A stretch of 64,000 bases of DNA from positions 682,001 through 746,000 of the forward strand of contig NZ_OW711693.1 in NCBI RefSeq assembly GCF_940670685.1, read 5' to 3'. Both the position numbers and the translations under genes were made by a program. The notes beneath the pieces are model-generated. The model was not told the origin of the DNA. It did not search any database and saw nothing but the letters and a program-made list of their open reading frames with translations. The DNA is from Anaeropeptidivorans aminofermentans. GTDB taxonomy: Bacteria; Bacillota; Clostridia; Lachnospirales; UBA5962. Below, piece by piece: positions 1 to 64,000 of the stretch. Within the stretch, counting starts at the first letter, position 1. Every line of letters starts with the position of its first letter.

Positions 1-2
1 TA

Positions 3-197
3 AAACTTACGGGTAAAAACGTAATTGTCATTTCTACAGAAGGAAGTGCAAATTCCTCTCAAATAGTAGACGGAATTAACTATATTAATGTAGGCGGGTT
101 ATTTAACGGTGATAAAACCGTAAACTCGAATTTCTCAACCCTGCGCCTTAGAATCAAAGGAACAGATATAAAATATCAGTTTGAAAAAAGCAATTAA
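3..197 (+). CDS. 3' end of a protein gene, 5' part outside window
   Basis: An open frame runs from the window edge to a TAA at 195-197, giving about 64 C-terminal residues. The tail contains GINYINVGGLFNG and ends in a beta-rich run finishing with FEKSN. This resembles the last strands of secreted or calcineurin-like phosphoesterase proteins, but the fragment is too short to assign. A strong terminator follows 40 bases later, confirming the reading direction. The start and any signal peptide are outside the window. Confidence 0.7.
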   Translation, partial: KLTGKNVIVISTEGSANSSQIVDGINYINVGGLFNGDKTVNSNFSTLRLRIKGTDIKYQFEKSN

Positions 198-237
198 TAA
201 AAGAGTGCGTTGAACCAAAAGCTTGATTGCTTAGAAT

Positions 238-263
238 AAAAAAGCCCCTAGGGGCTTTTTTAT
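238..263 (+). terminator. Rho-independent terminator
   Basis: AAAAAAGCCCC, a two-base loop, then GGGGCTTTTTT: a perfect stem followed by a T run just after the partial gene. Confidence 0.9.
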
Positions 264-273
264 TTATATTAGC

Positions 274-408
274 TATAGTGGATTTAAAGTGAGCTGGTAA
301 TCTGTATATTCCCTTAAGCTCAAAAATGTACTCTTTCCGAAGAGAATCCGTGTTTTTGAATCTGTAATGGATAGGTTCTTATGACTTCTTTACAAGAAAT
401 TTACTATA
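274..408. repeat. Foldback miniature element, family A copy 1
   Basis: Begins TATAGTGGATTTAAAG and ends GAAATTTACTATA, with internal segments (CCGAAGAGAATCCGTGTTTT, TACAAGAAATTTACTATA) that recur at 8821-8957, 10984-11122, 39059-39155, 42936-43612 and 62714-63519. It is about 135 bp and has no coding capacity. The size, inverted ends and TA-flanked behaviour seen in another copy suggest a non-autonomous DNA transposon of IS630/mariner type. Confidence 0.7.
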
Positions 409-417
409 TAGTAAATA

Positions 418-861
418 CTAGGGTACGTATTGCTCTTCCACACTTAAGACAGTATCTTTTTCTATTGCTATCCAAAATGGCGGGGAAAAATCGGGATACC
501 TTTTCATATGCTCCATCAGCCCGTCTAAATCCGTTTCGGAGTGCGTAAAATCCTTTTCCCAGTCGACGATTTGAAATGAAGTGTCTTTTTTCAATTTATA
601 GGTTTTTGTACTGGTATCAGGATTATAAATATAAAATCCGTTTGGAAAGTCGTAATTTGCATCAAGGCCAAGCTCTTTAATTCTTTCCGTATCCTCTTGC
701 TTTATCCATTCAATAGGGTCAAATTCAAATCTTTTATTTTCGGCGTCTAAATTATAGATGAATCCGATTTCCTTAGACGATGCTTCCTCCGCAGGCTTAT
801 CCTTTGTGCAGCCGCTGAAAAAAAGAAGGCCGGCAAATATAAATACAATGTTTTTAATCAT
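418..861 (-). CDS. Small secreted lipoprotein of unknown function
   Basis: The protein starts MIKNIVFIFAGLLFFSGC: a charged start, a hydrophobic stretch and a lipobox with the lipidated Cys followed by TKDKPAEE, so it should be anchored outside the membrane. The mature part is about 130 residues, acidic and aromatic, with no domain I recognise. Upstream in-frame ATGs (876, 867) lie on or next to the GGAGGG ribosome site, so I place the start at 861, seven bases after it. It stands alone, with a family A element downstream. Confidence 0.75.
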   Translation of the reverse strand: MIKNIVFIFAGLLFFSGCTKDKPAEEASSKEIGFIYNLDAENKRFEFDPIEWIKQEDTERIKELGLDANYDFPNGFYIYNPDTSTKTYKLKKDTSFQIVDWEKDFTHSETDLDGLMEHMKRYPDFSPPFWIAIEKDTVLSVEEQYVP

Positions 862-876
862 TTTCATTCCCTCCAT

Positions 877-1456
877 TCCTATGGATTTTTAAAAAATTCA
901 TATTCTATTAATAGTATAATTTACATATATAGGAATTACAAGTTCAGGAAGATTACAAAAAAGTAAAGATAATCTCTGGTATCAGCCGATACATATATAG
1001 GACGTGCTGATACGAATCTAAGCAAGCACCTAAAATGACGTTAGTCAGCGTTTCCCGGCAGATGCCTTCCAGTATGCGTCGTCAATGCCTCCTCGCCTGG
1101 CTATTATCTGCATATTTATATAGCGTGAGCATGCCCCAGCATAAAAACAATATATGCCTATACCAGTCTTATTTGCTCTGGAGAATCTATTGATTAAAGG
1201 TATTTCTTCGTATTATAATTATATTAAAGTTTAAATAGGCGCTTATATTGCAAAGAGGACTATTTATTAAAAAACTGAAGATATTCAGATACTCCTTGTT
1301 TTTTACTCAATCGGGTCTATGATTTAAACTGTTGTTTTACCTTTAAAAAAATCTGTTAAGTAAAAATTGAACTCTCATTTGAAAAAGAGCCTGGAATTTC
1401 TTCTTCGGGCCCGCTTCGTATAAGATATTTCCTGAAGGAACAGAGAGGAATTTTAA
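877..1456. other. Intergenic region with a GC-richer scrap
   Basis: No gene is supported. Positions about 1010-1135 are noticeably GC-richer than the rest. On the minus strand they read as a short peptide-like stretch (GGIDDAYWKASAGKR then stop), which looks like the tail of a decayed gene. The remainder is AT-rich. A ribosome site (AGAGAGGAA) precedes the gene at 1457. Confidence 0.4.
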
Positions 1457-2377
1457 ATGAATGAAAAAATAAGGCTTGCAACCACGGATCCTCTTTTAAA
1501 GGACAAAATAAAAGTGGATTTGGAAGGAGAGCTTAAAACTATATATTGGTATATTAAATTTAATATACCCCTTGATGAAAATACCGTGTCGGAAGAAACC
1601 ATGAGGGTTACGGATACAAAGGGCTATATCATGAAAACCAATATAAAATATTATGAAGACAGAAATACCATCATCGTATCGCCTTTTGATTCTTATATGG
1701 AAAACGTATATTATGTGCTTAGTATTTCCAAAAAGGTTAAAAGTAAAAGCGGTAAAAATTTAAAAAGGGATACCCATATACTTTTTAAGCTTAAAGACAA
1801 TCAAATCTCTGAATACGAGCTCTTAAAATCCACGGTTAAAATTCCCAAGCCGGAAGCAAGGCCTGAAAATTACGATGAAATTATGATAGAAACTTATCCC
1901 GATGCAGTTCTTAAAAAGGTTCACACAAAGGTCTATGAAAAGAAAATAAAAAGCGCTGCAAAAAAAATTAAAAGGCAAAATACGCCGAAACTGCCTAAGC
2001 TGCTTCCAAAAGCAGAGAATGGCAATCCCCATGAAAAGATAAATGCAGTGCTTAGATATAAGGATATTGATATTGATATCTTAATTAGCCTTGCAGGGAT
2101 TATTCTTCTTGCCATAAGCTTTTATTTTAACATTATTCTTCTAATGGGAATCTCTGTTGTAATATGTATTATAGGTGTTATTCATATGCTAAGCCAGATG
2201 CTTAAAAAAAATGCGCTTTTTGCCATGCGGTATAATAGAGGGGTTACAAATTATAATAAGGGCAGATATGATAAAGCTCTTAAGCATTTTTCGAAGGCCC
2301 TTGAAATGGAGCCTAACGACAGAAAGCTTGACAGGATTATCGCAAAGACAGAGGATAAGATTTTCGGAAGGGATTGA
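1457..2377 (+). CDS. Membrane protein with Ig-like N-terminus and C-terminal TPR
   Basis: This 306-residue protein has three parts. Residues about 20-115 form a beta-rich segment reminiscent of bacterial Ig-like (SbsA/Big_5) domains. A basic, proline-containing linker follows. Two membrane segments lie at about 208-246, and a tetratricopeptide-like repeat at about 258-295 (NYNKGRYDKALKHFSKALEMEP). The start ATG follows GAGAGGAATTTTAA. Such proteins usually act as membrane-bound protein-interaction scaffolds, but no specific role can be given. The next gene starts four bases after the stop, suggesting co-transcription. Confidence 0.7.
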   Translation: MNEKIRLATTDPLLKDKIKVDLEGELKTIYWYIKFNIPLDENTVSEETMRVTDTKGYIMKTNIKYYEDRNTIIVSPFDSYMENVYYVLSISKKVKSKSGKNLKRDTHILFKLKDNQISEYELLKSTVKIPKPEARPENYDEIMIETYPDAVLKKVHTKVYEKKIKSAAKKIKRQNTPKLPKLLPKAENGNPHEKINAVLRYKDIDIDILISLAGIILLAISFYFNIILLMGISVVICIIGVIHMLSQMLKKNALFAMRYNRGVTNYNKGRYDKALKHFSKALEMEPNDRKLDRIIAKTEDKIFGRD

Positions 2378-2381
2378 ATAT

Positions 2382-3026
2382 ATGAACCAAATTAAAAAGG
2401 TCGATTTTAAACGGGAACGCTCTCATCTTTATGCCCCCTCATCTAAAAAGGCTTCCATTGTTAATGTACCGGAAATGAAATTCATTATGCTTGACGGGTC
2501 CGGCCCGCCGGAAGGAAAACTGTATCAGGAGGCTATCCAATGCCTTTATGCTTTAAGTTTTACAATAAAAATGAATAAGCATATAAAAGAAAAAATAGAA
2601 GGTTTTTTTGACTATGTAGTGCCTCCGCTAGAAGGCTTATGGGGAATTGAAGGCGGGGAATTTGATTTTAATGCCAGAAGAGACCAATGGATTTGGACGG
2701 CTATGATTATGCAGCCGGATTTTATAACGGAAGAAATATTTCAGGAGGCCTTAAAAGAAAGTAAGTTAAAAAGGCCGGAGCTTGATTTTACCACTGCAAG
2801 GCTTTCCAGCCTTAAGGAAGGCAGATGCATACAAATTATGCATATAGGGCCTTATTCAGAGGAAGAAGAAACCATTTCACTCCTTAGAAAGACCATGGAA
2901 AAGGAAGGCTATAGAAACAGTGCTTCCGGTAAACAGATGCATCATGAGATTTATCTTTCCGACCCAAGAAAAGCAAAGCCTGAAAACTTAAAAACCATTA
3001 TCAGGATTCCCATAAGACCTGCTTAA
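2382..3026 (+). CDS. GyrI-like small-molecule-binding domain protein
   Basis: This 214-residue protein matches the stand-alone GyrI-like family: an early FIMLDGSGPPEG segment, a central WGIEGGEF strand and a late RCIQIMHIGPYSEEE strand leading to a C-terminal IYLSDPRKAKPENLKTIIR. These folds bind drugs or hydrophobic ligands, and some relatives act as hydrolases. The frame stays open upstream to 2211, but that part overlaps the preceding gene. The ATG at 2382 gives the family's usual N-terminus, so I use it. Confidence 0.8.
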   Translation: MNQIKKVDFKRERSHLYAPSSKKASIVNVPEMKFIMLDGSGPPEGKLYQEAIQCLYALSFTIKMNKHIKEKIEGFFDYVVPPLEGLWGIEGGEFDFNARRDQWIWTAMIMQPDFITEEIFQEALKESKLKRPELDFTTARLSSLKEGRCIQIMHIGPYSEEEETISLLRKTMEKEGYRNSASGKQMHHEIYLSDPRKAKPENLKTIIRIPIRPA

Positions 3027-3156
3027 GCAGGGAAAAGCAATTCAGGCCTACAGCCTTATGTCTTTTCATTTTTACTAAGTATAAATAATGTAATAATAGA
3101 AATTGCCCTCTCATATATATAATTGTATGGATCGTATATATAAGGAGGGCTTAATT

Positions 3157-4635
3157 TTGGATAATTTCAATATCTATAAGGATATTTCCGAAAGAACAAA
3201 CGGCGATATTTATATAGGCGTTGTGGGGCCTGTGAGAACGGGCAAATCGACATTTATAAAACGCTTTATGGATGAGCTTGTAATTCCCAATATTGAAAGC
3301 GGATATACCAGAGAAAGAGCTAAAGACGAGCTTCCTCAAAGTGCTACGGGAAGAGGAATTATGACTACAGAGCCTAAATTTATCCCCAATGAGGCGATAG
3401 AACTTACTTTAGATGAAAATATTAAATTTAAAATGCGTATGATTGACTGTGTAGGTTATCTTGTGCCCGGAGCAACAGGCTATCAGGACGGAGAGGGCCA
3501 GAGAATGGTGAATACTCCGTGGTCGGAAGATAAGATACCCTTTTCTCAGGCCGCCGAAATAGGCACGAAAAAGGTTATAAACGACCATTCAACCATAGGC
3601 ATCGTAATTACGACAGACGGAAGCATAACGGAGATTGAAAGAAAGGATTACATAGAGGCTGAGGAAAGGGTAATATCTGAGCTTAAGAAGATCAATAAGC
3701 CCTTTGTCATTGTATTAAATACAACAAAGCCTTATTCGCCGGAAACGGAAACCCTCAGAGCCGAGCTTTCAGAAAAATATAAGGTGCCGGTTATGCCTGT
3801 TAACTGTGCCCAGATGAAATCTGAAGACATCAGTGCCATAATGGAAAAAATCCTTTATGAATTCCCTATTCAGGAAATCAAAATCCATCTGCCTAAATGG
3901 ATAGAAACCCTTGAGCTTGAGCATTGGCTTAAGCAAAGTATAATTAATGCCATAAAAGGCATATTAGAAGACATTACAAAGCTTCGCTCCATCAAAGATA
4001 ATATGCTTCTTATGGAAGACAATGAGTACATAAAAAAGGTTTATATTGACGGTATATCCCTTGGTGACGGTTCCGCTGATATAGAAATATCCGTTGATGA
4101 CGACCTTTTCTATAGAATACTTAGTGAAACTACAAGAATGGATATCAATAGCGATTATCAGCTTATTTCCACCATAAAGGTCTTATCAGACGCCAAGCGG
4201 GAATATGATAAGGTAAAATATGCCCTTGAAGAAGTAAGACAGAAGGGCTACGGCATCGTTACGCCGGCCCTTGAAGAAATGAAGCTTGAGGAGCCGAATC
4301 TTGTGAAGCATGGTTCCAAATACGGTGTAAAGATTAAGGCATCGGCGCCCAGCATACATTTAATAAGAGCAGATATTGAAACAGAAATATCTCCTATCGT
4401 AGGAACAGAGCAGCAGAGCCAGGATTTGATTAATTTCATAATGGACCAGATGGAGGAAGGCTCCGACAAGGTTTGGGAGATGAATATGTTTGGCCGCAAT
4501 ATGCACGACCTTGTAAAGGACGGCCTGCAAAGCAAGCTCTATCATATGCCGGAAAGCGCTCAGGTTAAATTCCAGGAGACCCTTCAGAGAATTATCAATG
4601 AAGGCAGAGGCGGCCTTATCTGCATTATTTTATAA
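3157..4635 (+). CDS. spoIVA: Stage IV sporulation protein A, spore coat morphogenetic ATPase
   Basis: SpoIVA hydrolyses ATP and polymerises on the forespore surface as the base layer of the spore coat, recruited by SpoVM. The translation matches the family end to end: NIYKDISERT start, Walker A GPVRTGKST with the lysine at residue 30 as in Bacillus subtilis, MTTEPKFIPNEA, DCVGYLVPGA, TTDGSI, EAEERVISELK, and a C-terminus ending GGLICIIL. Using the TTG at 3157 gives 492 residues, equal to the B. subtilis length. AAGGAGGG lies eight bases before it, whereas the longer upstream ORF has no ribosome site. This is firm evidence for an endospore former. Confidence 0.97.
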   Translation: MDNFNIYKDISERTNGDIYIGVVGPVRTGKSTFIKRFMDELVIPNIESGYTRERAKDELPQSATGRGIMTTEPKFIPNEAIELTLDENIKFKMRMIDCVGYLVPGATGYQDGEGQRMVNTPWSEDKIPFSQAAEIGTKKVINDHSTIGIVITTDGSITEIERKDYIEAEERVISELKKINKPFVIVLNTTKPYSPETETLRAELSEKYKVPVMPVNCAQMKSEDISAIMEKILYEFPIQEIKIHLPKWIETLELEHWLKQSIINAIKGILEDITKLRSIKDNMLLMEDNEYIKKVYIDGISLGDGSADIEISVDDDLFYRILSETTRMDINSDYQLISTIKVLSDAKREYDKVKYALEEVRQKGYGIVTPALEEMKLEEPNLVKHGSKYGVKIKASAPSIHLIRADIETEISPIVGTEQQSQDLINFIMDQMEEGSDKVWEMNMFGRNMHDLVKDGLQSKLYHMPESAQVKFQETLQRIINEGRGGLICIIL

Positions 4636-4959
4636 ATACGTATTTTCCCTAAGCATATCTGAAAGATACGAGATAGAGTCAATTGCTTTTATTCTGAAGC
4701 GAATATTTGGATTGAGACGGCTTAAATAAGAGAAAAGCAAATTGACAATCATAGGATTTCATATTGAATCAAGTATAGTAAAAGGACGAATTAATAATAG
4801 CCTTAACAAGTTTTTTTTTACTTGCTAAGGCTATACTTATGAAGCTTATGAACAGTCCTTTTGTTTGTAGTTTTATAAGCTTTCCTTCAGTATATAGTAA
4901 ATAAGCTTAGACCTTTTCAAGGTTATTTACTATATTATGTATTTAGAAAGGTTTTATTA
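4636..4959. repeat. Intergenic region with family B element and hairpins
   Basis: Positions 4672-4763 are a family B foldback element (GTCAATTGCTTTT ... AAAAGCAAATTGACAATCATAGGATTTCATA). Positions 4799-4833 form a hairpin (TAGCCTTAACAAG / CTTGCTAAGGCTA) around a T8 loop. Positions 4893-4936 form another palindrome with TATAGTAAATAA ends. spoIVA and the minus-strand allC converge here, so one of these hairpins may end both transcripts. Confidence 0.6.
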
Positions 4960-6186
4960 TTAATAGGCAAGCTTATGAAGGGTGCCTATTAAAATCTTGA
5001 TGCCTTCTACTAAATCTTCTGTTTTAGTATCTTCGGCGGGGTTATGGCTTATGCCGCCGATACTTGGAACGAATATCATGCCTGTCGGTATTCTTGGGGC
5101 TATGATTTGAGAGTCGTGCCCTGCCCCTGAATGCATTATACGGTAGTTCACATTATTTTCTTTGCAAACATCGGTAATGATTTTTATGATGTTTTCGTCC
5201 ATCGGTACAGGGTTATCATCAAGCCACATTTCCGTCTGCATTTCAAGGCCCAGCTCTTCCGCTGTTTTTTCCATGTCATGGATAATTTCTTCCGTAAAGG
5301 CGGAGAGTATATCCATGTTGGTGTGCCTGCAGTCTATGGTGAAATCCAGCTCTCCTGCAATAACGTTAGGAACATTTGGCCTTGGAATTACCTTTCCTAT
5401 GGTTAAAACTAAAGGGTCTCCGAGCTTTTTAGCCTTATCTATAGCAGAAGCGCACATTTTGCTAAAGCCGTATACAGTGTCCTTTCTGTAGCCCATAGGG
5501 GTGGTGCCGGCATGGTTTGCAAGACCTTTCAAATGAACACCGAAACGTTTCTGGCCCACAATGCCCGTTACAATGCCAAGGGATTGATTATTCATTTCAA
5601 GAACGTTTCCTTGCTCGATGTGAATTTCAACAAAGGATTTTACGTCTGTTCTTGGACTGCTTTTGATATTATCATAGGAGAAACCGTATTTTTCCATCTC
5701 TTTAACAAAGAATAAGCCTTCGTCGTCTTTAATGTTTAAAACGTCTTCTTTATTTGCTATTCCCATAAAATTTTTGCTTCCCCAGAAATTATAAGGAAAG
5801 CGGCTGCCTTCTTCTTCGGAAAAGGAAACCACCTCTAAAGAGCGTTTGGGTTTGCCGTAATTTTCAAGGAGATATTTTATGGCAATATATGCAGCGATAA
5901 TGCCAAATTGACCGTCAAGCTTTCCGCCGTATTTTACTGTATCAATATGAGAGCCGGATAAGATTGTTTCCTCAGGAAGCTCTGCTCCTTCAATTCTTCC
6001 GAAAAGATTGCCTACAGAATCAAATTGAGCCTTCATACCCAGCGCTTCAAACTTTGCCTTAAGGCCCGTTTGGGCTTCAAACCAGCTGTCGGTATAAACA
6101 AGCCTTGTTGTGCCTCCGGCAGAGTCTCTGCCTATGCTGGAAATCCATTTTACAGTTTCTGCCGTAAAATCAAATAAGTTGTCCAT
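4960..6186 (-). CDS. allC: Allantoate amidohydrolase, M20-family metallohydrolase
   Basis: AllC hydrolyses allantoate, releasing ammonia and CO2 in purine-nitrogen salvage; close relatives hydrolyse N-carbamoyl amino acids. The 408-residue protein follows E. coli AllC closely: SAGGTTRLVYT, the metal-ligand motifs LSGSHIDTV, KLDGQFG and SFSEEEGSRF, then VEIHIEQG, NHAGTTPMGYRKDTVY, FTIDCRHT, and HSGAGHDSQI near the C-terminus. AAAGGTGG precedes the ATG. No other allantoin-pathway gene is adjacent, so a ureido or carbamoyl amino-acid substrate cannot be excluded. Confidence 0.88.
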   Translation of the reverse strand: MDNLFDFTAETVKWISSIGRDSAGGTTRLVYTDSWFEAQTGLKAKFEALGMKAQFDSVGNLFGRIEGAELPEETILSGSHIDTVKYGGKLDGQFGIIAAYIAIKYLLENYGKPKRSLEVVSFSEEEGSRFPYNFWGSKNFMGIANKEDVLNIKDDEGLFFVKEMEKYGFSYDNIKSSPRTDVKSFVEIHIEQGNVLEMNNQSLGIVTGIVGQKRFGVHLKGLANHAGTTPMGYRKDTVYGFSKMCASAIDKAKKLGDPLVLTIGKVIPRPNVPNVIAGELDFTIDCRHTNMDILSAFTEEIIHDMEKTAEELGLEMQTEMWLDDNPVPMDENIIKIITDVCKENNVNYRIMHSGAGHDSQIIAPRIPTGMIFVPSIGGISHNPAEDTKTEDLVEGIKILIGTLHKLAY

Positions 6187-6752
6187 CTCTTTCCACCTTT
6201 CCTTTTAGTTATGCTTGAATAAATATGAAATAGTAGCATTGCCAATTTGCTTTTTTCTTATAAAGCCCTGTAAAGCCAAATATTTATTTCAGAATAAAAG
6301 CAAATTGATTCTATGTTGATTCAGCTTTAAAAATACTCTTTTTATATTTGAAGCAATATGAAAGAATAGACGCCCATCTACCTTTAATTTAAGCGCAGTT
6401 ATTTATGATGGAAGAAAAGCAAATTGACGATACTTTTCAAGCTGAATAAGTTTTAGTGGTTTTTAGACTTTTAACATTTTTTATTTTAAGAAGTTTTAGA
6501 GATTAAGTTTATCACTTCCTTATCTTTACGACAACAGTTAGAATGGAAAATAATATATAATTTTTTAATTTATAAGAATAGTATACAGAAGTCAATTGTG
6601 GTTTATATTTTTACATCATGATATTTGGCATAATAAGCTAAATAATATAGCGTAATGTGACTTTAAAGTGAAAAATATCCCTTTTTGTATATTTATATAA
6701 AATAATGAATGCTTTAAAATCCATATGAAGTTTGTTCTTAGACAATATTTTG

Positions 6753-6779
6753 AGAAGGCTTTACAGCCTTCTTTTTATA
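6753..6779 (+). terminator. Orphan Rho-independent terminator
   Basis: AGAAGGCT, loop TTAC, AGCCTTCT, then TTTTATAT. It faces the plus direction although the nearest upstream plus-strand gene is over 2 kb away. Confidence 0.75.
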
Positions 6780-6807
6780 TACTTTTACTTAAACAGAAAA
6801 TGCAATC

Positions 6808-6836
6808 TTGAATAGTTTTATAAGGAATGATACAAT
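6808..6836 (+). promoter_or_regulatory. SigA-type promoter for thioredoxin
   Basis: TTGAAT, a 17-base spacer and TACAAT, about 165 bases before the thioredoxin ATG. The sequence match is good; use is inferred. Confidence 0.65.
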
Positions 6837-7003
6837 AATATATACAAGTAAACTTAAAAGCTATAGAGACATTGCAAATTTTTAAGTGAGCGGCCTTTTA
6901 ATTTTAACAAACAGATTAAGCTTAAAAGGAAATATGATTTAAACAAAAACAAAGGATATAGCTTTATATATGGCAAAGCTTATTGACTGAAGGAGGAAAT
7001 ATT

Positions 7004-7312
7004 ATGAAGGTACAACAGCTTACAAGCGATAATTTTAAAAGCACAATAGAAAAGGCAGGCAAGCCTATTATTGTAGATTTTTATGCAGACTGGTGCGGTC
7101 CATGCAAAATGGTTTCACCTATTATGGAGCAAATTGCAGAGGAAAACCAGCACATCGGCGTATTTAAAGTAAACGTTGACGAAAACCCTACCCTTGCGGC
7201 AGAATTTTCCGTTATGAGCATACCTACAATCATATCCTTTAAGGATAATAATATGTATAAAAAAATTATAGGCGCAAGGCCTAAAGAGGATATTCTTGAT
7301 CTTGTAAGATAA
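7004..7312 (+). CDS. trxA: Thioredoxin
   Basis: Thioredoxin reduces protein disulfides in the cytoplasm. The 102-residue protein has the redox motif WCGPC (Cys31 and Cys34), the preceding FYAD strand and the conserved cis-proline loop MSIPT (Pro74). An alternative TTG start at 6983 lies upstream, but AGGAGG sits four to eight bases before the ATG at 7004, which gives the normal family length. No thioredoxin reductase gene is adjacent. Confidence 0.93.
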   Translation: MKVQQLTSDNFKSTIEKAGKPIIVDFYADWCGPCKMVSPIMEQIAEENQHIGVFKVNVDENPTLAAEFSVMSIPTIISFKDNNMYKKIIGARPKEDILDLVR

Positions 7313-7345
7313 TATGTATTTCGGGTTTTCACAGGGAGCTTGCTT

Positions 7346-7969
7346 ATGAATAATAAACAAACCAAGACGGCAGGGATTTTTATTCTGGTGACTTTCTTAA
7401 TCGCTCTTATGGTATTCATAGGTTATCTCTATTATACCAATAAGAATACGGTTGTATATTTTAATCCCAATAAGAGACACGCTGCTGAAAAGCTATATTA
7501 TAATATTATGAATAGGAATCTGGAGACGGATTATCCTGCAAGTCCAGAGGACGTTATGGAGTATAATTTAAATATAATACAGCTTATTTACGGTAATATG
7601 ATTGTGGAGGAAAGTCTTTATGAAAATGTGATCCTCCAGCAGAGGAAACTTTTTGCCAAGTCACTTCTGGAGCAAAATACGCTGGAACAGCAGACTGAGG
7701 TAATAAAAACGGCGGTCAGCTTGCTTAAAGAGCAGCAATTAAGCAGCTATAACATATCTCAGCTTCCTACAATCTTTAACCCTCATGATAATGATTTCTG
7801 CTATATTAGGGTAAAACAGCAGCTTAATAACGGAGAGGATTTCTACTGGGAATATTCCTTAGAAAAAAACAAAGAAACAGACCGTTGGGAAATTGTTCTT
7901 TGGACATTAACCGACGAATATTATAATCCCATTTCCGAAAACGGAGAGCTTCCGGCAGGAAAATCATAA
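7346..7969 (+). CDS. Membrane-anchored extracytoplasmic protein, clostridial family
   Basis: This 207-residue protein has one N-terminal membrane segment (residues about 10-31) and a large outer part containing YYNIMNRNLETDYPASPEDVMEYN. That pattern is shared with proteins labelled DUF6715 in Lachnospiraceae, as far as I recall. The function is unknown. The ATG at 7346 lies seven bases after AGGGAG. The gene is 33 bases downstream of thioredoxin and ends at a terminator, so the two probably form one transcript. Confidence 0.7.
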   Translation: MNNKQTKTAGIFILVTFLIALMVFIGYLYYTNKNTVVYFNPNKRHAAEKLYYNIMNRNLETDYPASPEDVMEYNLNIIQLIYGNMIVEESLYENVILQQRKLFAKSLLEQNTLEQQTEVIKTAVSLLKEQQLSSYNISQLPTIFNPHDNDFCYIRVKQQLNNGEDFYWEYSLEKNKETDRWEIVLWTLTDEYYNPISENGELPAGKS

Positions 7970-7975
7970 AAATTC

Positions 7976-8005
7976 AAAAGGCCAATTTATCGGCCTTTTA
8001 TTTTT
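7976..8005 (+). terminator. Rho-independent terminator
   Basis: AAAAGGCC, a short loop, GGCCTTTT then ATTTTT, closing the thioredoxin operon. Confidence 0.88.
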
Positions 8006-8087
8006 GGATTTTGACAGAAGCGCTTTATCATTAATTTGATTTTATTTATAAGCGGCATAAAAATAAGAGAAAAGCAGTGGGCAATAA

Positions 8088-8750
8088 CTAATGCCAGCCT
8101 TTATTGCTCCTTTTTTCATAGAAAGAAAGAGCAATTTGTATAAAAGCATTTATTATGAGATATATCATGAAGGCAACAATAAACGGAAGGACGGAATTGG
8201 TTCTGCTTACGGCAACTTTAGCATAGTGAAGCACTTCAGGGACGGCTATGGCAAACATCAGTGACGTATCCTTAACTAAAGTGATTGCTTCATTTGTTAT
8301 GGAAGGGATAACGACTCTTATCATCTGAGGTATTATTATAAACTTAAGGGTTTGATAATGATTAAGCCCCAAAGACCTTGCCGCCTCGTATTGGCCTATA
8401 TCTACGGATAAAAGCCCTCCTCTGAATATTTCAGAAAAATAGGCGGCGTAATTGATGGAGAAGCCTATCGCCGCAGAAGTAAAGCCCGATAGGATAAAAT
8501 GCTTTCCAATCACAGGTATGTAAGGCAGGCCAAAATATATAAAGAAAAGCTGGAGCATAAGAGGCGTACCCCTTATTACGCATATGAAAGCTTTGCAGAA
8601 CCACTGTACGAACTTTAAGGAGCTCTGCATAAGCATTGTAATAAGAAAACCGAGAGGAATGGATACAATGATTACGATTAGAAAAAGCCCGGCTACAGCT
8701 TTAAGCCCCTGAATAAGCGCGAAAAATATACTGGGTATTTCATTAAGCAC
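8088..8750 (-). CDS. Polar amino-acid ABC transporter permease
   Basis: This is a HisM/GlnP-type inner-membrane permease of 220 residues. It has about five membrane segments, the RGTPLMLQLFF motif after the second, and the EAA loop in YEAARSLGLNHYQTLKFIIIPQ, where the ATPase docks. A stop codon in frame just upstream limits the start to the GTG at 8750. The binding-protein gene lies upstream on the same strand, separated by a family A element. No ATPase gene is nearby, so the ATP subunit must be encoded elsewhere or shared. Confidence 0.88.
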   Translation of the reverse strand: MLNEIPSIFFALIQGLKAVAGLFLIVIIVSIPLGFLITMLMQSSLKFVQWFCKAFICVIRGTPLMLQLFFIYFGLPYIPVIGKHFILSGFTSAAIGFSINYAAYFSEIFRGGLLSVDIGQYEAARSLGLNHYQTLKFIIIPQMIRVVIPSITNEAITLVKDTSLMFAIAVPEVLHYAKVAVSRTNSVLPFIVAFMIYLIINAFIQIALSFYEKRSNKGWH

Positions 8751-9112
8751 GGATACGACCCCCGGTCATTCTTTTTTGATGGGGCAATAAACTTGAGATG
8801 TTTATTGCCCTATAGTGAATTATAGTAAATTAAAATTAAACAGTAATAAAACCGTATATGTATATAGATTCAAAAGTTACCGTTTCCTGACGCAATCCGT
8901 GTTTCTGAGTTTATGGTGAATGGGTTTTTGCTGTTTCTTTATAAGAAATTTACTATAACTCTTATACTTTCAGTAAAATATGATTAAAGGCAGTTTGAAA
9001 TCAAACAAAGGTTAATTCACAAGTGCTGTTTTTTAATTTTGCTCAGTACGATATTTATAAAGGTCCCATTAAAAACAGCGGATTAGAAATGCGGCTTTTA
9101 AAGGCCCCCATA
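8751..9112. repeat. Intercistronic hairpin and family A element (copy 2)
   Basis: GGGCAATAAAC and GTTTATTGCCC form a hairpin at about 8780-8810. Positions 8821-8957 are a family A element (TATAGTAAATTAAAATTAAAC ... AAGAAATTTACTATA). The element separates two genes that normally sit within a few bases of each other. Confidence 0.7.
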
Positions 9113-10057
9113 TCAATAAGTGATTATCATATCATCTTTTCCGAACCATCTATTTGATATTTCAGCTATTTTTCCTTCTTCGGCAAGGGCTGAAAGGGCT
9201 CCTTCAATTGCATTTATAAGCTCTTTATTGCCTTTTATAGCGGCTATACCAAAGCTTTCGGCGTTAAGCTTTTCCTCAAGGATATCAAAGTTCATGTCTT
9301 TTTGAGCCATATAAAAATTAATGAGAACAGAATCTATAATAAGAGCGTCGCATCTGCCTACATCAAGATCCCCAAGGGCTGTTAAGTAATCAGGATATTC
9401 CTTTGCGGTTCCGTCCTTTATGGAAGGATAAATTTCATCTTTTTGTATTGCAAAAAGGCCTGAGGAGTCGGACTGAGCCGCAACTACCTTTCCTGCAAGA
9501 TCGGCTTTTGTTTTAATATCCGAACCTTTTTTTACGGCAATAACAAGCTGGCTTTCGATATAGGGCCTGCTTACCTCCATAGCCTCTTCTCTTTCTTCGG
9601 TTATGGTCATACCGTTCCAAATTACGGTTATTTTGCCTGTGGAAAGCTCCATTTCCTTCGATGCCCAGTCAATGGGCTTTGCTTCAAATTCTATATTGAG
9701 CTTTTCACATACTGCTTTTGCAAGGTCAATATCAACGCCTACGATATTGTTGTTTTCGTCGGTATATCCCATAGGAGGAAAAGAGGCGTCAAGGCCCAGA
9801 ATAAGTTTTTCAGGGATTCCGGCGGCAGGCGCATTTTCTGTTTGAGAAGTCTCGGTGTTTTTTGAACTCGCGGTTTCCTTAGGGTTTTCTTTTTTATCTT
9901 CCGCAGAGACCGGTTCCTGTGACTGAACAGATGCTGAAATAGTTTCAGCTTCCTTTGAAGAAGAGGCATCTGCCGTTTTTTTATCTGAATTTCCAGAACA
10001 AGCACTGAATAAGGCCGTAAATAAAAGTATTAAAATAATATTTAATGTTTTTTTCAT
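9113..10057 (-). CDS. Amino-acid ABC transporter substrate-binding lipoprotein
   Basis: This is a family 3 solute-binding protein of 314 residues. It has a lipoprotein signal with lipobox FSAC at about residues 17-20, then an unusually long Ser/Glu/Lys/Thr-rich linker to about residue 83. The binding domain follows, with LGLDASFPPMGYTDENN, DIDLAKAVCEKLNI, NGMTITEEREE and a second-lobe segment around DVGRCDALIID. AAAGGAGAA precedes the ATG. The histidine-coded leader found upstream hints that the ligand is histidine or another basic amino acid; that is inference. Confidence 0.9.
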   Translation of the reverse strand: MKKTLNIILILLFTALFSACSGNSDKKTADASSSKEAETISASVQSQEPVSAEDKKENPKETASSKNTETSQTENAPAAGIPEKLILGLDASFPPMGYTDENNNIVGVDIDLAKAVCEKLNIEFEAKPIDWASKEMELSTGKITVIWNGMTITEEREEAMEVSRPYIESQLVIAVKKGSDIKTKADLAGKVVAAQSDSSGLFAIQKDEIYPSIKDGTAKEYPDYLTALGDLDVGRCDALIIDSVLINFYMAQKDMNFDILEEKLNAESFGIAAIKGNKELINAIEGALSALAEEGKIAEISNRWFGKDDMIITY

Positions 10058-10127
10058 ACAAATTCTCCTTTTTAATCGATACAGGCCATAGTGGGCCTTG
10101 ATTTGAATATTTATAAAGGTCTTTTTA

Positions 10128-10440
10128 CAGTAAATTTATTATGAAGAAGTAACAAAAGCATATTCCTAATGTGAATATAGGGTTTTTACCGTTTAACTTT
10201 AAATTACCGTAGTGAAATAACCTTAAGATAGTAACAAAAATCTATTTTTCATGAGGGACTTAATATAATAGAAACGCTTATATTAAGCCACTCACAGTCA
10301 AGAAAGCTAAAAAAATCCTTGTTGATTATAAGAGGACGTTCACCTGAAAACACTTATAGTGAAGCCGTAAAAGTGTTTTCAGGTTCACCAAATATAAAAC
10401 ATACGATTTTTGTTACTGTAATTAAACTGTTTTACTGTAT
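10128..10440. repeat. Two adjacent foldback elements inside the transporter leader
   Basis: Positions about 10128-10210 look like a shortened family A copy (ACAGTAAATTTATTATGAAG ... TTTAAATTACCGTA). Positions about 10215-10440 are a long family C copy (GTAACAAAAATCTATTTTTCAT ... GATTTTTGTTACTG), including the inner hairpin GTTCACCTGAAAACACTT / AAGTGTTTTCAGGTTCAC. Both lie between the attenuator terminator and the binding-protein gene, so they probably lengthened its leader by insertion. Confidence 0.7.
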
Positions 10441-10593
10441 ATGCGCGCGTAAAATATAATAAATGGATCTATCAGAGAAGGCCCTAATTGTTAGGCTGCA
10501 AAGATATTCATACTGTTTTTGATGGTTTTAACCTGATATATGAAAAATGCTTTCCCGGGTGCATTTTTTATAATTTTAGGCTAAAGGTCTCAG

Positions 10594-10631
10594 CAAAATA
10601 AAAAAAGTCATCCGGCTATGCCGAATGACTT
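10594..10631 (-). terminator. Attenuator terminator after the histidine-rich leader
   Basis: Read on the minus strand: AAGTCATTCGGC, loop ATA, GCCGGATGACTT, followed by TTTTTATTTT. One mismatch lies in a 12-bp stem. It comes directly after the leader peptide region. Confidence 0.85.
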
Positions 10632-10780
10632 AAAAAGATAATCAATATCTATCCTCATCACAAGCATAACCCAAAAAACGATTATGCCTATGAAAATATC
10701 ATAAGCTATAATCGTAAGCTATGAGGGTGATGAGGATTAACATTAATAGTAAACATATCTGCAACTCCAATTAAAATATT
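10632..10780 (-). promoter_or_regulatory. Putative histidine-responsive transcription attenuator
   Basis: The RNA can form a nested structure. ATCCTCATCAC (over the His codons) pairs with GTGATGAGGAT over 11 bp. Inside it ACGATTAT pairs with ATAATCGT, and TATGA with TCATA. GGTTATGC can instead pair with GCATAGCC in the terminator loop and arm (8 pairs, one G-U), a plausible antiterminator. This is the layout of ribosome-mediated attenuation, but the mechanism is inferred. Confidence 0.6.
10706..10756 (-). CDS. Histidine-rich leader peptide
   Basis: This 16-codon frame encodes MFTINVNPHHPHSLRL with the codons CCT CAT CAC CCT CAT in its middle. GGAG lies eight bases before the ATG, and a TTGACA-17-TAGTAT promoter puts the predicted RNA start about 25 bases upstream. 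The stop falls just before the inner hairpin, and a terminator follows 75 bases later. Three histidines in four residues is what a histidine-sensing leader requires. The next gene on this strand is the amino-acid binding protein. Confidence 0.65.
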   Translation of the reverse strand: MFTINVNPHHPHSLRL

Positions 10781-10787
10781 TCTGATA

Positions 10788-10816
10788 ATACTATTACAAA
10801 AATACGAATTTGTCAA
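10788..10816 (-). promoter_or_regulatory. SigA-type promoter for the histidine leader
   Basis: On the minus strand: TTGACA, a 17-base spacer, TAGTAT. The -35 box is a perfect consensus and sits at the expected distance from the leader ATG. Confidence 0.75.
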
Positions 10817-10983
10817 TTAAATAATCAAAAAAATTAAAAGTTAATTTTTAATCTCCTGAAAAGAGCTGGAATTAAAATGCTTGTGAGCCGTTGGAAATTA
10901 GTGTAAAATCAATATAGCCTATATAAAAGGTGAGGTTCCATTATCAAATTGTTCTTTGGTTTTAATTCAGCATTTTGCAGAGG

Positions 10984-11122
10984 TATAGTAAATTTATCAT
11001 AAAGAAGCAGCAAAAACCTATTCCCTTAAGGCTCAAAAACACGGATTTCCTTCAGAAACGGTACATTTTTAAGCCTTCGTGAATATACGGTTTTGCTACT
11101 ATTTAACTTTAAATTTACTATA
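10984..11122. repeat. Family A foldback element, copy 3 (reverse orientation)
   Basis: TATAGTAAATTTATCATAAAG at one end and TTTAAATTTACTATA at the other, about 139 bp, related to copies 1 and 2 in opposite orientation. A smaller palindrome with TATAGTAAATAA ends follows at about 11153-11190. No gene is present between 10817 and 11358. Confidence 0.75.
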
Positions 11123-11358
11123 TTTTATAAAACATCTATATAAATCAAATTATAGTAAATAAGCTTAGAAACCCAAGTTTATTTATTATAGACTGAAGGA
11201 AAATTTATCAAGCTTAAAAACATAAGACCGTTTTTAAGTCTGATAAGTATAACCGGTTCTACAGCAGTTTGCCTAAATAGGGCAGCGTCTATTTCCCTAA
11301 ATTGCTGTAAAGCATGTTGACTTAAAAATTACTTAAGATTAAGGAGGAAACTTTTCCC

Positions 11359-12309
11359 ATGGAGGTTCAAAAATTTGAGGATTACCGTAAAAAGGTAATG
11401 GAAAGCTGTGAAAAGGTAATTTTAGGCAAGGAAGACTCTATTTTTTTAGTTCTCGTATGCTTCATATGTTCTGGCCACGTTTTAATTGAGGACGTTCCCG
11501 GTACGGGAAAAACCATGCTCCTTCGCTCCTTTTCAAAAACCGTAGGCGGAGATTTTAAAAGAATACAGTTTACCCCTGATTTGCTCCCTTCCGATTTAAC
11601 GGGCATTAATTTCTACAATCAAAAAACCGGAGAATTTGAGCTTAGAAAGGGCCCTTTATTTGCAAATATCGTTCTCGCGGACGAAATTAACAGGGCTACC
11701 CCAAGAACCCAATCCAGTCTCCTTGAGGCTATGGAGGAAAGGCAGATTACCATAGACGGAACGACACATATGCTTTCAGAGCCTTTTATGGTTATGGCTA
11801 CTCAAAATCCTTTGGAATCCTATGGAACTTTTCCCCTTCCGGATGCTCAGGTAGACAGGTTTTTTATGCGTATTTCCATGGGCTATATGAAAAGAGCGCA
11901 GGAGATGGAGGTTATTTCAAGGCCCTCTACTTTGGACATCGTTGAAAGCCTTGAAAAAGCCGTAAGCCATGAAGAAACAGAATATGTAAGGAAAAACTTT
12001 CAAAATGTAAAGGTATCTGAAGATATTACAAAATATATTATGGATATCATTGAGGGAACAAGAAAGGAAAATAGTTTCATATCCGGCATTTCCACAAGAG
12101 GGGCCATCGCTTTATATAAGGCTTCCCAGGCTGCTGCCGCGCTCAGGGGAAGAAATTATGTGATTCCTGAGGATGTAAGATACGTTGCTCCCTATGTTTT
12201 AACCCACAGGCTCAGTATGGGCGGCGGCGTTATGTCGTCGGGAAGGGCAGAGGACACCCTTATGAAAATAATCGATAAAGTGAAAGTGCCTATGGAGGAT
12301 TTAGCATGA
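11359..12309 (+). CDS. MoxR-family AAA+ ATPase
   Basis: MoxR ATPases act as chaperones that mature or activate proteins encoded in the same operon. The 316-residue protein has Walker A (EDVPGTGKT), Walker B (VLADEINRATPRTQSSLLEAMEE), sensor 1 (VMATQNPLESYGTFPLPDAQVDRF) and a C-terminal lid with ISTRGAIALYKASQ. AGGAGG lies upstream of the ATG. Its stop overlaps the start of the next gene (ATGA), so the two are translationally coupled. Confidence 0.95.
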   Translation: MEVQKFEDYRKKVMESCEKVILGKEDSIFLVLVCFICSGHVLIEDVPGTGKTMLLRSFSKTVGGDFKRIQFTPDLLPSDLTGINFYNQKTGEFELRKGPLFANIVLADEINRATPRTQSSLLEAMEERQITIDGTTHMLSEPFMVMATQNPLESYGTFPLPDAQVDRFFMRISMGYMKRAQEMEVISRPSTLDIVESLEKAVSHEETEYVRKNFQNVKVSEDITKYIMDIIEGTRKENSFISGISTRGAIALYKASQAAAALRGRNYVIPEDVRYVAPYVLTHRLSMGGGVMSSGRAEDTLMKIIDKVKVPMEDLA

Positions 12310-13376
12310 CAGCCTTTGTCATAATTTTAGCTGTTATTGTCTATATTGCCGAGCAGTGGTCTTTGCAAACTGCTCTTAACGGAATTGAATTTGATTATGA
12401 ACTGTCCAAGCGGCTTGTTGAGCCGGAGGAGGAATTTGAGCTCAGAAGTACATTAATCAATACCTCCCGCCGTCTCGTTCCCTTTATAAAGGTCACAGAG
12501 TACTTCCCTAAAGACACCTTATGCAAAAGCGAGGGCATTGAATTAAAAAGGGAAATGAGAGACTATTTAAAATATGCTTATTCTGCTTTTCTAACGCCCA
12601 GAAGCAAGCTTTCAAGGAGGATAAAGCTTACGCTGCCAAAAAGAGGAAGGTATGTTTTTTCAGGCTCGGAGCTTTCAGGAGGAGACTTTTTAGGTCTTAA
12701 GGAAGAAAGTCATAGAGTGGATTTATACAAGGAAATCATCGTTTATCCCAAAAGAATCAGCACCCCTGAAATCATGAGCGCCATGGGGGGCCTTATGGGA
12801 GATGTTTCCGTAAGAAGGTTTATTATGGAGGATCCGGTTATTACTCTAGGCATCAGAGAATATACAGGCAAGGAGCCTATGAAATCTATTTCCTGGGCCC
12901 ATAGCGCAAAATCGGGAAGGCTTATGGTAAAGCAGTATGACCACACCATAGAGCCGGCTATTTCCGTTATGCTTGACGTGGAAAACGACGGCAGCAAAGA
13001 GGCCGAGGAGCTTGTTGAAAGGGCCATGAGCACTGCGAGAACCGTCTGCGAAGATTTAGAAGAAAAGAAAATGAAATATGAATTTATCACCAACGCCACC
13101 ACTGCCGATTCCTTTTCCAGATGGACCTATGTAAGCGAAGATTCAGGGTTCCGGCATATCAGCTATATTTTAGAAGGGCTGGGCAGGGCAAGCTATAGAC
13201 ATATAGAGCCTTTTATAGAAACCACAGAAACCTTCTTATCCAAAGGAAGAGGAGAAAAGTCCGTCATTATTATAACCCTTCAAAATGATTTGAGAATCAA
13301 AGAGGCTGTCAGGCTTATAGAAAGAAGAACCGGCGGAAAGGCCTTTGTAATAAGTGCAGAGGAGGTTTTACCATAA
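12306..13376 (+). CDS. DUF58 domain protein, MoxR partner
   Basis: This 356-residue protein has an N-terminal membrane segment, a beta-rich middle (FELRSTLINTSRRLVPFIKV; KRGRYVFSG), and the DUF58 signature EDPVITLGIREYTGKEPMKSISWAHSAKSGRLMVKQYD. A von Willebrand A-like domain follows. Genes of this type nearly always follow moxR and are thought to help assemble or monitor membrane or envelope complexes. It overlaps the moxR stop by four bases. Its own stop overlaps the likely start region of the next gene. Confidence 0.9.
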   Translation: MTAFVIILAVIVYIAEQWSLQTALNGIEFDYELSKRLVEPEEEFELRSTLINTSRRLVPFIKVTEYFPKDTLCKSEGIELKREMRDYLKYAYSAFLTPRSKLSRRIKLTLPKRGRYVFSGSELSGGDFLGLKEESHRVDLYKEIIVYPKRISTPEIMSAMGGLMGDVSVRRFIMEDPVITLGIREYTGKEPMKSISWAHSAKSGRLMVKQYDHTIEPAISVMLDVENDGSKEAEELVERAMSTARTVCEDLEEKKMKYEFITNATTADSFSRWTYVSEDSGFRHISYILEGLGRASYRHIEPFIETTETFLSKGRGEKSVIIITLQNDLRIKEAVRLIERRTGGKAFVISAEEVLP

Positions 13377-14581
13377 ATACCGTTATTACCTTAAAAGCCC
13401 TGTGTGACATCTGTTTTTATTTTATCATTGCAAATTTTGTCGGTATTTTATTCGGTGCGGACGCCCTTGTTCTCACAGTTCCCATATTTGGCCTTGCTGT
13501 CTTTATTTCAGGTATTTCAGGAAGCAAGCCGGGGCTTCGATATCTTCCTGTTTTGATTCTTTTCGGCGTGTTTTTTGCAGTTCCTCTTACTTTTCCGAAT
13601 ATTCTTGTAATTTTGCCGCCGGTACTCTACATCATCTACTTTATCTATAAGGCACCCAAGGATATTTCCACCATGGATTATTCCGAGAATTTCAAAAAAT
13701 TCCTGATTGTGGGCTTTGTTTTAATCCTTATGACTGTTATAAGCGCAAGCAAGGCCATGGAAGAAATGATATATCCCTATGGGCTTATTTTTTTCTTCTG
13801 CGGGGCAGTACTTATGAGAATGACAAGGCATGATAGAGAAATTATAGAAAATAAGAGATTTACTGTTATAAATATAGGCTCCGTAATAGCAGCAATTATA
13901 GCGGGAATTTTCTTTAGTTCCAGTTTCTTTCTGTCGGCCCTTGGAACCTTATTTAAAGGAATTTACTTTAACATTATAGCGCCGGTGCTTCTTTTTATCC
14001 TTACTGTTTTGATGTATTTGCTTTGGCCGTTGTTTTATCTTTTTGGGCTTATTCCACCCATCGATATTAAACAGCAGGAGGTGGAGTACGCCCCTTCTGC
14101 AGCAGAGACCTTAGGCCTTGATGATAATTATTACGGTCAAGGCTCCCAAATAATCAATACCATCGTGATTGCTCTATTGATATTGATTGCCCTATACTTT
14201 GCCTATAAATTTTTCAAGCGGATGTCAGACGTTTATTTAAGGCAAGAAAAAAACAAGGGAGTTATAGAAGAAAGAACTGCCATCGATGAAAATAATATAA
14301 AAGGAAAACAAGATAAAATAAAGGACCCTATAAGAGAAGCATATAAAAAAATCCTTTTGATTCTAAAGGCTAGGGGAGAAGAGCTATTGCCTAAGACCAC
14401 CACCATGGACATCAGCGATATTTCATCAGAGATTGTTGATAATGACAAAGCCTCGGAAATCCGCTCCATGTATATAAAAATAAGATATGGGGAAGAAAAA
14501 GCGGAAAAGGAAGAGATTAAGGAATTTAAAAGGCTTTATAGTGAATTCAAAAAGGCATCGAAGAAAAAAGAAGATATATAA
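13373..14581 (+). CDS. Membrane protein with DUF4129-like tail, apparent ATA start
   Basis: This is the third gene of the MoxR-DUF58 operon. It has about six to eight membrane segments, a long soluble C-terminus and a DUF4129-like end (IREAYKKILLILKARG ... KRLYSEFKKA). The reading frame is open and hydrophobic back to 13373, beginning INTVITLKALCDICFYF. GGAGG at 13361-13365 is ideally spaced for an ATA codon at 13373. The first ATG/GTG/TTG is a TTG at 13553, which lacks a ribosome site and would remove a membrane segment. Either a rare ATA start or a base error seems likely. Length from 13373 is 402 residues. Confidence 0.7.
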   Translation: MNTVITLKALCDICFYFIIANFVGILFGADALVLTVPIFGLAVFISGISGSKPGLRYLPVLILFGVFFAVPLTFPNILVILPPVLYIIYFIYKAPKDISTMDYSENFKKFLIVGFVLILMTVISASKAMEEMIYPYGLIFFFCGAVLMRMTRHDREIIENKRFTVINIGSVIAAIIAGIFFSSSFFLSALGTLFKGIYFNIIAPVLLFILTVLMYLLWPLFYLFGLIPPIDIKQQEVEYAPSAAETLGLDDNYYGQGSQIINTIVIALLILIALYFAYKFFKRMSDVYLRQEKNKGVIEERTAIDENNIKGKQDKIKDPIREAYKKILLILKARGEELLPKTTTMDISDISSEIVDNDKASEIRSMYIKIRYGEEKAEKEEIKEFKRLYSEFKKASKKKEDI

Positions 14582-14926
14582 TATATTTTAAAAGATACCG
14601 GATTCAATTATAGCAAAACAATGAATTAGCGCAACAAAAATCGTATATTTTGAATGGCTTAAAATAGCGATTCTATATTTTAAGCCATTTATGAAAAATA
14701 GGTTTTTGTTCCTATCTTAATCTTGTTTTGCTATAAATAAATATGAATAAAGCAATATACTTAAATTTATATGAAATAGTAGATGCCTTTCTCTTTTTAT
14801 AACTCTGTAACCAATTATTTACAGAGTTATAATTAAATTTACTATAAAACGCTACAGCATAAAGGGAGTGATATATATCACTCCCTTTAATTGCTTATAC
14901 AGGTGAATTTATCTATAGGTATCTTA
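14582..14926. repeat. Family C element and bidirectional hairpins
   Basis: Positions 14609-14735 form a foldback element with 13-base inverted ends TATAGCAAAACAA / TTGTTTTGCTATA and the inner arms AAAAATCGTATATTTTGAATG ... CATTTATGAAAAATAGGTTT shared with other family C copies. A stem AACTCTGTAA / TTTACAGAGTT lies at about 14802-14830. The perfect palindrome AAAGGGAGTGATAT / ATATCACTCCCTTT at 14861-14888 lies between convergent genes and probably terminates both. Confidence 0.7.
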
Positions 14927-15625
14927 TTATCTTGCGTTATATGCTTCCATTAAAACATCCTGATGCCACTGGGCAAAGGAGCGGTTTCCGTTGTGGGTAG
15001 TGCTTCCCTTAAAATGAAGGCATATCTGGCCGTTCAGGCCGTTATTTGCGACGGTTCCACCGCCGTGAGGCATTCCATTTATAGATGCCGCAATGGTTCT
15101 GCCGTTTATAGTTACCCAAACAGGCCTTGGGTCCCATTTCCATTTACCGTTATAGGTCTGGAGAAGCTTTGCCGTATCGTCTTTTGTAAGGGTCTCAACG
15201 TCTGCGTGAAGACCGTTTGAAAAAGACTGAATTTGATATGTAATGCCTGTTCTTATATCGTATACTTTAATGGGTGTGTAGGTTTTCAGTATGTTTTTAA
15301 CCTCGCTCCACTCAACAAGCTCTACTGCCGTGTACTCCGATTTTTCACATATGTACTGGGAGCTGATATAGCCTTGAACCTCTTTACGAACTACTTTTGA
15401 CCAGCCGCTATCCAGTTTTTCAAGGATGGTAATTTCTTCGCCGGCGTTTAAAGTTTCAATAATCTGGGCTTCTGTAGAAGGAAGGGTTCTGAAATTAACT
15501 CGCGTACTTGTTACGTATACAGTTTTAGCTTCATCTGCCAATACACTGACTGGTGCAATTAATAAAAATAAGAGAGCTATAGCGCCTAAGAAAAATCTTT
15601 TTCCTATGAACATATGTATATGCAT
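14927..15625 (-). CDS. Secreted protein with bacterial SH3 domain
   Basis: This 232-residue protein has a signal peptide (about residues 8-30, ending VLADEAK) and a bacterial SH3 domain at about 33-93 (VNFRTLPSTEAQIIETLNAG ... GYISSQYI), which usually binds peptidoglycan. The C-terminal domain of about 115 residues contains SINGMPHGGG and GQICLHFKGSTTHN. The His and Cys in those motifs recall a cysteine hydrolase or L,D-transpeptidase-like site, but I cannot name the family. AAGGAG lies seven bases before the first ATG, which fixes the start. Confidence 0.75.
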   Translation of the reverse strand: MHIHMFIGKRFFLGAIALLFLLIAPVSVLADEAKTVYVTSTRVNFRTLPSTEAQIIETLNAGEEITILEKLDSGWSKVVRKEVQGYISSQYICEKSEYTAVELVEWSEVKNILKTYTPIKVYDIRTGITYQIQSFSNGLHADVETLTKDDTAKLLQTYNGKWKWDPRPVWVTINGRTIAASINGMPHGGGTVANNGLNGQICLHFKGSTTHNGNRSFAQWHQDVLMEAYNAR

Positions 15626-16219
15626 CGTAATACTCCTTTTAAATAAGTTAATAGAATTGTAACATTTGAGAAATATTTTGTCAATAATTAAAAGAAAAAA
15701 TTGGAGTCCAAAATATGGAAAAAGCTTTAGGATTTGCCCTTTGGCGGCTTATAAAAGGCTTATAGGTATAAAACACAAGTTTGTAATATTTAAATATCCT
15801 GGGACATATAGTCAATTTGCTTTTTTCTGCTGTAAGTATTCGATTGCAGAGGGTATAAAATAGAAGAAAAGCAATCTAACAATGCTGCTATTTCATATGA
15901 ATCCTTAAATAGATTATAATAAATTAATGCAAGTTCAAGGGAATTAAAATTCCGTGAACTTTAGATACTATGGGTATAAATTTGCAGAAAATCACTGCAG
16001 ATTTATACCCATAACGTGAAAAATTCTTCGGATTTTCCCTTGATGTGCAAGGGGTTTGACTCTATCGAACTCACATAAATTAATAATATACAAAAGAAAC
16101 TTTATTTTTTTGGTAAAAAAGGCTATAATATTCTTCAAGATGCGGACAAAATGGTTTACAAGCTGAAGCTTGTATCATTTTTCAGGTCCGCTTAGACAAA
16201 TATCATTTGGAGGTAAACT
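15626..16219. repeat. Family B element, foldback sequence and metG leader hairpin
   Basis: Positions 15807-15897 are a family B element (TATAGTCAATTTGCTTTT ... CAATGCTGCTATTTCATA). Positions 15936-16042 fold back: CAAGGGAA / TTCCCTTG at the ends and a strong 18-bp stem ATGGGTATAAATTTGCAG / CTGCAGATTTATACCCAT around a 7-base loop. No T-box conserved sequence was found, although aminoacyl-tRNA synthetase genes often carry one. Confidence 0.65.
16142..16191 (+). promoter_or_regulatory. Leader hairpin before metG
   Basis: GCGGAC...GTCCGC closes a 50-base hairpin containing AAAATG/CATTTT and TACAAGCT/AGCTTGTA. It ends 28 bases before the metG ATG and lacks a T run, so it is not a simple terminator. 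Its role is unknown. Confidence 0.5.
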
Positions 16220-18175
16220 ATGGATAAGAAAACTTTTTATGTTACAACTCCAATCTATTATCCAAACAATAAACTGCATATAGGTCATTCCTATACTACG
16301 GTAGCTACGGATACCATAAGCCGTTATAAAAAGATGAGAGGGTTTGACGTAAAATTTCTTACGGGTACTGATGAGCACGGCCAGAAAATTGAAAGGGCCG
16401 CAGCTGAAAACGGCGTTCCGCCGCAGAAATATGTAGACGATATCGTTGCATGGATTAAGGATTTATGGAAGACGATGGATATAGAGTATGATTATTTCAT
16501 AAGAACAACGGATTCCAAGCATGAAAAAATCGTACAGAAGATATTCAAAAAGCTTTACGATAAAGGGGATATTTATAAAGGCTTTTATGAAGGCCTTTAC
16601 TGCGCCCCTTGTGAAACCTTTTTTACAGAGCATCAGCTTGTAGAGGGAAAATGCCCAGACTGCGGCCGCCCCGTTGAAAAGGTGAAAGAAGAGACTTACT
16701 TTTTCAGGCTTTCAAAATATCAGGATCGGATTATAAAGCATTTTGAGGAAAACCCTGATTTTATAAAACCAAAATCAAGAATGAATGAAATGATGAATAA
16801 TTTCTTGAAGCCGGGCCTTGAGGATTTAAGTGTTTCCAGAACCTCCTTTAAATGGGGTGTTCCTGTAGATTTCGACCCGGATCACGTTATTTACGTATGG
16901 ATTGACGCGCTTTCAAACTATATTACAGCATTGGGCTATTTAACGGAAGACGACAGCGATTTTAAAAAATACTGGCCTGCCGACGCCCATATGATGGCGA
17001 AGGAAATCGTCCGTTTCCATTCCATCATATGGCCTGCTTTATTAATGGCCCTTGAAATTCCCCTTCCTAAGCAGATATTTGCCCATGGCTGGCTTTTATT
17101 CGACGGAGGGAAAATGTCAAAATCCAAGGGAAATATTGTGGACCCTAAAATATTAATTGAAAGATACGGCGTTGATGCCATTCGATATTTCCTGATGAGA
17201 GATATTGTTTTCGGTCAGGACGGAAACTTCTCAAACGAAGCCCTTGTTTCAAGAATCAATTCAGACCTTGCAAACGACCTTGGAAACCTCCTTTCAAGAA
17301 CCGTAGGTATGATTGATAAATATTTCGGCGGAAAGCTTCCTCTTGACCATAAAGGCAATGAATTTGACAGCGGCCTTATCGCCCTTTCTAAAAAGACCAT
17401 AGAAACCGTTGAAAAGCATATGGATGCCTTTGAATTTAACGATGCTCTTTCATCTGTATGGGCATATATCAGCGCCAATAATAAATATATCGACGAGACG
17501 GAGCCTTGGGTGCTTGCAAAGGACGAAGAGAAAAAAGCCGAGCTTGCGGGAATCATGTATACTTTAAGCGAAAGCTTAAGGATTATTTCCATCTTGATTT
17601 CTCCTTTTATGCCCAATACGCCGAAAGCAATCCATGACCAGCTTAATATCACCTCAGAGGACCATAAAACCTGGGAAAGCATGAAAACCTTTGGTCTTCT
17701 TCCGAAAGAAATCCTTATTACAAAAGGCAGCGTGGTATTCCCAAGAATAGACGTTAAAAAAGAGATGGAAGAGCTTGAGAAGCTTATGGAAGCCAATCAG
17801 GAGCCGAAAAAAGAAGAAAAACCCGAAGAAAAACAACCTGAATCTAAGCCTGAAATAACCATAGACGATTTTGCAAAGCTTGATTTAAGAGTAGGAGAGG
17901 TCCTAGAGTGCGAAAAGCTCGAAGGCTCCGATAAGCTTCTTAAATCAAAAATAAAAGTAGGCAATGAAATCAGGCAGATTGTTTCAGGGATTGCCAAAAG
18001 TTTTACGCCTGAAGAAATGGTAGGCAAAAAGGTTATCGTTGTGTTTAATCTGAAGCCTGCTAAATTAAGAGGCACATTATCAGAAGGTATGATTCTTGCT
18101 TCCGAAGATAAGGAAGGCAATATACGCCTTGCAACGATTGAAGGCTTTGCCCAAAGCGGAATGGTGGTTCGATAA
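16220..18175 (+). CDS. metG: Methionyl-tRNA synthetase
   Basis: MetG charges tRNA-Met in the cytoplasm. The 651-residue protein has the class I HIGH motif (LHIGHSY, residues 19-25), a four-cysteine zinc knuckle (CAPC ... CPDC), the DALSNYI segment, KMSKS (GGKMSKSKGN, near residue 300) and an anticodon-binding helical domain. A glutamate/lysine-rich linker leads to a C-terminal Trbp111/EMAP-like tRNA-binding domain (about 545-651: DFAKLDLRVGEVLECEKLEGSDKLL). GGAGG precedes the ATG. The stop overlaps the start of the TatD gene (TAATG). Confidence 0.97.
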   Translation: MDKKTFYVTTPIYYPNNKLHIGHSYTTVATDTISRYKKMRGFDVKFLTGTDEHGQKIERAAAENGVPPQKYVDDIVAWIKDLWKTMDIEYDYFIRTTDSKHEKIVQKIFKKLYDKGDIYKGFYEGLYCAPCETFFTEHQLVEGKCPDCGRPVEKVKEETYFFRLSKYQDRIIKHFEENPDFIKPKSRMNEMMNNFLKPGLEDLSVSRTSFKWGVPVDFDPDHVIYVWIDALSNYITALGYLTEDDSDFKKYWPADAHMMAKEIVRFHSIIWPALLMALEIPLPKQIFAHGWLLFDGGKMSKSKGNIVDPKILIERYGVDAIRYFLMRDIVFGQDGNFSNEALVSRINSDLANDLGNLLSRTVGMIDKYFGGKLPLDHKGNEFDSGLIALSKKTIETVEKHMDAFEFNDALSSVWAYISANNKYIDETEPWVLAKDEEKKAELAGIMYTLSESLRIISILISPFMPNTPKAIHDQLNITSEDHKTWESMKTFGLLPKEILITKGSVVFPRIDVKKEMEELEKLMEANQEPKKEEKPEEKQPESKPEITIDDFAKLDLRVGEVLECEKLEGSDKLLKSKIKVGNEIRQIVSGIAKSFTPEEMVGKKVIVVFNLKPAKLRGTLSEGMILASEDKEGNIRLATIEGFAQSGMVVR

Positions 18176-18948
18176 TGTATTTTGAATCTCATGCGCATTA
18201 TGACGATGAGGCATTTGACGAGGACAGGGATATTCTTCTTTCAAGCTTTAAAGAAAAGGGCATTGATTATGTCATAAATTCTGCTTCAAATATAGAAAGC
18301 TCAAAATTCGGACTGGCCCTTTCAAAAAAATATGATTTTCTATATGCATCGGTAGGGGTTCACCCCCATGATGCCGCTTCTTTGGATGAGGAAAGCTTTA
18401 AAGAGCTTTCAAATCTTGCAAAGGAAGGAAGGGCTATTGCCATAGGAGAAATCGGCTTGGATTTCCACTATGATTTTTCTCCCAGGGACAGCCAAAGGTA
18501 TTGGTTTAAAAAGCAGCTTGAGCTTGCAAAAACAATGGATATGCCTGTTATTATCCACTCCAGGGAAGCTTCTCAGGAAACCTTTGACATGATAAAGGAA
18601 GCAAATCTTTCTGAAAGAAGCGGCAAAGGGGCAGGGGTAATCCACTGTTATTCAGGAAGTACCGAAATGGCCCTTCAATATATAGAGATGGGCTATTATA
18701 TCGGTGTAGGGGGCGTAGTCACTTTTTCAAATTCCAAAAAGCTTGTGGAAGTTGTAAAGACGATACCGCTTGAAAAGATTCTCATAGAAACAGACTGCCC
18801 TTATCTTTCACCGGTGCCCAAAAGGGGGAAAAGAAATTCCTCCCTTTATTTACCATATATTGTTGATAAAATCAGCCAAATCAAGGAGATATCCCATGAT
18901 GAAACGGCTGAAGTGACGAAGCTAAATGCCATAAATTTATTTCTCTAA
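18175..18948 (+). CDS. TatD-family metal-dependent nuclease/hydrolase
   Basis: TatD proteins are TIM-barrel metal-dependent DNases or hydrolases of uncertain cellular role. The 257-residue protein has the N-terminal SHAHYDD metal motif, VGVHPHDA, IGEIGLDFHYDFSP, VIIHSREA, GVIHCYSGS and ILIETDCPYLSP, all at family positions. It is translationally coupled to metG through TAATG, a gene order found throughout Firmicutes. Confidence 0.94.
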   Translation: MYFESHAHYDDEAFDEDRDILLSSFKEKGIDYVINSASNIESSKFGLALSKKYDFLYASVGVHPHDAASLDEESFKELSNLAKEGRAIAIGEIGLDFHYDFSPRDSQRYWFKKQLELAKTMDMPVIIHSREASQETFDMIKEANLSERSGKGAGVIHCYSGSTEMALQYIEMGYYIGVGGVVTFSNSKKLVEVVKTIPLEKILIETDCPYLSPVPKRGKRNSSLYLPYIVDKISQIKEISHDETAEVTKLNAINLFL

Positions 18949-19228
18949 AAAAGATATTGCTTAAATGTTACAGATATGTTAAAATATCATTCGAAAGTAT
19001 TAAAGGATATATCAAATAAGATATATCCTTTAATATTTCAGAAATAAGGGGAGCCCCTTATATTATGACAAAACAAGCATCAAGTCATAATAATATTTGT
19101 AGCTAATAGGCCTTATGGGGATAAATATATTAAAAAGATATCCGCAAATTATGCCAAAAGATTTAAAAATTATTACAAATATGATAATAATTTTAAATCC
19201 GGCAGGCCTACAAGGAGGAAATTATTTT
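18949..19228. other. Intergenic hairpin and promoter-like boxes
   Basis: TATTAAAGGATATATC and GATATATCCTTTAATA form a 16-bp stem at about 18998-19035, a likely end of the metG-tatD transcript though without a long T run. A promoter-like TTGCTT ... TAAAAT pair lies just before it. AAGGAGGAA precedes the ATG at 19229. Confidence 0.5.
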
Positions 19229-20221
19229 ATGGCAAGACAAATACGCATTGCTGCTTTTTTATGTTTACTTCTTTTAGTATTCAGAACAAGCGCAAGTGCA
19301 GACAGTGAATCACTTAAAGCTGTGCATCTTACTGTTGACGGAGAAAAGAAAAGCTATTCTACCTACGAGAAAAGCGTTTCCGATTTCTTAAAAAGTGAAG
19401 GAATAGAACTTAACGAAAAAGATAAGATAAATATGAATCTTTCAGAAGAGCTTAGCGACGCAACGCCTAACATTATAAAAATAGAAAAGGCATTTCAGGT
19501 GTTTATTTCTATAGACGAAAATAAGCCTTTTGAATTTTATGTAGGGCCTGATGAAATGGCAGGGCATATCATTCAGGAGCTTAAAGTCGAAAAAGGAATT
19601 ACTTACCATTATGATGGATATTTAAATGATGCATTTACAGAAGGAGAAACAATTCATTTAAACAGCAGAAAAGTAAAAGAATTTACTGTAGTAGAAAAGA
19701 CCCCTTTTGAAACTGAGGAAATTCAGGATCCGGAAATTCTTGAAGGTGAAATTTCCATCGAAAGACAAGGGGAGCTGGGAGAAGTCAGTATAATATATGA
19801 TGTGTCCTATGAGGGCGATGTAGAAGTAAGCAGGCAGGAAAAGGCAAGGCAAATTGTAAAAGAGCCTGTGAACGAGATAAAGAAGATAGGAACAAAAAAG
19901 AAAAATCCCCTTACACCCGGCGGAGAATATGAATACACAAATGTGATTACCATGGAAGCTACGGCATATTCAGCACAGCAGCCGTCCCTTTCAAATTATA
20001 CGTCCTTAGGTCATAAGGCCGTGTACGGTGTAATTGCCGTAGATCCTAACGTGATTCCTCTTGGAACATGGGTTTACGTAGAAGGTTATGGAAAGGCGCT
20101 TGCAAGCGACACCGGCGGAGCAATCAAGGGAAATAAAATTGACCTTTGCTATAATACCGTAAATGAATGCTATTCCTTTGGCAGAAGAAACGTAAAAGTA
20201 TATATATTAGCAGAACAATAA
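19229..20221 (+). CDS. Secreted 3D-domain cell-wall protein, YabE/RpfB-like
   Basis: This 330-residue exported protein has a signal peptide (about 1-26, ending ASADSES). Two DUF348-like segments follow (HLTVDGEKKSYSTYEKSVSDFLKSEGI). A G5-like region around 150-220 includes EEIQDPEILEGEISIERQGE. The C-terminal 3D domain reads MEATAYSA, YGVIAVDPNVIPLGTWVYVEGYG, ASDTGGAIKGNKIDL, with the three aspartates of the double-psi barrel fold. Related proteins cleave or bind peptidoglycan during outgrowth. The frame extends upstream to 19115, but AAGGAGG before 19229 marks the start. Confidence 0.9.
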   Translation: MARQIRIAAFLCLLLLVFRTSASADSESLKAVHLTVDGEKKSYSTYEKSVSDFLKSEGIELNEKDKINMNLSEELSDATPNIIKIEKAFQVFISIDENKPFEFYVGPDEMAGHIIQELKVEKGITYHYDGYLNDAFTEGETIHLNSRKVKEFTVVEKTPFETEEIQDPEILEGEISIERQGELGEVSIIYDVSYEGDVEVSRQEKARQIVKEPVNEIKKIGTKKKNPLTPGGEYEYTNVITMEATAYSAQQPSLSNYTSLGHKAVYGVIAVDPNVIPLGTWVYVEGYGKALASDTGGAIKGNKIDLCYNTVNECYSFGRRNVKVYILAEQ

Positions 20222-20222
20222 T

Positions 20223-20253
20223 TAAAGGCTTTCCTTATGGAAAGCCTTTTTAT
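20223..20253 (+). terminator. Rho-independent terminator
   Basis: AAAGGCTTTCC, loop TTAT, GGAAAGCCTTT then TTATAT, directly after the 3D-domain gene. Confidence 0.9.
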
Positions 20254-20372
20254 ATATCTTGAGCAGAAAACGGTATTTTATGATATGCTATTATATAATT
20301 ATTTTTATAATGAATACGGTTTTAATTTTGCAAGTGTAAACCATAAGTATAAAGAACACGGAGGATTAAATA

Positions 20373-20861
20373 ATGGAAGATGACAGGAACCTTGACTGCT
20401 GCTTTACGAGAGGCTGTAATTGGTTTCGCTATAGGGCGGCGGCAATTATTATTGAAGATGGCTGTGTATTATTGGTGAGCAATGAGACGGCAGAGTATTA
20501 TTATTCTGTAGGCGGCGGTGTCCATTTGGGAGAAACGGCGGAAGACGCTGTTATCAGAGAAGTGTATGAAGAGACAGGGGTAAAATACGAGGTTGACAGG
20601 CTATTATTTATCCACGAGAACTTTTTTACCGATGGGGGAATGTTCGAAGGGCTTCTTTGCCATGAAATATCCTTTTACTTCCTCATGAAACCAAGGGGAA
20701 GCAAAGCATTAGACAGCAATAGCTATTGCCCAGAGGGCAAAGAATTTATGAATTGGATTCCCATAGAGGAATTGAAAAACTTAAGGGCATACCCTACATT
20801 CTTTACGGAAAAATTATTGAATATGCCTGATAAGATAGCACATATTGTTACGAGAGAGTAA
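20373..20861 (+). CDS. Nudix hydrolase
   Basis: Nudix enzymes cleave nucleoside diphosphates linked to another group. The 162-residue protein carries an intact Nudix box (GGGVHLGETAEDAVIREV, then YEETGV) with the REV-EE metal ligands, preceded by the strand AAAIIIEDGCVLLV. An aromatic C-terminal half with MNWIPIEELKN is typical of small ADP-ribose or NTP pyrophosphatases, but the substrate cannot be told. It stands as a single gene with terminators on both sides. Confidence 0.9.
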   Translation: MEDDRNLDCCFTRGCNWFRYRAAAIIIEDGCVLLVSNETAEYYYSVGGGVHLGETAEDAVIREVYEETGVKYEVDRLLFIHENFFTDGGMFEGLLCHEISFYFLMKPRGSKALDSNSYCPEGKEFMNWIPIEELKNLRAYPTFFTEKLLNMPDKIAHIVTRE

Positions 20862-21565
20862 ATAAATTTAGATTATTTTAAAATTTGAATTGTTATTTTG
20901 GAGTTTAAAGGAACTATAAACCTATCTGCCCTGTTCTCTAAGCTCATAAGCTTTCATAATTAGTAAAAGGCTTTCCCTAAGGGAACGCCTTTTAGCTTTA
21001 AAAAACTGAAATTCGTAGCAAATAATCTATAGAGTAAATTAAATAGGAGCAAAACTTGTATATTCACTTGAATTCATAAAAACAGCAGCATTATTAAATG
21101 GAACAGAAAAATCTAGACTGGATTCTAATACCGTATACGGCATTAGAATAAGAATTCTTATTGCTTTTTTTATTTTATGTCTTCTAAAGTCAAACACTTA
21201 TAGGAGTATAAAGGCAAATTGATTAGACTTAGGCTTAAAAATGCATTTTAGAAAAAATAAAGACTATATGAAAACTTATTAAAGTTAAAACAGAAAATTG
21301 TTTTAAAGTTGAATAAGTCTTCATTGAGTATATAATAAATAAATTTGCACTTTTTAAGTTGATTTTATTATAAAGGCAATTTCACTCTGTTTCCGAAGGA
21401 AATTCTTATATTTGAGTCTCTAGCGAATCGATTTTTGTTGCTTCTTCATGAGAAATTTATAAATGACCGCCCCATAAAAAATAAAATTGAATGGGGATAA
21501 ACAGGAAGATAATTTAATAAAATTGCGCTACACTATAGTTATGATTAATTCTTAGGAGGGATAAA
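20862..21565. repeat. Intergenic region: terminator and degraded repeats
   Basis: The Nudix gene terminator is AAAAGGCTTTCCC / GGGAACGCCTTTTA at 20965-20995. Positions about 21150-21231 contain a degraded family B element (ATTGCTTTTTTTATTTTATG ... AAGGCAAATTGATTAGA). Positions about 21351-21468 carry pieces of families D and A (AAAGGCAATTTCACTCTGTT, CGATTTTTGTTGCTTCTTCA). No gene is supported. Confidence 0.6.
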
Positions 21566-22585
21566 ATGTTAAATGATAAGATAAGAATAAAGGGCATTGA
21601 AACGCAAAACAGAATTATATCAGAGCCTATTGTTAGCGATTCGGGTGACAATGAAGGATTGCCGACTTTAAAAACCATGGAAATATATGAAGCGTACGCA
21701 AACGCAGGGGTTGGCATGCTTGTAATGGAACAGCATGCCGTTCATCCCTGGGGAAGAAATAAAATTAACCAGTTTAGGCTATATGATGATGATTCGGCAA
21801 AGGCAATGGAGCCTCTAACTAAATTATTTAGAGAAAAGGGCATCCCTATTGCTGCACAGCTTAATTTTTCAGGAGCAGGCGCATCGGGAAAGGCATTGCT
21901 TAACGAACCTGATTTTAAACTATTTTCACCGTCTGGTTTAAGAACCCCAAGGGATTTAATACAAACCGATTCTTTAGCCTTAGAAATCGACCAGATTAAT
22001 GAAATCATTCAGTCCTTTGCAGATGCCGCCAAACGTGCAGTTGAGCTTGCAAAATACAGCGGCGGCGTTCAAATTTATGCCTGCCATGGATATTTAATCG
22101 GCCAATTTTTAAGCCCTTTGACTAATATCAGAACAGATGAATACGGAGGTACATTAGAAAACAGAGCAAGAATATTATTTCAAATTACAGAAGCCGTTAA
22201 AAATGCCATAGGAGACTTTCCCGTATCTGTAAGACTTGGAGCGTCAGACCAAATGCCAAATGAAGGCGAAAAAGGCCTGACATTAAAAGAAAGCGTATGG
22301 ATAGCGGAACAATTGGCGAAAATGGGAGTTGATTGGATAGGGGTATCAGGCAATCATTGCATATATGGTATAGGGGCAGATGATAATGATACAGCATATT
22401 TTTCCCCTTATGCCGAGGCTATTCGGAAGGCTGTTGAAAAATACGGCGTTTTAGTAGACTGCGCCGGCGGGATACGGACAAGTAAAACAGCAAAAAGGCT
22501 TATAGATTCAGGCACATGCGATTTTGTAGGAATCGGAAGGCCGCTTATTAAAGATAAATCTTATCTTTTAAGCTGGAATCTATAA
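21566..22585 (+). CDS. NADH:flavin oxidoreductase, old yellow enzyme family
   Basis: This FMN-dependent TIM-barrel enzyme of 339 residues resembles the short (NADPH dehydrogenase / YqjM-type) old yellow enzymes. The segments are NRIISEPIV at the start, VQIYACHGYLIGQFLSPLTNIRTDEYGG (the HxxxL-F-SP active-site loop, with the usual His-Ala/Gly-His replaced by ACHGY), SLEN-type ENRARIL, FPVSVRLGAS and DFVGIGRPLIKD for phosphate binding. AGGAGG precedes the ATG. Such enzymes reduce activated C=C bonds; the physiological substrate is unknown. Confidence 0.88.
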   Translation: MLNDKIRIKGIETQNRIISEPIVSDSGDNEGLPTLKTMEIYEAYANAGVGMLVMEQHAVHPWGRNKINQFRLYDDDSAKAMEPLTKLFREKGIPIAAQLNFSGAGASGKALLNEPDFKLFSPSGLRTPRDLIQTDSLALEIDQINEIIQSFADAAKRAVELAKYSGGVQIYACHGYLIGQFLSPLTNIRTDEYGGTLENRARILFQITEAVKNAIGDFPVSVRLGASDQMPNEGEKGLTLKESVWIAEQLAKMGVDWIGVSGNHCIYGIGADDNDTAYFSPYAEAIRKAVEKYGVLVDCAGGIRTSKTAKRLIDSGTCDFVGIGRPLIKDKSYLLSWNL

Positions 22586-22602
22586 GCCGCAGTTTCATTG
22601 GG

Positions 22603-23985
22603 CTATTCTTCTACGAGATTACTTTCAAGCCATTGCTTTTTTAAATATCTGAAGATAAGTACAACAAATCTTGAAACGTGGTCGAGGGCCATTCCAAGCC
22701 ATGCGCCTTGAAGCCCCATACCCAAAGTGTAGGCAAAGAAATAAGCAGAAGCGATTCTAACAAGCCACATTCCTACAACAGAGGAAATAAGGGGGATTTT
22801 TGTATCGCCTGCGGCCCTTAATATACCTACAAGGACGATGTTTACACAGAAAAGCGGTTCTGCCATAGCCATAAATTTTAAGGAGCTTGCGCCGACTTTG
22901 ATTACCGCAAGGTCCTTTGACATTATTCCAAGGAGAAATTCGGAAAAAACAACGAGAATAATCAGGCTGATGGTTCCGAATATGGCTGCGGCTCCGATAT
23001 TTATTTTGGCGTAGGTAAGAGCGTCATCCTTATTTTTGGCTCCTAAGGACTGACCTACCAAAGTGGTTGAAGATACGGAAAGGCCGTTGGCCGGCATATA
23101 AGAGATGCTTTCGGCCATAATAGCAAGGAAATTGGCGGCTATGGCAACGGTTCCAAGGCCGGATACAATCTTTTGGAACAGAAGCTGTCCTACGCTTATG
23201 GATACACGCTCTCCGGCGGCAGGAGCGCCTATGGATAAAATCTTTTTAATAACATGAGGTTTGAATTTGAACAAATTTTTAAACTCCACATGAACAATCT
23301 GTCTTTTATCAAACACAAGAAAGCAAAGAACAAGTCCTGCTGCCGTCTGGGATATGGCTGTAGATATGGCGGCGCCTCTTACGCCTAATCCTGCGCCCCA
23401 TACGCCAATGTTTATACCGCCGAAAAGCTTAAGGGTCCATGGGCCGTAAATAAGGAAAATGTTTAAAATAATATGTACAATATTGGCAGTTATTTGGACC
23501 TTCATGGGGGTTTTCGTATCTCCTGCGCCTCTGAGGATTCCAGATACGATAAGACCGCAGAAATGGGCAAATATAGATAAGGAATAGATTCTTAAATAGG
23601 CCCCTGCATCGGCTAATATTTCCGGTTCTGCGCCCATTAATTTAGGGATATAGGGAGCAACAGAAATCATAAATATTGATATTATGATGCTTAATATAAA
23701 TGAAACGCCCAAAGTCTGCTCAGCGGCTTCGTTGGAAGCTTCTCTTCTGCCTGCCCCAAGATTATTTGCCACAAGCACTGTACCGCCTATGGCAAGCCCG
23801 GAAGAAAGAGCGTTAATAAGCCATGTTACGCTGGAATTTATTCCTACTGAAGCAGTTGCGTTTGTTCCCAGGCTGCTTACCATAAAACTGTCTGCATAGA
23901 CCACCATACTTACAAGCATGTACTCAAGAATACAGGGCCATGCTATTTCAATAGTCCTAAAAATATGCTCTTTACTCTTAAACAA
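22603..23985 (-). CDS. MATE-family multidrug efflux transporter
   Basis: This 460-residue protein has twelve membrane segments in two similar halves, typical of Na+/H+-driven MATE exporters. Features are the N-terminal IAWPCILEYMLVSMVVYADSF segment, GAGRREASNEAAEQTLG in the first loop, GILRGAGDTKTPM and its second-half counterpart GILRAAGDTKIPL. It is convergent with the oxidoreductase gene, with only 17 bases between the stops. The substrate cannot be predicted. Confidence 0.93.
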   Translation of the reverse strand: MFKSKEHIFRTIEIAWPCILEYMLVSMVVYADSFMVSSLGTNATASVGINSSVTWLINALSSGLAIGGTVLVANNLGAGRREASNEAAEQTLGVSFILSIIISIFMISVAPYIPKLMGAEPEILADAGAYLRIYSLSIFAHFCGLIVSGILRGAGDTKTPMKVQITANIVHIILNIFLIYGPWTLKLFGGINIGVWGAGLGVRGAAISTAISQTAAGLVLCFLVFDKRQIVHVEFKNLFKFKPHVIKKILSIGAPAAGERVSISVGQLLFQKIVSGLGTVAIAANFLAIMAESISYMPANGLSVSSTTLVGQSLGAKNKDDALTYAKINIGAAAIFGTISLIILVVFSEFLLGIMSKDLAVIKVGASSLKFMAMAEPLFCVNIVLVGILRAAGDTKIPLISSVVGMWLVRIASAYFFAYTLGMGLQGAWLGMALDHVSRFVVLIFRYLKKQWLESNLVEE

Positions 23986-24375
23986 GCTAATCCTCCCAGA
24001 TATATAATGGAAACAAAGCGGATATTAATGGTTACAGTAAAGCAATGGTTTTTTAAGGGCATGAAAACAAATGCTTTACTATAAAGCCTATTTATATATC
24101 CACGGCTTAAAATCTGCCTGCATAAGGTATACTTATTAACTTTAAAATAGGCTTTGGTTTTAAAGTTAATAAGCTTGCCTTAATACGTATGGTAAATTTA
24201 CTTGGTTTTTTTAGTAAATTTATCATAGTGCAAGTGATTTTATAAATTGATACTTAGAAATCAACCCATTAAAAGATGAGCCTTATTGCAAAAGCAATAT
24301 AAGCCCATTGTTCATGAAAAGCTTATATACATTTCTCTTTGGGAAATGCACTTGTATTACGGTATTTATGTGTTT

Positions 24376-24495
24376 CTTGAAGAAAATAAAGCATTTCTGC
24401 ATTCTCAGAAGAGCAATACTGCATTCATACATTTTCCCGCCGAAAATACAGCGTTTATTTATTTTATGGAGGAAAATGTATTCATGAATAAAAAT
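24376..24495 (+). repeat. Imperfect 30-bp tandem repeat encoding decapeptides
   Basis: Within an ORF (24286-24579) the translation reads EENKAFLHSQ, KSNTAFIHFP, AENTAFIYFM, EENVFMNKNK: a ten-residue unit repeated about four times, with a 30-base period in the DNA. No ribosome site precedes the ORF and a strong AT hairpin lies inside it, so whether it is translated is doubtful. Confidence 0.5.
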
Positions 24496-24644
24496 AAGCT
24501 TCGCTTATTTTTATTCACATTATACCATCAAAATCACATAAAACAAATACAAAAAAATAATTATGTTTATATTTGCTGAAAAAAGCGGATCTTTTTAGAA
24601 TTATTTTTTATAAGCTTATGAAAGATATTGTTTTTATTAATAAC

Positions 24645-24673
24645 TTGCAATAAAGTTGTTTTTATGTTACAAT
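24645..24673 (+). promoter_or_regulatory. SigA-type promoter of rpsF operon
   Basis: TTGCAA, a 17-base spacer, TACAAT, 65 bases before the rpsF ATG. The leader between contains short complementary runs near 24690-24720, as expected for a ribosomal-protein leader, but I could not fold it convincingly. Confidence 0.75.
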
Positions 24674-24737
24674 TTTTAATTGTTCAAATCCTTGCTCTTG
24701 CGTATGCAGGGGCCATAGGCCAAAAGGAGGTGTAAGT

Positions 24738-25025
24738 ATGAATAAGTATGAGATTACGGTTGTTGTAAATCCTAGCTTGGAAGAAGAAGCGCTGAATAAC
24801 GAATATGCTCAGATTCAAGAGCTTATTGAAAGATTTGGAGGCGTTGTTGAGAAGGTTGATGATTGGGGCAAGCGCAAGCTGGCTTACGAAATCAATAAAA
24901 TCGGCGAAGGTTTCTATAGATTTTTCACAGTTAATGCAGAGGCTACAGTTCCTGTTGAGATTGAGTCTCGTATCCGTCTTCGTGAAAACGTTATAAGGTA
25001 TTTAATTATCAAGGCGAATGCGTAA
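24738..25025 (+). CDS. rpsF: 30S ribosomal protein S6
   Basis: S6 binds the central domain of 16S rRNA together with S18. The 95-residue protein begins MNKYEITVVVNPSLEEE and contains the conserved VDDWGKRKLAYEINKIGEGFYRFF segment and RLRENVIRYLIIK at the end. AAAGGAGGTG precedes the ATG. It is first in the classic rpsF-ssb-rpsR operon. Confidence 0.98.
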   Translation: MNKYEITVVVNPSLEEEALNNEYAQIQELIERFGGVVEKVDDWGKRKLAYEINKIGEGFYRFFTVNAEATVPVEIESRIRLRENVIRYLIIKANA

Positions 25026-25042
25026 CAAAGGGGGCGTATAGT

Positions 25043-25489
25043 ATGAATAAGGTTATATTACTAGGCAGACTGACGAGAGACCCTGAGGTTAGATATTCAC
25101 AGAGCAGCCCACCTGTAGCTGTTACAAGGTATACCATTGCAGTTAACAGACGCTTCAAAAGAGAAGGGGAAGCAGACGCTGATTTTATCCCCTGTGTTGC
25201 TTTTGGAAAAGCAGGAGAATTTGCGGAAAGGTATTTTAAAAAAGGCATGATGGTTTGCGTAAGCGGCCGTATTCAGGTAAGCTCCTGGGAAGATCAGCAG
25301 GGGCAGAAACGCTGGAGCACGGACGTAATTATTGACGAACAGGATTTTGCAGAAAGCAAAGCCTCTTTCGCTTCACGCAAAGACAATGAGCCTGCTCCCA
25401 AAGAGCCGGCCGGATATCAGCCTAGTGCCGAACCGGAAGGTTTTTCTGCCATCTCTGAAAGCATTGACGATGATGATCTGCCATTTTAA
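25043..25489 (+). CDS. ssb: Single-stranded DNA-binding protein
   Basis: SSB coats single-stranded DNA during replication and repair. The 148-residue protein has the OB-fold start MNKVILLGRLTRDPEVRYSQ, FIPCVAFGKAGEFAERYFKKG and VSGRIQVSSWED. A flexible tail ends in the acidic tip DDDDLPF, which recruits partner proteins. It lies between rpsF and rpsR, the normal Firmicute order. Confidence 0.98.
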   Translation: MNKVILLGRLTRDPEVRYSQSSPPVAVTRYTIAVNRRFKREGEADADFIPCVAFGKAGEFAERYFKKGMMVCVSGRIQVSSWEDQQGQKRWSTDVIIDEQDFAESKASFASRKDNEPAPKEPAGYQPSAEPEGFSAISESIDDDDLPF

Positions 25490-25529
25490 TATCATCGTCT
25501 ATTAATTCTTAAGTTAGGAGGAAGCAAAA

Positions 25530-25760
25530 ATGATTCAGAAAAAGCGTGGCCGCAGAAAAAAACGTGTATGCGCATTTTGCGTTGATAAAATAGATAATAT
25601 CGAATACAAAGACACTGCGAAGCTTAGAAGATTTGTTTCTGAAAGAGGCAAAATTCTTCCAAGAAGAATAACAGGCAATTGTGCAAAGCACCAGAGAGCA
25701 TTAACTATAGCTATCAAACGTGCAAGACATATTGCTATTTTACCTTATACTCAGGACTAA
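25530..25760 (+). CDS. rpsR: 30S ribosomal protein S18
   Basis: S18 pairs with S6 on the small subunit platform. The 76-residue basic protein contains [38 protein letters not shown] and [17 protein letters not shown]. The cysteines CAFC and the later C make it a zinc-type (C+) S18. AGGAGGAAG precedes the ATG. The operon ends at a strong terminator. Confidence 0.98.
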
Positions 25761-25798
25761 TTTTTTACACGAAGTTTAATCTTATCTTGATGATATTG

Positions 25799-25833
25799 AA
25801 AAGGGTTAAATCCATAGGATTTAACCCTTTTTT
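25799..25833 (+). terminator. Rho-independent terminator of rpsF-ssb-rpsR
   Basis: AAAAGGGTTAAATCC, loop ATA, GGATTTAACCCTTTTTT: a perfect 15-bp stem with a T run. Confidence 0.95.
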
Positions 25834-26475
25834 GCATCTTTATTTTCTTGAGTCTTCTTAATATATTTAAGAAAAAACATGTTAACATTGGTGTCAAAAA
25901 GGGAATTGGCGTAATGGGGAAAAGCATCTGTGACAGAAGTTTTTATAGGGGCTTAGGTTTAAAACGCCATGCCCTAGCTGTTCCGAAGTGCCTGCGGCAC
26001 TCGTCTGTGTGAAGCACAGTTAAAATACCGTCATTGGAATTAATAGTTTTAAGTTAAAATAATCTTCTGAGCATTTCGATTTATATAAAACGAATATGCG
26101 GCGTTAAGGATGCTCAGGGATACAGTTATGCAAAACAATGGACTCGCCGGTAATTTCATAATATTTCATAATTAACTTTGTATCTGGAATTGAATGACTT
26201 TTTAATTATTATGTTATGTATTTCAATTCTGATGAATCCTGAAGAAAGGAATGAACCGGTTGAATTTATGAATTCTATTTATTATAGTTAGGTTTGCCTA
26301 ACTGATTTACTTTTTATATCAGAGTGTTACATAATAAATAAACCTCAAAAAATGAGGTTAGTTTACTATAACTTTGAAAAAGGCTTATTCAAGTTTAAAA
26401 CAAAAAGCTTGATTTAAGCTTTAAATAAGTATAAGTCAATAAGGCAAAACAACTTTATTATACGGAGGTTAAAAA
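25834..26475. other. Intergenic region before the first metal/peptide ABC operon
   Basis: Positions about 25965-26030 are GC-richer and look like a decayed coding scrap with the small hairpin AGTGCCTGCGGCACT. A promoter and overlapping palindromic operator lie at 26260-26303. AACCTCA/TGAGGTT at 26341-26360 forms a small hairpin. An imperfect AAGCTTGATTTAAGCTTT repeat comes just before the ribosome site ACGGAGG. Nothing else is recognisable. Confidence 0.5.
26260..26303 (+). promoter_or_regulatory. Promoter with overlapping DtxR-like palindrome
   Basis: TTGAAT, a 17-base spacer and TATAGT form a promoter. AGTTAGGTTTGCCTAACT at 26286-26303 is a perfect 7-4-7 palindrome covering the last bases of the -10 box. 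It resembles DtxR/IdeR-type iron-box sequences (TTAGGTTAGCCTAA core). A repressor bound there would block the promoter. A second copy of this 18-mer pattern precedes the other ABC operon. Confidence 0.6.
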
Positions 26476-28152
26476 ATGGACAAACCTAAAAGCCTGTTAA
26501 AGAAACGGGTTATACCGGCCTTTATGGCTATGATTTTATCCCTTGCGGTTATAGTATCAGGCTGCAGTGCTTCTCCAGCTCAGCCTGCAGCCTCATCTCA
26601 GCCTTCTGAAGAATCAAAAGTATCGGCAGAACCTATTGCAAAGAAGCAGGAACTGATTCTTGCTGTGGGAAAAACCGATACCGGTATGTTTGACCCTAAG
26701 AAGGGCTGGGGTACTCACGCACAGATCCGCCTGACCCACAGCTCTCTTCTGCGAATTGATTCCGATATGAATTTTGTTCCCGATCTGGCTAAGTCCTATG
26801 AGGTTAGCACTGACGCACTCACATGGACTTTTCCTCTTCGGGAGGATATCAAATTCTCTAACGGAAATCCGGTTACGGCGGAAGATGTCAAGTTTACATA
26901 CGAGATGCTGCAAGCCGATGGCGTGAAATTCGATTTATCTTTTATGAAATCCATAGAAGCAAAGGATGCCCATACCATTGTTATTACACTAAACGAACCG
27001 CGCTCTACCTTTGTCAGCCAGCTTACCGAGATCGGCATTGTTCCCAAGGATATCTATGACGATAATTATTCCAGTAACCCTATCGGTTCCGGCCCCTATA
27101 AGGTGGTGCAGTATAATGATGGGCAGCAGATTATCATGGAATACAATGAGTATTGGTATGGCACGCAACCGCAATTCAAGAAGCTGACACTTCTTCTTTT
27201 GGCGGAAGATGCTGCGCTTGCTGCCGCCAAAGCGGGAGAAGCCGATATTGTTTATGTTCCGCCTACATTTGCAGACCAAAAGGTTGACGGCATGACCCTT
27301 ATCAGATTTGAAAGCATTGATTCTCGGGGCATTTCTATGCCCACTCAAAAGAGCGGCGGAAAAGGCAAGATTAATGAAAATGATGTGAATGTGGGTAACG
27401 ATATAACCTCTGATTTGGCTATCCGCAAAGCTATGAGTGTGGGATTAAGCCGTGACTCGATTATTGAGATTGCGCTGGACGGTTACGGACAAAAGGCGTT
27501 CTCGCTCTGCGACTACTTACCTTGGTTTAATGAGGAGACTGTCATTCAGGATGGAAATATTGAAGAAGCGAAGAAAGTCCTTGCCGACGGCGGATGGGTG
27601 GACACCAACAACGACGGCATTGTTGAAAAGGATGGCCTGAAAGCAGAGTTTGATTTGCTCTTTAGTTCCAGTGACCAGCTGCGAAGCGATATGTCTCTTG
27701 CCGTAGCAGATATGGCAATGGAGTTTGGCATCAAAATCAATGCCATTGGAATGACTTGGGATGAAATTTATATCAAGGGCAAGGAAAATGCAGTTATGTG
27801 GGGCGGCGGACGTCACCATGCCCATCAGCTGTATACCATGTATTCCTCCAAGGTGCTTAATCAGGGCTATAACAATATGACCCATTACACCAATCCTGTA
27901 GTTGATGAATATCTGGATAAAGCAATGCATTCGGCTACTCAGGAAGAAGCCAATGAATACTGGAAACTGGCACAATGGGATGGCACAACAGGCTTCGGAA
28001 CGCCGGGCGATATCCCTATTATCTGGCTGGCCCGTGTAGACCATCTGTATCTGGCAGACGAGAAGCTTAATGTAGGCAAACAGCCAATCCACTCTCATGG
28101 CCATGAATGGGCGCTGTTTGGAAACATTACAGAGTGGACATGGGCAGATTAA
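26476..28152 (+). CDS. Nickel/peptide-type ABC substrate-binding lipoprotein (system 1)
   Basis: This is a family 5 solute-binding protein of 558 residues. It has a lipoprotein signal with lipobox VSGC near residue 30, then a Ser/Pro/Glu linker. The core contains DLAKSYEVSTDALTWTFPL, REDIKFSNGNPVTAEDVKFT, GSGPYKVVQYNDG, IRKAMSVGLSRDSIIEIALDG and VDEYLDKAMHSATQEEANEYW. The family carries peptides, nickel, haem or metal chelates, and the fold alone does not decide. The iron-box-like operator, the nearby Fur protein and the NikABCDE-style order favour a metal complex. Confidence 0.9.
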   Translation: MDKPKSLLKKRVIPAFMAMILSLAVIVSGCSASPAQPAASSQPSEESKVSAEPIAKKQELILAVGKTDTGMFDPKKGWGTHAQIRLTHSSLLRIDSDMNFVPDLAKSYEVSTDALTWTFPLREDIKFSNGNPVTAEDVKFTYEMLQADGVKFDLSFMKSIEAKDAHTIVITLNEPRSTFVSQLTEIGIVPKDIYDDNYSSNPIGSGPYKVVQYNDGQQIIMEYNEYWYGTQPQFKKLTLLLLAEDAALAAAKAGEADIVYVPPTFADQKVDGMTLIRFESIDSRGISMPTQKSGGKGKINENDVNVGNDITSDLAIRKAMSVGLSRDSIIEIALDGYGQKAFSLCDYLPWFNEETVIQDGNIEEAKKVLADGGWVDTNNDGIVEKDGLKAEFDLLFSSSDQLRSDMSLAVADMAMEFGIKINAIGMTWDEIYIKGKENAVMWGGGRHHAHQLYTMYSSKVLNQGYNNMTHYTNPVVDEYLDKAMHSATQEEANEYWKLAQWDGTTGFGTPGDIPIIWLARVDHLYLADEKLNVGKQPIHSHGHEWALFGNITEWTWAD

Positions 28153-28247
28153 TTCATTAGATTTACAAAGGCATTGGGAAAGGGAAGTTTGCCGGAGGCC
28201 GCCGCTTCCAACAAGCTTCCTTTCCAGTGTCAGAAGGAGGAAGTATC

Positions 28248-29216
28248 ATGGCAAAAATAATTCTGATTCGGCTGCTGCGTATGGTTACTTTGATTATTGG
28301 ATTGTCGATTCTAACTTTTACGCTGATTCACATATCTCCCATGGACCCGGTAAACGCTTATGTCGGCGGCGATAGTTCCGCATCCCCCGAACAGATTGAA
28401 AAAATCAAGGAATATTGGGGAGTGGACAAAAGCCCGGTGGAACAATATTTTTCATGGGCAGGGTCCTTGCTTCAGGGAAACTTCGGAATATCCAAGCTGT
28501 ACCGCAGCCCCGTAATTGATATTATAAAGGGGCGTGCAATGACCTCTTTTGCGTTAATGGGAACCGCATGGGTTTTATCGGGGGTTTTAGGGTATATTTT
28601 AGGTGTTGTTTCAGCAATGAATCGCGGCAAGGCCCTTGATAAGGCTATCAAATGGTACAGCTATACTTTGGTTTCCACTCCGGTATTTTGGCTAGGGCTG
28701 ATTCTCCTAATTATTTTCGCGGTGGGACTTAAGTGGTTTCCTGTAGGGCTTGCTGCTCCGGCCGGAGTCCTAGACAGTGAAGTGCAGTTTATCGATCGTG
28801 TACGGCATTTTGTACTGCCTGCGCTGACCCTCAGCATCTTGGGAGTCGCCAATATTGCCATGCATACCCGGGAAAAGATGATTGATATCCTCAACACTGA
28901 GTATGTGCTGTTTGCCAAGGCGAGAGGAGAAAGCAAGTGGGAAGTTTTCAGAAACCACGGCTTTCGCAATTCTATTATCCCCGCTATTTCTTTGCAATTT
29001 GCCTATTTCGGGGAGCTGTTCGGCGGTTCTGTGCTTGCGGAGCAAGTATTTGCCTACCCGGGGCTTGGAAGCACCTTGACCACTGCCGGCTTAAAAGGAG
29101 ATCTCCCGTTGCTGATGGGGATTATTTTAGTTAGTTCTCTGTTTGTTTTTACAGGAAATTTCATTGCGGATATTTTGAATACGGTTGTAGACCCGCGTAT
29201 AAAGGGGGCTGAGTAA
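28248..29216 (+). CDS. ABC transporter permease, NikB/DppB-type (system 1)
   Basis: This 322-residue inner-membrane permease has six membrane segments, beginning LIRLLRMVTLIIGLSILTFTLIHISPMDP, the family N-terminus. The ATPase-docking loop reads EYVLFAKARGESKWEVFRNHGFRNSIIP, and a late segment has EQVFAYPGLGSTLTTAGLKGDLPLLMG. AGGAGG lies before the ATG at 28248; the frame extends a few codons further upstream over that site. It is followed after one base by the second permease gene. Confidence 0.93.
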   Translation: MAKIILIRLLRMVTLIIGLSILTFTLIHISPMDPVNAYVGGDSSASPEQIEKIKEYWGVDKSPVEQYFSWAGSLLQGNFGISKLYRSPVIDIIKGRAMTSFALMGTAWVLSGVLGYILGVVSAMNRGKALDKAIKWYSYTLVSTPVFWLGLILLIIFAVGLKWFPVGLAAPAGVLDSEVQFIDRVRHFVLPALTLSILGVANIAMHTREKMIDILNTEYVLFAKARGESKWEVFRNHGFRNSIIPAISLQFAYFGELFGGSVLAEQVFAYPGLGSTLTTAGLKGDLPLLMGIILVSSLFVFTGNFIADILNTVVDPRIKGAE

Positions 29217-29217
29217 A

Positions 29218-30055
29218 ATGTCTAAGAAAAAAGCGGAACATAATGTAAAAAAGAAAATGTTCAGAATGCTTGCATTTTCTTTGGTGCTTTTAATGACCAT
29301 TCTCATTCTCAGCTTCCTGCTCAGTGATGCAAACCTGCGGCTGAGCGCAGCAGGCAAGAACCTGCCGCCAAGCGCCCAGCATTTATTTGGCACGGACTGG
29401 CTGGGGCGGGATATGCTGACAAGAACCCTTAAGGGGCTGCGTTTATCTCTCGCTGTCGGGGGCCTTTGCATCTGTAATGAGTGTGATTGTTGCAACTATA
29501 ATGGGTATCGGTGCCGCTACTTTCGGTAAAAAGGCAGATAACGCAATTTCATGGGTAATTGATTTGTTTATCGGAATGCCCCACCTTGTGTTTATGATTC
29601 TGATTTCCTTTATTATGGGCGGCGGTATCCGCGGCATTGTACTTGGGGTTTCCTTTACCCACTGGATATCCCTGGCTCGTGTAGTACGGGCAGAGGTGCT
29701 GCAAATTAAAAATTCCGAATACATTCATATATCAAAAAGTTATGGAAAGTCACCATGGTTTATCGCCCGCAGGCACATTCTGCCGTCTGTGTTTCCGCAA
29801 ATTATGATTGGATTTCTGCTGATGTTTCCTCACGTCATTTTGCATGAAGCGGCACTGACCTTTTTAGGGTTTGGACTGTCTCCCCAGACCCCTGCCATCG
29901 GCATTATCCTTTCGGAAGCAATGAGCCATATTTCTACAGGAAAGTGGTGGCTGGTGCTTTTCCCCGGCTTACTGCTGGTAGTTGTAATTAAAAGTTTTGA
30001 CAATATCGGTGAGCAGCTCCGTATTTTGATGGAGCCTGCAAGCTCTAACGAGTAA
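29218..30055 (+). pseudogene. Frameshifted NikC/DppC-type permease (system 1)
   Basis: The first 82 or so codons encode a normal permease start (SAQHLFGTDWLGRDMLTRTLKGLRLSLAVG). The frame then switches at a run of five G at 29458-29462, and codons downstream resume in the next frame as AFASVMSVIVATIMGIGAATFG, continuing to a normal C-terminus with the docking loop EYIHISKSYGKSPWFIARRHILPS. Removing one G restores a 278-residue protein of typical length. The rest of the gene is undamaged and its neighbours are intact, so a sequencing error, slippage during expression or a very recent mutation are all possible. Confidence 0.85.
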
Positions 30056-30069
30056 AGGGGGTGGCAGGA

Positions 30070-30900
30070 ATGAATCCAACAGGAAAAACACCGCTTTTGC
30101 AGGTGGAAAAGCTGGCGATTGGGTTTTCACAATATTTTAAGGGAGCCCAGAAACGTATCATTCAGCCAATTGCAGATTTGCATGTAGATATTCATGAAGG
30201 TGAAATTGTGGCGGTAGTTGGCGCCAGCGGTTCCGGTAAAAGCCTCTTAGCCCATGCAGTGCTGGGAATACTGCCTGGAAACGCCATTTGTGAGGGGCAC
30301 ATTACATACTGCGGGGAGGAGCTGACAGAGGAACGTAAGGAGAACCTTCGGGGAAGGGAAATTTCCTTTATCCCCCAATCGGTCAATTATTTGGATCCCC
30401 TTATGCCTGTGGGTAAACAGGTACAGATTGGTTTGGAGAAAAGCAAGGCAAAGAAAAAGCAGCAGGAGCTGTTTCACCAATATGGATTGCAGGAAAGCGA
30501 CGGTAAGCTGTTTCCTTACGAGCTTTCCGGAGGAATGCTGCGCCGGGCGCTGTTCGCCACCAGTGTACGAGAAGGTGTGCGATTGGTTATAGCTGACGAG
30601 CCCACACCCGGTATTCATCCTCAGGCGCTGTCGGAAATTTTGAAGCAGCTTAAAGAATTTGCCAAAAACGGTGCAGGTGTTATGCTGATTACCCATGATA
30701 TCATGTCGGCTCTGGAGATTGCGGACCGAGTTGCCGTTATCCGAGACGGACGCACCGTAGAGGTTTCCGAAGCTTCGGCCTTTAAAGGAAGGGGAGAACG
30801 CCTTAAAACCGACTATACCCGCCGGCTGTGGCGGGCTCTGCCGCAAAATGACTTTGATTTGGAATTTCAGAAGGAAGGGGGAAGCGTATCATGTCTTTAA
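30070..30900 (+). CDS. ABC transporter ATP-binding protein, NikD/DppD-type (system 1)
   Basis: This ATPase subunit of 276 residues has Walker A GASGSGKS, a Q-loop (FIPQSVNYLDPL), the signature ELSGGMLRRALFA, Walker B LVIADEPTPGI and an H-loop LLITHDIMSA-type (MLITHDI). The Walker B extension reads DEPTPGIHP instead of the usual DEPTTALD, a small departure at the D-loop. A GTG at 30061 overlaps the ribosome site GGGGGTGG, so I place the start at the ATG at 30070. It overlaps the next ATPase gene by ten bases. Confidence 0.9.
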   Translation: MNPTGKTPLLQVEKLAIGFSQYFKGAQKRIIQPIADLHVDIHEGEIVAVVGASGSGKSLLAHAVLGILPGNAICEGHITYCGEELTEERKENLRGREISFIPQSVNYLDPLMPVGKQVQIGLEKSKAKKKQQELFHQYGLQESDGKLFPYELSGGMLRRALFATSVREGVRLVIADEPTPGIHPQALSEILKQLKEFAKNGAGVMLITHDIMSALEIADRVAVIRDGRTVEVSEASAFKGRGERLKTDYTRRLWRALPQNDFDLEFQKEGGSVSCL

Positions 30901-31487
30901 CCGGTGAACGCTTAGGCTTTTATTATCAGAAAGACCGTTGGATTTTCAAGGATATCAATATTTCGGTTGCCTCCGGAGAAGTGCTTGGGCTGTCCGGGTA
31001 TAGTGGATGCGGAAAAACGACACTGGTCAGAATCTTGGCAGGATATATGTCCCCTCAGGAAGGCTGTGTCACACTGGATGGGAATGCTTTGGAACTGCGC
31101 AGGTTCCGTCCGGTACAGCTTATTTATCAGCATCCGGAAAAGGCCATTGATCCTAAATGGCGTATGGGTGAAGTGCTGACGGAATCTTACACCCCTTCTC
31201 AGGACATTCTGGATGCTTTTGAAATTAGGGATGAGTGGATGAATCGCTGGCCCATTGAGCTTTCCGGCGGAGAACTGCAGCGGTTTTGTATTGCCCGGGC
31301 TCTGAATCCTGAAACGAAGTATCTCATAGCCGATGAGATGACAACCATGCTAGATGCTATCACACAGGCAAAAATATGGCATAGTTTACTAAAAATATGC
31401 CAGAAGCGAAATCTTGGCCTGATTGTAGTCAGCCATGAAAAGAGTTTGCTTCACCGTATTTGTGACAGCGTATATCAAGTGGGGTAA
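30891..31487 (+). CDS. ABC transporter ATP-binding protein, NikE/DppF-type, short (system 1)
   Basis: This second ATPase subunit has only 198 residues, against about 250-270 for the family. It keeps Walker A GYSGCGKTT, the signature ELSGGELQRFCIARAL, Walker B YLIADEMTTMLDA and the H-loop VVSHEK, so it can be functional. What is missing is the C-terminal oligopeptide/nickel-transporter extension. The start codon lies inside the end of the preceding gene. A terminator follows. Confidence 0.88.
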   Translation: MSLTGERLGFYYQKDRWIFKDINISVASGEVLGLSGYSGCGKTTLVRILAGYMSPQEGCVTLDGNALELRRFRPVQLIYQHPEKAIDPKWRMGEVLTESYTPSQDILDAFEIRDEWMNRWPIELSGGELQRFCIARALNPETKYLIADEMTTMLDAITQAKIWHSLLKICQKRNLGLIVVSHEKSLLHRICDSVYQVG

Positions 31488-31503
31488 AATTAACAGACAA
31501 ATA

Positions 31504-31549
31504 AAAAGAGCGCAGTTTTCTTAATTACAGAAAGAATGCGCTCCTTTTC
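31504..31549 (+). terminator. Terminator of ABC operon 1
   Basis: GAGCGCA ... TGCGCTC with an internal TTTTCTT/AAGAA pairing, followed by CTTTTC. A second perfect 15-bp stem AAGCCATATGCTTCT / AGAAGCATATGGCTT lies at about 31557-31595 and may stop the opposing two-component transcript. Part of a family B element follows it. Confidence 0.75.
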
Positions 31550-31637
31550 ATATATAAGCCATATGCTTCTATTTTACTAGAAGCATATGGCTTTAGAATG
31601 CATAATAAGAGAAAGGCAAATTGATAGCACTGCTGTT

Positions 31638-32954
31638 TCATTTTTTTTCGAGGATAATGGGAAAATGCAGTTGAACGGTATAGATATTGTCTTGCTGCCC
31701 GTAAAGAAACTTCCCCTTATGAAGCAGCATCATTTTTTCGCAGGCTTTCGATCCAAGACCTGTATTCTGTGAAACTTCATGAGAATTCAGGGCATGGTTT
31801 TCAATGGTGAGAATCAGTGTTTGAGGTTTGGTAACAGTCTCCAGCTGAATGAGATGGGCAGGATCTGCATACCGGCGGATGTTGGAAAGCAGATTATCAA
31901 ATATTCGCTGTATGATGCTTTGTTCGGCAGGCATAATAGCATCAGGCAACTTAATATTATTCCTAACTGCAAAGCCGCTCTGCTCCATCAAGAAAATATA
32001 TTCCTTAATAATTTCATCCAATGCTTCTTTCACTGGATAACTCCTGAGCTGAAGCTGTTCATCTCTGCTTGTAGTTACAAAAAAATATTCAAACAGGTCG
32101 TCGATTAAATCCTTGATTTGAAAGGCACGGTATTTACATTTTTGAAGGAAAGGGCTTTGCCCGGCAGGAATATTCTCGCCTTCCATGACCTCCAAATATC
32201 CAATCAAGGTAGTAAGAGGAGTACGCAAATCATGAGAAATGCCTGTCATTAATTCGTTGCTGGCGGAGCTGATTTTATCGGCAAACTGCTCCCGTGCAAT
32301 AAACGCTTTACGCATTTCATCGATTTCCCATGCAAGGCAAGCAAGCTCATCGTTGCCTTTTATGGTAATTGGGTAATGGAGGTCACCGCCTTCCAAAACC
32401 TTGATTTCCTGCTCCAGTGTATTGATGTAGGATACCTTTTTGCGGATAAACACAATCATAATGGTAATAAAACACAGAAAAAACGCCAGCAGATTCATAT
32501 AGGTTGCATAGTCAGTGTAGCGATGCTCAAATAAATCATTGATAAAGGCGACTGCTTCACCATCTGTAAAAATCAACTTATAGCCGCTTTGCCAAAAAGA
32601 TTCTTTATCTTGTGAGCTGCTCTTTAGAGAAAGATTTGGAAATGCCGTGTGGGAGCTATACAATAAAATATTGTCATGATAAACGGTAACCTCTGTCAAA
32701 TCCTCCTTTTTCATCCAGGCATCCAGCGTAGAGAGCTCGGATAAAGACACGGAATTATCTTTAATGTATTGCTGAAGGGCGTTTGCTTTATGCTGAAGAT
32801 GTTTAGAGACGACTTCCGGCTGTTTACAATATATATGTATTATTTTATAAGTAACAGTTTGCAAAATAAGGAAGAGCAAAGTCGAAACAAAAAAAGCGGC
32901 AATAGAAGACATAATTAATTTATAAGAAAGCTTTTGTTTATGAGCGCTATTCAA
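31638..32954 (-). CDS. Sensor histidine kinase
   Basis: This 438-residue sensor kinase has two membrane segments (about 12-35 and 150-172) flanking an outer sensing region, a HAMP linker (EGGDLHYPITIKGNDELACLAWEID) and a HisKA dimerisation domain with the phosphorylated His in GISHDLRTPLTTLIGYLEVMEG. The HATPase domain keeps an N box (RIFDNLLSNIRRYAD) and a G2-like NTGLGSKACEKMM. Its G1 region reads TIENHAL rather than DxGxG. The TTG start follows AGGGGG by seven bases and overlaps the regulator gene. Confidence 0.9.
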   Translation of the reverse strand: MNSAHKQKLSYKLIMSSIAAFFVSTLLFLILQTVTYKIIHIYCKQPEVVSKHLQHKANALQQYIKDNSVSLSELSTLDAWMKKEDLTEVTVYHDNILLYSSHTAFPNLSLKSSSQDKESFWQSGYKLIFTDGEAVAFINDLFEHRYTDYATYMNLLAFFLCFITIMIVFIRKKVSYINTLEQEIKVLEGGDLHYPITIKGNDELACLAWEIDEMRKAFIAREQFADKISSASNELMTGISHDLRTPLTTLIGYLEVMEGENIPAGQSPFLQKCKYRAFQIKDLIDDLFEYFFVTTSRDEQLQLRSYPVKEALDEIIKEYIFLMEQSGFAVRNNIKLPDAIMPAEQSIIQRIFDNLLSNIRRYADPAHLIQLETVTKPQTLILTIENHALNSHEVSQNTGLGSKACEKMMLLHKGKFLYGQQDNIYTVQLHFPIILEKK

Positions 32955-33642
32955 TATAATACCCCCTGCCCCAAGCAGTGCGGATATATTGGGGATAGCC
33001 TATATCCTTCTCCAGTTTTTTTCTTAAATTCTTAATATGTACCATTACTGTGTTATTGGAAAGAGGGAGAAAAGGTTCCTGCCATACACGCTCATAAATA
33101 TCACGAGCAGAAAATATTTTTTTGCGGTTTTGTAAAAGCAGGCGCAGCACCTGATATTCAATGCTTGTGAGGACAATTTTTTGTCCTGCAAGGAGTACCG
33201 TGCCTGTATCCAGATTTACATAGAGTTCCCCTGTCCTGATTTCATTTTTAACAGCAGTTTCCGGATTTTGGTAAATAAGGCATCTGCGCAGAAGGGCTCT
33301 TATCCTTGATACCAATTCAATTGATGAAAAGGGCTTTACCAAGTAATCATCTCCGCCGCGTAAAAACCCCTCAGCTTTATCTGTGTCTTGTGCTTTTGCA
33401 GACAGAAATAAAATAGGAAGTGTCCTTGTTTGTCTTATCTGGGAACACAGCTCTAATCCAGAGCAGCCCGGCATCATAATATCTAATATAATTAAATCCA
33501 CAGGAGATTTGAGCATAAGCAATGCGGTAGCAGCATCGGATGCTTCCAGTACAGTAAAACCTTCCCGATGCAGCAGAATATGAACGATTTCCCGTATCTC
33601 AGGATCATCATCCACAATGAGAATAGTTGCGCTTTTAGTCAT
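32947..33642 (-). CDS. OmpR/PhoB-family response regulator
   Basis: This 231-residue regulator has a receiver domain (ILIVDDDPEIREIV, phospho-Asp in LIILDIMMPGCSG, conserved Lys in YLVKPFSS) and a C-terminal winged helix (LTSIEYQVLRLLLQN ... NNTVMVHIKNLRKKLEKD ... YIRTAWGRGYYIE). The frame runs upstream to 33753, but the ATG at 33642 follows AAGGGGACGG and gives the family N-terminus. Together with the kinase it probably controls an adjacent importer operon, which is inferred from position only. Confidence 0.93.
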   Translation of the reverse strand: MTKSATILIVDDDPEIREIVHILLHREGFTVLEASDAATALLMLKSPVDLIILDIMMPGCSGLELCSQIRQTRTLPILFLSAKAQDTDKAEGFLRGGDDYLVKPFSSIELVSRIRALLRRCLIYQNPETAVKNEIRTGELYVNLDTGTVLLAGQKIVLTSIEYQVLRLLLQNRKKIFSARDIYERVWQEPFLPLSNNTVMVHIKNLRKKLEKDIGYPQYIRTAWGRGYYIE

Positions 33643-33979
33643 GTTCCGTCCCCTTTCATCAATTATCGTAATATTTAAATAACAGTAACAGAAAATTATT
33701 AAAAACCACTGTGAGTTTTTATACTTATGGCAAGTGTTATATGCCATAGGCATGAGAATTGGTAATTGTTAATTGCGTGGCGGATTTACAGTATCGGCTA
33801 TATCATACCTGCCGGCAAGCCATATTTGTATGCTATGTCATTTAAACGGTTTTATAGGCTACCTAATATAGCCTGTCTACGCTCTTAAAGTATAATCAAT
33901 TCATTCCGGAAAGGTTTTTGTTGGCGCTGATTCTTGAAATAGCATAGGAACTCAAATTTTATTTTTAAGCGCACTCAAA

Positions 33980-34210
33980 TTGCACGTCTTTACCTCAAAA
34001 AAGGCGGTCATCTTTTTCAAGAAAGGCTTTTCTCAGTGGTATAGTGGATTTCCTTCCCAAACCAATTGGATATCTTATTCCCATAGTATCAGCTTATATG
34101 AGCCGGAAGGGAAGGGGTTTTTCAGTTATCCGGCGAAAAGGGCTCTTCGGAACAATGCCAAACGACTAGCAGAATGGAGAAAGAGACAGTTTGGTTCTTG
34201 CAGATTATAA
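33980..34210 (+). pseudogene. Probable remnant of a NADAR-domain protein
   Basis: The open frame contains FFKKGFSQWY, matching the start of NADAR/YbiA-type domains (F..G.FSQWYPSPF), and ends with NNAKRLAEWRKRQF, matching their NP-K--KALGR-V--F helix. Between them the expected SEQYMM-A-KA-LF region appears only after shifting frame (bases near 34090-34135 resemble that codon series). This looks like an old, frameshifted copy. The match was made by eye. Confidence 0.4.
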
Positions 34211-34819
34211 GCTCATCAGATGTATTCCCATAGCCTGCACAGCTAAACCGTTTCTTGCTGTAAACCCACATTACTGCTTTTACGTGCTGCCGTTTGAAAA
34301 TAAGGTATCTTTTAAGTAAAAGGCATGGAATAAAGCATCCTTATGAAAGGATATTGTTTTTATATTCTGTCAGAAAAATGATAGGCCTATAATAAGTATT
34401 GCTCCAATTTTTCTTGTTTTTGCCGTCTCTAAGAGGTAAAAATTCCATTTTATTTTATCTCAATCTTTTAATTAGAGGGGGGATTTCATAATATTTTATA
34501 ATTTTAAAACAACCTCAAAAGGCCAGTTTAATTGTTTTCCGCCTATCCTAAATTATTATATTATAATGCACTGCTGCTGCAAAAACAAGGCAGCGGAACA
34601 AATAATCCATTCCAAGGTTATGGTACGGACAATAGCAGGATATCCGAGAAGTTGTATATGTTTTACCTGTTATCGAAGGCTATGAGGTTATTAAGTAAGA
34701 TGATAATATAGCCTTACAGAAGAAAAGGAGCATTTTTGAATTATGAAGAATAGATTTTTGCAGATTCTTTGCTTGATGGAACTTTGAATCAGGTTCTTAT
34801 AATTTGTTTTTTAGTACGC

Positions 34820-34870
34820 TTGACAAAATATGGGACACAGCCTATAATATGAAATTGATAATCAATTACA
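34820..34870 (+). promoter_or_regulatory. Consensus SigA promoter plus Fur-like box
   Basis: TTGACA, a 17-base spacer, TATAAT: a perfect consensus at 34820-34848. Immediately downstream AATTGAT-A-ATCAATT forms a 7-1-7 palindrome inside GAAATTGATAATCAATTAC, which agrees with the classical 19-bp Fur box at 14 positions. Its place over the predicted RNA start implies that the Fur-family protein represses its own gene. Confidence 0.75.
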
Positions 34871-34902
34871 TTTTTAAACCGTTTTTGTAAGAGGAGACTG
34901 TT

Positions 34903-35328
34903 ATGAAACAGAGCGAAACTTACCAAACAAAAAACAGAAAGCGCATCTGGGAATTTATTTCATCACAAAAAGGCATTCATTTTACTGCGAATGATATGTA
35001 TCGGTATTTTATTATACACGGCAGTACCATTAGCATGCCTACCATATATCGCCAGCTGGATAAAATGACCGAGGCAGGTCTGCTACATAAATACCGTACT
35101 GCAGAATCAGATACAGCCTTTTATTATTCAAGAGAAGCTGACGGAGATTCCCGGGAACTGTCCCATATGAAATGCACAAATTGCGGAAAGATGTTTCCGC
35201 TGAAATGCAATGTTGTGGAACAAATGGCTGAGCATGTTTGGAATCGGCACAGCTTTTATATTAAATTGGAAAACACTTTGCTTTACAGTAAATGTGCCCA
35301 GTGCAGGGTTCCTCAGCAAAAGGAGTAA
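34903..35328 (+). CDS. Fur-family metal-responsive repressor
   Basis: This 141-residue protein has an N-terminal winged helix (KGIHFTANDMYRYFIIHGSTISMPTIYRQLDKMTEAGLL) with the Fur recognition helix pattern S-PT-YR-L. The C-terminal dimer domain has the structural zinc cysteines CTNCGK and CAQC. The histidine pattern of the metal site (SHMKC; HSFYIKLENTLLYSKC) does not separate Fur from Zur or PerR by eye. GAGGAG precedes the ATG. Its place between two metal/peptide-type importer operons suggests it regulates them or senses their cargo. Confidence 0.92.
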   Translation: MKQSETYQTKNRKRIWEFISSQKGIHFTANDMYRYFIIHGSTISMPTIYRQLDKMTEAGLLHKYRTAESDTAFYYSREADGDSRELSHMKCTNCGKMFPLKCNVVEQMAEHVWNRHSFYIKLENTLLYSKCAQCRVPQQKE

Positions 35329-35613
35329 ACTTAGAAAGAAAAAACCAGCTATAATAGGCACAAGTATGGTAATGGATAGCGCCGCATTGCTGAAAAGAAA
35401 GATGCAGGCTGATAAACGATGTGCCCGTTTTCTTTTTAAGACAATAGATACATGTGTTGTTTTATGCCGATTACAATTGGCTAATATTGACAAATTATGG
35501 GCAGCATATTAAAATTATAATGGTTGGTTTGAAGCTGCTAACCAAGTTTTATAAACTGCATTTACATTATAAATATAATAGACTCCTAAGTGAGCTATTT
35601 TTTTAAGATGGGT

Positions 35614-35631
35614 AGTTAGCTAAGGATAACT
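35614..35631 (+). promoter_or_regulatory. Palindromic operator before ABC operon 2
   Basis: AGTTAGCTAAGGATAACT, with TAGTTA and TAACTA as an inverted repeat spanning the surrounding bases. It has the same length and outer bases as the 18-mer before ABC operon 1 (13 of 18 identical) and lies 20 bases before the first permease start codon. Confidence 0.5.
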
Positions 35632-35650
35632 ATTAAGACGGGAGGTATAC

Positions 35651-36589
35651 TTGAAACAGTATATAAAAAGAAGGGTATTAGGCTTTTTTATTGTTTTAGT
35701 TGGTGTTAGTATTTTGAGTTTTCTTCTCCTGGCCTTTTCGGGAAAGGATCCAGCCGAGATTATGGCACGCCGAATTAGCATAAATGCTTCCGCAGAGATG
35801 ATAGAATCGGTGCGGGCTGATATGGGGCTTGATAAGCCTCTTTCGGTGCGGTATTTTAACTGGATTAAGGGTTTCTTTACCGGGGATATGGGCATATCTA
35901 TATTTTCCTCCAGAGAAATATCACAGGATTTGGCGGAGTTCTTTCCCGTGACGCTTTCTCTGGTGGGGATGGCCTTATTGTGGATTGTGCTTTTTAGTAT
36001 CCCCGTAAGTCTGCTATGCGCTCGATTTCGTAACGGTGCGCTGGATCAGATAACCCGGGGCATTACTGTTATCGGGATATGCATCCCAACTTTTTGGCTG
36101 GGTTTTTTGCTGTTGCTTGCTTTTGCTGTCAAGCTGTCAATATTTAAAGTCTTACCGGAACCGGGAATCAAAGGGTATATCCTGCCGTCTTTTGCGCTGG
36201 CGTTTCCCGTTGCCTGCGGCATGATACGGCTCTTCCGTTCAACACTGCTTTCAGAACTGTCAAGCGACTATGTTCAGTATGCAAAAGCCCGGGGATTATC
36301 CGCCAGACGAATACTGACCCGTCATGTTATGCGGAATGCGCTGCCTCCTATCATAACGCTTTTCTGCCAGTATCTCGGATACCTTATTGCAGGCGGCGCC
36401 GTTATAGAAAGCGTTTTTTCCATGAAGGGCATCGGAACCTATCTGATGGGCTGCGTAATGGCATCGGACGCAGCCAGCGTAGCGACTTGCATCGTAATTA
36501 TCGCCGCTATATTTGTTTCCGCCAATCTGGCAGGCGATCTAATGAATAGGATATTATGTCCATGGATAGTGAGGGAAAGCAATGATTAA
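35651..36589 (+). CDS. ABC transporter permease, NikB/DppB-type (system 2)
   Basis: This 312-residue permease has six membrane segments, starting with a TTG codon seven bases after GGGAGG. It has the family N-terminus (IKRRVLGFFIVLVGVSILSFLLLAFSGKDPAEI), the periplasmic DMGLDKPLSVRYFNWIKGFFTGDMG segment and the docking loop DYVQYAKARGLSARRILTRHVMRNALPP. It overlaps the next gene by eight bases. No 3' truncation or frameshift is seen, unlike the second permease of system 1. Confidence 0.94.
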   Translation: MKQYIKRRVLGFFIVLVGVSILSFLLLAFSGKDPAEIMARRISINASAEMIESVRADMGLDKPLSVRYFNWIKGFFTGDMGISIFSSREISQDLAEFFPVTLSLVGMALLWIVLFSIPVSLLCARFRNGALDQITRGITVIGICIPTFWLGFLLLLAFAVKLSIFKVLPEPGIKGYILPSFALAFPVACGMIRLFRSTLLSELSSDYVQYAKARGLSARRILTRHVMRNALPPIITLFCQYLGYLIAGGAVIESVFSMKGIGTYLMGCVMASDAASVATCIVIIAAIFVSANLAGDLMNRILCPWIVRESND

Positions 36590-37406
36590 GAAATTATTGA
36601 AAAACCCGCAGGCCCTCATTGGGATGACGCTTATTATTGCCATGATGCTTGCTGCACTGCTGGCCCCTATGCTGGCGCCACACGACCTGGAGTTTGTGGA
36701 TATGACAAAAAAATTCATCGAGCCCTGTAAGGAATACCCTTTGGGAGCTGATCAATTAGGGCGGTGTGAGCTGTCAAGACTATTATACGGTGCGAGATAT
36801 TCTCTTGCAATCAGCCTGCCGATTTTATGGATGCTTGGGGTAATTGGCCTTGCATTGGGAACTATAAGCGCTTGTGCAGGAGAGAAGACAGACAGGGTAC
36901 TCACTATCATTTGCGATATTTTCATATCCTTTCCCTCGCTGATTATTGCTATAGCCGTTATTGGCGTTCTGGGTAACGGGTTACAAAATATCGCCATTGC
37001 CGTCATTGCTTCTATGTGGGCATGGTTTACAAGAATGGTGCGCTCCTATGCACTGGTAGAGATGGGTAAGGACTATATCCTGGCCGCCCGTATCAGCGGC
37101 TGCAATACGCTGAAGTTAATTGTAAAGCACTTGATTCCAAATATTCTGCCTCAGTTTTTTGTTTATCTCAGTACGGGAGTGGCATCGTCGATTCTGATGG
37201 TATCCAGCTTTGCATTCCTTGGATTGGGGCTGCCTGCCGGTGTAGCTGAGTGGGGTGCGATGCTCAATGATGCCCGTTCAAATCTGTACGGGCATCCGGA
37301 ATTCCTTATTTATCCCGGCCTTTTTATCTTGATAGCGGCAGCAGGCTTCAATCTTTTTGGTGAGGCTTTGCGTGATGTGTTGCTGCCGGAGGAGGAGAGC
37401 CTATGA
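36582..37406 (+). CDS. ABC transporter permease, NikC/DppC-type (system 2)
   Basis: This 274-residue partner permease has the usual HDLEFVDMTKKF ... PLGADQLGRCELSRLLYGARYSL N-terminal region and a docking loop in KDYILAARISGCNTLKLIVKHLIPNILPQ. The typical LGTDxLGRD motif reads LGADQLGRCE, a mild variation. It overlaps both neighbours by a few bases, so the five genes are read as a tightly coupled operon. Confidence 0.94.
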   Translation: MIKKLLKNPQALIGMTLIIAMMLAALLAPMLAPHDLEFVDMTKKFIEPCKEYPLGADQLGRCELSRLLYGARYSLAISLPILWMLGVIGLALGTISACAGEKTDRVLTIICDIFISFPSLIIAIAVIGVLGNGLQNIAIAVIASMWAWFTRMVRSYALVEMGKDYILAARISGCNTLKLIVKHLIPNILPQFFVYLSTGVASSILMVSSFAFLGLGLPAGVAEWGAMLNDARSNLYGHPEFLIYPGLFILIAAAGFNLFGEALRDVLLPEEESL

Positions 37407-38215
37407 AAGAACTTATTAAAGTGGAAAACCTATGTGTGAAACTAAAAAAAACAAAGCAGATGCTGGTAAATGATATAGGCTTTTCTATCACCGCTGGAGA
37501 ATCTTTGACCATACTGGGGCAATCCGGCAGCGGAAAGACCATGACCTGCCATTCCATTATGGGGCTATTGGATATAAAGCGTTTTCAGGTTACAGGAAGC
37601 ATCATCTTTGAAAATCAAAATCTTCTGTCTCTAAGCAGAAAAGAAAAACAGAGAGTTTACGGAGGTCCAATCGCTATGATACCGCAAAATCCTATGACTG
37701 CTTTTGACCCTTCTATGAGAATAGGCAGGCAGATGGAAGAAACCCTCGCTCTTCACTCGAATCTTTCCAAGTCTCTGCTGGAAAACAAAGTTAAGGAGTC
37801 TCTTGAAAGGGCAGGAATTGTTGAGGCAGACCGTGTTTATCGCAGCTATCCTCATACGCTTTCCGGCGGTATGCTTCAGCGTGCCATGATTGCCATGGCG
37901 CTGATGGTGGATGCACGCCTTATTGTGGCAGATGAACCTACTACTGCTCTGGATGTGGTGAACCGCAATGCGACGGTAGAATCCTTTCTTACACTTCGGG
38001 AAGCGGGAACGGCTGTTTTGCTAGTTACACATGATTTTTCTGTGGCAACGCAATTTGGCGGAAATCTTCTTATTATGAAGGACAGCGAAATCGTTGAAAA
38101 GGGAACAACAGCAGATATCCTTAAAAGACCGGTCCATTCCTATACGAAAGCGCTTTTAGATGCTTCCCGCCTGTCAAAAGCGAATTTTAGAGATAAGGAG
38201 GGGGTGCTATGCTAG
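37403..38215 (+). CDS. ABC transporter ATP-binding protein, NikD/DppD-type (system 2)
   Basis: This 270-residue ATPase has Walker A GQSGSGKT, a Q-loop (AMIPQNPMTAFDPS), the signature TLSGGMLQRAMIAMALM, Walker B LIVADEPTTALD and an H-loop VTHDFSVA. The GGMLQRA signature is frequent in nickel/dipeptide transporters. It starts inside the end of the permease gene, and its stop lies inside the start of the next ATPase. Confidence 0.94.
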   Translation: MKELIKVENLCVKLKKTKQMLVNDIGFSITAGESLTILGQSGSGKTMTCHSIMGLLDIKRFQVTGSIIFENQNLLSLSRKEKQRVYGGPIAMIPQNPMTAFDPSMRIGRQMEETLALHSNLSKSLLENKVKESLERAGIVEADRVYRSYPHTLSGGMLQRAMIAMALMVDARLIVADEPTTALDVVNRNATVESFLTLREAGTAVLLVTHDFSVATQFGGNLLIMKDSEIVEKGTTADILKRPVHSYTKALLDASRLSKANFRDKEGVLC

Positions 38216-38973
38216 AGGCCAGAGGGGTTTGCAAGAGTTTTCCTGCTCAAAAAAATAAGAAGGAGCTGGTGGCGGTAAATAGCGTTGACTTTATGCTGCG
38301 AAAAGGGGAGCTTTGTGCACTGGTGGGAGAAAGCGGCTCAGGAAAAAGTACGTTTTCCAGGTTGCTGACAGGGTTGATTCCGCCTACCTCAGGAGACATT
38401 CTGTTGGATGGAAAGAGCATTTCTGCTAACGAGTGGCGCAGAAATAAGGCATTATGCTCACGAATTCAGCTTGTTCTGCAGGATGGGAAAAGCTCCCTTG
38501 ACCCCCGCTTTACTATCTATGAAATTATTGCGGAGCCCATTAGAAATCTAAAAAAGTGTTCTAAAACAGAAGAACGACAAAAAATTGAAAAGCTGATAGA
38601 AGAGATGGAGCTGCCTGCAGAGTGTTTGGGAAGAAAACCTTCCGAATTATCCGGCGGGCAGCAGAAGCGTGTGTGCATTGCCCGTGCATTGGCAGCTGAG
38701 CCTGAAATTATTATCTTTGATGAAGCTGTCAGCGGACTTGATGTATTGGTGCGAAAGAGCATTCTTGACCTTTTGAAGCGTTTGCATTGCACACAAAATC
38801 TTGCCTATCTGTTTATTACTCATGATATGGATGTTGCGCTGTATCTTGCCAATCGCATTCTGGTCATGAAAGACGGAAACATTGTTGAGCAGGTGTATTA
38901 TCGTGGAGACCCAGGCTGTTTTGTTCATCCTTATTCCCGGCTTTTACTCCAGGCAATGACACCGGATGCTTAG
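38209..38973 (+). CDS. ABC transporter ATP-binding protein, NikE/DppF-type (system 2)
   Basis: This 254-residue second ATPase has Walker A GESGSGKST, a Q-loop (IQLVLQDGKSSLDPR), the signature ELSGGQQKRVCIARAL, Walker B IIIFDEAVSGLD and an H-loop FITHDMDVA. A C-terminal extension with VHPYSRLLLQA is characteristic of the oligopeptide/nickel class and is absent from its short counterpart in system 1. GGAGGGGG precedes the ATG. Confidence 0.94.
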   Translation: MLEARGVCKSFPAQKNKKELVAVNSVDFMLRKGELCALVGESGSGKSTFSRLLTGLIPPTSGDILLDGKSISANEWRRNKALCSRIQLVLQDGKSSLDPRFTIYEIIAEPIRNLKKCSKTEERQKIEKLIEEMELPAECLGRKPSELSGGQQKRVCIARALAAEPEIIIFDEAVSGLDVLVRKSILDLLKRLHCTQNLAYLFITHDMDVALYLANRILVMKDGNIVEQVYYRGDPGCFVHPYSRLLLQAMTPDA

Positions 38974-39334
38974 AGTTAAGAAAAAAATAAAATTTTTAAA
39001 AGCTGTGTATTTAAAATATACCAAACTAAATTCAAAGAAGTGATGCACTTTTATTGCTAATGGATTTAAAAATACGGATTTCCTGCGCAAACACTGTATT
39101 TTTGAGCCATTGTAACTATACGTTTTTTCTCCTGCTTTTCTTGAAATTTACTATAGTTTAAAAGAATTCTTTTTTCAGAGAAAACTTATATTTTGGATTG
39201 TGCAGAATAGCTTTGCAGTTCCTGCTTTGAGTGTAATCAATATACCACTGTAAAAGTATGATTCGTTTATAGTAAAAAGCGTGCTCTTTTAAGCGCATTT
39301 AATATATATCATAAATTTAATTAGGAGGATTGAA
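38974..39334. repeat. Gap with family A element before the binding protein
   Basis: Positions about 39059-39155 are a family A element (ATGGATTTAAAAATACGGATTTCC ... TTGAAATTTACTATA). It separates the ATPase gene from the binding-protein gene. AGGAGG at 39323 precedes the ATG at 39335. No terminator was seen, so read-through is possible. Confidence 0.65.
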
Positions 39335-40990
39335 ATGAAGTCTAAGAAAATTCTTCCTTTGGTGCTTGCTGCTGCTATGTGCTTTGCGCTTGCTGGCTGC
39401 ACTTCGGCCCAAAGAAATAGTACAGATATCAAAAGTTCGGACGGAGACATTGCAAAAGATGCTGAAGAAAAAGTTGTGACACTTGCCGAAAGCTGGGATT
39501 TTGCTTCCGGTATTGCACCTGCTCTCAATCCAAGCGTTTCTCCAAACTATGGTTCTATCTACTGGAGCCGAAATTTCTACAATACGCTGGTCAGCTATAA
39601 TGATAAGGGAGAAATTGTAGGAGAACTGGCTGAGGATTGGGAAATAACCGACGATGGAAAGCGTTATACCTTTCACCTGCGTGAGGGTGTTAAGTTTTCA
39701 GACGGCACGGATTTGACGGCGGAGGCCGTGAAAGTATCCTTTGAGGCCGCCGTATTTAATCTTGGCATGTACAACGGTTCTTACGGTATGCTTTCCGCTT
39801 TATTCGATAGCATCGAGGTTGTGGACAAGCATACGGTAGTCATTAACCTCATTCAGCCTTATTACAATACACTTAACGACTTAACTATGAGCTGTCCTCT
39901 GGCAATTGCGAATCCCGTGGCCTTTGAGGGCGCTGAGGACTTGACCTATGGTGCACCCTTCCAAACCGCATCTTTCGGTACGGGGCCGTATATGTACACT
40001 GGTGATTTTACGAATAATACTTATACGTTTATTCGCAATCCTTATTATTGGGGTGAAGCGCCTGAAGCGGATGCCTTTAAAGTTAAAGTGATTGAAGATA
40101 ATGATGCAAAGCTTCTTGCCCTGCGAAATGGTGAAATTGATGGGATTCTTGGCTCCAGCCGTATTAGTTTTGACGGTTACAGCGAGCTTTCCTCAGATGC
40201 TTCTTTTAATACTGGCATGAATGAACGGGCCAGTCTGACGCGCTATCTGGGTATGAACGTTACGACTGCTCCTTTTGATGATATTCGGGTGCGCCAGGCA
40301 GTTGCTTATGCCATTGATCAGTCTGCATTGGAAGCGTCCGTTTTCAATGGTCTTGAGACGGCAGCTGAAACGTTATTTCCGAAAAGCGCACCTTACTGCG
40401 ATGTGGAGCTGACCACATATGCAACCGACTTTGATAAAGCCAAAGAGCTGCTTAAGCAGGCAGGGTGGGCCGATTCAAACGGCGATGGAATTGTAGAGAA
40501 GGACGGAATACCTTTTGAAGTAGACCTTAACTACATGACCAGCCTTGCAAGTATTGATAATGCTGCGCTAGCCATTGCAGGACAGCTTGCACAAATTGGC
40601 ATCAAGGTTAATGTTATATCCGGTGATATGATGACTTATTATGCGGCGATGTCTACCAGCCCTCTGCTGCTTGCCAACACCTATGGCGGCGCTTTTGATC
40701 CCAGTGCTGTTGTGACCAATATGAATCCGGCTGTCAGCACAGACCCTCTATCTATGCAATACGTAAATTTCTTTGAAGAGGGTATCCTTGACGAACTTAA
40801 TGCCACAGCCGATATGAACAGAGTACAGGAAATCTATAAACATGTTTTGACGACCATAGCAGATCAGGCTCTTCTGGTACCCTTAACCCGTTCCCATGAA
40901 GTAGGTATCTGGAGCAGCACGGCAGTTGCTGGCTATGATTTTTATATTGACCCCAGCTATACTGTTATATCCCAAATACATATAAAGTAA
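39335..40990 (+). CDS. Nickel/peptide-type ABC substrate-binding lipoprotein (system 2)
   Basis: This is a family 5 solute-binding protein of 551 residues. It has a lipoprotein signal (LVLAAAMCFALAGC, Cys near residue 21) and the core blocks LAEDWEITDDGKRYTFHLREGVKFSDGTDLTAEAVKVSF, FGTGPYMYTGDF, NPYYWGEAPEADAFKVKVIED, VRQAVAYAIDQSALEASVF and ADSNGDGIVEKDGIPFEVDL. The early TLAESWDF segment and overall layout recall NikA-like proteins, but ligand residues cannot be judged by eye. It is last in the system 2 operon. Confidence 0.9.
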   Translation: MKSKKILPLVLAAAMCFALAGCTSAQRNSTDIKSSDGDIAKDAEEKVVTLAESWDFASGIAPALNPSVSPNYGSIYWSRNFYNTLVSYNDKGEIVGELAEDWEITDDGKRYTFHLREGVKFSDGTDLTAEAVKVSFEAAVFNLGMYNGSYGMLSALFDSIEVVDKHTVVINLIQPYYNTLNDLTMSCPLAIANPVAFEGAEDLTYGAPFQTASFGTGPYMYTGDFTNNTYTFIRNPYYWGEAPEADAFKVKVIEDNDAKLLALRNGEIDGILGSSRISFDGYSELSSDASFNTGMNERASLTRYLGMNVTTAPFDDIRVRQAVAYAIDQSALEASVFNGLETAAETLFPKSAPYCDVELTTYATDFDKAKELLKQAGWADSNGDGIVEKDGIPFEVDLNYMTSLASIDNAALAIAGQLAQIGIKVNVISGDMMTYYAAMSTSPLLLANTYGGAFDPSAVVTNMNPAVSTDPLSMQYVNFFEEGILDELNATADMNRVQEIYKHVLTTIADQALLVPLTRSHEVGIWSSTAVAGYDFYIDPSYTVISQIHIK

Positions 40991-41325
40991 TATGGGTACA
41001 GTAGAAAATTGGCTTTAAAAACAAACAGGATTTAATTTTTCTTTATTCCAGGGCATCTTTATCACAAAGGGGCTATGAATAAAAGGAAATGGATTAAAAC
41101 AAAGAGATGCAGAAAATAAGGTATCTCCTTAACTATAGAATAGAAAATGAATAGTAAAGCAACCCAGACCTTAATCAATTTGATGAGAAAGTATTTTTGC
41201 TTTACGGCGGAGTTTTCCTAATCCCAATTAATTGTAAGGGTTCCTATAGTGTATTGTCTAAATTTTATTTTGGTGGCAGGATAAACGCTTTCATAAGCTT
41301 GGCCTGATTTGGCGTAAAATAAATA
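40991..41325. other. Non-coding stretch before the aroF leader
   Basis: AT-rich sequence between system 2 and the aroF promoter. I see no gene, no convincing terminator and no clear repeat copy. Confidence 0.4.
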
Positions 41326-41354
41326 TTGACAATTACAAAATATCCTGTTATTCT
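41326..41354 (+). promoter_or_regulatory. SigA-type promoter of aroF leader
   Basis: TTGACA, a 17-base spacer, TATTCT. The predicted RNA start is about 25 bases before the leader peptide, the same layout as the histidine leader at 10.8 kb. Confidence 0.75.
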
Positions 41355-41384
41355 CACACGTATAGTTAAGTATTAGGGGATTTT

Positions 41385-41483
41385 ATGATGATTCGTGTTT
41401 ATCTGGCAAAATTATATTATTATGGCTACGCCTGGGTTGTTTATAGCGCAGGTTATTTTTGTTGTCATAAGATTGCCGTATAG
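41385..41483 (+). CDS. Tyrosine-rich leader peptide of aroF
   Basis: A 33-codon frame (two successive ATGs; AGGGGA seven bases before the second) encodes a 32-residue peptide with seven tyrosines, including LYYYGYAW at residues 10-17, one Trp and one Phe. TAT TAT TAT occurs in a row. The stop lies 31 bases before a perfect terminator, and the next gene is DAHP synthase, the entry step of aromatic amino-acid synthesis. This composition is just what a tyrosine-sensing leader peptide would need. Confidence 0.72.
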   Translation: MMIRVYLAKLYYYGYAWVVYSAGYFCCHKIAV

Positions 41484-41514
41484 GTGTATATAAGCCTGAA
41501 TCGTAAAAGATACG

Positions 41515-41551
41515 GCCGGTAACCTTTGATAGCAAAGGTTACCGGCTTTTT
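41515..41551 (+). terminator. Attenuator terminator before aroF
   Basis: GCCGGTAACCTTTG, loop ATAG, CAAAGGTTACCGGC then TTTTTG: a perfect 14-bp stem. AGGTTA within the leader coding region (codons 22-24) can pair with TAACCT in the 5' arm and so could act as an antiterminator when the ribosome stalls on the earlier tyrosine codons. Confidence 0.85.
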
Positions 41552-41695
41552 GATACAAAAAGGTAGGAACTTAGAGAACAAGGCGGATATGGTTTAAAGA
41601 AGCCCTGTAAACTTAGAAAGTACCAGTATAGATTTGCATAGCAAGTTTAAACTTTGCTGCAGTCAAACAAATTTTTATAGAAGGAGAGCAGGAGA

Positions 41696-42709
41696 ATGAT
41701 TATTATTTTAAAGCCAAAGGCCAATGAGGAAAAAGTAAGGGATCTTATAAAACGTTTAGAGCGTATGGAGCTAAGTATCAATTACTCAGAGGGCGCTACC
41801 ACAACGGTTATAGGGTTAATTGGCGATACTTCCGCAATAGATATGGAAATACTTCGGGCGCATGAAATTGTTGCTGATGTAAAGCGAATTACAGAGCCTT
41901 ATAAAGCAGCAAATCGTAAGTTTCATCCCGATGATACCATAATAGAAGTTGCAGGCCATAAAATCGGTCAGGGATACTTTAACGTATTTGCCGGCCCATG
42001 TTCAGTGGAAAGCGAGGAGCAGATCATTGCAGTGGCCGAGGCAGTTAAAAAAAGCGGTGCAGGATTTTTACGGGGCGGCGCATTTAAACCCCGTACATCG
42101 CCGTATTCATTTCAGGGCCTGAAAGAAGACGGCTTGAAATTGCTCTTAAAGGCAAAGAAAGCCACGGGCATGCCCATTATTACAGAGATTATGAGTGAAC
42201 TACATTTGGCGTTATTTGAGGATGTAGACCTTATTCAGGTAGGTGCCAGAAACATGCAAAATTTCACTTTGCTTAAGGAATTGGGACGTACCCGGAAGCC
42301 TATTTTTCTGAAAAGAGGATTATCCAGTACCATGGAAGAGTTTTTTATGTCGGCAGAATATATCATGGCGGAAGGCAACCGGAACGTAATTTTATGTGAG
42401 CGGGGAATCAGAACTTTTGAACCAAGCATTCGCAATAATTTAGATATATCTGCAATTCCCATTGTAAAACGTTTTTCACATCTGCCAATTGTCATTGATC
42501 CGTCTCATGCCGCAGGAACTGCATGGATGGTTGAGCCTTTATCGAAAGCCGCCATTGCGGCAGGGGCCGATGGATTAATGATTGAGGTTCATAATAATCC
42601 GAAGGAAGCCTTAAGTGACGGGGCACAATCTCTGGATTTCGATGAATTCAGCCATGTAATGGAAATAATAAAAGAACGCATAGCGTTTGAAGGAAAAGTT
42701 ATGGGGTAA
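41696..42709 (+). CDS. aroF: 3-deoxy-7-phosphoheptulonate (DAHP) synthase, type I-beta
   Basis: This enzyme joins phosphoenolpyruvate and erythrose 4-phosphate, the first step of the shikimate pathway. The 337-residue protein has an N-terminal ferredoxin-like regulatory domain (MIIILKPKANEEKV ... about 1-70), as in Thermotoga DAHP synthase. The catalytic barrel follows, with FAGPCSVESEEQI, FLRGGAFKPRTSPYSFQG, IQVGARNMQNF, PIFLKRGLSSTMEEF and IVIDPSHAAGT. The regulatory domain permits feedback inhibition by Tyr or Phe; the leader upstream adds a second, transcriptional layer. AGGAGAGCAGGAG precedes the ATG. Confidence 0.96.
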   Translation: MIIILKPKANEEKVRDLIKRLERMELSINYSEGATTTVIGLIGDTSAIDMEILRAHEIVADVKRITEPYKAANRKFHPDDTIIEVAGHKIGQGYFNVFAGPCSVESEEQIIAVAEAVKKSGAGFLRGGAFKPRTSPYSFQGLKEDGLKLLLKAKKATGMPIITEIMSELHLALFEDVDLIQVGARNMQNFTLLKELGRTRKPIFLKRGLSSTMEEFFMSAEYIMAEGNRNVILCERGIRTFEPSIRNNLDISAIPIVKRFSHLPIVIDPSHAAGTAWMVEPLSKAAIAAGADGLMIEVHNNPKEALSDGAQSLDFDEFSHVMEIIKERIAFEGKVMG

Positions 42710-42723
42710 AGTTGGATTTTAAT

Positions 42724-42795
42724 GAAATAGCAGCATTGTCAATTTGATTTTCTCTTATTTTATGTCAGCCAAAGCAAAAAGCTTACAGCGGTATA
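42724..42795. repeat. Family B element
   Basis: ATGAAATAGCAGCATTGTCAATTTG ... GCTTACAGCGGTATAAGAGAAAATGG, very like the copy at 42986-43079. Confidence 0.7.
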
Positions 42796-42808
42796 AGAGA
42801 AAATGGGC

Positions 42809-42873
42809 TATAAAGAAATATCAACTAAGGACCATGGGCTTAGCCCATGGTCCTTAGCTGATATTTCTTTATA
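42809..42873. repeat. 65-bp near-perfect palindrome after aroF
   Basis: Two arms of 32 bases around a single central T (42841): TATAAAGAAATATCA...CCATGGGCT and its reverse complement, with one mismatch. It may serve as a bidirectional transcription stop, but it lacks a T run outside the stem and looks more like a snap-back element. Confidence 0.7.
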
Positions 42874-42935
42874 GGTTATGGAGCTTTACAACAGTCTTAG
42901 GCGCTGCACGTGAAGTAATACGCTCAATAGAAATC

Positions 42936-43612
42936 TATAATAAATTTAAAGTGAAACAGTAACGAAACCGTATACTTCTTGAATTCATATGAAATAGCAG
43001 CGTTGTCAATTTGCTTTTCTTTTATTTTATGTTCTCTAAAGCTAAATACTTATGGCGGTATAAAAGCAAATTGACTATACGAGGATTCAAAAATGCGTTT
43101 TAGAGTAAAATATCCTTCAGGAAGTAACAAAAATCTATTTTTCATAAACGGCTTAATATAATAGAAACACTTATATTAAGCCATTCAAAATATACGATTT
43201 TTATTACTGTAATTAAACTCTTTAACTATAGAAGAAATATAATAAAGCGCCTTTGTGAAACTGCCTTTATTTGATTATATATATTGAAAGGCTTATATCT
43301 ATTACGGTATAAAGGCAATTTCACTATGGTTCCGAATAAAATCCATGTTTTTATATTATAATAATCCTCAGTTTAAATAGGAACAAAACAATTTCATTTT
43401 ATTTGAATGAATGATTTGGTGAAATTTATTCTGCCTTACTGTTTAAAATGAAATTGTCTATACGCGAACTTGGAAAAGGATACAGGCGTAAGCCTGTAAA
43501 TCTTTTTTAAGTTCGCGTTTTCTTATGGTTATCAAACTTATTTTTTGTTTGATAGCCATAAATCCCTAGTGAATCGGTTTTTGTTACTTCTTTATAAGAA
43601 ATTTACACTATA
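42936..43612. repeat. Composite nested foldback element (copy I)
   Basis: Outer ends are TATAATAAATTTAAAGTG and AAGAAATTTACACTATA (family A). Inside lie a family B element (42986-43079), a family C element (about 43109-43230, TAACAAAAATCTATTTTTCAT ... GATTTTTATTACTG), a family D segment (43227-43328, CCTTTGTGAAACTGCC ... GGCAATTTCACTAT) and a family E segment with the hairpin arms GCGAACTTGGAAAAGG / TTTTTTAAGTTCGCG. The whole, minus family B, reappears inverted at 62714-63519. Confidence 0.85.
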
Positions 43613-43614
43613 TT

Positions 43615-44610
43615 TTAAATTACATAGAGAATTGGTACATCACTTAATTTCTGTGAAAGCTCTTTACGTAAAAATTCTTCTCCTTCAGTTCGAATATCTT
43701 GGCGATACCAGTATTTTCCTCTTCCTCTTCCTGTCATGAGCTTATCATCAAACAAATTTACTGCATTGGGAAAGGCATCTTGATTAATAGCACGGTGAAC
43801 ATAACTATATGTCATAAAAATAATTTCAATAATAAGCTGTTTTCTCGTTTTTTCAGAAAGCTGGTCCGCCAATTGCTCAATCAACTCTTTATAAAGCGCT
43901 TTCCAGTTTTCTACCATAATAACAGGGGCAATCAATAAACCGACTTTGTACCCTGCGGCGCTCATTTGGTTAATGGCATCAATTCTTTTTGATAAAGGAG
44001 ATGTTCCGAATTCAATTTTACGTATTATTTCTTGAGGATTTACACTCATGCGTATAATGATTCTTCCTTTGTGATTTAAAGATGTCAAGGGTTCTACCAT
44101 ATCAAATTTGGTCGGGAAAGTGAGAAAGCCTTTCTCCTTTTTTGCAAATTCTTCAATGGTCCATTCAAGGTTTTGTGTAATCGTATTTTCCAGTATCAAA
44201 TCGCTGTTGCTGCCTATTTCGAAAACAATATCTTTATGGGAGGCCCCAGCGGTTTTTACAAGCTTTGCCATCATCTGCTCCCGGTTGACAAAAAGCCGGA
44301 GATAGGCACATTTATTATAATTGCATACTAAATAGCAATAAAGGCACATGGCGCTGCAGCCGGACGAGGTATAGGGGACGAGAAAATCAGATACTTTGTG
44401 ATTCGGCGTATATTTCAGAGACTTTCTTACACCGATAATTAAGTGCTGTTTCATTTTAGCAAATTGATTATTCTCATTTTTACGCAGCTGTTCTATATTA
44501 TTATGGCTTTCAATTGGAATCCATGGGACCGTATTAAATTTTTCCCTAAGCTTCGTGCCAAGCTCGTAATGAAGCACGGCAGGTTCATAAAATATTTTAT
44601 CAGGATACAT
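43615..44610 (-). CDS. splB: Spore photoproduct lyase-like radical SAM protein
   Basis: SplB repairs the spore photoproduct (thymine dimer) in germinating spores with a [4Fe-4S] cluster and SAM. The 331-residue protein has the cluster motif CSAMCLYC (Cys85, 89, 92) followed by NREQMMAKL, a conserved FEIGSNSDLILEN segment, RMSVNPQEIIRKIEFGTSPLSKRIDAINQM, GYKVGLLIAPVIMVENW and a C-terminal GRGKYWYRQD. At the position of the B. subtilis H-donor Cys141 (FEAACTSD) this protein has Ser134. The stop codon lies three bases beyond the end of composite element I. Confidence 0.85.
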   Translation of the reverse strand: MYPDKIFYEPAVLHYELGTKLREKFNTVPWIPIESHNNIEQLRKNENNQFAKMKQHLIIGVRKSLKYTPNHKVSDFLVPYTSSGCSAMCLYCYLVCNYNKCAYLRLFVNREQMMAKLVKTAGASHKDIVFEIGSNSDLILENTITQNLEWTIEEFAKKEKGFLTFPTKFDMVEPLTSLNHKGRIIIRMSVNPQEIIRKIEFGTSPLSKRIDAINQMSAAGYKVGLLIAPVIMVENWKALYKELIEQLADQLSEKTRKQLIIEIIFMTYSYVHRAINQDAFPNAVNLFDDKLMTGRGRGKYWYRQDIRTEGEEFLRKELSQKLSDVPILYVI

Positions 44611-44760
44611 ATTCTTATGCTCTTTTCGTTGATTTTAAAATATTTTTCCCAATACGAGAGTTCTTATGCACGTTAATCCTGCCTGCACAAAATAGGTTCC
44701 GAATATGAGGATGCCTGTGCAGTGTTTGTCTTTGGATAATATCTAAAGCTTAAAGCACCT

Positions 44761-45672
44761 TTATGAATACGCCTTCATCAGTGTAACCATAACTGCTTTC
44801 TGAGCATGGAGGCGGTTTTCAGCCTCTTCAAAAATTTCATCAGCATGGGCTTCGAAAATTTCCTCTGTAATTTCCTGCCCGCGATAAGCAGGAAGGCAGT
44901 GCTGTACCATTGCGCCGGGTTTTGCCGCCGCCATCAAAGCATCGTTTACCTGATAGCCTGCAAAAGCCTTTATGCGGGCTTCCTTATCCTCTTCCATGCC
45001 CATAGATGCCCAAGTATCTGTGATAATAATGTCGGCATTTGCTGCCGCTGTCATAGGGTCATCTGTAATGAAGAAATTGGGGCTTTTTTCAGCAAACGCC
45101 ATCACCTGGGGATCAGGGCGATAGTCTACAGGTGTCGCAACAGAGACTTTCATACCTGTTTTAAGGCCGCCGACAATCAAGGAGTTTGCCATATTATTGC
45201 CGTCTCCGATATAACACATTTTCAGCCCCTCAAGCAAAGCATATTTTTCTCGGATTGTCATAAGATCGGCAAGCACCTGACAGGGGTGGGCAAAGTCTGT
45301 CAAGCCGTTAATTACCGGTACCGAGCCAAACTTTGCAAGGTCCTCTACCTCTTTTTGGGAAAAGGTACGAATCATAATGCCGTCCAGATAGCGGGATAAT
45401 ACCCGGGCCGTATCCTGTATAGGTTCCCCGCGGCCAATCTGTAAATCACGGGCAGATAGAAAGAGAGACTGGGCGCCAAGCTGAAATGTCCCTGTTTCAA
45501 AGGATACACGGGTGCGGGTTGAGGATTTTTGAAAAATAAGCCCGATGGACTTCCCCTCCAACAGGCGGTGTGAAATATTGTTTTTCTTCTCATACTTGAG
45601 CTGATCTGCCATATCCAGAATGCCGATAATCTCTTCGGTGCTGAGATCCAGCAGCTTGAGTAAATGTTTCAT
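44761..45672 (-). CDS. argF: Ornithine carbamoyltransferase
   Basis: ArgF makes citrulline from ornithine and carbamoyl phosphate. The 303-residue protein has the carbamoyl-phosphate site SSTRTRVSFE, the loop HPCQVLADL, DTWASMG and the ornithine motif HCLPAYRG. GGGAGG precedes the ATG at 45672; the frame extends a little upstream without a ribosome site. It is the last gene of the arginine cluster, parted from argD by a repeat element. Confidence 0.96.
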   Translation of the reverse strand: MKHLLKLLDLSTEEIIGILDMADQLKYEKKNNISHRLLEGKSIGLIFQKSSTRTRVSFETGTFQLGAQSLFLSARDLQIGRGEPIQDTARVLSRYLDGIMIRTFSQKEVEDLAKFGSVPVINGLTDFAHPCQVLADLMTIREKYALLEGLKMCYIGDGNNMANSLIVGGLKTGMKVSVATPVDYRPDPQVMAFAEKSPNFFITDDPMTAAANADIIITDTWASMGMEEDKEARIKAFAGYQVNDALMAAAKPGAMVQHCLPAYRGQEITEEIFEAHADEIFEEAENRLHAQKAVMVTLMKAYS

Positions 45673-45985
45673 GTTGTTTCCTCCCTTTGGATAGCGGCAT
45701 ATCAGCCGCAAGGTTTTTATAATAAGGGTACTTAAAAAGGTTCTTGTGAATTTAAAATGAAACGGTAATGAAACCGTATCTTTATGCAGACTTAAAACTG
45801 CGTTTTAGAGAAATATAATAAAGGCATTGTGGAAAATTGCCTTTATTTGATTTTATACATTAAAAGCCCTATTACCTATTTCGGTATAAAGGCAATTTCA
45901 CTCTATTTCCGAAGGAAATCTGTGTTTTTGAATTTATAGGAAATAGGATTTTGTTATTTTTTATAAGAAATTAGCTATATCTCAT
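45673..45985. repeat. Composite family A/D element between argD and argF
   Basis: Positions about 45744-45979 begin GTGAATTTAAAATGAAACGG and end TTATAAGAAATTAGCTATA (family A ends). They contain a family D segment (GAAATATAATAAAGGCATTGTGG ... AAGGCAATTTCACTCT). The element lies inside the arginine operon. Confidence 0.75.
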
Positions 45986-47164
45986 TTAAAATATAGTTTT
46001 CATAATTGAAAGAGCTTCATCTATTTCTTCATAAGAAATGGTTAGAGGAGGCAGAAGCCTGATGGTTTCAGTGCCGGCAGTAAGTACAAGGAGGCCCTTT
46101 TCTAAACAAGCGGCAACTAAATCAGCACGCTCCTCGGGGTTAACAAAAATGCCGATCATAAGCCCCATACCCCGGACGCTTTCGATTTTATCAGAATTAA
46201 GCGAAAGAATGCCCTTTGTCAAATATTCTCCTTTATGTATTACTTCTTCTAAAAATTCCGGCTGATTTACAATATCTAAAACGGCATTTGCCGCGGCACA
46301 TACGGTTGGCGTGCCGCCGAAAGTTGTAGCATGGGTTCCCGGGCCAAGTATATCACAGCAGCTTTTAGCGGCGATTACTGCGCCAATAGGCAGGCCGCCC
46401 CCTAAGCCTTTTGCGGTCGTTACGATATCAGGCTGAATGCCGTATTGCTGGAAGCAGAATAAAGAGCCGGTGCGTCCGATGCCGGTCTGAACTTCATCAA
46501 TAATGAGCAGCAAGTCCTTTTCACGGCACAGAGTTTCCGCTTCCTTGACAAATGTCTGATCCATAGGCAAAACACCGCCTTCGCCCTGAATCAGCTCTAT
46601 CATAATCCCGCAGGCGGCAGCATCCGCTTTAGCCTTCATATCATTGATGTCGCCTGGTTCGGCAAAATCAAAGCCCTCGGTAAAGGGAAAGAAATAATCA
46701 TGGAATTTATCCTGCCCTGTTGCGCTGATGGTTGTTATGGTACGGCCGTGGAAGGAGTTTTTCAGTGTTATGATTTTGCTCCGGCCTTTGCCGTATTTAT
46801 CATAAGAATATTTTCTTGCAAGCTTGATTGCGCCCTCATTAGACTCTGCACCGGAGTTGGCAAAGAAAACCTTGCCCATACCGGTAGCTTCCACTAATGT
46901 TTTGGCAGTTTGCACCATAGGGGCAGTTGTAAATAAATTTGAAGTGTGCATTAGCTTCTGTGTCTGCTCTGCAATGGCGTCAACGAGCTTTTTGTTATTG
47001 TAGCCCACACTGCATACGCCGATGCCCGAGCTAAGATCAATATATCTTTTGCCTTCAATGTCCCAAAGCTTAGATGCTTCGCCGTGAGAAAGGGCAATGG
47101 CAAAGCGGCCGTAGGTGTTCATGACGTATTGCTGTTCCCGGGCCTTAAGTTCTTGATAAGTCAT
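45986..47164 (-). CDS. argD: Acetylornithine aminotransferase
   Basis: This PLP enzyme makes N-acetylornithine from the semialdehyde. The 392-residue class III aminotransferase has DLSSGIGVCSVGY, NSGAESNEGAIKLARKYS, KNSFHGRT, LIIDEVQTGIGRTG and the PLP lysine in TTAKGLGGGLPIGA, then HATTFGGTPTVCAAA. It lies between argB and argF in biosynthetic order, so it acts in arginine synthesis. Confidence 0.96.
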   Translation of the reverse strand: MTYQELKAREQQYVMNTYGRFAIALSHGEASKLWDIEGKRYIDLSSGIGVCSVGYNNKKLVDAIAEQTQKLMHTSNLFTTAPMVQTAKTLVEATGMGKVFFANSGAESNEGAIKLARKYSYDKYGKGRSKIITLKNSFHGRTITTISATGQDKFHDYFFPFTEGFDFAEPGDINDMKAKADAAACGIMIELIQGEGGVLPMDQTFVKEAETLCREKDLLLIIDEVQTGIGRTGSLFCFQQYGIQPDIVTTAKGLGGGLPIGAVIAAKSCCDILGPGTHATTFGGTPTVCAAANAVLDIVNQPEFLEEVIHKGEYLTKGILSLNSDKIESVRGMGLMIGIFVNPEERADLVAACLEKGLLVLTAGTETIRLLPPLTISYEEIDEALSIMKTIF

Positions 47165-47192
47165 AAAAATCGCCTCGCTTTCTCTTTAAATT

Positions 47193-48059
47193 TTATGCAA
47201 ACATTGTACCGACACCGTCTTTACTTAACAGCTCAATTAAAATTGAATGAGGTACACGTCCATCTTGAATATTTGCCCGTTCAACGCCTTTTCGCACGGC
47301 TTCCACACAGCAATCCACCTTTGGAATCATACCGCCTAAGATAATGCCCTCTTTAATTAAGGCGGGCACCTCCGATACTCTAAGTCTGTGAATCAAAGTG
47401 CTTTCATCCTTAGGGTCACGGAGGAGGCCGCAGACATCTGTCAGCAGAATCAGTTTTTTTGCTCCGAGGGCGATTGCTAATTTTGCCGCCGCAGTATCGG
47501 CGTTGATATTATAATTGGTTTCATCATCGATGCCGCAGGCAACACTGGATACGACGGGGATATATCCGTTTTTAAGCATATCAATCACCGGCTGGGGGTT
47601 TACTTCCACAATATCACCAACATAGCCGTAGTCGGTTCCTTTTTCGTCGGTTAGGCGCTTGGCCTGAAATAAGCCGCCGTCCATACCCCCAAGGCCGATC
47701 CCCTTGCCTCCGGCTTTCTCCAAAAGAGTGACAAGGTCTTTATTGACCTTACCGCAGAGAATCATCTGAACAATATCCATGGTTTCCCGGTCTGTATACC
47801 GCAGGCCGTTGACAAAATAGGACTTTTTTCCTATTTTCTTAAGCATGTCGGAGATTTCCGGACCGCCGCCGTGGACTACCACCACTTTTATCCCGACTAA
47901 ATTTAAAAGCACAATATCATGAATGACTGCATCTTTTAAATTTTTATTAATCATGGCATTGCCGCCGTATTTTATTACAACCGTCCGGCCGTAATATTCC
48001 TGAATATAGGGCAGGGCTTCTACCAATATATTTGCTTTGGCTTCCGCATCAAAAATCAT
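47193..48059 (-). CDS. argB: N-acetylglutamate kinase
   Basis: ArgB phosphorylates N-acetylglutamate, often the feedback-regulated step. The 288-residue protein has VVIKYGGNAM, VVVHGGGPEISDML, GLRYTDRETMDIVQMILCGKVNKDLV, the nucleotide region NINADTAAAKLAIALGA and LTDVCGLLRDPKDESTLIHRL. The N-terminal extension before VVIKYGG (about 27 residues) is of the kind found in arginine-inhibited kinases, which suggests feedback control. Confidence 0.96.
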   Translation of the reverse strand: MIFDAEAKANILVEALPYIQEYYGRTVVIKYGGNAMINKNLKDAVIHDIVLLNLVGIKVVVVHGGGPEISDMLKKIGKKSYFVNGLRYTDRETMDIVQMILCGKVNKDLVTLLEKAGGKGIGLGGMDGGLFQAKRLTDEKGTDYGYVGDIVEVNPQPVIDMLKNGYIPVVSSVACGIDDETNYNINADTAAAKLAIALGAKKLILLTDVCGLLRDPKDESTLIHRLRVSEVPALIKEGIILGGMIPKVDCCVEAVRKGVERANIQDGRVPHSILIELLSKDGVGTMFA

Positions 48060-48079
48060 GAGCTTATCTTTCCTTTCCT

Positions 48080-49288
48080 TTAGGTTCTGTAATCGCCGTT
48101 AATCTTTACATAATCATAAGTTAAATCACAACCCCAGCAGGCGGCCGCAGAATTACCTTCCCAAAGGTCAATTTCAACTGTAATTTCTTTTTCTAAAAGA
48201 ATTTTCTTGGCAAGGGCTTCGTCGAAATCCACACCGTGCCCTTGGTCACAAACCATGAGATTTCCTGCGCCTGATGAAAAGCTAATACGAACCGATGCAG
48301 GGTTAAATGAGGCATTGGCATAGCCCATTGCACACAGTACACGGCCCCAGTTTGCATCTGCGCCAAAGATAGCCGCCTTAACTAAGCTTGAACCGCAAAC
48401 AGACTTTGCCAAAGCCTCGGCTGCTTCTTCACTGCCGGCGCCTCGAACGATGCAGGTAATAAGCTTGGTAGCGCCTTCGCCGTCTGCCGCAATTTGGCGG
48501 GCCAAGCTGATATTTACCTCATGGAGCGCATTATAGAAGGCATTGTAATCCTCGTTCTTTTGTTCAATGATTCTATTTTCAGCCGTACCGTTTGCCAGTA
48601 CAACACACATATCGTTGGTGGAAGTGTCTCCGTCAACGGTCACACGGTTATAGCTGCGTTTTACGCTTTCCGAAAGGGCTTCCTGCAGCATTTCCTGTGT
48701 AATGGCACAGTCGGTAGTAATAAAAGAAAGCATTGTACCCATGTTTGGGTGAATCATGCCGCTGCCTTTGGCAATACCCCCCATTCGGCAGATTTTACCG
48801 CCTATCATAAACTCAACTGCCGCCGTTTTTGGGTGTGTATCCGTAGTCATAATGGCAATACTTGCCGCCTCGGAGCCGTCATAGGTCAAATTTATATTGC
48901 CGATGTTTTCTTCAATGCATTCTATATTTAATCGCTGGCCGATTACCCCGGTAGAGGCTACGAGAACCTGATTTTCATCAATGCCTAAAAAATCAGCGGC
49001 CGCTTTTGCCTGCCGGAGGGCATTTTCCATACCTTCCGGTGCACAGGCATTGGCATTGCCCGAATTGACGACAATTGCTCTGGCAGTACCGTCTTTAAGG
49101 TGCTCCATTGTAACATAGAGGGGAGCGGCTTTCACTTGATTCAGGGTATACGTTGCCGCTGCTGTACACGGGCAATCCGATAGGATTATGGCAAGATCCT
49201 CTTTTGTTTGGCTTTCTTTTATGCCGCAAAGGGTAGAGCCTGCTTTAAAACCCTTTGCAGCACATAAGCCGCCGGAAATAATATTCAT
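48080..49288 (-). CDS. argJ: Glutamate N-acetyltransferase / amino-acid acetyltransferase
   Basis: ArgJ recycles the acetyl group from acetylornithine to glutamate. The 402-residue precursor self-cleaves before the Thr of the VTVDGDTSTNDMCVVLANG motif to give alpha and beta chains. MGGIAKGSGMIHPNMGTML and FGADANWGRVLCAMGYA are also present. With argJ the pathway is cyclic, which explains why no argA or argE is seen in the cluster. Whether it also makes acetylglutamate from acetyl-CoA cannot be told. Confidence 0.96.
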   Translation of the reverse strand: MNIISGGLCAAKGFKAGSTLCGIKESQTKEDLAIILSDCPCTAAATYTLNQVKAAPLYVTMEHLKDGTARAIVVNSGNANACAPEGMENALRQAKAAADFLGIDENQVLVASTGVIGQRLNIECIEENIGNINLTYDGSEAASIAIMTTDTHPKTAAVEFMIGGKICRMGGIAKGSGMIHPNMGTMLSFITTDCAITQEMLQEALSESVKRSYNRVTVDGDTSTNDMCVVLANGTAENRIIEQKNEDYNAFYNALHEVNISLARQIAADGEGATKLITCIVRGAGSEEAAEALAKSVCGSSLVKAAIFGADANWGRVLCAMGYANASFNPASVRISFSSGAGNLMVCDQGHGVDFDEALAKKILLEKEITVEIDLWEGNSAAACWGCDLTYDYVKINGDYRT

Positions 49289-49419
49289 ACTTAATCACCT
49301 CATTTATCTTGGAAGGGTTGATTGCATGGTATCGTAAATAAACTCCAAAAAAGACAGAGCTTATTTACGATAGCCTTAGGAAAACTCATTAAATTAAAAG
49401 TCAAAAGGAAGATTCATGT
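49289..49419 (-). other. Intercistronic hairpin between argC and argJ
   Basis: TATCGTAAATAA and TTATTTACGATA form a stem at 49330-49372 around a loop of about 19 bases. Its meaning is unclear; it could stabilise or divide the transcript. Confidence 0.45.
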
Positions 49420-50340
49420 TTATATGTTTAACCCTGCGGCCTCATCCAAACCAAGCATAATATTCATATTTTGTACTGCTGCGCCGGAAGCCCCCTTGCC
49501 AAGGTTATCAAAGAGTGCCGTAACGATAGTTTGGTCCCCATGGCCGGAAACAATCAGCTCCAAGGAATCCTTGCCGGCCTTAGCGCTTGCATAAATTACA
49601 GGCTCGGCTCCGCCCAAGGGGGCGACTGTAACCAGGCTTTCATTTGCATAGCGCTTTGCAAGTGCTTCGTGAATACGCCCTGCACTATAGCCAGGAAGCA
49701 TTACAGTGGTTGCCATGCCTTTATAGAAATCGCCAAGAATAGGTACAAAAAGAGGCGGAGCAGAAAGTCCGCAGATATACTGCATTTCCGGCAGGTGCTT
49801 ATGATTAAGCCCCAAGCTGTAAATACGGTGGGATTCATGCCGCAAATCGCGGTTTTCGTCTTCGTATTCTTCGATTAGCTTCTTACCGCCGCCGGAATAC
49901 CCCGTCAGGGAATAACAGGTGAAAGGAAAATCAATAGAGATAATACCATCTTGTATAAGGGGATAAACCGCCGCAATGAAGCCTGAGGCATGGCAGCCAG
50001 GATTCGCTACACGATTGGAATTAGCAATTGCCTCACGATGCTTTGGGGAAAGCTCGGGAAAGCCGAAATCCCAGCCTGCCGCCGTTCTATGAGCCGTAGA
50101 TGCATCAATGACACGGATGTTTGGGTTTTCAATCATAGAGACAGCCTCAATAGCTGCTTCATCAGGCAAGCATAAGAAAACAATATCCGCCGAATTAATC
50201 AGTTCGGAACGCTTTACCCTGTCCTTTCGTTTAGCCTCTTCGATGCATAAAAGCGTTAAATCAGAACGCTTACCCAGTCTTTCATAAATTTGAAGACCGG
50301 TTGTGCCTTCCTTTCCGTCTATGTAAATTTTAGGCTTCAT
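49420..50340 (-). CDS. argC: N-acetyl-gamma-glutamyl-phosphate reductase
   Basis: ArgC reduces acetylglutamyl phosphate with NADPH. At 306 residues it is the short (type 2) form. It has the nucleotide-binding start PKIYIDGKEGTTGLQIYERL, VIDASTAHR, the active-site motif NPGCHASGFIAAVYPL and YSLTGYSGGGKKLIEEYE. Two ATGs (50343 and 50340) lie inside the end of argH; the second is better spaced from GGTGGAG. The overlap means translational coupling with argH. Confidence 0.95.
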   Translation of the reverse strand: MKPKIYIDGKEGTTGLQIYERLGKRSDLTLLCIEEAKRKDRVKRSELINSADIVFLCLPDEAAIEAVSMIENPNIRVIDASTAHRTAAGWDFGFPELSPKHREAIANSNRVANPGCHASGFIAAVYPLIQDGIISIDFPFTCYSLTGYSGGGKKLIEEYEDENRDLRHESHRIYSLGLNHKHLPEMQYICGLSAPPLFVPILGDFYKGMATTVMLPGYSAGRIHEALAKRYANESLVTVAPLGGAEPVIYASAKAGKDSLELIVSGHGDQTIVTALFDNLGKGASGAAVQNMNIMLGLDEAAGLNI

Positions 50341-51730
50341 CATGAGACTCCACCTCGCTTTTGATAAAAGCTTCAATGACATTAATCTGACGCTCTACTT
50401 CTTTAGGCGCCGGCCCGCCAAGCACTTTGCGCTCTTGAACACAGGTGTTTAAATCCAGCGCATCATATATATCAGGACCAAAGGATTCAGAAATTGCCCT
50501 AAAATCCTCAAGGGTTAAGCTTTCCAGTGTTTTATCCGACTTGATGCATTCATTTACAAGACTTCCGACGATTTTATAAGCATCTCGGAAGGGCATGCCC
50601 TTTTTCGTCAGATAATCGGCACAGTCTGTTGCATTAAGGAAGCCCTTGGCCGCCGCCTTACGCATATTATCTTTACAAAGCGAAATGGTTGAGAACATGG
50701 GAATAAACACTTCAAGGCACTGTTTAACAGTGTCGATGGCGTCGAAAACAGCTTCCTTATCCTCCTGCATATCCTTGTTATACGCAAGAGGGAGACCTTT
50801 CAGCATACTTAGCATTGTGGTAAGGGAACCATAAACACGGCCGGTTTTACCACGGATAAGCTCACATACATCGGGGTTTTTCTTCTGGGGCATAATCGAC
50901 GAGCCGGTGGAGTAGGCATCGTCCAGCTCAATAAATTTAAACTCCCAGGAGCACCAGGAAATAATTTCTTCAGACAGTCGGGAAAGATGCATCATGAGAA
51001 TGGATAAATCCGAACACAGCTCTACACAGTAATCGCGGTCAGAAACCCCGTCCAGTGAGTTGTCGGTTAAACGCTGAAAACCCAGCTGTTCCCGTACAAA
51101 ATCACGGTCAATGGGATAGGTGGTAGAAGCCAGTGCACCGGAGCCAAGAGGCATATCATCCATACGCTTGAGACAATCCGTAAGACGGCTTACGTCACGT
51201 TTAAGCATATTAGCGTAAGCCATCATATAGTGTGCAAATGTTGTTGGCTGGGCACGCTGCAGATGGGTATAGCCGGGCATTACCGTTTCCAGGTTCTCAC
51301 GAGACTTTTTACAAAGAGCCGTCATAAATTTAAGAATCAGGCTGATGATTTCATTAATTTCCTTCTTAACGTATAAACGCATATCCAGTGCAACCTGGTC
51401 ATTTCTGCTGCGGCCCGTATGTAAGCGTTTGCCTGTATCTCCAATGCGCTCAGTCAGCAGCTGTTCAATATTCATATGGATATCTTCATAATCCGGGGAA
51501 AACTCAATTTTACCCCCTTCAATATCAGATAGGATTGCCTTAAGACCTTCAACGATTTTCTCTGCCTCATGCCCCTCGATAATGCCCTGTTTACCGAGCA
51601 TATTTGCATGGGCGATTGAACCGGCGATATCTTCTTTATATAAACGACAGTCAAAGCGAATCGAAGAATTAAAATCGTTTACTACCAGATCAATTTCCTT
51701 TTGAAAGCGTCCGGCCCATAATTTTGCCAT
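50330..51730 (-). CDS. argH: Argininosuccinate lyase
   Basis: ArgH splits argininosuccinate into arginine and fumarate, the last step. The 466-residue protein has the family N-terminus KLWAGRFQKEID, DIHMNIEQLLTERIGDTGKRLHTGRSRNDQVALD, YTHLQRAQPTTFAHYM and the signature loop GSSIMPQKKNPDVCELIRGK. A hairpin (GATAGGATACGG / CCGTACCCTATC, 51753-51789) lies in the gap to argG. Confidence 0.97.
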   Translation of the reverse strand: MAKLWAGRFQKEIDLVVNDFNSSIRFDCRLYKEDIAGSIAHANMLGKQGIIEGHEAEKIVEGLKAILSDIEGGKIEFSPDYEDIHMNIEQLLTERIGDTGKRLHTGRSRNDQVALDMRLYVKKEINEIISLILKFMTALCKKSRENLETVMPGYTHLQRAQPTTFAHYMMAYANMLKRDVSRLTDCLKRMDDMPLGSGALASTTYPIDRDFVREQLGFQRLTDNSLDGVSDRDYCVELCSDLSILMMHLSRLSEEIISWCSWEFKFIELDDAYSTGSSIMPQKKNPDVCELIRGKTGRVYGSLTTMLSMLKGLPLAYNKDMQEDKEAVFDAIDTVKQCLEVFIPMFSTISLCKDNMRKAAAKGFLNATDCADYLTKKGMPFRDAYKIVGSLVNECIKSDKTLESLTLEDFRAISESFGPDIYDALDLNTCVQERKVLGGPAPKEVERQINVIEAFIKSEVESHDEA

Positions 51731-51799
51731 AATATACCCCCTCTCAATAATGGATAGGATACGGTAGAAGCTTATGTCCGTACCCTATCAAAGTTTATC

Positions 51800-53056
51800 T
51801 TATTTTTCTACTCCCGGAAAACTCAGCCCTTTTTGCTTTTGAAGCGCCTGATTGTTTAAGGCACGTACCTTGATCGGCAGGCCGAACAGATTAATGAAGC
51901 CTTCGGAATCCCCATGATTAAAAGCGTCCGATTCGTCAAAGGTTGCCATAGCTTCGGAGAACAAAGAATAGGGTGAAGTTACCGACGCCGGAATGATATT
52001 ACCTTTATAGAGCTTAAGCTTTACATCGCCGGTTACAGTTTCCTGGGTAGAATCCACAAAGGCACTCATGGCTTTTCTGAGGGGGGTGTACCATTGGCCG
52101 TTGTAAACCAGCTCGGCGAATTTAAGGGCAAGCTGCTGCTTATAGTGGGTTGTTTCACGGTCAAGGGTAATTTCTTCAAGTTTCTGGTGTGCGGCATACA
52201 GTACCGCGCCGCCGGGGGTTTCATATACACCGCGGCTTTTCATACCCACCAGACGGTTTTCTACAATATCCAATATGCCGCAGCCATTGGCGCCCCCCAG
52301 CTCATTGAGCTTTAAAATCAAAGAAACCGAGTCCATCTCTACGCCGTCAATAGCAGTGGGAACGCCCTTTTCAAAATGAATCGTCACATAAGTTGGCTTA
52401 TCCGGCGCCTGCTCAGGAGAAACACACATCTCAAGGAAGCCTTCTTTATTAAGAGGCGCCTCATTTGCCGGATCTTCCAAATCCAGCCCCTCATGGGACA
52501 AATGCCACAAGTTTTTATCCTTGGAATAATTTGTTTCACGGTTTATTTTAAGGGGAATATTATGTTTAATTGCGTAGTCAATTTCTTTATCCCGGGAATT
52601 CAGCTCCCAGAAACGCCATGGCGCAATAATATCCATATGAGGTGCAAAATGCTTAATGGCAAGCTCAAAACGAACCTGATCATTGCCCTTGCCGGTGCAG
52701 CCATGACAAATCGCATCGGCGCCTTCCTTAAGGGCAATTTCTACAATGCGCTTTGCAGTAATGGGGCGCGCAAAAGAAGTTCCCAAGAGATACTGCTCAT
52801 AGGTTGCTCCCGCTTTCATCGTGGGGATAATATAATCGTCTACAAATTCCTGGGTGATGTCTTCAATATAGAGCTTAGATGCGCCTGTACTAAGGGCTCT
52901 TTCTTCAAGGCCTTCCAGTTCATCCGCCTGACCAACGTTTGCAGAAACGGCAATAACTTCGCAGCCATAGTTTTCTTTCAGCCAGGGAATTAGCACAGAA
53001 GTGTCCAAACCGCCGGAATATGCCAATACGACCTTGTTGTATTTCTTATTTTTCAT
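51800..53056 (-). CDS. argG: Argininosuccinate synthase
   Basis: ArgG condenses citrulline and aspartate with ATP. The 418-residue protein starts [21 protein letters not shown] with the PP-loop SGGLDTS, and has [49 protein letters not shown] and [17 protein letters not shown]. The frame is open to 53233, but GGAGGG before the ATG at 53056 marks the start. It is the first gene of the arginine cluster and carries ArgR-type boxes upstream. Confidence 0.97.
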
Positions 53057-53958
53057 TTTTTTCAACCCTCCAAAATTATTTTGATTTTTGTGATATCCAT
53101 AATTATAAAGATTCATTTTTATAAACGCAATAAGAAATGTATAAATATTTAATATTTGTGAATATTTATACATAAGGCAATTAAAAAATCTGATATTATA
53201 TGGATAAAAATACATCTTGCACCAAATATACAATCATTTGACTTTAAAATTTTTCCAAATCACAGGCTTATAATTTTAAGTGCTTAGTATATAAGTAAAG
53301 GTGCTCTTAGTATTTAATATGCTTGAAATATATTTGGAGGGAGTTTTCAGAGTTACAAGTAAAACAATAGATGAACTTGGCTTCTTTATTTTAGAAAAGG
53401 GAATCTGGACTGAAGGGATATTAAAATGGGATTTGATAATGATGGAAATAGTTTTCTCCTGTCATCAATTACAGATAATAAAATGATATTTGAAAAGAAA
53501 TAGTTTTATTGAAATCAGTATAGAAAGAAGCGTCTTAGTTTCTAAAATTTTAAATTATTGCAGGATAAAGGTACAGATATAATAAACGCAAGTTTTATAA
53601 TTGAAATTATGATAGATATTTGCTTTAAAAATACATCGTGTATAAGCAGTATAATAATAAGAATAAGCCGAACTTTGATTTATAGAGGCATTAAAACATG
53701 CTTATAATAACAGGGATTTCCTTGCTAAACTGGGCCTGTATTTTTTCTGCAATCAGAAAAGACCATGGTGAAGCTTTTGCTTTAATATCCTAAAGTACCT
53801 TTTTTATTGAAACAGCGGGTTAATTTATAGGAGAAGAGTACAATAAACAGAAAATAAGCTTGAAATTGTTCCATCTTATTTATATACTATTTAATCAGAG
53901 GTACCATAGTTTCAGTATCTTACGATAAATATTTAAGTATTTGAAGCGGGGAAAATTC
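53057..53958. other. Divergent intergenic region between argG and the PucR gene
   Basis: The ArgR-type boxes lie at 53139-53172. The rest, up to the PucR ribosome site (GGGGA before 53959), is very AT-rich with no credible gene. A 61-codon frame at 53301 has no ribosome site and no domain. No repeat element of the families listed here was recognised. Confidence 0.5.
53139..53172 (-). promoter_or_regulatory. Tandem ArgR-type ARG boxes before argG
   Basis: TGTATAAATATTTA (53139-53152) and TGAATATTTATACA (53159-53172) each resemble the ARG box (TGAATAWWWATTCA), and together form a larger inverted repeat with 20 bases between box starts. A third, weaker match (TTCATTTTTATAAA) lies at about 53112-53125. 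Such tandem boxes bind the ArgR hexamer with arginine and repress transcription. Confidence 0.7.
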
Positions 53959-55569
53959 ATGGCCTTAACAGTAAGTGAAGCCTTAAAGCTGCCAAGTTTA
54001 AACGAAGCTTTGGTTGTTGCAGGGAAAAAAGGCTTGAGCAGAAGAATAAGTTCTGTAACGGTAATAGAATATTCTGAAAATAGCGATTTGCAAAAACAGC
54101 TTTTAATAAAGGGCAAATTAGGCGAAGAACTTGCAATAACCTGTTTTGCCGCTATCAGAAACAGCATAGAAGACCAATGTGCATGTATCAGGCTTTTAAA
54201 TTCCATTGGCCAGTCTGGCCTGTTGATATATTATATTGGTTTGGTAGTGCCGAAGCTTGATGAAAGCCTTATTATAACTGCGGATGAATTGGATTTTCCG
54301 CTTATTGTTATGCCGGAAAACCGCTCGGATTTCCGTTATTCTGAGGTAATCTATGATGTAATCAGAACCTTGGAAGAAAAACGAAAGAAACAAATATATA
54401 TCGTAAGCGATGTTCTTGAGAACATCTCTTCTCTGAAGAAGGAACAGCGTATCAGTGACAATGTTCTTAGAATAATAAGCAATAGAATACAATGTTCCTT
54501 GGCTCTTTTAACTAAAAATTTTGACGGCGTATACGCTTATGCCTCTTGGCCCATGTCTGCATCTGCCCTTATCGTAAAAATACAAAATGCCTATAAAGAA
54601 AAAAGCTTAAAAATCGGAGAGAATGAAGTTTATAATATAAATGGGCAAAACATATATACCATCACAGAGCGGGTTTCTTTTAAGTCTGTGGATTTTCAAT
54701 ATATTATGATTTCTTCCATGCATGGACCGGTTAATTATAATATTATGGAGCAAATCAATGATATTTTGAAAATATATAACAGCATATGGGGTAAATCCAG
54801 CACAAGCTCGGGAGATTATGAAATTATAAATGCTATTCTTTCAAACGAAGTTTTAAAATTAAGACAGCTGGAAGAAATACTTACAATCGATGTTTCACAG
54901 ATGAAAAATATGTGGGTAGTGAATTTCTCAGAGCACATTAGTAAAAAAGAAATTGACAGCTTAACAGAAAACATAGTGAAGTTTTTAAATATCTATAAGT
55001 TTAAATATATATGCAGCGAGTATATGGAAAAGATTGTTATATTCTTTGAAAGTGACAGCTTCCATACGGAATTAAATAATTTTGCTGAAATGCTTATAAA
55101 GGATTTTCAAAATGTAAATAAAGTTCCCATTATACTATTTACATCAGAAGTAGATGGCACAAAAGATGCAAAGGAATGTTTTATGCTGCTGGAAGAAACA
55201 ATTAAACCGGCTTTACTCATATATCCAAGAAAATATATACTAAACCGAAGTGAAATCATGTTTACTTATAAATGCATGAAAAAAATTGAAAGCAATGAAG
55301 AAAACGAAAACCTTACAGAAATGATAGCGTCTTTAGTAAATGAAGGGGAAGATAATTGTAATACTCTGATAGAGACTCTGGCTGTATTTCTGTTAGATGC
55401 ATCACAAAACATGTCCCAAACGGCAAAACAATTATTTGTTCATTTGAACACAGTAAAATACCGAATCAATAAGGCGTCGGCTGCCCTTAAATTTCAGATA
55501 GGAAAGATGCCGGAAACCTTTGATTTATATACGGAGCTGGCGATTTTGAGATTGCTTGGAAAGAGCTAG
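53959..55569 (+). CDS. PucR-family transcriptional regulator
   Basis: This 536-residue regulator has an N-terminal PucR sensory domain (LTVSEALKLPSLNEALVVAGKKGLSRRISSVTVIEY ... about 1-125), a middle GGDEF-like region and a C-terminal PucR helix-turn-helix (TLAVFLLDASQNMSQTAKQLFVHLNTVKYRINKAS). Members commonly activate purine or amino-acid catabolic genes. A longer frame from 53941 exists, but the ATG at 53959 has the ribosome site. It is probably the regulator of the following DUF1177 and binding-protein genes. Confidence 0.9.
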   Translation: MALTVSEALKLPSLNEALVVAGKKGLSRRISSVTVIEYSENSDLQKQLLIKGKLGEELAITCFAAIRNSIEDQCACIRLLNSIGQSGLLIYYIGLVVPKLDESLIITADELDFPLIVMPENRSDFRYSEVIYDVIRTLEEKRKKQIYIVSDVLENISSLKKEQRISDNVLRIISNRIQCSLALLTKNFDGVYAYASWPMSASALIVKIQNAYKEKSLKIGENEVYNINGQNIYTITERVSFKSVDFQYIMISSMHGPVNYNIMEQINDILKIYNSIWGKSSTSSGDYEIINAILSNEVLKLRQLEEILTIDVSQMKNMWVVNFSEHISKKEIDSLTENIVKFLNIYKFKYICSEYMEKIVIFFESDSFHTELNNFAEMLIKDFQNVNKVPIILFTSEVDGTKDAKECFMLLEETIKPALLIYPRKYILNRSEIMFTYKCMKKIESNEENENLTEMIASLVNEGEDNCNTLIETLAVFLLDASQNMSQTAKQLFVHLNTVKYRINKASAALKFQIGKMPETFDLYTELAILRLLGKS

Positions 55570-55621
55570 TTTAACATGCTTTAAATACAGTAAATAAGCT
55601 TAAAGGCATGCTTTATAGCTT

Positions 55622-55672
55622 AAAAACGCTGTGTTCTTTGTCCAATTTGACAAAGAACACGGCGTTTTTTTA
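55622..55672 (+). terminator. Strong Rho-independent terminator after the PucR gene
   Basis: AAAACGCTGTGTTCTTTGTC, loop CAATTT, GACAAAGAACACGGCG then TTTTTTT. It separates the regulator from the downstream pair. Confidence 0.92.
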
Positions 55673-55797
55673 TTTATGTAAATATTTACTTTTACCGCTA
55701 TAAAAAGTTACTATAGTGGTGCATTGAAATTATATCATCATTTTATTAAAACAATATTGTTTTATTATTGTATGTACAAATGGAAAGAGGCGTTTAT

Positions 55798-56733
55798 ATG
55801 CTAATCAAAGAAATTATAGCTCTTTACGATGTATTGGACAGCAGTTTTGTAGACGGAGAAAAAGTAGCGGCATATTTAAAAAACATCAGGGCAGATGCTG
55901 ATATTTTGACTTATCCTCTGCATGGTCCAAAGGGAAAAACAGATATGATAAAAATACGCATTCCGGGGATAAACGGAAAATCAAAAGGCGGAAATGCTCC
56001 TACCATAGGGCTTTTAGGCCGCCTTGGAGGCCTTGGAGCAAGACCTGAGCTTACAGGCTTTGTATCTGACGGCGACGGCGCTCTGGTTGCACTTGCAATT
56101 GCCGCAAAGCTTTTAGATATGAACAACAAGGGAGACTTTTTAAAAGGCGATGTAATAGTTTCAACCCATATCTGCCCCGATGCCCCGACAAGGCCTCATA
56201 AGCCTGTTCCTTTTATGGATTCTCCCGTGGAGATGGCTCAGGTAAATAAAGAAGAAGTCGATGACGGGCTGGATGCAATATTATCTGTGGACACAACAAA
56301 GGGTAACAGAATTATAAACCACAGAGGCTTTGCCATATCTCCTACCGTAAAAGACGGGTATATTTTAAGGGTAAGCGATGATTTGCTTGATATTATGCAG
56401 ACAACAACGGGATTAATGCCGAAGGTATTTGCCATTACGACACAGGATATTACCCCCTATGGCAATGATGTATATCATTTAAACAGCATTATGCAGCCAT
56501 GTACTGCCACAGCTGCGCCTGTAGTCGGTGTTGCAATAACAACTGAGACCGCCGTAGCAGGCTGTGCAACAGGTGCAACACATTTTACGGACCTTGAAGA
56601 AAGCGCAAGATTTATGCTGGAGGTTGCAAAAGCCTACGGAGAGGGCAAATGCCGTTTTTATGACGAAAAAGAGTATGAACATCTGAATACGCTTTATGGT
56701 TCCATGGCTTATTTAAAGACCATGGGAAAATAG
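55798..56733 (+). CDS. DUF1177 family protein
   Basis: This 311-residue protein resembles the DUF1177 family: LIKEIIALYDVLDSSFVDGEKV at the start, GLLGRLGGLGARPELTGFVSDGDGALVALAIAAKLLDM, VIVSTHICPDAPTRPHKPVPFMDSPVEM and a late GVAITTETAVAGCATGATHF. The conserved D, H and E residues (SDGDGA, THICPDAP) could bind a metal. The biochemical role is unknown; a link with amino-acid or peptide use is suggested by the binding protein next to it. AAAGAGG precedes the ATG at 55798. Confidence 0.82.
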   Translation: MLIKEIIALYDVLDSSFVDGEKVAAYLKNIRADADILTYPLHGPKGKTDMIKIRIPGINGKSKGGNAPTIGLLGRLGGLGARPELTGFVSDGDGALVALAIAAKLLDMNNKGDFLKGDVIVSTHICPDAPTRPHKPVPFMDSPVEMAQVNKEEVDDGLDAILSVDTTKGNRIINHRGFAISPTVKDGYILRVSDDLLDIMQTTTGLMPKVFAITTQDITPYGNDVYHLNSIMQPCTATAAPVVGVAITTETAVAGCATGATHFTDLEESARFMLEVAKAYGEGKCRFYDEKEYEHLNTLYGSMAYLKTMGK

Positions 56734-56795
56734 ATTCAATCGGTTAGAACTCAATATTTGCTATAAGCAATTATTTTATAAGAAGAGGTGCAAAA

Positions 56796-58346
56796 ATGAA
56801 AAGAAAAAGTATAAATACCTTATCTATGATTCTGGTAGGGCTGCTTTCCTTTGGGCTTTTGTCAGGCTGTGGGGGAAATTCTGCTGCAGCGCCTTCCGAT
56901 GCTTCACCGGCAAAGACCGAAGAAAAATCTGATACGCTTGTAATTGCAATGGAAAATGAGCCGCCAAATCTTTCAGGCGCCGAACACAACTCCCAGACAG
57001 CAGCATATTTTAATGATTTAACTTACAGTACGCTGTTTAGAAACGGCGTAGATTTAGCCCCCCATCCGAATCTGGTTGAATCCTACGAAGCCATCAGCGA
57101 TTCAGAATGGACATTTACCCTAAAGCAGGGCATTAAATTCCATAACGGAGAAGAGCTTACAACAGCGGACGTTAAGGCAACTTTGGATTATATTAAAACC
57201 TGCGCTGAAACGGAACAGTATTCAAAATCCATAGGTTCTGTGGAGATTGTAGATGAGTATACATTTAAAATATATACAGACGGCCCCCAGGCAACATTAC
57301 TTGGGGACTTAGCATACCATTCAGCAGTGATACTGCCAAAGTCTTTGATTGAAAGCGGTCATGATTTCAAAAAAGAGCCTGTTGGCTGCGGCCCATATAA
57401 ATTTGTAGAATGGATATTCGGCGAAAAGCTTACTTTTGAAAAGTTTGACGATTATTTTGACAAAGAGCATATGCCTTCTATTAAAAATTTAGAAGTTAGA
57501 ATAATTCCTGAAGGCTCCACAAGATCAATTGCCCTGGAAACAGGAGAAGCAGATTTCATCGTAGAAGTTCCTGCTACAGAAATTGAAAAGCTTAGAGGCA
57601 ATGAAAACATCGTTGTCCTTGAAAACAGCAGCACAATGTATAATTATCTTGTATTAAATACTGAAAAAGAGCCTTTTAATAACCCTGAAATAAGAAGAGC
57701 GATTAATATGGCTATTGATAAAGAGGCTGTCGTAATGGTTGCAGACAATGGCTTCGGCGATATTTCTATAGGCCAGGCGCCAATGGGCATGCTGGGCTCA
57801 ACTGAGAATAAAGCCGATACATATAATCTTGAAAAAGCCAAGGAAATATTTGCGGCAGAAGGCGTAGATCCTTCTACGATTGAGTTTTCTATTATCTGCT
57901 CCAACGACACAAGAAAAAGGGCAGCGGAAGTTATCCAATCCAATTTAGCGGAATTAGGTATAAACGTTGCAGTAGAAAGCATGGATTTAGCTACTTACTT
58001 CAGCGTGACATCAGAAGGTAATTTTACGGCTTGTATATCTAACTGGATGACGAGCGATATGATTCTTTTCTTAAAAGGAGCGCTGTTTTCAGAATCCATT
58101 AACGGTTCTAACAGAGCAAGATACAATAATCCTGAATTTGATGCGCTGTTAAGGGAAGCCATGGTTACACTGGATGTTTCAGAAAGGGAAAAAATACTCA
58201 CTTCTGCCATAGAAGTGCTTAATGAAACCACGGCACAAATTCCTCTTTACCAAAACAAAATGTTCAGAGCCCATAAGAAGGATTTAGAAGGTGTAGTAGT
58301 ATCCCCTGCAGGAACCATGTTCTTTGAGGACGTAAGCTGGAAATAA
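56796..58346 (+). CDS. Oligopeptide-type ABC substrate-binding lipoprotein, no transporter adjacent
   Basis: This is a family 5 solute-binding protein of 516 residues. It has a lipoprotein signal with lipobox LSGC near residue 25, then LVIAMENEPPNLSGAEHNSQT, WTFTLKQGIKFHNGEELTTADVKATLDYIK, GCGPYKFVEWIFGEKLTFEKFDDYFD, NNPEIRRAINMAIDKEAVVMVADNG and RARYNNPEFDALLREAMVTL. Genes of this type normally precede two permeases and two ATPases; here decayed sequence follows, so it must work with a transporter encoded elsewhere. It is probably co-transcribed with the DUF1177 gene. Confidence 0.9.
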   Translation: MKRKSINTLSMILVGLLSFGLLSGCGGNSAAAPSDASPAKTEEKSDTLVIAMENEPPNLSGAEHNSQTAAYFNDLTYSTLFRNGVDLAPHPNLVESYEAISDSEWTFTLKQGIKFHNGEELTTADVKATLDYIKTCAETEQYSKSIGSVEIVDEYTFKIYTDGPQATLLGDLAYHSAVILPKSLIESGHDFKKEPVGCGPYKFVEWIFGEKLTFEKFDDYFDKEHMPSIKNLEVRIIPEGSTRSIALETGEADFIVEVPATEIEKLRGNENIVVLENSSTMYNYLVLNTEKEPFNNPEIRRAINMAIDKEAVVMVADNGFGDISIGQAPMGMLGSTENKADTYNLEKAKEIFAAEGVDPSTIEFSIICSNDTRKRAAEVIQSNLAELGINVAVESMDLATYFSVTSEGNFTACISNWMTSDMILFLKGALFSESINGSNRARYNNPEFDALLREAMVTLDVSEREKILTSAIEVLNETTAQIPLYQNKMFRAHKKDLEGVVVSPAGTMFFEDVSWK

Positions 58347-58848
58347 ATAGGTCAATGAGATTATCTGCTAATACACTGTCTCAATAAAATAGATATTCAA
58401 AATACCCCCTGTTGATAGGATTAAACTACAAGAGGGGGTAAAATTATGCGGGATTATATAAAAACATAAAGGAATTTGAAGAAAACAAAGTCTTTAAAAA
58501 GCTTAGGGTAGAATCATTGTAAAATGGGGAAAAGATTGGCTATAATAAGGAGGAAAGTTTAAAAATCTTTTGAAGGGCTGTTCAGGGAGCAAAAAAATTC
58601 AGAACACATTCCTAAAACCAAGGGGTATCCTAAAAAGGGCTCTCCTCAAAGTAATAGCTGAATTTTAAAAAAATAAGCGCTTAAATATAGAAAATAGCTT
58701 GTTATAAGAATCTTTAAAATCAACGAAAGAATCCTATTACACATATCTATAGACTTATAATACAAGCATTAATTGTGATAAAAATGGGCCTTGGAAGCTT
58801 TTAATTTGACATTATATTTAGTAAATAGTATAATTTAAAAAAATTTAA
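58347..58848 (+). pseudogene. Decayed small gene in AT-rich DNA
   Basis: From about 58460 the sequence reads, with two or three frame changes, as KEFEENKVFKKLRVESL, then KWGKDWL, then SFEGLFREQKNSEHIPKTKG (to about 58660). Each piece is free of stops in its own frame and coherent in composition, so this looks like a broken gene of roughly 70 codons. I do not recognise the family. A CCCCCT ... AGGGGG inverted repeat precedes it (about 58405-58440). Confidence 0.35.
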
Positions 58849-59081
58849 TATAAAGTAAAACAAGTTTAAGATAGTAATAAAAACCTATTTTTTATAAATG
58901 GCCTAAATATATTAAAATGCTATATTTAAACCATGCATAATTAATAAACTTAAAAAGAAGTTTGTTAATTATAAGGGAACGTTCACCTGAAAATGCCTTA
59001 CAGTGAGGCTGTAAAAGTATTTTTAGGTTCATAAAGTAAAATATACGGTTTTTATTCCTGTAATTAATTTGTTTTACTATA
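58849..59081. repeat. Long family C foldback element
   Basis: TATAAAGTAAAACAAG at one end and TTTGTTTTACTATA at the other. It contains AAAAACCTATTTTTTATAAATGG, the inner GTTCACCTGAAAATGCC hairpin and GGTTTTTATTCCTG. It matches the elements at 10215-10440 and 63016-63243 and ends four bases before the cobalamin riboswitch. Confidence 0.75.
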
Positions 59082-59084
59082 AGT

Positions 59085-59248
59085 ATAAAGATTTTGCGTA
59101 AGTATTTTACGCAGGAAGTCGGGTTAGATTCCCGCACAGGAACGCTGCTGTAATAACGGAGTGCACCCTCACAGGTAAAAGCCGGTCACTGAACATTGTT
59201 TGGGAAGACGAGGGTCCATGCTGATGTTGAGTCAGAATACATCTTTAT
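59085..59248 (+). promoter_or_regulatory. Cobalamin (B12) riboswitch
   Basis: ATAAAGAT at 59085-59092 and ATCTTTAT at 59241-59248 form the closing P1 stem. Between them are the conserved blocks: GTCGGGTTAGATTCCCGCACAGG, ACGCTGCTGTAATAACGGAGTG (the B12-box region GC-GC--GTAA), GCCGGTCACTG, TTTGGGAAGACGAGGG and TTGAGTCAGAATAC. A terminator follows 80 bases on, so adenosylcobalamin probably turns off transcription of the next gene. Confidence 0.92.
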
Positions 59249-59329
59249 GACTAAATTATAAGGCCTTTCGGATTCAAAGGTGCTGATTATGATTGCTATG
59301 CTCATTTATGGTATAGCAGCTGCTGTTGT

Positions 59330-59365
59330 AACCACATCCGGCTTTAGGCTGGGTGTGGTTTTTTG
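59330..59365 (+). terminator. Riboswitch-associated terminator
   Basis: AACCACATCC ... GGGTGTGGTT followed by TTTTG. Before it lies the hairpin TGCTATGC / GTATAGCA (about 59294-59318), a candidate antiterminator. Confidence 0.8.
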
Positions 59366-59415
59366 CAATAAATAGATTAATATTCTAAATAAAGTCAATT
59401 AGAGGGGGATTAGCG

Positions 59416-59754
59416 ATGAAAAAAATTGCCATGATGAATTGTCTGAAGTCAAACAGAGTGTGTACCGGTGCGGCCTGCCTGAACGCATTTAACGCCCGTA
59501 CAGTAGGATTTGAACGATACCGTGATGAGGAATTGGAGCTGGTTGCGCTTATGTGGTGCAATGGATGCGATGCTGAAGCAGATGAAGACAGCGGCATGAT
59601 TGAGAAGCTTGAACGGTTGCAGAGTATCGGAACCCAGGTTTTACATATTGGCAAATGTACGAAAAATAAAGCAGGGGAGGAGTGCCCCATTATTAGTAAA
59701 GCGGCAGATATCCTTGAACGGCAGGGAATTCAAATTGTTCGCGGAACGCATTAA
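59416..59754 (+). CDS. CGGC-like cysteine-rich protein under B12 control
   Basis: This 112-residue soluble protein begins MKKIAMMNCLKSNRVCTGAACLNAFNAR and has LMWCNGCD at mid-length and GKCTKNKAGEECPIISK later, the layout of CGGC-domain proteins (pfam08821 as I recall), with WCNGC in place of the CGGC core. Seven to eight cysteines suggest metal or cluster binding. The family's function is not established. AGGGGG precedes the ATG. Control by the cobalamin riboswitch ties it to corrinoid or cobalt metabolism; what it does there is open. Confidence 0.8.
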   Translation: MKKIAMMNCLKSNRVCTGAACLNAFNARTVGFERYRDEELELVALMWCNGCDAEADEDSGMIEKLERLQSIGTQVLHIGKCTKNKAGEECPIISKAADILERQGIQIVRGTH

Positions 59755-60099
59755 ATATAAAGATTTAAATAGGGATAGGTTGGGTATTTCTAAATCTTTC
59801 TTTATAGCGAATATTTGTGTTGTACCGAGTATGGTGCAGTATAGACATTCGCTTTTTTTCCGTTGTAAAAAGTATTTTGCATAAAACTTTATGCAGTAAA
59901 TTTCTCATAAAGAAGTGCAGTTCATTTGCTTTTATACTGAAGGGAATAAAGCCAAACAAGATTAAGGCAATATTAAAAACCTATTTTTCATGAACGGCTT
60001 AAATATATAAAAACACTATATTTAAACCATTCAGAATATATAGTCTTTATTTCAGCTTGATTTTAAATTTACTATATACCCATAAAAACAGATGCTGGA
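59755..60099. repeat. Non-coding region with a family C element
   Basis: Positions about 59955-60076 hold a family C copy (TTAAAAACCTATTTTTCATGAACGG ... TTTTAAATTTACTATA). Traces of families A and B (AGTAAATTTCTCATAAAGAAG, TTCATTTGCTTTTATACTG) lie at about 59896-59945. No gene is seen. Confidence 0.6.
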
Positions 60100-60393
60100 T
60101 TATTCCTTTTTCTTATGAAAAGCTGAAGGAACAAATCGATAAGCTTCTTTTTTATCCATTTTCGTAATATACCTTGTGGCTATTTTTTCACCGCAGTTGG
60201 GGCAAAAGATTGCCCCGTGATAAAGGGAAAAGTCAATAGTACCTTCAATGATTCTGTCGTTATACATTTTTACAAAATTACTTTCCCCAACCTTTTGGTA
60301 TTTAGCGATATAGTGTTTGCAGTAAGCACAGCTTACAATAAGGACATGGCTTCCTCTTATTTTTTTGCAATTTGGATTTTTATATATTTTCAT
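60100..60393 (-). CDS. Small zinc-ribbon protein, clostridial, unknown function
   Basis: This 97-residue protein has CAYCKHYIAKYQKVG and FCPNCGEKIATRY, two CxxC pairs forming a zinc ribbon, and an N-terminal NPNCKK. The longer frame to 60564 is not supported, because GGAGAG lies just before the ATG at 60393. It could bind nucleic acid or protein; nothing in the neighbourhood tells more. Confidence 0.7.
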   Translation of the reverse strand: MKIYKNPNCKKIRGSHVLIVSCAYCKHYIAKYQKVGESNFVKMYNDRIIEGTIDFSLYHGAIFCPNCGEKIATRYITKMDKKEAYRFVPSAFHKKKE

Positions 60394-60710
60394 AGCTCTC
60401 CATTCTCCATATATTTTATTTTTGAAGGCAAGAGGAAAGTTGAAAAATAACGATGCTTTTAATAAATGAATGCTTTTTAGAAAGAAATCCACGATAAACC
60501 CATGAATCGTTTGTCTATCGCTAAAAATAGGTTTTTGGCGTGGTCCCCATAGGAAAGTATCCAAAGTTCTTTTGAAACTTTGGATACTTTTGCATTTTAT
60601 CCGAAATAAATTCGGACAAAATACAAAAAGCCCGCGGCGCTGAAACCTAAAAAATTAATATGCTTTTTTCACCAGTTTGTTTTGGAAAGAAATCCTTTAG
60701 CATGACGATT
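60394..60710. other. Intergenic region with bidirectional hairpin
   Basis: AGTATCCAAAGTT ... AACTTTGGATACT at 60555-60590, flanked by CTTTTG and AAAAG, probably ends the minus-strand regulator transcript. The rest holds no gene that I can support. Confidence 0.55.
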
Positions 60711-62048
60711 TTATAGGCTGTCTAGTTTATCTACGAATATTTTATATACAAGGATGGGGCGGCCCTTTGTAGTTGACTGCCTTTGCTCAACCACTTCTGC
60801 AAGTCCGCAATTTTTTAAGGACGATAGAAAACGGTTGGCGCTTCTTTGGGTTATGGCGAGTTTATGACTCATTTCCTCTGATGTAATTTTATGGCCTTCC
60901 ATGGTTTTGGCAACGGAAAATACCTTCTGTATTGTAAGGGTGGAAAGCCCTGAAATCTTGGAAAGCTTTTTAACCGGCTCTGATATATTTCGTGAAATCA
61001 CAAAAGGCTGCAGCCCCTTTAAGGAGAAAATCAGTTCATCTTTTTCATTTATCAGGCAGCTTGAGGAGCTTAAAGACAAAGAGGCTTCTCTATTGGCATC
61101 TACTGCGTTAATTCTTGCCTGATATAAGGTAGCGCCGATGCCATAGCCTATGTGTACGTCAAAATCTAACTTTGATTTTAAAAATGCTTGCAGCTTGCAT
61201 ATGCTAAAGCCATCGGTTATGGTTTCAACGGTTTTTCTGTTGGTAAGAATTTCGCAGCCCAGATATTCCTTCTGTACTAAATAGTCAATCTGCATTACGT
61301 TGCTAAAGCGGTTTACAGCCCTGAGCAATGCTTTTTGTCTTTTTTCCATATCCTCCGCATCTTTTTCAATTGCAGGATTTACAAGGATTGCCGAGGGTTG
61401 ATTTTCCCGAAGGTTCTTAATTGTTACTTCCTGTGCTGTTGCAAGGCATACATATTCTACATAAGAAAGGCTTGGATATGCAAAATAAATAGGAAGATTC
61501 GAATCCTGCAATTGATGCATAATACTGCTGAAACGCGTAATAGAAACATCGATTTCGCCGTTTTTCCATAGTTCAAGATGCTTTCGGGCATATTCTTCTT
61601 CCGCATTTAAAAGCTGGTCCAGGCTCATTTTTTCTATTTCATTTGCTATAAAAATAGAGATATCAGACTTCCTTTTTCCCAGCAGGTATTCATATATATT
61701 AATTTTTCCTATATCCAGAAGATCCGCATAAATACGGTTCATCTCTATATTTCTATTATGATATAAAATCTGTAAAAACAGTTTATAAAGCCCTGCATCG
61801 TCATTATTAAAAGGACGAATTATTTTTTCGCTTTCAGGAAAGCTGTGGTTAATAACTTGCGCAGGAAAGGAGCCGCTGGTTACGATTCCTTGAACCCTTT
61901 CAGGTATAGATTTATAGATTTCAGGAATGTCCTTAAAGGTGTTATATGAATATATCGTGTATTTGCCGTCCCAATTAATTTCTTTCATGGAATCATTTAC
62001 AAAGTCTTTCAAGAAATCTGTCGCAATTATTGCCAGCTCAGGCTGCAT
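60711..62048 (-). CDS. Transcriptional regulator with sensory domain and C-terminal HTH
   Basis: This 445-residue protein has three parts. Residues about 1-170 begin QPELAIIATDFLKDFV and include RVQGIVTSGSFPAQVI, similar in style to the PrpR-N sensory fold. A middle region (about 215-350) with VHIGYGIGATLYQARINAVDANREA resembles a GGDEF/GTP cyclohydrolase III-like domain. The C-terminal winged helix (about 385-440) has EEMSHKLAITQRSANRFLSSLKNCGLAEV. AGAGGG precedes the ATG. The ligand and targets are unknown. Confidence 0.75.
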   Translation of the reverse strand: MQPELAIIATDFLKDFVNDSMKEINWDGKYTIYSYNTFKDIPEIYKSIPERVQGIVTSGSFPAQVINHSFPESEKIIRPFNNDDAGLYKLFLQILYHNRNIEMNRIYADLLDIGKINIYEYLLGKRKSDISIFIANEIEKMSLDQLLNAEEEYARKHLELWKNGEIDVSITRFSSIMHQLQDSNLPIYFAYPSLSYVEYVCLATAQEVTIKNLRENQPSAILVNPAIEKDAEDMEKRQKALLRAVNRFSNVMQIDYLVQKEYLGCEILTNRKTVETITDGFSICKLQAFLKSKLDFDVHIGYGIGATLYQARINAVDANREASLSLSSSSCLINEKDELIFSLKGLQPFVISRNISEPVKKLSKISGLSTLTIQKVFSVAKTMEGHKITSEEMSHKLAITQRSANRFLSSLKNCGLAEVVEQRQSTTKGRPILVYKIFVDKLDSL

Positions 62049-62445
62049 CTTTATTCACCCTCTGTTTATAGTCTTTTATATTTTAACACACAAACAATTA
62101 AATTTATAGATATAAGAGATAGTAGATTGACTAAGCAATAAAAAATACCGAGAACGATTACCTGAATTTCTATATGCCTTGTACTATTCATTTCTTAAAG
62201 TGACATGTTTAGAAAAAGGAGCTTAGCGTTACAAATTAGTCTCTTTGATATAAGTGTTACTTATTATCCTTCTGTATAAAAGAGAAAAAAATAATAATTT
62301 GGTTTAATAAAGAAATCATAGAAAAGCATCGTTTTGATAGAAGATGCCATTAAATATTAAAACTATTTGTAAAATATGCCATAAAATAAGAAAAAATAAT
62401 ACGAAATTATATAAATATAATATATAGGATTGAGCAAGCTATTTA
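62049..62445. other. AT-rich non-coding stretch
   Basis: Nothing recognisable: no ORF, no repeat family, no clear terminator. It directly precedes the aspartyl-tRNA synthetase scrap but shows no sign of the missing part of that gene. Confidence 0.4.
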
Positions 62446-62583
62446 ATGGCTCATAAATACGGCTTGCCGCCCCATGGAGGCCTTGGTCTTGGCCTTGAAC
62501 GCTTTACAGCAAAGCTTCTTGGCTTTCAAAACGTGCGCTATGCAACAATGTTTCCCAGAGATATTAATCGCTTAGAACCCTAA
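62446..62583 (+). pseudogene. C-terminal fragment of aspartyl/asparaginyl-tRNA synthetase
   Basis: An intact 45-codon frame reads AHKYGLPPHGGLGLGLERF, then TAKLLGFQNVRYATMFPRDI and NRLEP before the stop. This is class II synthetase motif 3 (GLGLGLER) and the exact C-terminus of archaeal-type, non-discriminating AspS proteins. The other roughly 390 residues are absent upstream. No ribosome site precedes the ATG, so it is a remnant, probably left by deletion or rearrangement. Confidence 0.85.
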
Positions 62584-62713
62584 TAGAAATAACTTCTTAG
62601 AAAAAGACACAAGCGTAAACTTGTAAATCACAGGATAGACGTTTTCATGGGTTTGCCGTGACCAAAATAAAGTTTTGGCGATACACTAGGGCGCGTCTGA
62701 AAGGGCCAAAGCC

Positions 62714-63519
62714 TATAGTAAATTTCTTATAAGAAAGTAATAAAAAACGATTCACTACGGGATTCATCGTTACCAAACAAAAAACAAGTTTAATAACCAT
62801 AAGAAATCGCGAACTTAAAAAAGATTTGCAGGCTTACGCCTGCATTCTTTTCCAAGTTCGCGTATAGACAATTTCATTTTAAACAGTAAGGCAGAATAAA
62901 TTTCACCAAATCATTCATTCAAATAAAATGAAATTGTTTTGTTCCTATTTAAACTGCGGATTATTATAATATAAAAACACGGATTTCCTTCGGAAACATA
63001 GTGAAATTGCCTTTATAGTAAATTTCACTGAAGGATGTAATAAAAATCTATTTTTTATAAACGGATTAAACATATAAAGTCCCTATGTTTAATCCATTCA
63101 TAGCCAACAAAGATTAAAATATCTTTGTTGGCTATAAGGGGACGTTTGCCTGAAAACACTTTAACAGTTTCCCAGCAAGTGTTTCCAGGTTCACTAAGCA
63201 TAAAATATACGATTTTTATTACTGTTTAATTTAAAATTTACTATATACCGTAATAGATATAAGCCTTTCAATATATATAATCAAATAAAGGCAGTTTCAC
63301 AAAGGCGCTTTATTATATTTCTTCTATAGTTAAAGAGTTTAATTACAGTAATAAAAATCGTATATTTTGAATGGCTTAATATAAGTGTTTCTATTATATT
63401 AAGCCGTTTATGAAAAATAGATTTTTGTTACTTCCTGAAGGATATTTTACTCTAAAACGCATTTTTGAATCCTCGCGGATATACGGCTTTGTTACTGGTT
63501 AACTTTATAATTTACTATA
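62714..63519. repeat. Composite nested foldback element (copy II, inverted)
   Basis: Reverse complement of copy I at 42936-43612 along almost its whole length, in the same order of families E, D, C and A: GCGAACTTAAAAAAG / CTTTTCCAAGTTCGCG, AATGAAATTGTTTTGTTCC, GGCAGTTTCACAAAGGCGC, TAATAAAAATCGTATATTTTG. Copy II lacks the family B insert of copy I and carries an extra 228-bp element (63016-63243). Confidence 0.88.
63016..63243. mobile_element. Inserted TA-flanked miniature element (family C, long form)
   Basis: Ends TAGTAAATTT and AAATTTACTA are perfect inverted repeats of ten bases. The flanking DNA reads CTT-TA-[element]-TA-TACCG; the empty site in copy I reads CTT-TA-TACCG. So 228 bp were inserted at a TA dinucleotide that was duplicated. 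There is no coding capacity. TA duplication is the mark of IS630/Tc1-mariner transposition, which implies a MITE mobilised in trans. Confidence 0.85.
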
Positions 63520-63761
63520 ATCAATTTTACTATAAAAGCTTGGCTTCATCGTTGAAAGCCCTCAAAATATGGCCTGCAGTTTTGACTCATGGCGTAAAAT
63601 TTAGACTCAATATTTTTGCATAAAGCAGAAATGCAAAGGTATGCTATTTCTGCGGTTTTCCCATCAAATTGATTAAAGCACGAGCTGCTAAAATTAAAAT
63701 ATTTTTCAGTATTTTTTTGTGCCTTTGTTGAGCATAAAGCTTTTTTAAGTTTGATAGCTAT

Positions 63762-63806
63762 AAAAGACGGTACCGCAAATTAAATTTTGCAGCACCGTCT
63801 TTTTAG
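63762..63806. terminator. Bidirectional terminator after the VOC gene
   Basis: AAAAGACGGTACCGCAAATT and its near reverse complement AATTTTGCAGCACCGTCTTTTT, with T runs on both strands. Confidence 0.8.
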
Positions 63807-63820
63807 CGAAAGACCTCTAT

Positions 63821-64000
63821 TTACATATTCTTTTCATAATGGCTGACACGCTCTTCAAAGCTTACTTCACGAAGCACCTCATGAAGCATCCAAATATAGC
63901 CAAAGGGATCCGCAAACATGGAATTTTTCACTCCGTGGGTTTCTATTTCCATAATGGGCTGAATTTCTATACAGCCGGCTTCAAGGGCCTTTGCGTAAGT
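63821..64000 (-). CDS. VOC-family (glyoxalase/PhnB-like) protein, C-terminal part
   Basis: The last 59 codons of a minus-strand gene: YAKALEAGCIEIQPIMEIETHG, then SMFADPFGYIWMLHEVLREVSFEER. The ADPFGYIWML strand with its terminal metal-ligand region is the standard C-terminal half of a vicinal-oxygen-chelate domain. Such proteins include glyoxalases, dioxygenases and resistance proteins; the missing N-terminal half prevents a finer call. Confidence 0.85.
   Translation of the reverse strand, partial: TYAKALEAGCIEIQPIMEIETHGVKNSMFADPFGYIWMLHEVLREVSFEERVSHYEKNM

Follow-up and report, generated by a model that had tools for sequence, protein, structure and literature searches.

The stretch from about position 41361 to 41551 of the 64,000-nucleotide DNA analysed here (the window, from Anaeropeptidivorans aminofermentans) is very probably a ribosome-mediated transcription attenuator of the aroF gene that follows it. 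We base this reading on the letters of the DNA and on folding models of its RNA: the computed anatomy of the element, the recurrence of aromatic-rich leaders in relatives, the covariation of a hairpin called P2, and the complementarity between leader and terminator. We also consider it probable, if less firmly, that the element belongs to an unnamed, mobile attenuator family of Bacillota that lies before aroF, pheA or tyrA and whose Phe and Tyr codons are retuned to the gene, the window holding a strongly Tyr-tuned copy. The presumed regulated gene (aroF, 41696..42709) encodes DAHP synthase, which catalyses the first step of aromatic amino acid synthesis; this identity, as given in an earlier note on this DNA, was confirmed by matches to NF006421 and TIGR01361 above their cut-offs, and a search of the 3.76-Mb genome with the aroF protein gave no second match at E<=0.001.

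All parts of the element lie on the plus strand. A consensus scan placed a promoter-like pair of -35 and -10 hexamers, TTGACA-17-TATTCT, at 41326..41354, with 10 of 12 consensus matches and a TG preceding the second hexamer, from which the transcript would start at about 41361; since the same scan found 3 such sites in 501 bases against 1.8 expected by chance, the promoter is weak evidence. A Shine-Dalgarno-like AGGGGA (41375..41380) precedes a leader ORF of 32 codons, running from the ATG at 41385 to the TAG at 41483 (41385..41483), whose product, MMIRVYLAKLYYYGYAWVVYSAGYFCCHKIAV, contains seven Tyr (codons 6, 11, 12, 13, 15, 20 and 24), one Trp (Trp17) and one Phe (Phe25) among its 32 residues, as well as a SAGYF stretch common to relatives. 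An ORF of up to 40 amino acids with at least seven Tyr arose in only 4 of 2000 shuffles of the 420-nt upstream region, and a density of six aromatic residues in ten in 16 of 1000. The ORF is followed by an intrinsic terminator with its U-tract (41514..41551, -25.6 kcal/mol), the hairpin of which (41514-41547) has 15 pairs, a loop of 4 and TTTT directly after it; the scan returned two terminator-like sites, which are this hairpin read on either strand, where chance would give 0.2. Promoter, AGGGGA, seven-Tyr ORF and terminator had all been described in the earlier note and were found in place, the hairpin recorded there as a perfect 14-bp one consisting of 14 Watson-Crick pairs and one G-T. The leader RNA as a whole folded more stably than 200 of 200 shuffles (z -4.03).

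The aroF start at 41696 lies 144 nt beyond the terminator, and in this interval (41552-41695) we noticed by eye an imperfect palindrome, AGCAAGTTT/AAACTTTGCT. Directly upstream of the leader are ABC transporter genes (35651-40990), with a binding protein that best matches NikA, below the curated cut-off. After aroF come ~900 bases without an ORF of 80 amino acids (42710-43614), containing inverted repeats and, by eye, two copies of the unit GCAGC(A/G)TTGTCAATTTG(A/C)TTTTCT, and further on, on the minus strand at 44761-53233, a row of what we take by recognition to be arginine biosynthesis genes.

Aromatic leaders recur upstream of aroF in other genomes. From a protein search of genome contigs we took the best 80 of 578 aroF relatives, to which the window was added, and collected 420 nt upstream of each gene, or whatever the contig holds. 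A short ORF with at least six aromatic residues in ten was present in 47 of these 81 regions (the window included); on the reverse strand 2 of the 81 had one, and 20 shuffle sets gave a mean of 2.95 (maximum 8). A longer region for locus L024 brought the number to 48. A terminator-like hairpin followed the ORF in 47 of these 48 loci, against 14 of the other 33. At L011 the program had picked the wrong ORF and hairpin, which were corrected by hand for the later tests. These counts are not independent, because several genomes repeat an earlier species (L129, L130, L136 and L162 carry the leaders of L023, L031, L007 and L011).

The element is patchy among relatives. Of the five best-ranked aroF relatives, L002 (72% identical), L003 and L006 have no leader, L004 is a borderline case and a leader is present in L005. 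Among seven genomes of the family, an aroF match was found in the window's own genome and in G003 only, and no aromatic leader was seen before the aroF of this one same-family relative. The earlier note had counted absence of the leader from close relatives against the attenuator, and such absence was thus found in part, in L002, L003, L006 and G003. In the comparison of aroF leaders that it had proposed, P2 covaries, and where a leader is present its aromatic codons are kept, mostly as a mixture of Phe and Tyr.

The distribution of the element was followed with two covariance models, R2 (17 sequences) and R3 (42 sequences), both built without the window. Each ranked the window's element first in the 64 kb, R2 at 20.2 bits (E=0.057, next match 16.8) and R3 at 28.4 bits (E=0.0047, next match 18.8); in the whole-genome searches of order, class and phylum, the window's genome fell below the thresholds of both models. 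In the order, 23 of the 196 genomes searched gave R2 matches, at 25 places in all: 17 before aroF, 3 before pheA and 5 before neither. Of 392 genomes sampled from the class, 51 had a single R3 match each (E<=0.001); in the phylum R3 matched 12 of 398 genomes (E<=1e-4), one of the matches being already in the class set. Taken together, the models found 87 places outside the window, of which 79 precede one of the three genes (71 aroF, 6 pheA and 2 tyrA, with 8 preceding none), each place being assigned to the first of aroF, pheA or tyrA regardless of any other intervening gene. Pfam confirmed prephenate dehydratase for the six pheA genes and prephenate dehydrogenase for the two tyrA genes.

An in-frame start with a Shine-Dalgarno-like core was found in 74 of 81 places (L190 left out), and the leader frame was open in 77 of the 81, compared to 34 and 1 for the other two frames, an openness owed in part to the selection of that frame by its aromatic density and overlap. 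The phase of the leader frame was constant at the start of the motif (69 of 81) and varied at its end (34, 27 and 20). R2 is a narrow model: among 62 further aroF loci (the 17 training loci and L053 being left out), it reached E<=0.01 in five, L008, L013, L028, L037 and L059, and it missed L024, the closest in peptide. We therefore regard the other aromatic aroF leaders, which include types outside the reach of the models, as alike in build, which is a weaker statement than membership in one RNA family. In the window's own genome prephenate dehydratase is matched once and prephenate dehydrogenase twice, strongly in one case and weakly in the other; R3 found no leader near this genome's pheA or its strong tyrA, nor at 15 T-box loci, at E up to 0.5.

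The codons of the leaders follow the downstream gene. For this comparison 82 leaders were scored, leaving out L119 and L122-L125, in which the fetched stretch holds no aroF, pheA or tyrA. Leader modules before pheA have mostly Phe codons in L110, L114, L117 and L151, and those before tyrA are rich in Tyr codons (L127, L145). Within the core, Tyr makes up 0.22 of Tyr plus Phe for pheA (6 leaders), a median of 0.42 for aroF (71) and 0.67 for tyrA (2), with p=0.006 for pheA against aroF, a difference that rests on small numbers and includes two pheA leaders (L180, L191) with four Tyr each. The window's core, with six Tyr and one Phe, ties L115 for the top Tyr share among the 71 aroF leaders and exceeds all 47 leaders of the first set. 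This top Tyr share, along with a Tyr share that follows the gene, makes tyrosine the likeliest signal, and we favour it as the main one with reasonable, though not strong, confidence. The same attenuator might instead sense Phe, Tyr and Trp generally, the richness in Tyr being drift within a Phe/Tyr family, as might be supposed from the mixed codons of most aroF leaders and from the Trp17 and Phe25 of the window's own leader; we hold this to be possible and distinctly less likely, given the window's place at the top of the aroF leaders and the shift of the pheA and tyrA leaders with their gene, few as these are.

A further feature of the leaders is a stretch of the form [FYW][SG]A[GS] after the aromatic cluster, present in 47 of 82 and conserved beyond the sensing residues. 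Such conservation of a SAG[YF]F-like stretch is what might be expected were the peptide a nascent-chain arrest peptide, a reading that we group with binding of the RNA by a protein or metabolite, the codons in either case not sensing tRNA charging. In this stretch, however, the Ser codon is AGC in 43 of 45 cases and the Ala codon GCU in 39 of 47, and codons so fixed point to a constraint on the RNA rather than to an arrest peptide. Codon content that tracks the downstream gene also argues against this reading, as does the Rfam search: neither the window nor 20 loci of the family matched any Rfam family at gathering score, the matches at E<=5 being weak and all below that score. We consider this reading improbable.

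In the attenuator reading the RNA would switch between alternative pairings, for which folding of the window gave the following segments. Segment 1 (41376..41392), which overlaps part of the Shine-Dalgarno sequence and the start codon, pairs with 41461-41477 in the ribosome-free minimum free energy (MFE) structure. P2 (41430..41453) is a hairpin over the aromatic codons and a candidate pause hairpin. Segment 2 (41462..41478, codons 26-32) is the best-supported candidate antiterminator strand, and segment 3 (41517..41532) comprises the terminator's 5' arm and loop, the terminator itself being the 3:4 hairpin.

P2 was assessed by folding, by arm swaps and by covariation in relatives. In 31 loci (A1, which is 33 of 52 loci, with L004 and L053 dropped), P2 formed from its own arms gave -10.5 kcal/mol, and -6.2 when the two arms came from different loci (p=1.7e-6). 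The outer stem of segments 1 and 2 behaved likewise in relatives (-14.8 own against -10.4 swapped, p=5e-6); the window's own outer stem was no better than with swapped partners (-10.8 against -10.5). In a 17-sequence alignment (A4) covering both stems, the covariation score was 0.335 compared to 0.223 in shuffles, none of 500 reaching it, and fell to 0.075-0.185 when the partners were slid by 1 to 3 columns; P2 had 80.9% of its cells paired and the outer helix only 56.6%. Further pair types in this alignment were no more numerous than in shuffles, of which 113 of 500 reached the same number. Aligning 42 sequences to the model, a procedure that leans toward the structure, gave a score of 0.326 against 0.199, and in both cases the shuffles leave shared ancestry in place. 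Applied to 33 leaders aligned with MAFFT, RNAalifold returned zero pairs, probably through misplacement of the 3' arm in that alignment, and a hand-given structure and codon-anchored arms were used in its place. In the rigid codon-anchored test (18 distinct of 20 loci) the cells paired exceeded those of 2000 of 2000 arm swaps, while 83 of 2000 swaps reached the pair-type count and 15 of 2000 the double-change count.

To model the ribosome's passage, only the RNA downstream of the ribosome was allowed to fold, with the terminator's 3' arm not yet made. This walk and a duplex test were applied to 52 of the 81 aroF loci, namely loci of density at least 6 with a terminator and six hand-named loci. 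In the duplex test, which set the RNA lying between aromatic cluster and terminator against the terminator's 5' arm, 12 of the 52 loci had an own pairing ranked within the top 5% of mismatched ones, against 2.6 expected. Mean predicted sequestration of the 5' arm was 0.75 with the ribosome at the aromatic cluster, 0.33 at the stop codon and 0.59 without a ribosome; the value at the cluster exceeded that at the stop by more than 0.1 in 48 of 52 loci, and the reverse was seen in none, a contrast to which the method itself contributes, since a ribosome at the stop leaves less RNA free. A fairer control is to swap terminators between loci: leaders sequestered the 5' arm of their own terminator at 0.76, and those of 25 terminators from other loci at 0.50 (n=51, p=1e-8). 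Two positions of segment 2 occur, one downstream of P2 (L007, L024) and one on the 3' strand of P2 (L037 and, by eye, L004 and L045).

In the window itself, modelled sequestration of the 5' arm was 0.80 with the ribosome at Tyr11 or Tyr12, 0.40 at Tyr6 and 0.23 at the stop, the walk being uneven toward its end (0.21-0.30 at Cys26-27, 0.66 at His28, 0.59 at Lys29, 0.23 at the stop). With the 3' arm held free, the same antiterminator was best at Tyr11, Tyr13, Tyr15 and Tyr20, joining 41462-41478 with 41517-41532 by 15 pairs: UUGUCA (41462-41467), AAG (41469-41471) and UUGCCG (41473-41478) with CGGUAA, CUU and UGAUAG. Taken alone this 2:3 duplex is unexceptional, 33% of mismatched partners being equally good. 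The earlier note had named a different antiterminator strand, AGGTTA (41450..41455, end of codon 22 to codon 24). It can indeed pair with TAACCT at 41520-41525, and AGGUUAUU:GGUAACCU (AGGUUA:UAACCU) is part of the MFE structure at Tyr13 and Tyr15 in the untruncated ensemble; with the 3' arm held free, its AGGU sits inside the P2 hairpin at the Tyr11 stall. The folding models thus make AGGTTA:TAACCT a real alternative, with 41462-41478 the better supported strand. In the ribosome-free window the 1:2 pairing is in the MFE structure, yet 0.55-0.63 of segment 3 is paired in the ensemble. At the four stalls tried the fold containing the terminator was far stabler than that without it (-43.6 against -28.1 kcal/mol at Tyr11), and the scheme must therefore be kinetic.

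To summarize the window by the features of trp-type attenuators, it has an intrinsic terminator between leader and gene, a putatively translated leader ORF rich in codons for an end product, and an antiterminator that, in the folding models, is exclusive with the terminator, free at the stall and masked at the stop. We propose that RNA polymerase would be closely followed by a ribosome translating the leader peptide. With Tyr-tRNA charged, this ribosome would reach the stop codon and mask segment 2 (41462-41478), the terminator would form and aroF would be off; when Tyr-tRNA is short, it would stall at Tyr codons 11-15 (or 20), and segment 2 would pair with the 5' arm of the terminator while the 3' arm is still to be transcribed, allowing read-through into aroF. 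P2 may pause the polymerase, keeping it and the ribosome in step. Such ribosome-mediated attenuation, as the earlier note had suggested, is well supported by the recurrence before aroF of the aromatic leader, the codon-bearing hairpin and the leader-terminator complementarity.

That recurrence, together with each leader's complementarity to its own terminator, also speaks against the hairpin being the terminator of an upstream transcript and the ORF a product of chance. A gene at 39335-40990 on the same strand could supply such a transcript, but the hairpin lies 524 nt beyond it and directly after the leader ORF, and a seven-Tyr ORF is rare in shuffled sequence (see above), making this reading very improbable. 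T-boxes are the usual tRNA sensors in Firmicutes and this genome has 16 matches to them, 12 over the cut-off, but T-box control of aroF is scarcely credible, with no RF00230 match in the window at gathering score and the nearest of the 16 some 79 kb from aroF. One T-box, before serS (G000:C1:1172704-1172898; L094, L160), was inspected because pheA is the next gene on the same strand; given this order pheA might fall partly under the serine T-box, and by eye a GCAAATTGGCAATGG stretch follows it in L094.

Regarding known systems, the window resembles E. coli trpL and pheL in having a leader ORF rich in end-product codons and an alternative antiterminator and terminator, a likeness in build without demonstrated sequence relation, and differs from them in its gene, aroF, and its mostly Tyr codons. 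The same walk method gave sequestration of 0.62 for trpL and 0.84 for pheL at their Trp or Phe codons (0.74 at the last Phe of pheL) and 0 at the stop, a profile that the window's walk resembles at cluster and stop; without a ribosome the values are 0.05 for trpL and 0.16 for pheL, compared to 0.55-0.63 in the window. Phe_leader of Rfam, a gammaproteobacterial aromatic leader-peptide attenuator, is alike in kind, and a match to it at gathering score was absent from the window and from the 20 loci searched. The nearest published system, compared by description only, is the uORFC-13-1 motif, an upstream ORF with one or more Phe codons directly before a terminator and aroF, for which its authors propose attenuation; it comprises 24 sequences, from Acholeplasma and environmental samples only (PMC8632094). 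Classical leader peptides in Firmicutes are represented by the His leaders before hisS paralogues in bacilli, which differ from the window in their His codons and tRNA synthetase genes and before which, according to the report of these leaders, leader-peptide systems were unproven outside Proteobacteria and Actinobacteria (PMC2965389). In view of such published leader-peptide attenuators, the bacilli His leaders among them, the mechanism is already known. The leader family seems to be undescribed, as we found no description of an aroF leader element in Clostridia in the open-licence literature.

The family module consists of an aromatic cluster, the P2 hairpin, an S-A-G-Y/F-F stretch and a terminator. 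If our reading is true, a family matched in 51 of the 392 class genomes sampled and in 12 of 398 from the phylum would mean that leader control of the entry into aromatic synthesis is common in these bacteria, and codon content would predict which amino acid is sensed. The work also yields a usable covariance model and indicates small ORFs that are perhaps unannotated.
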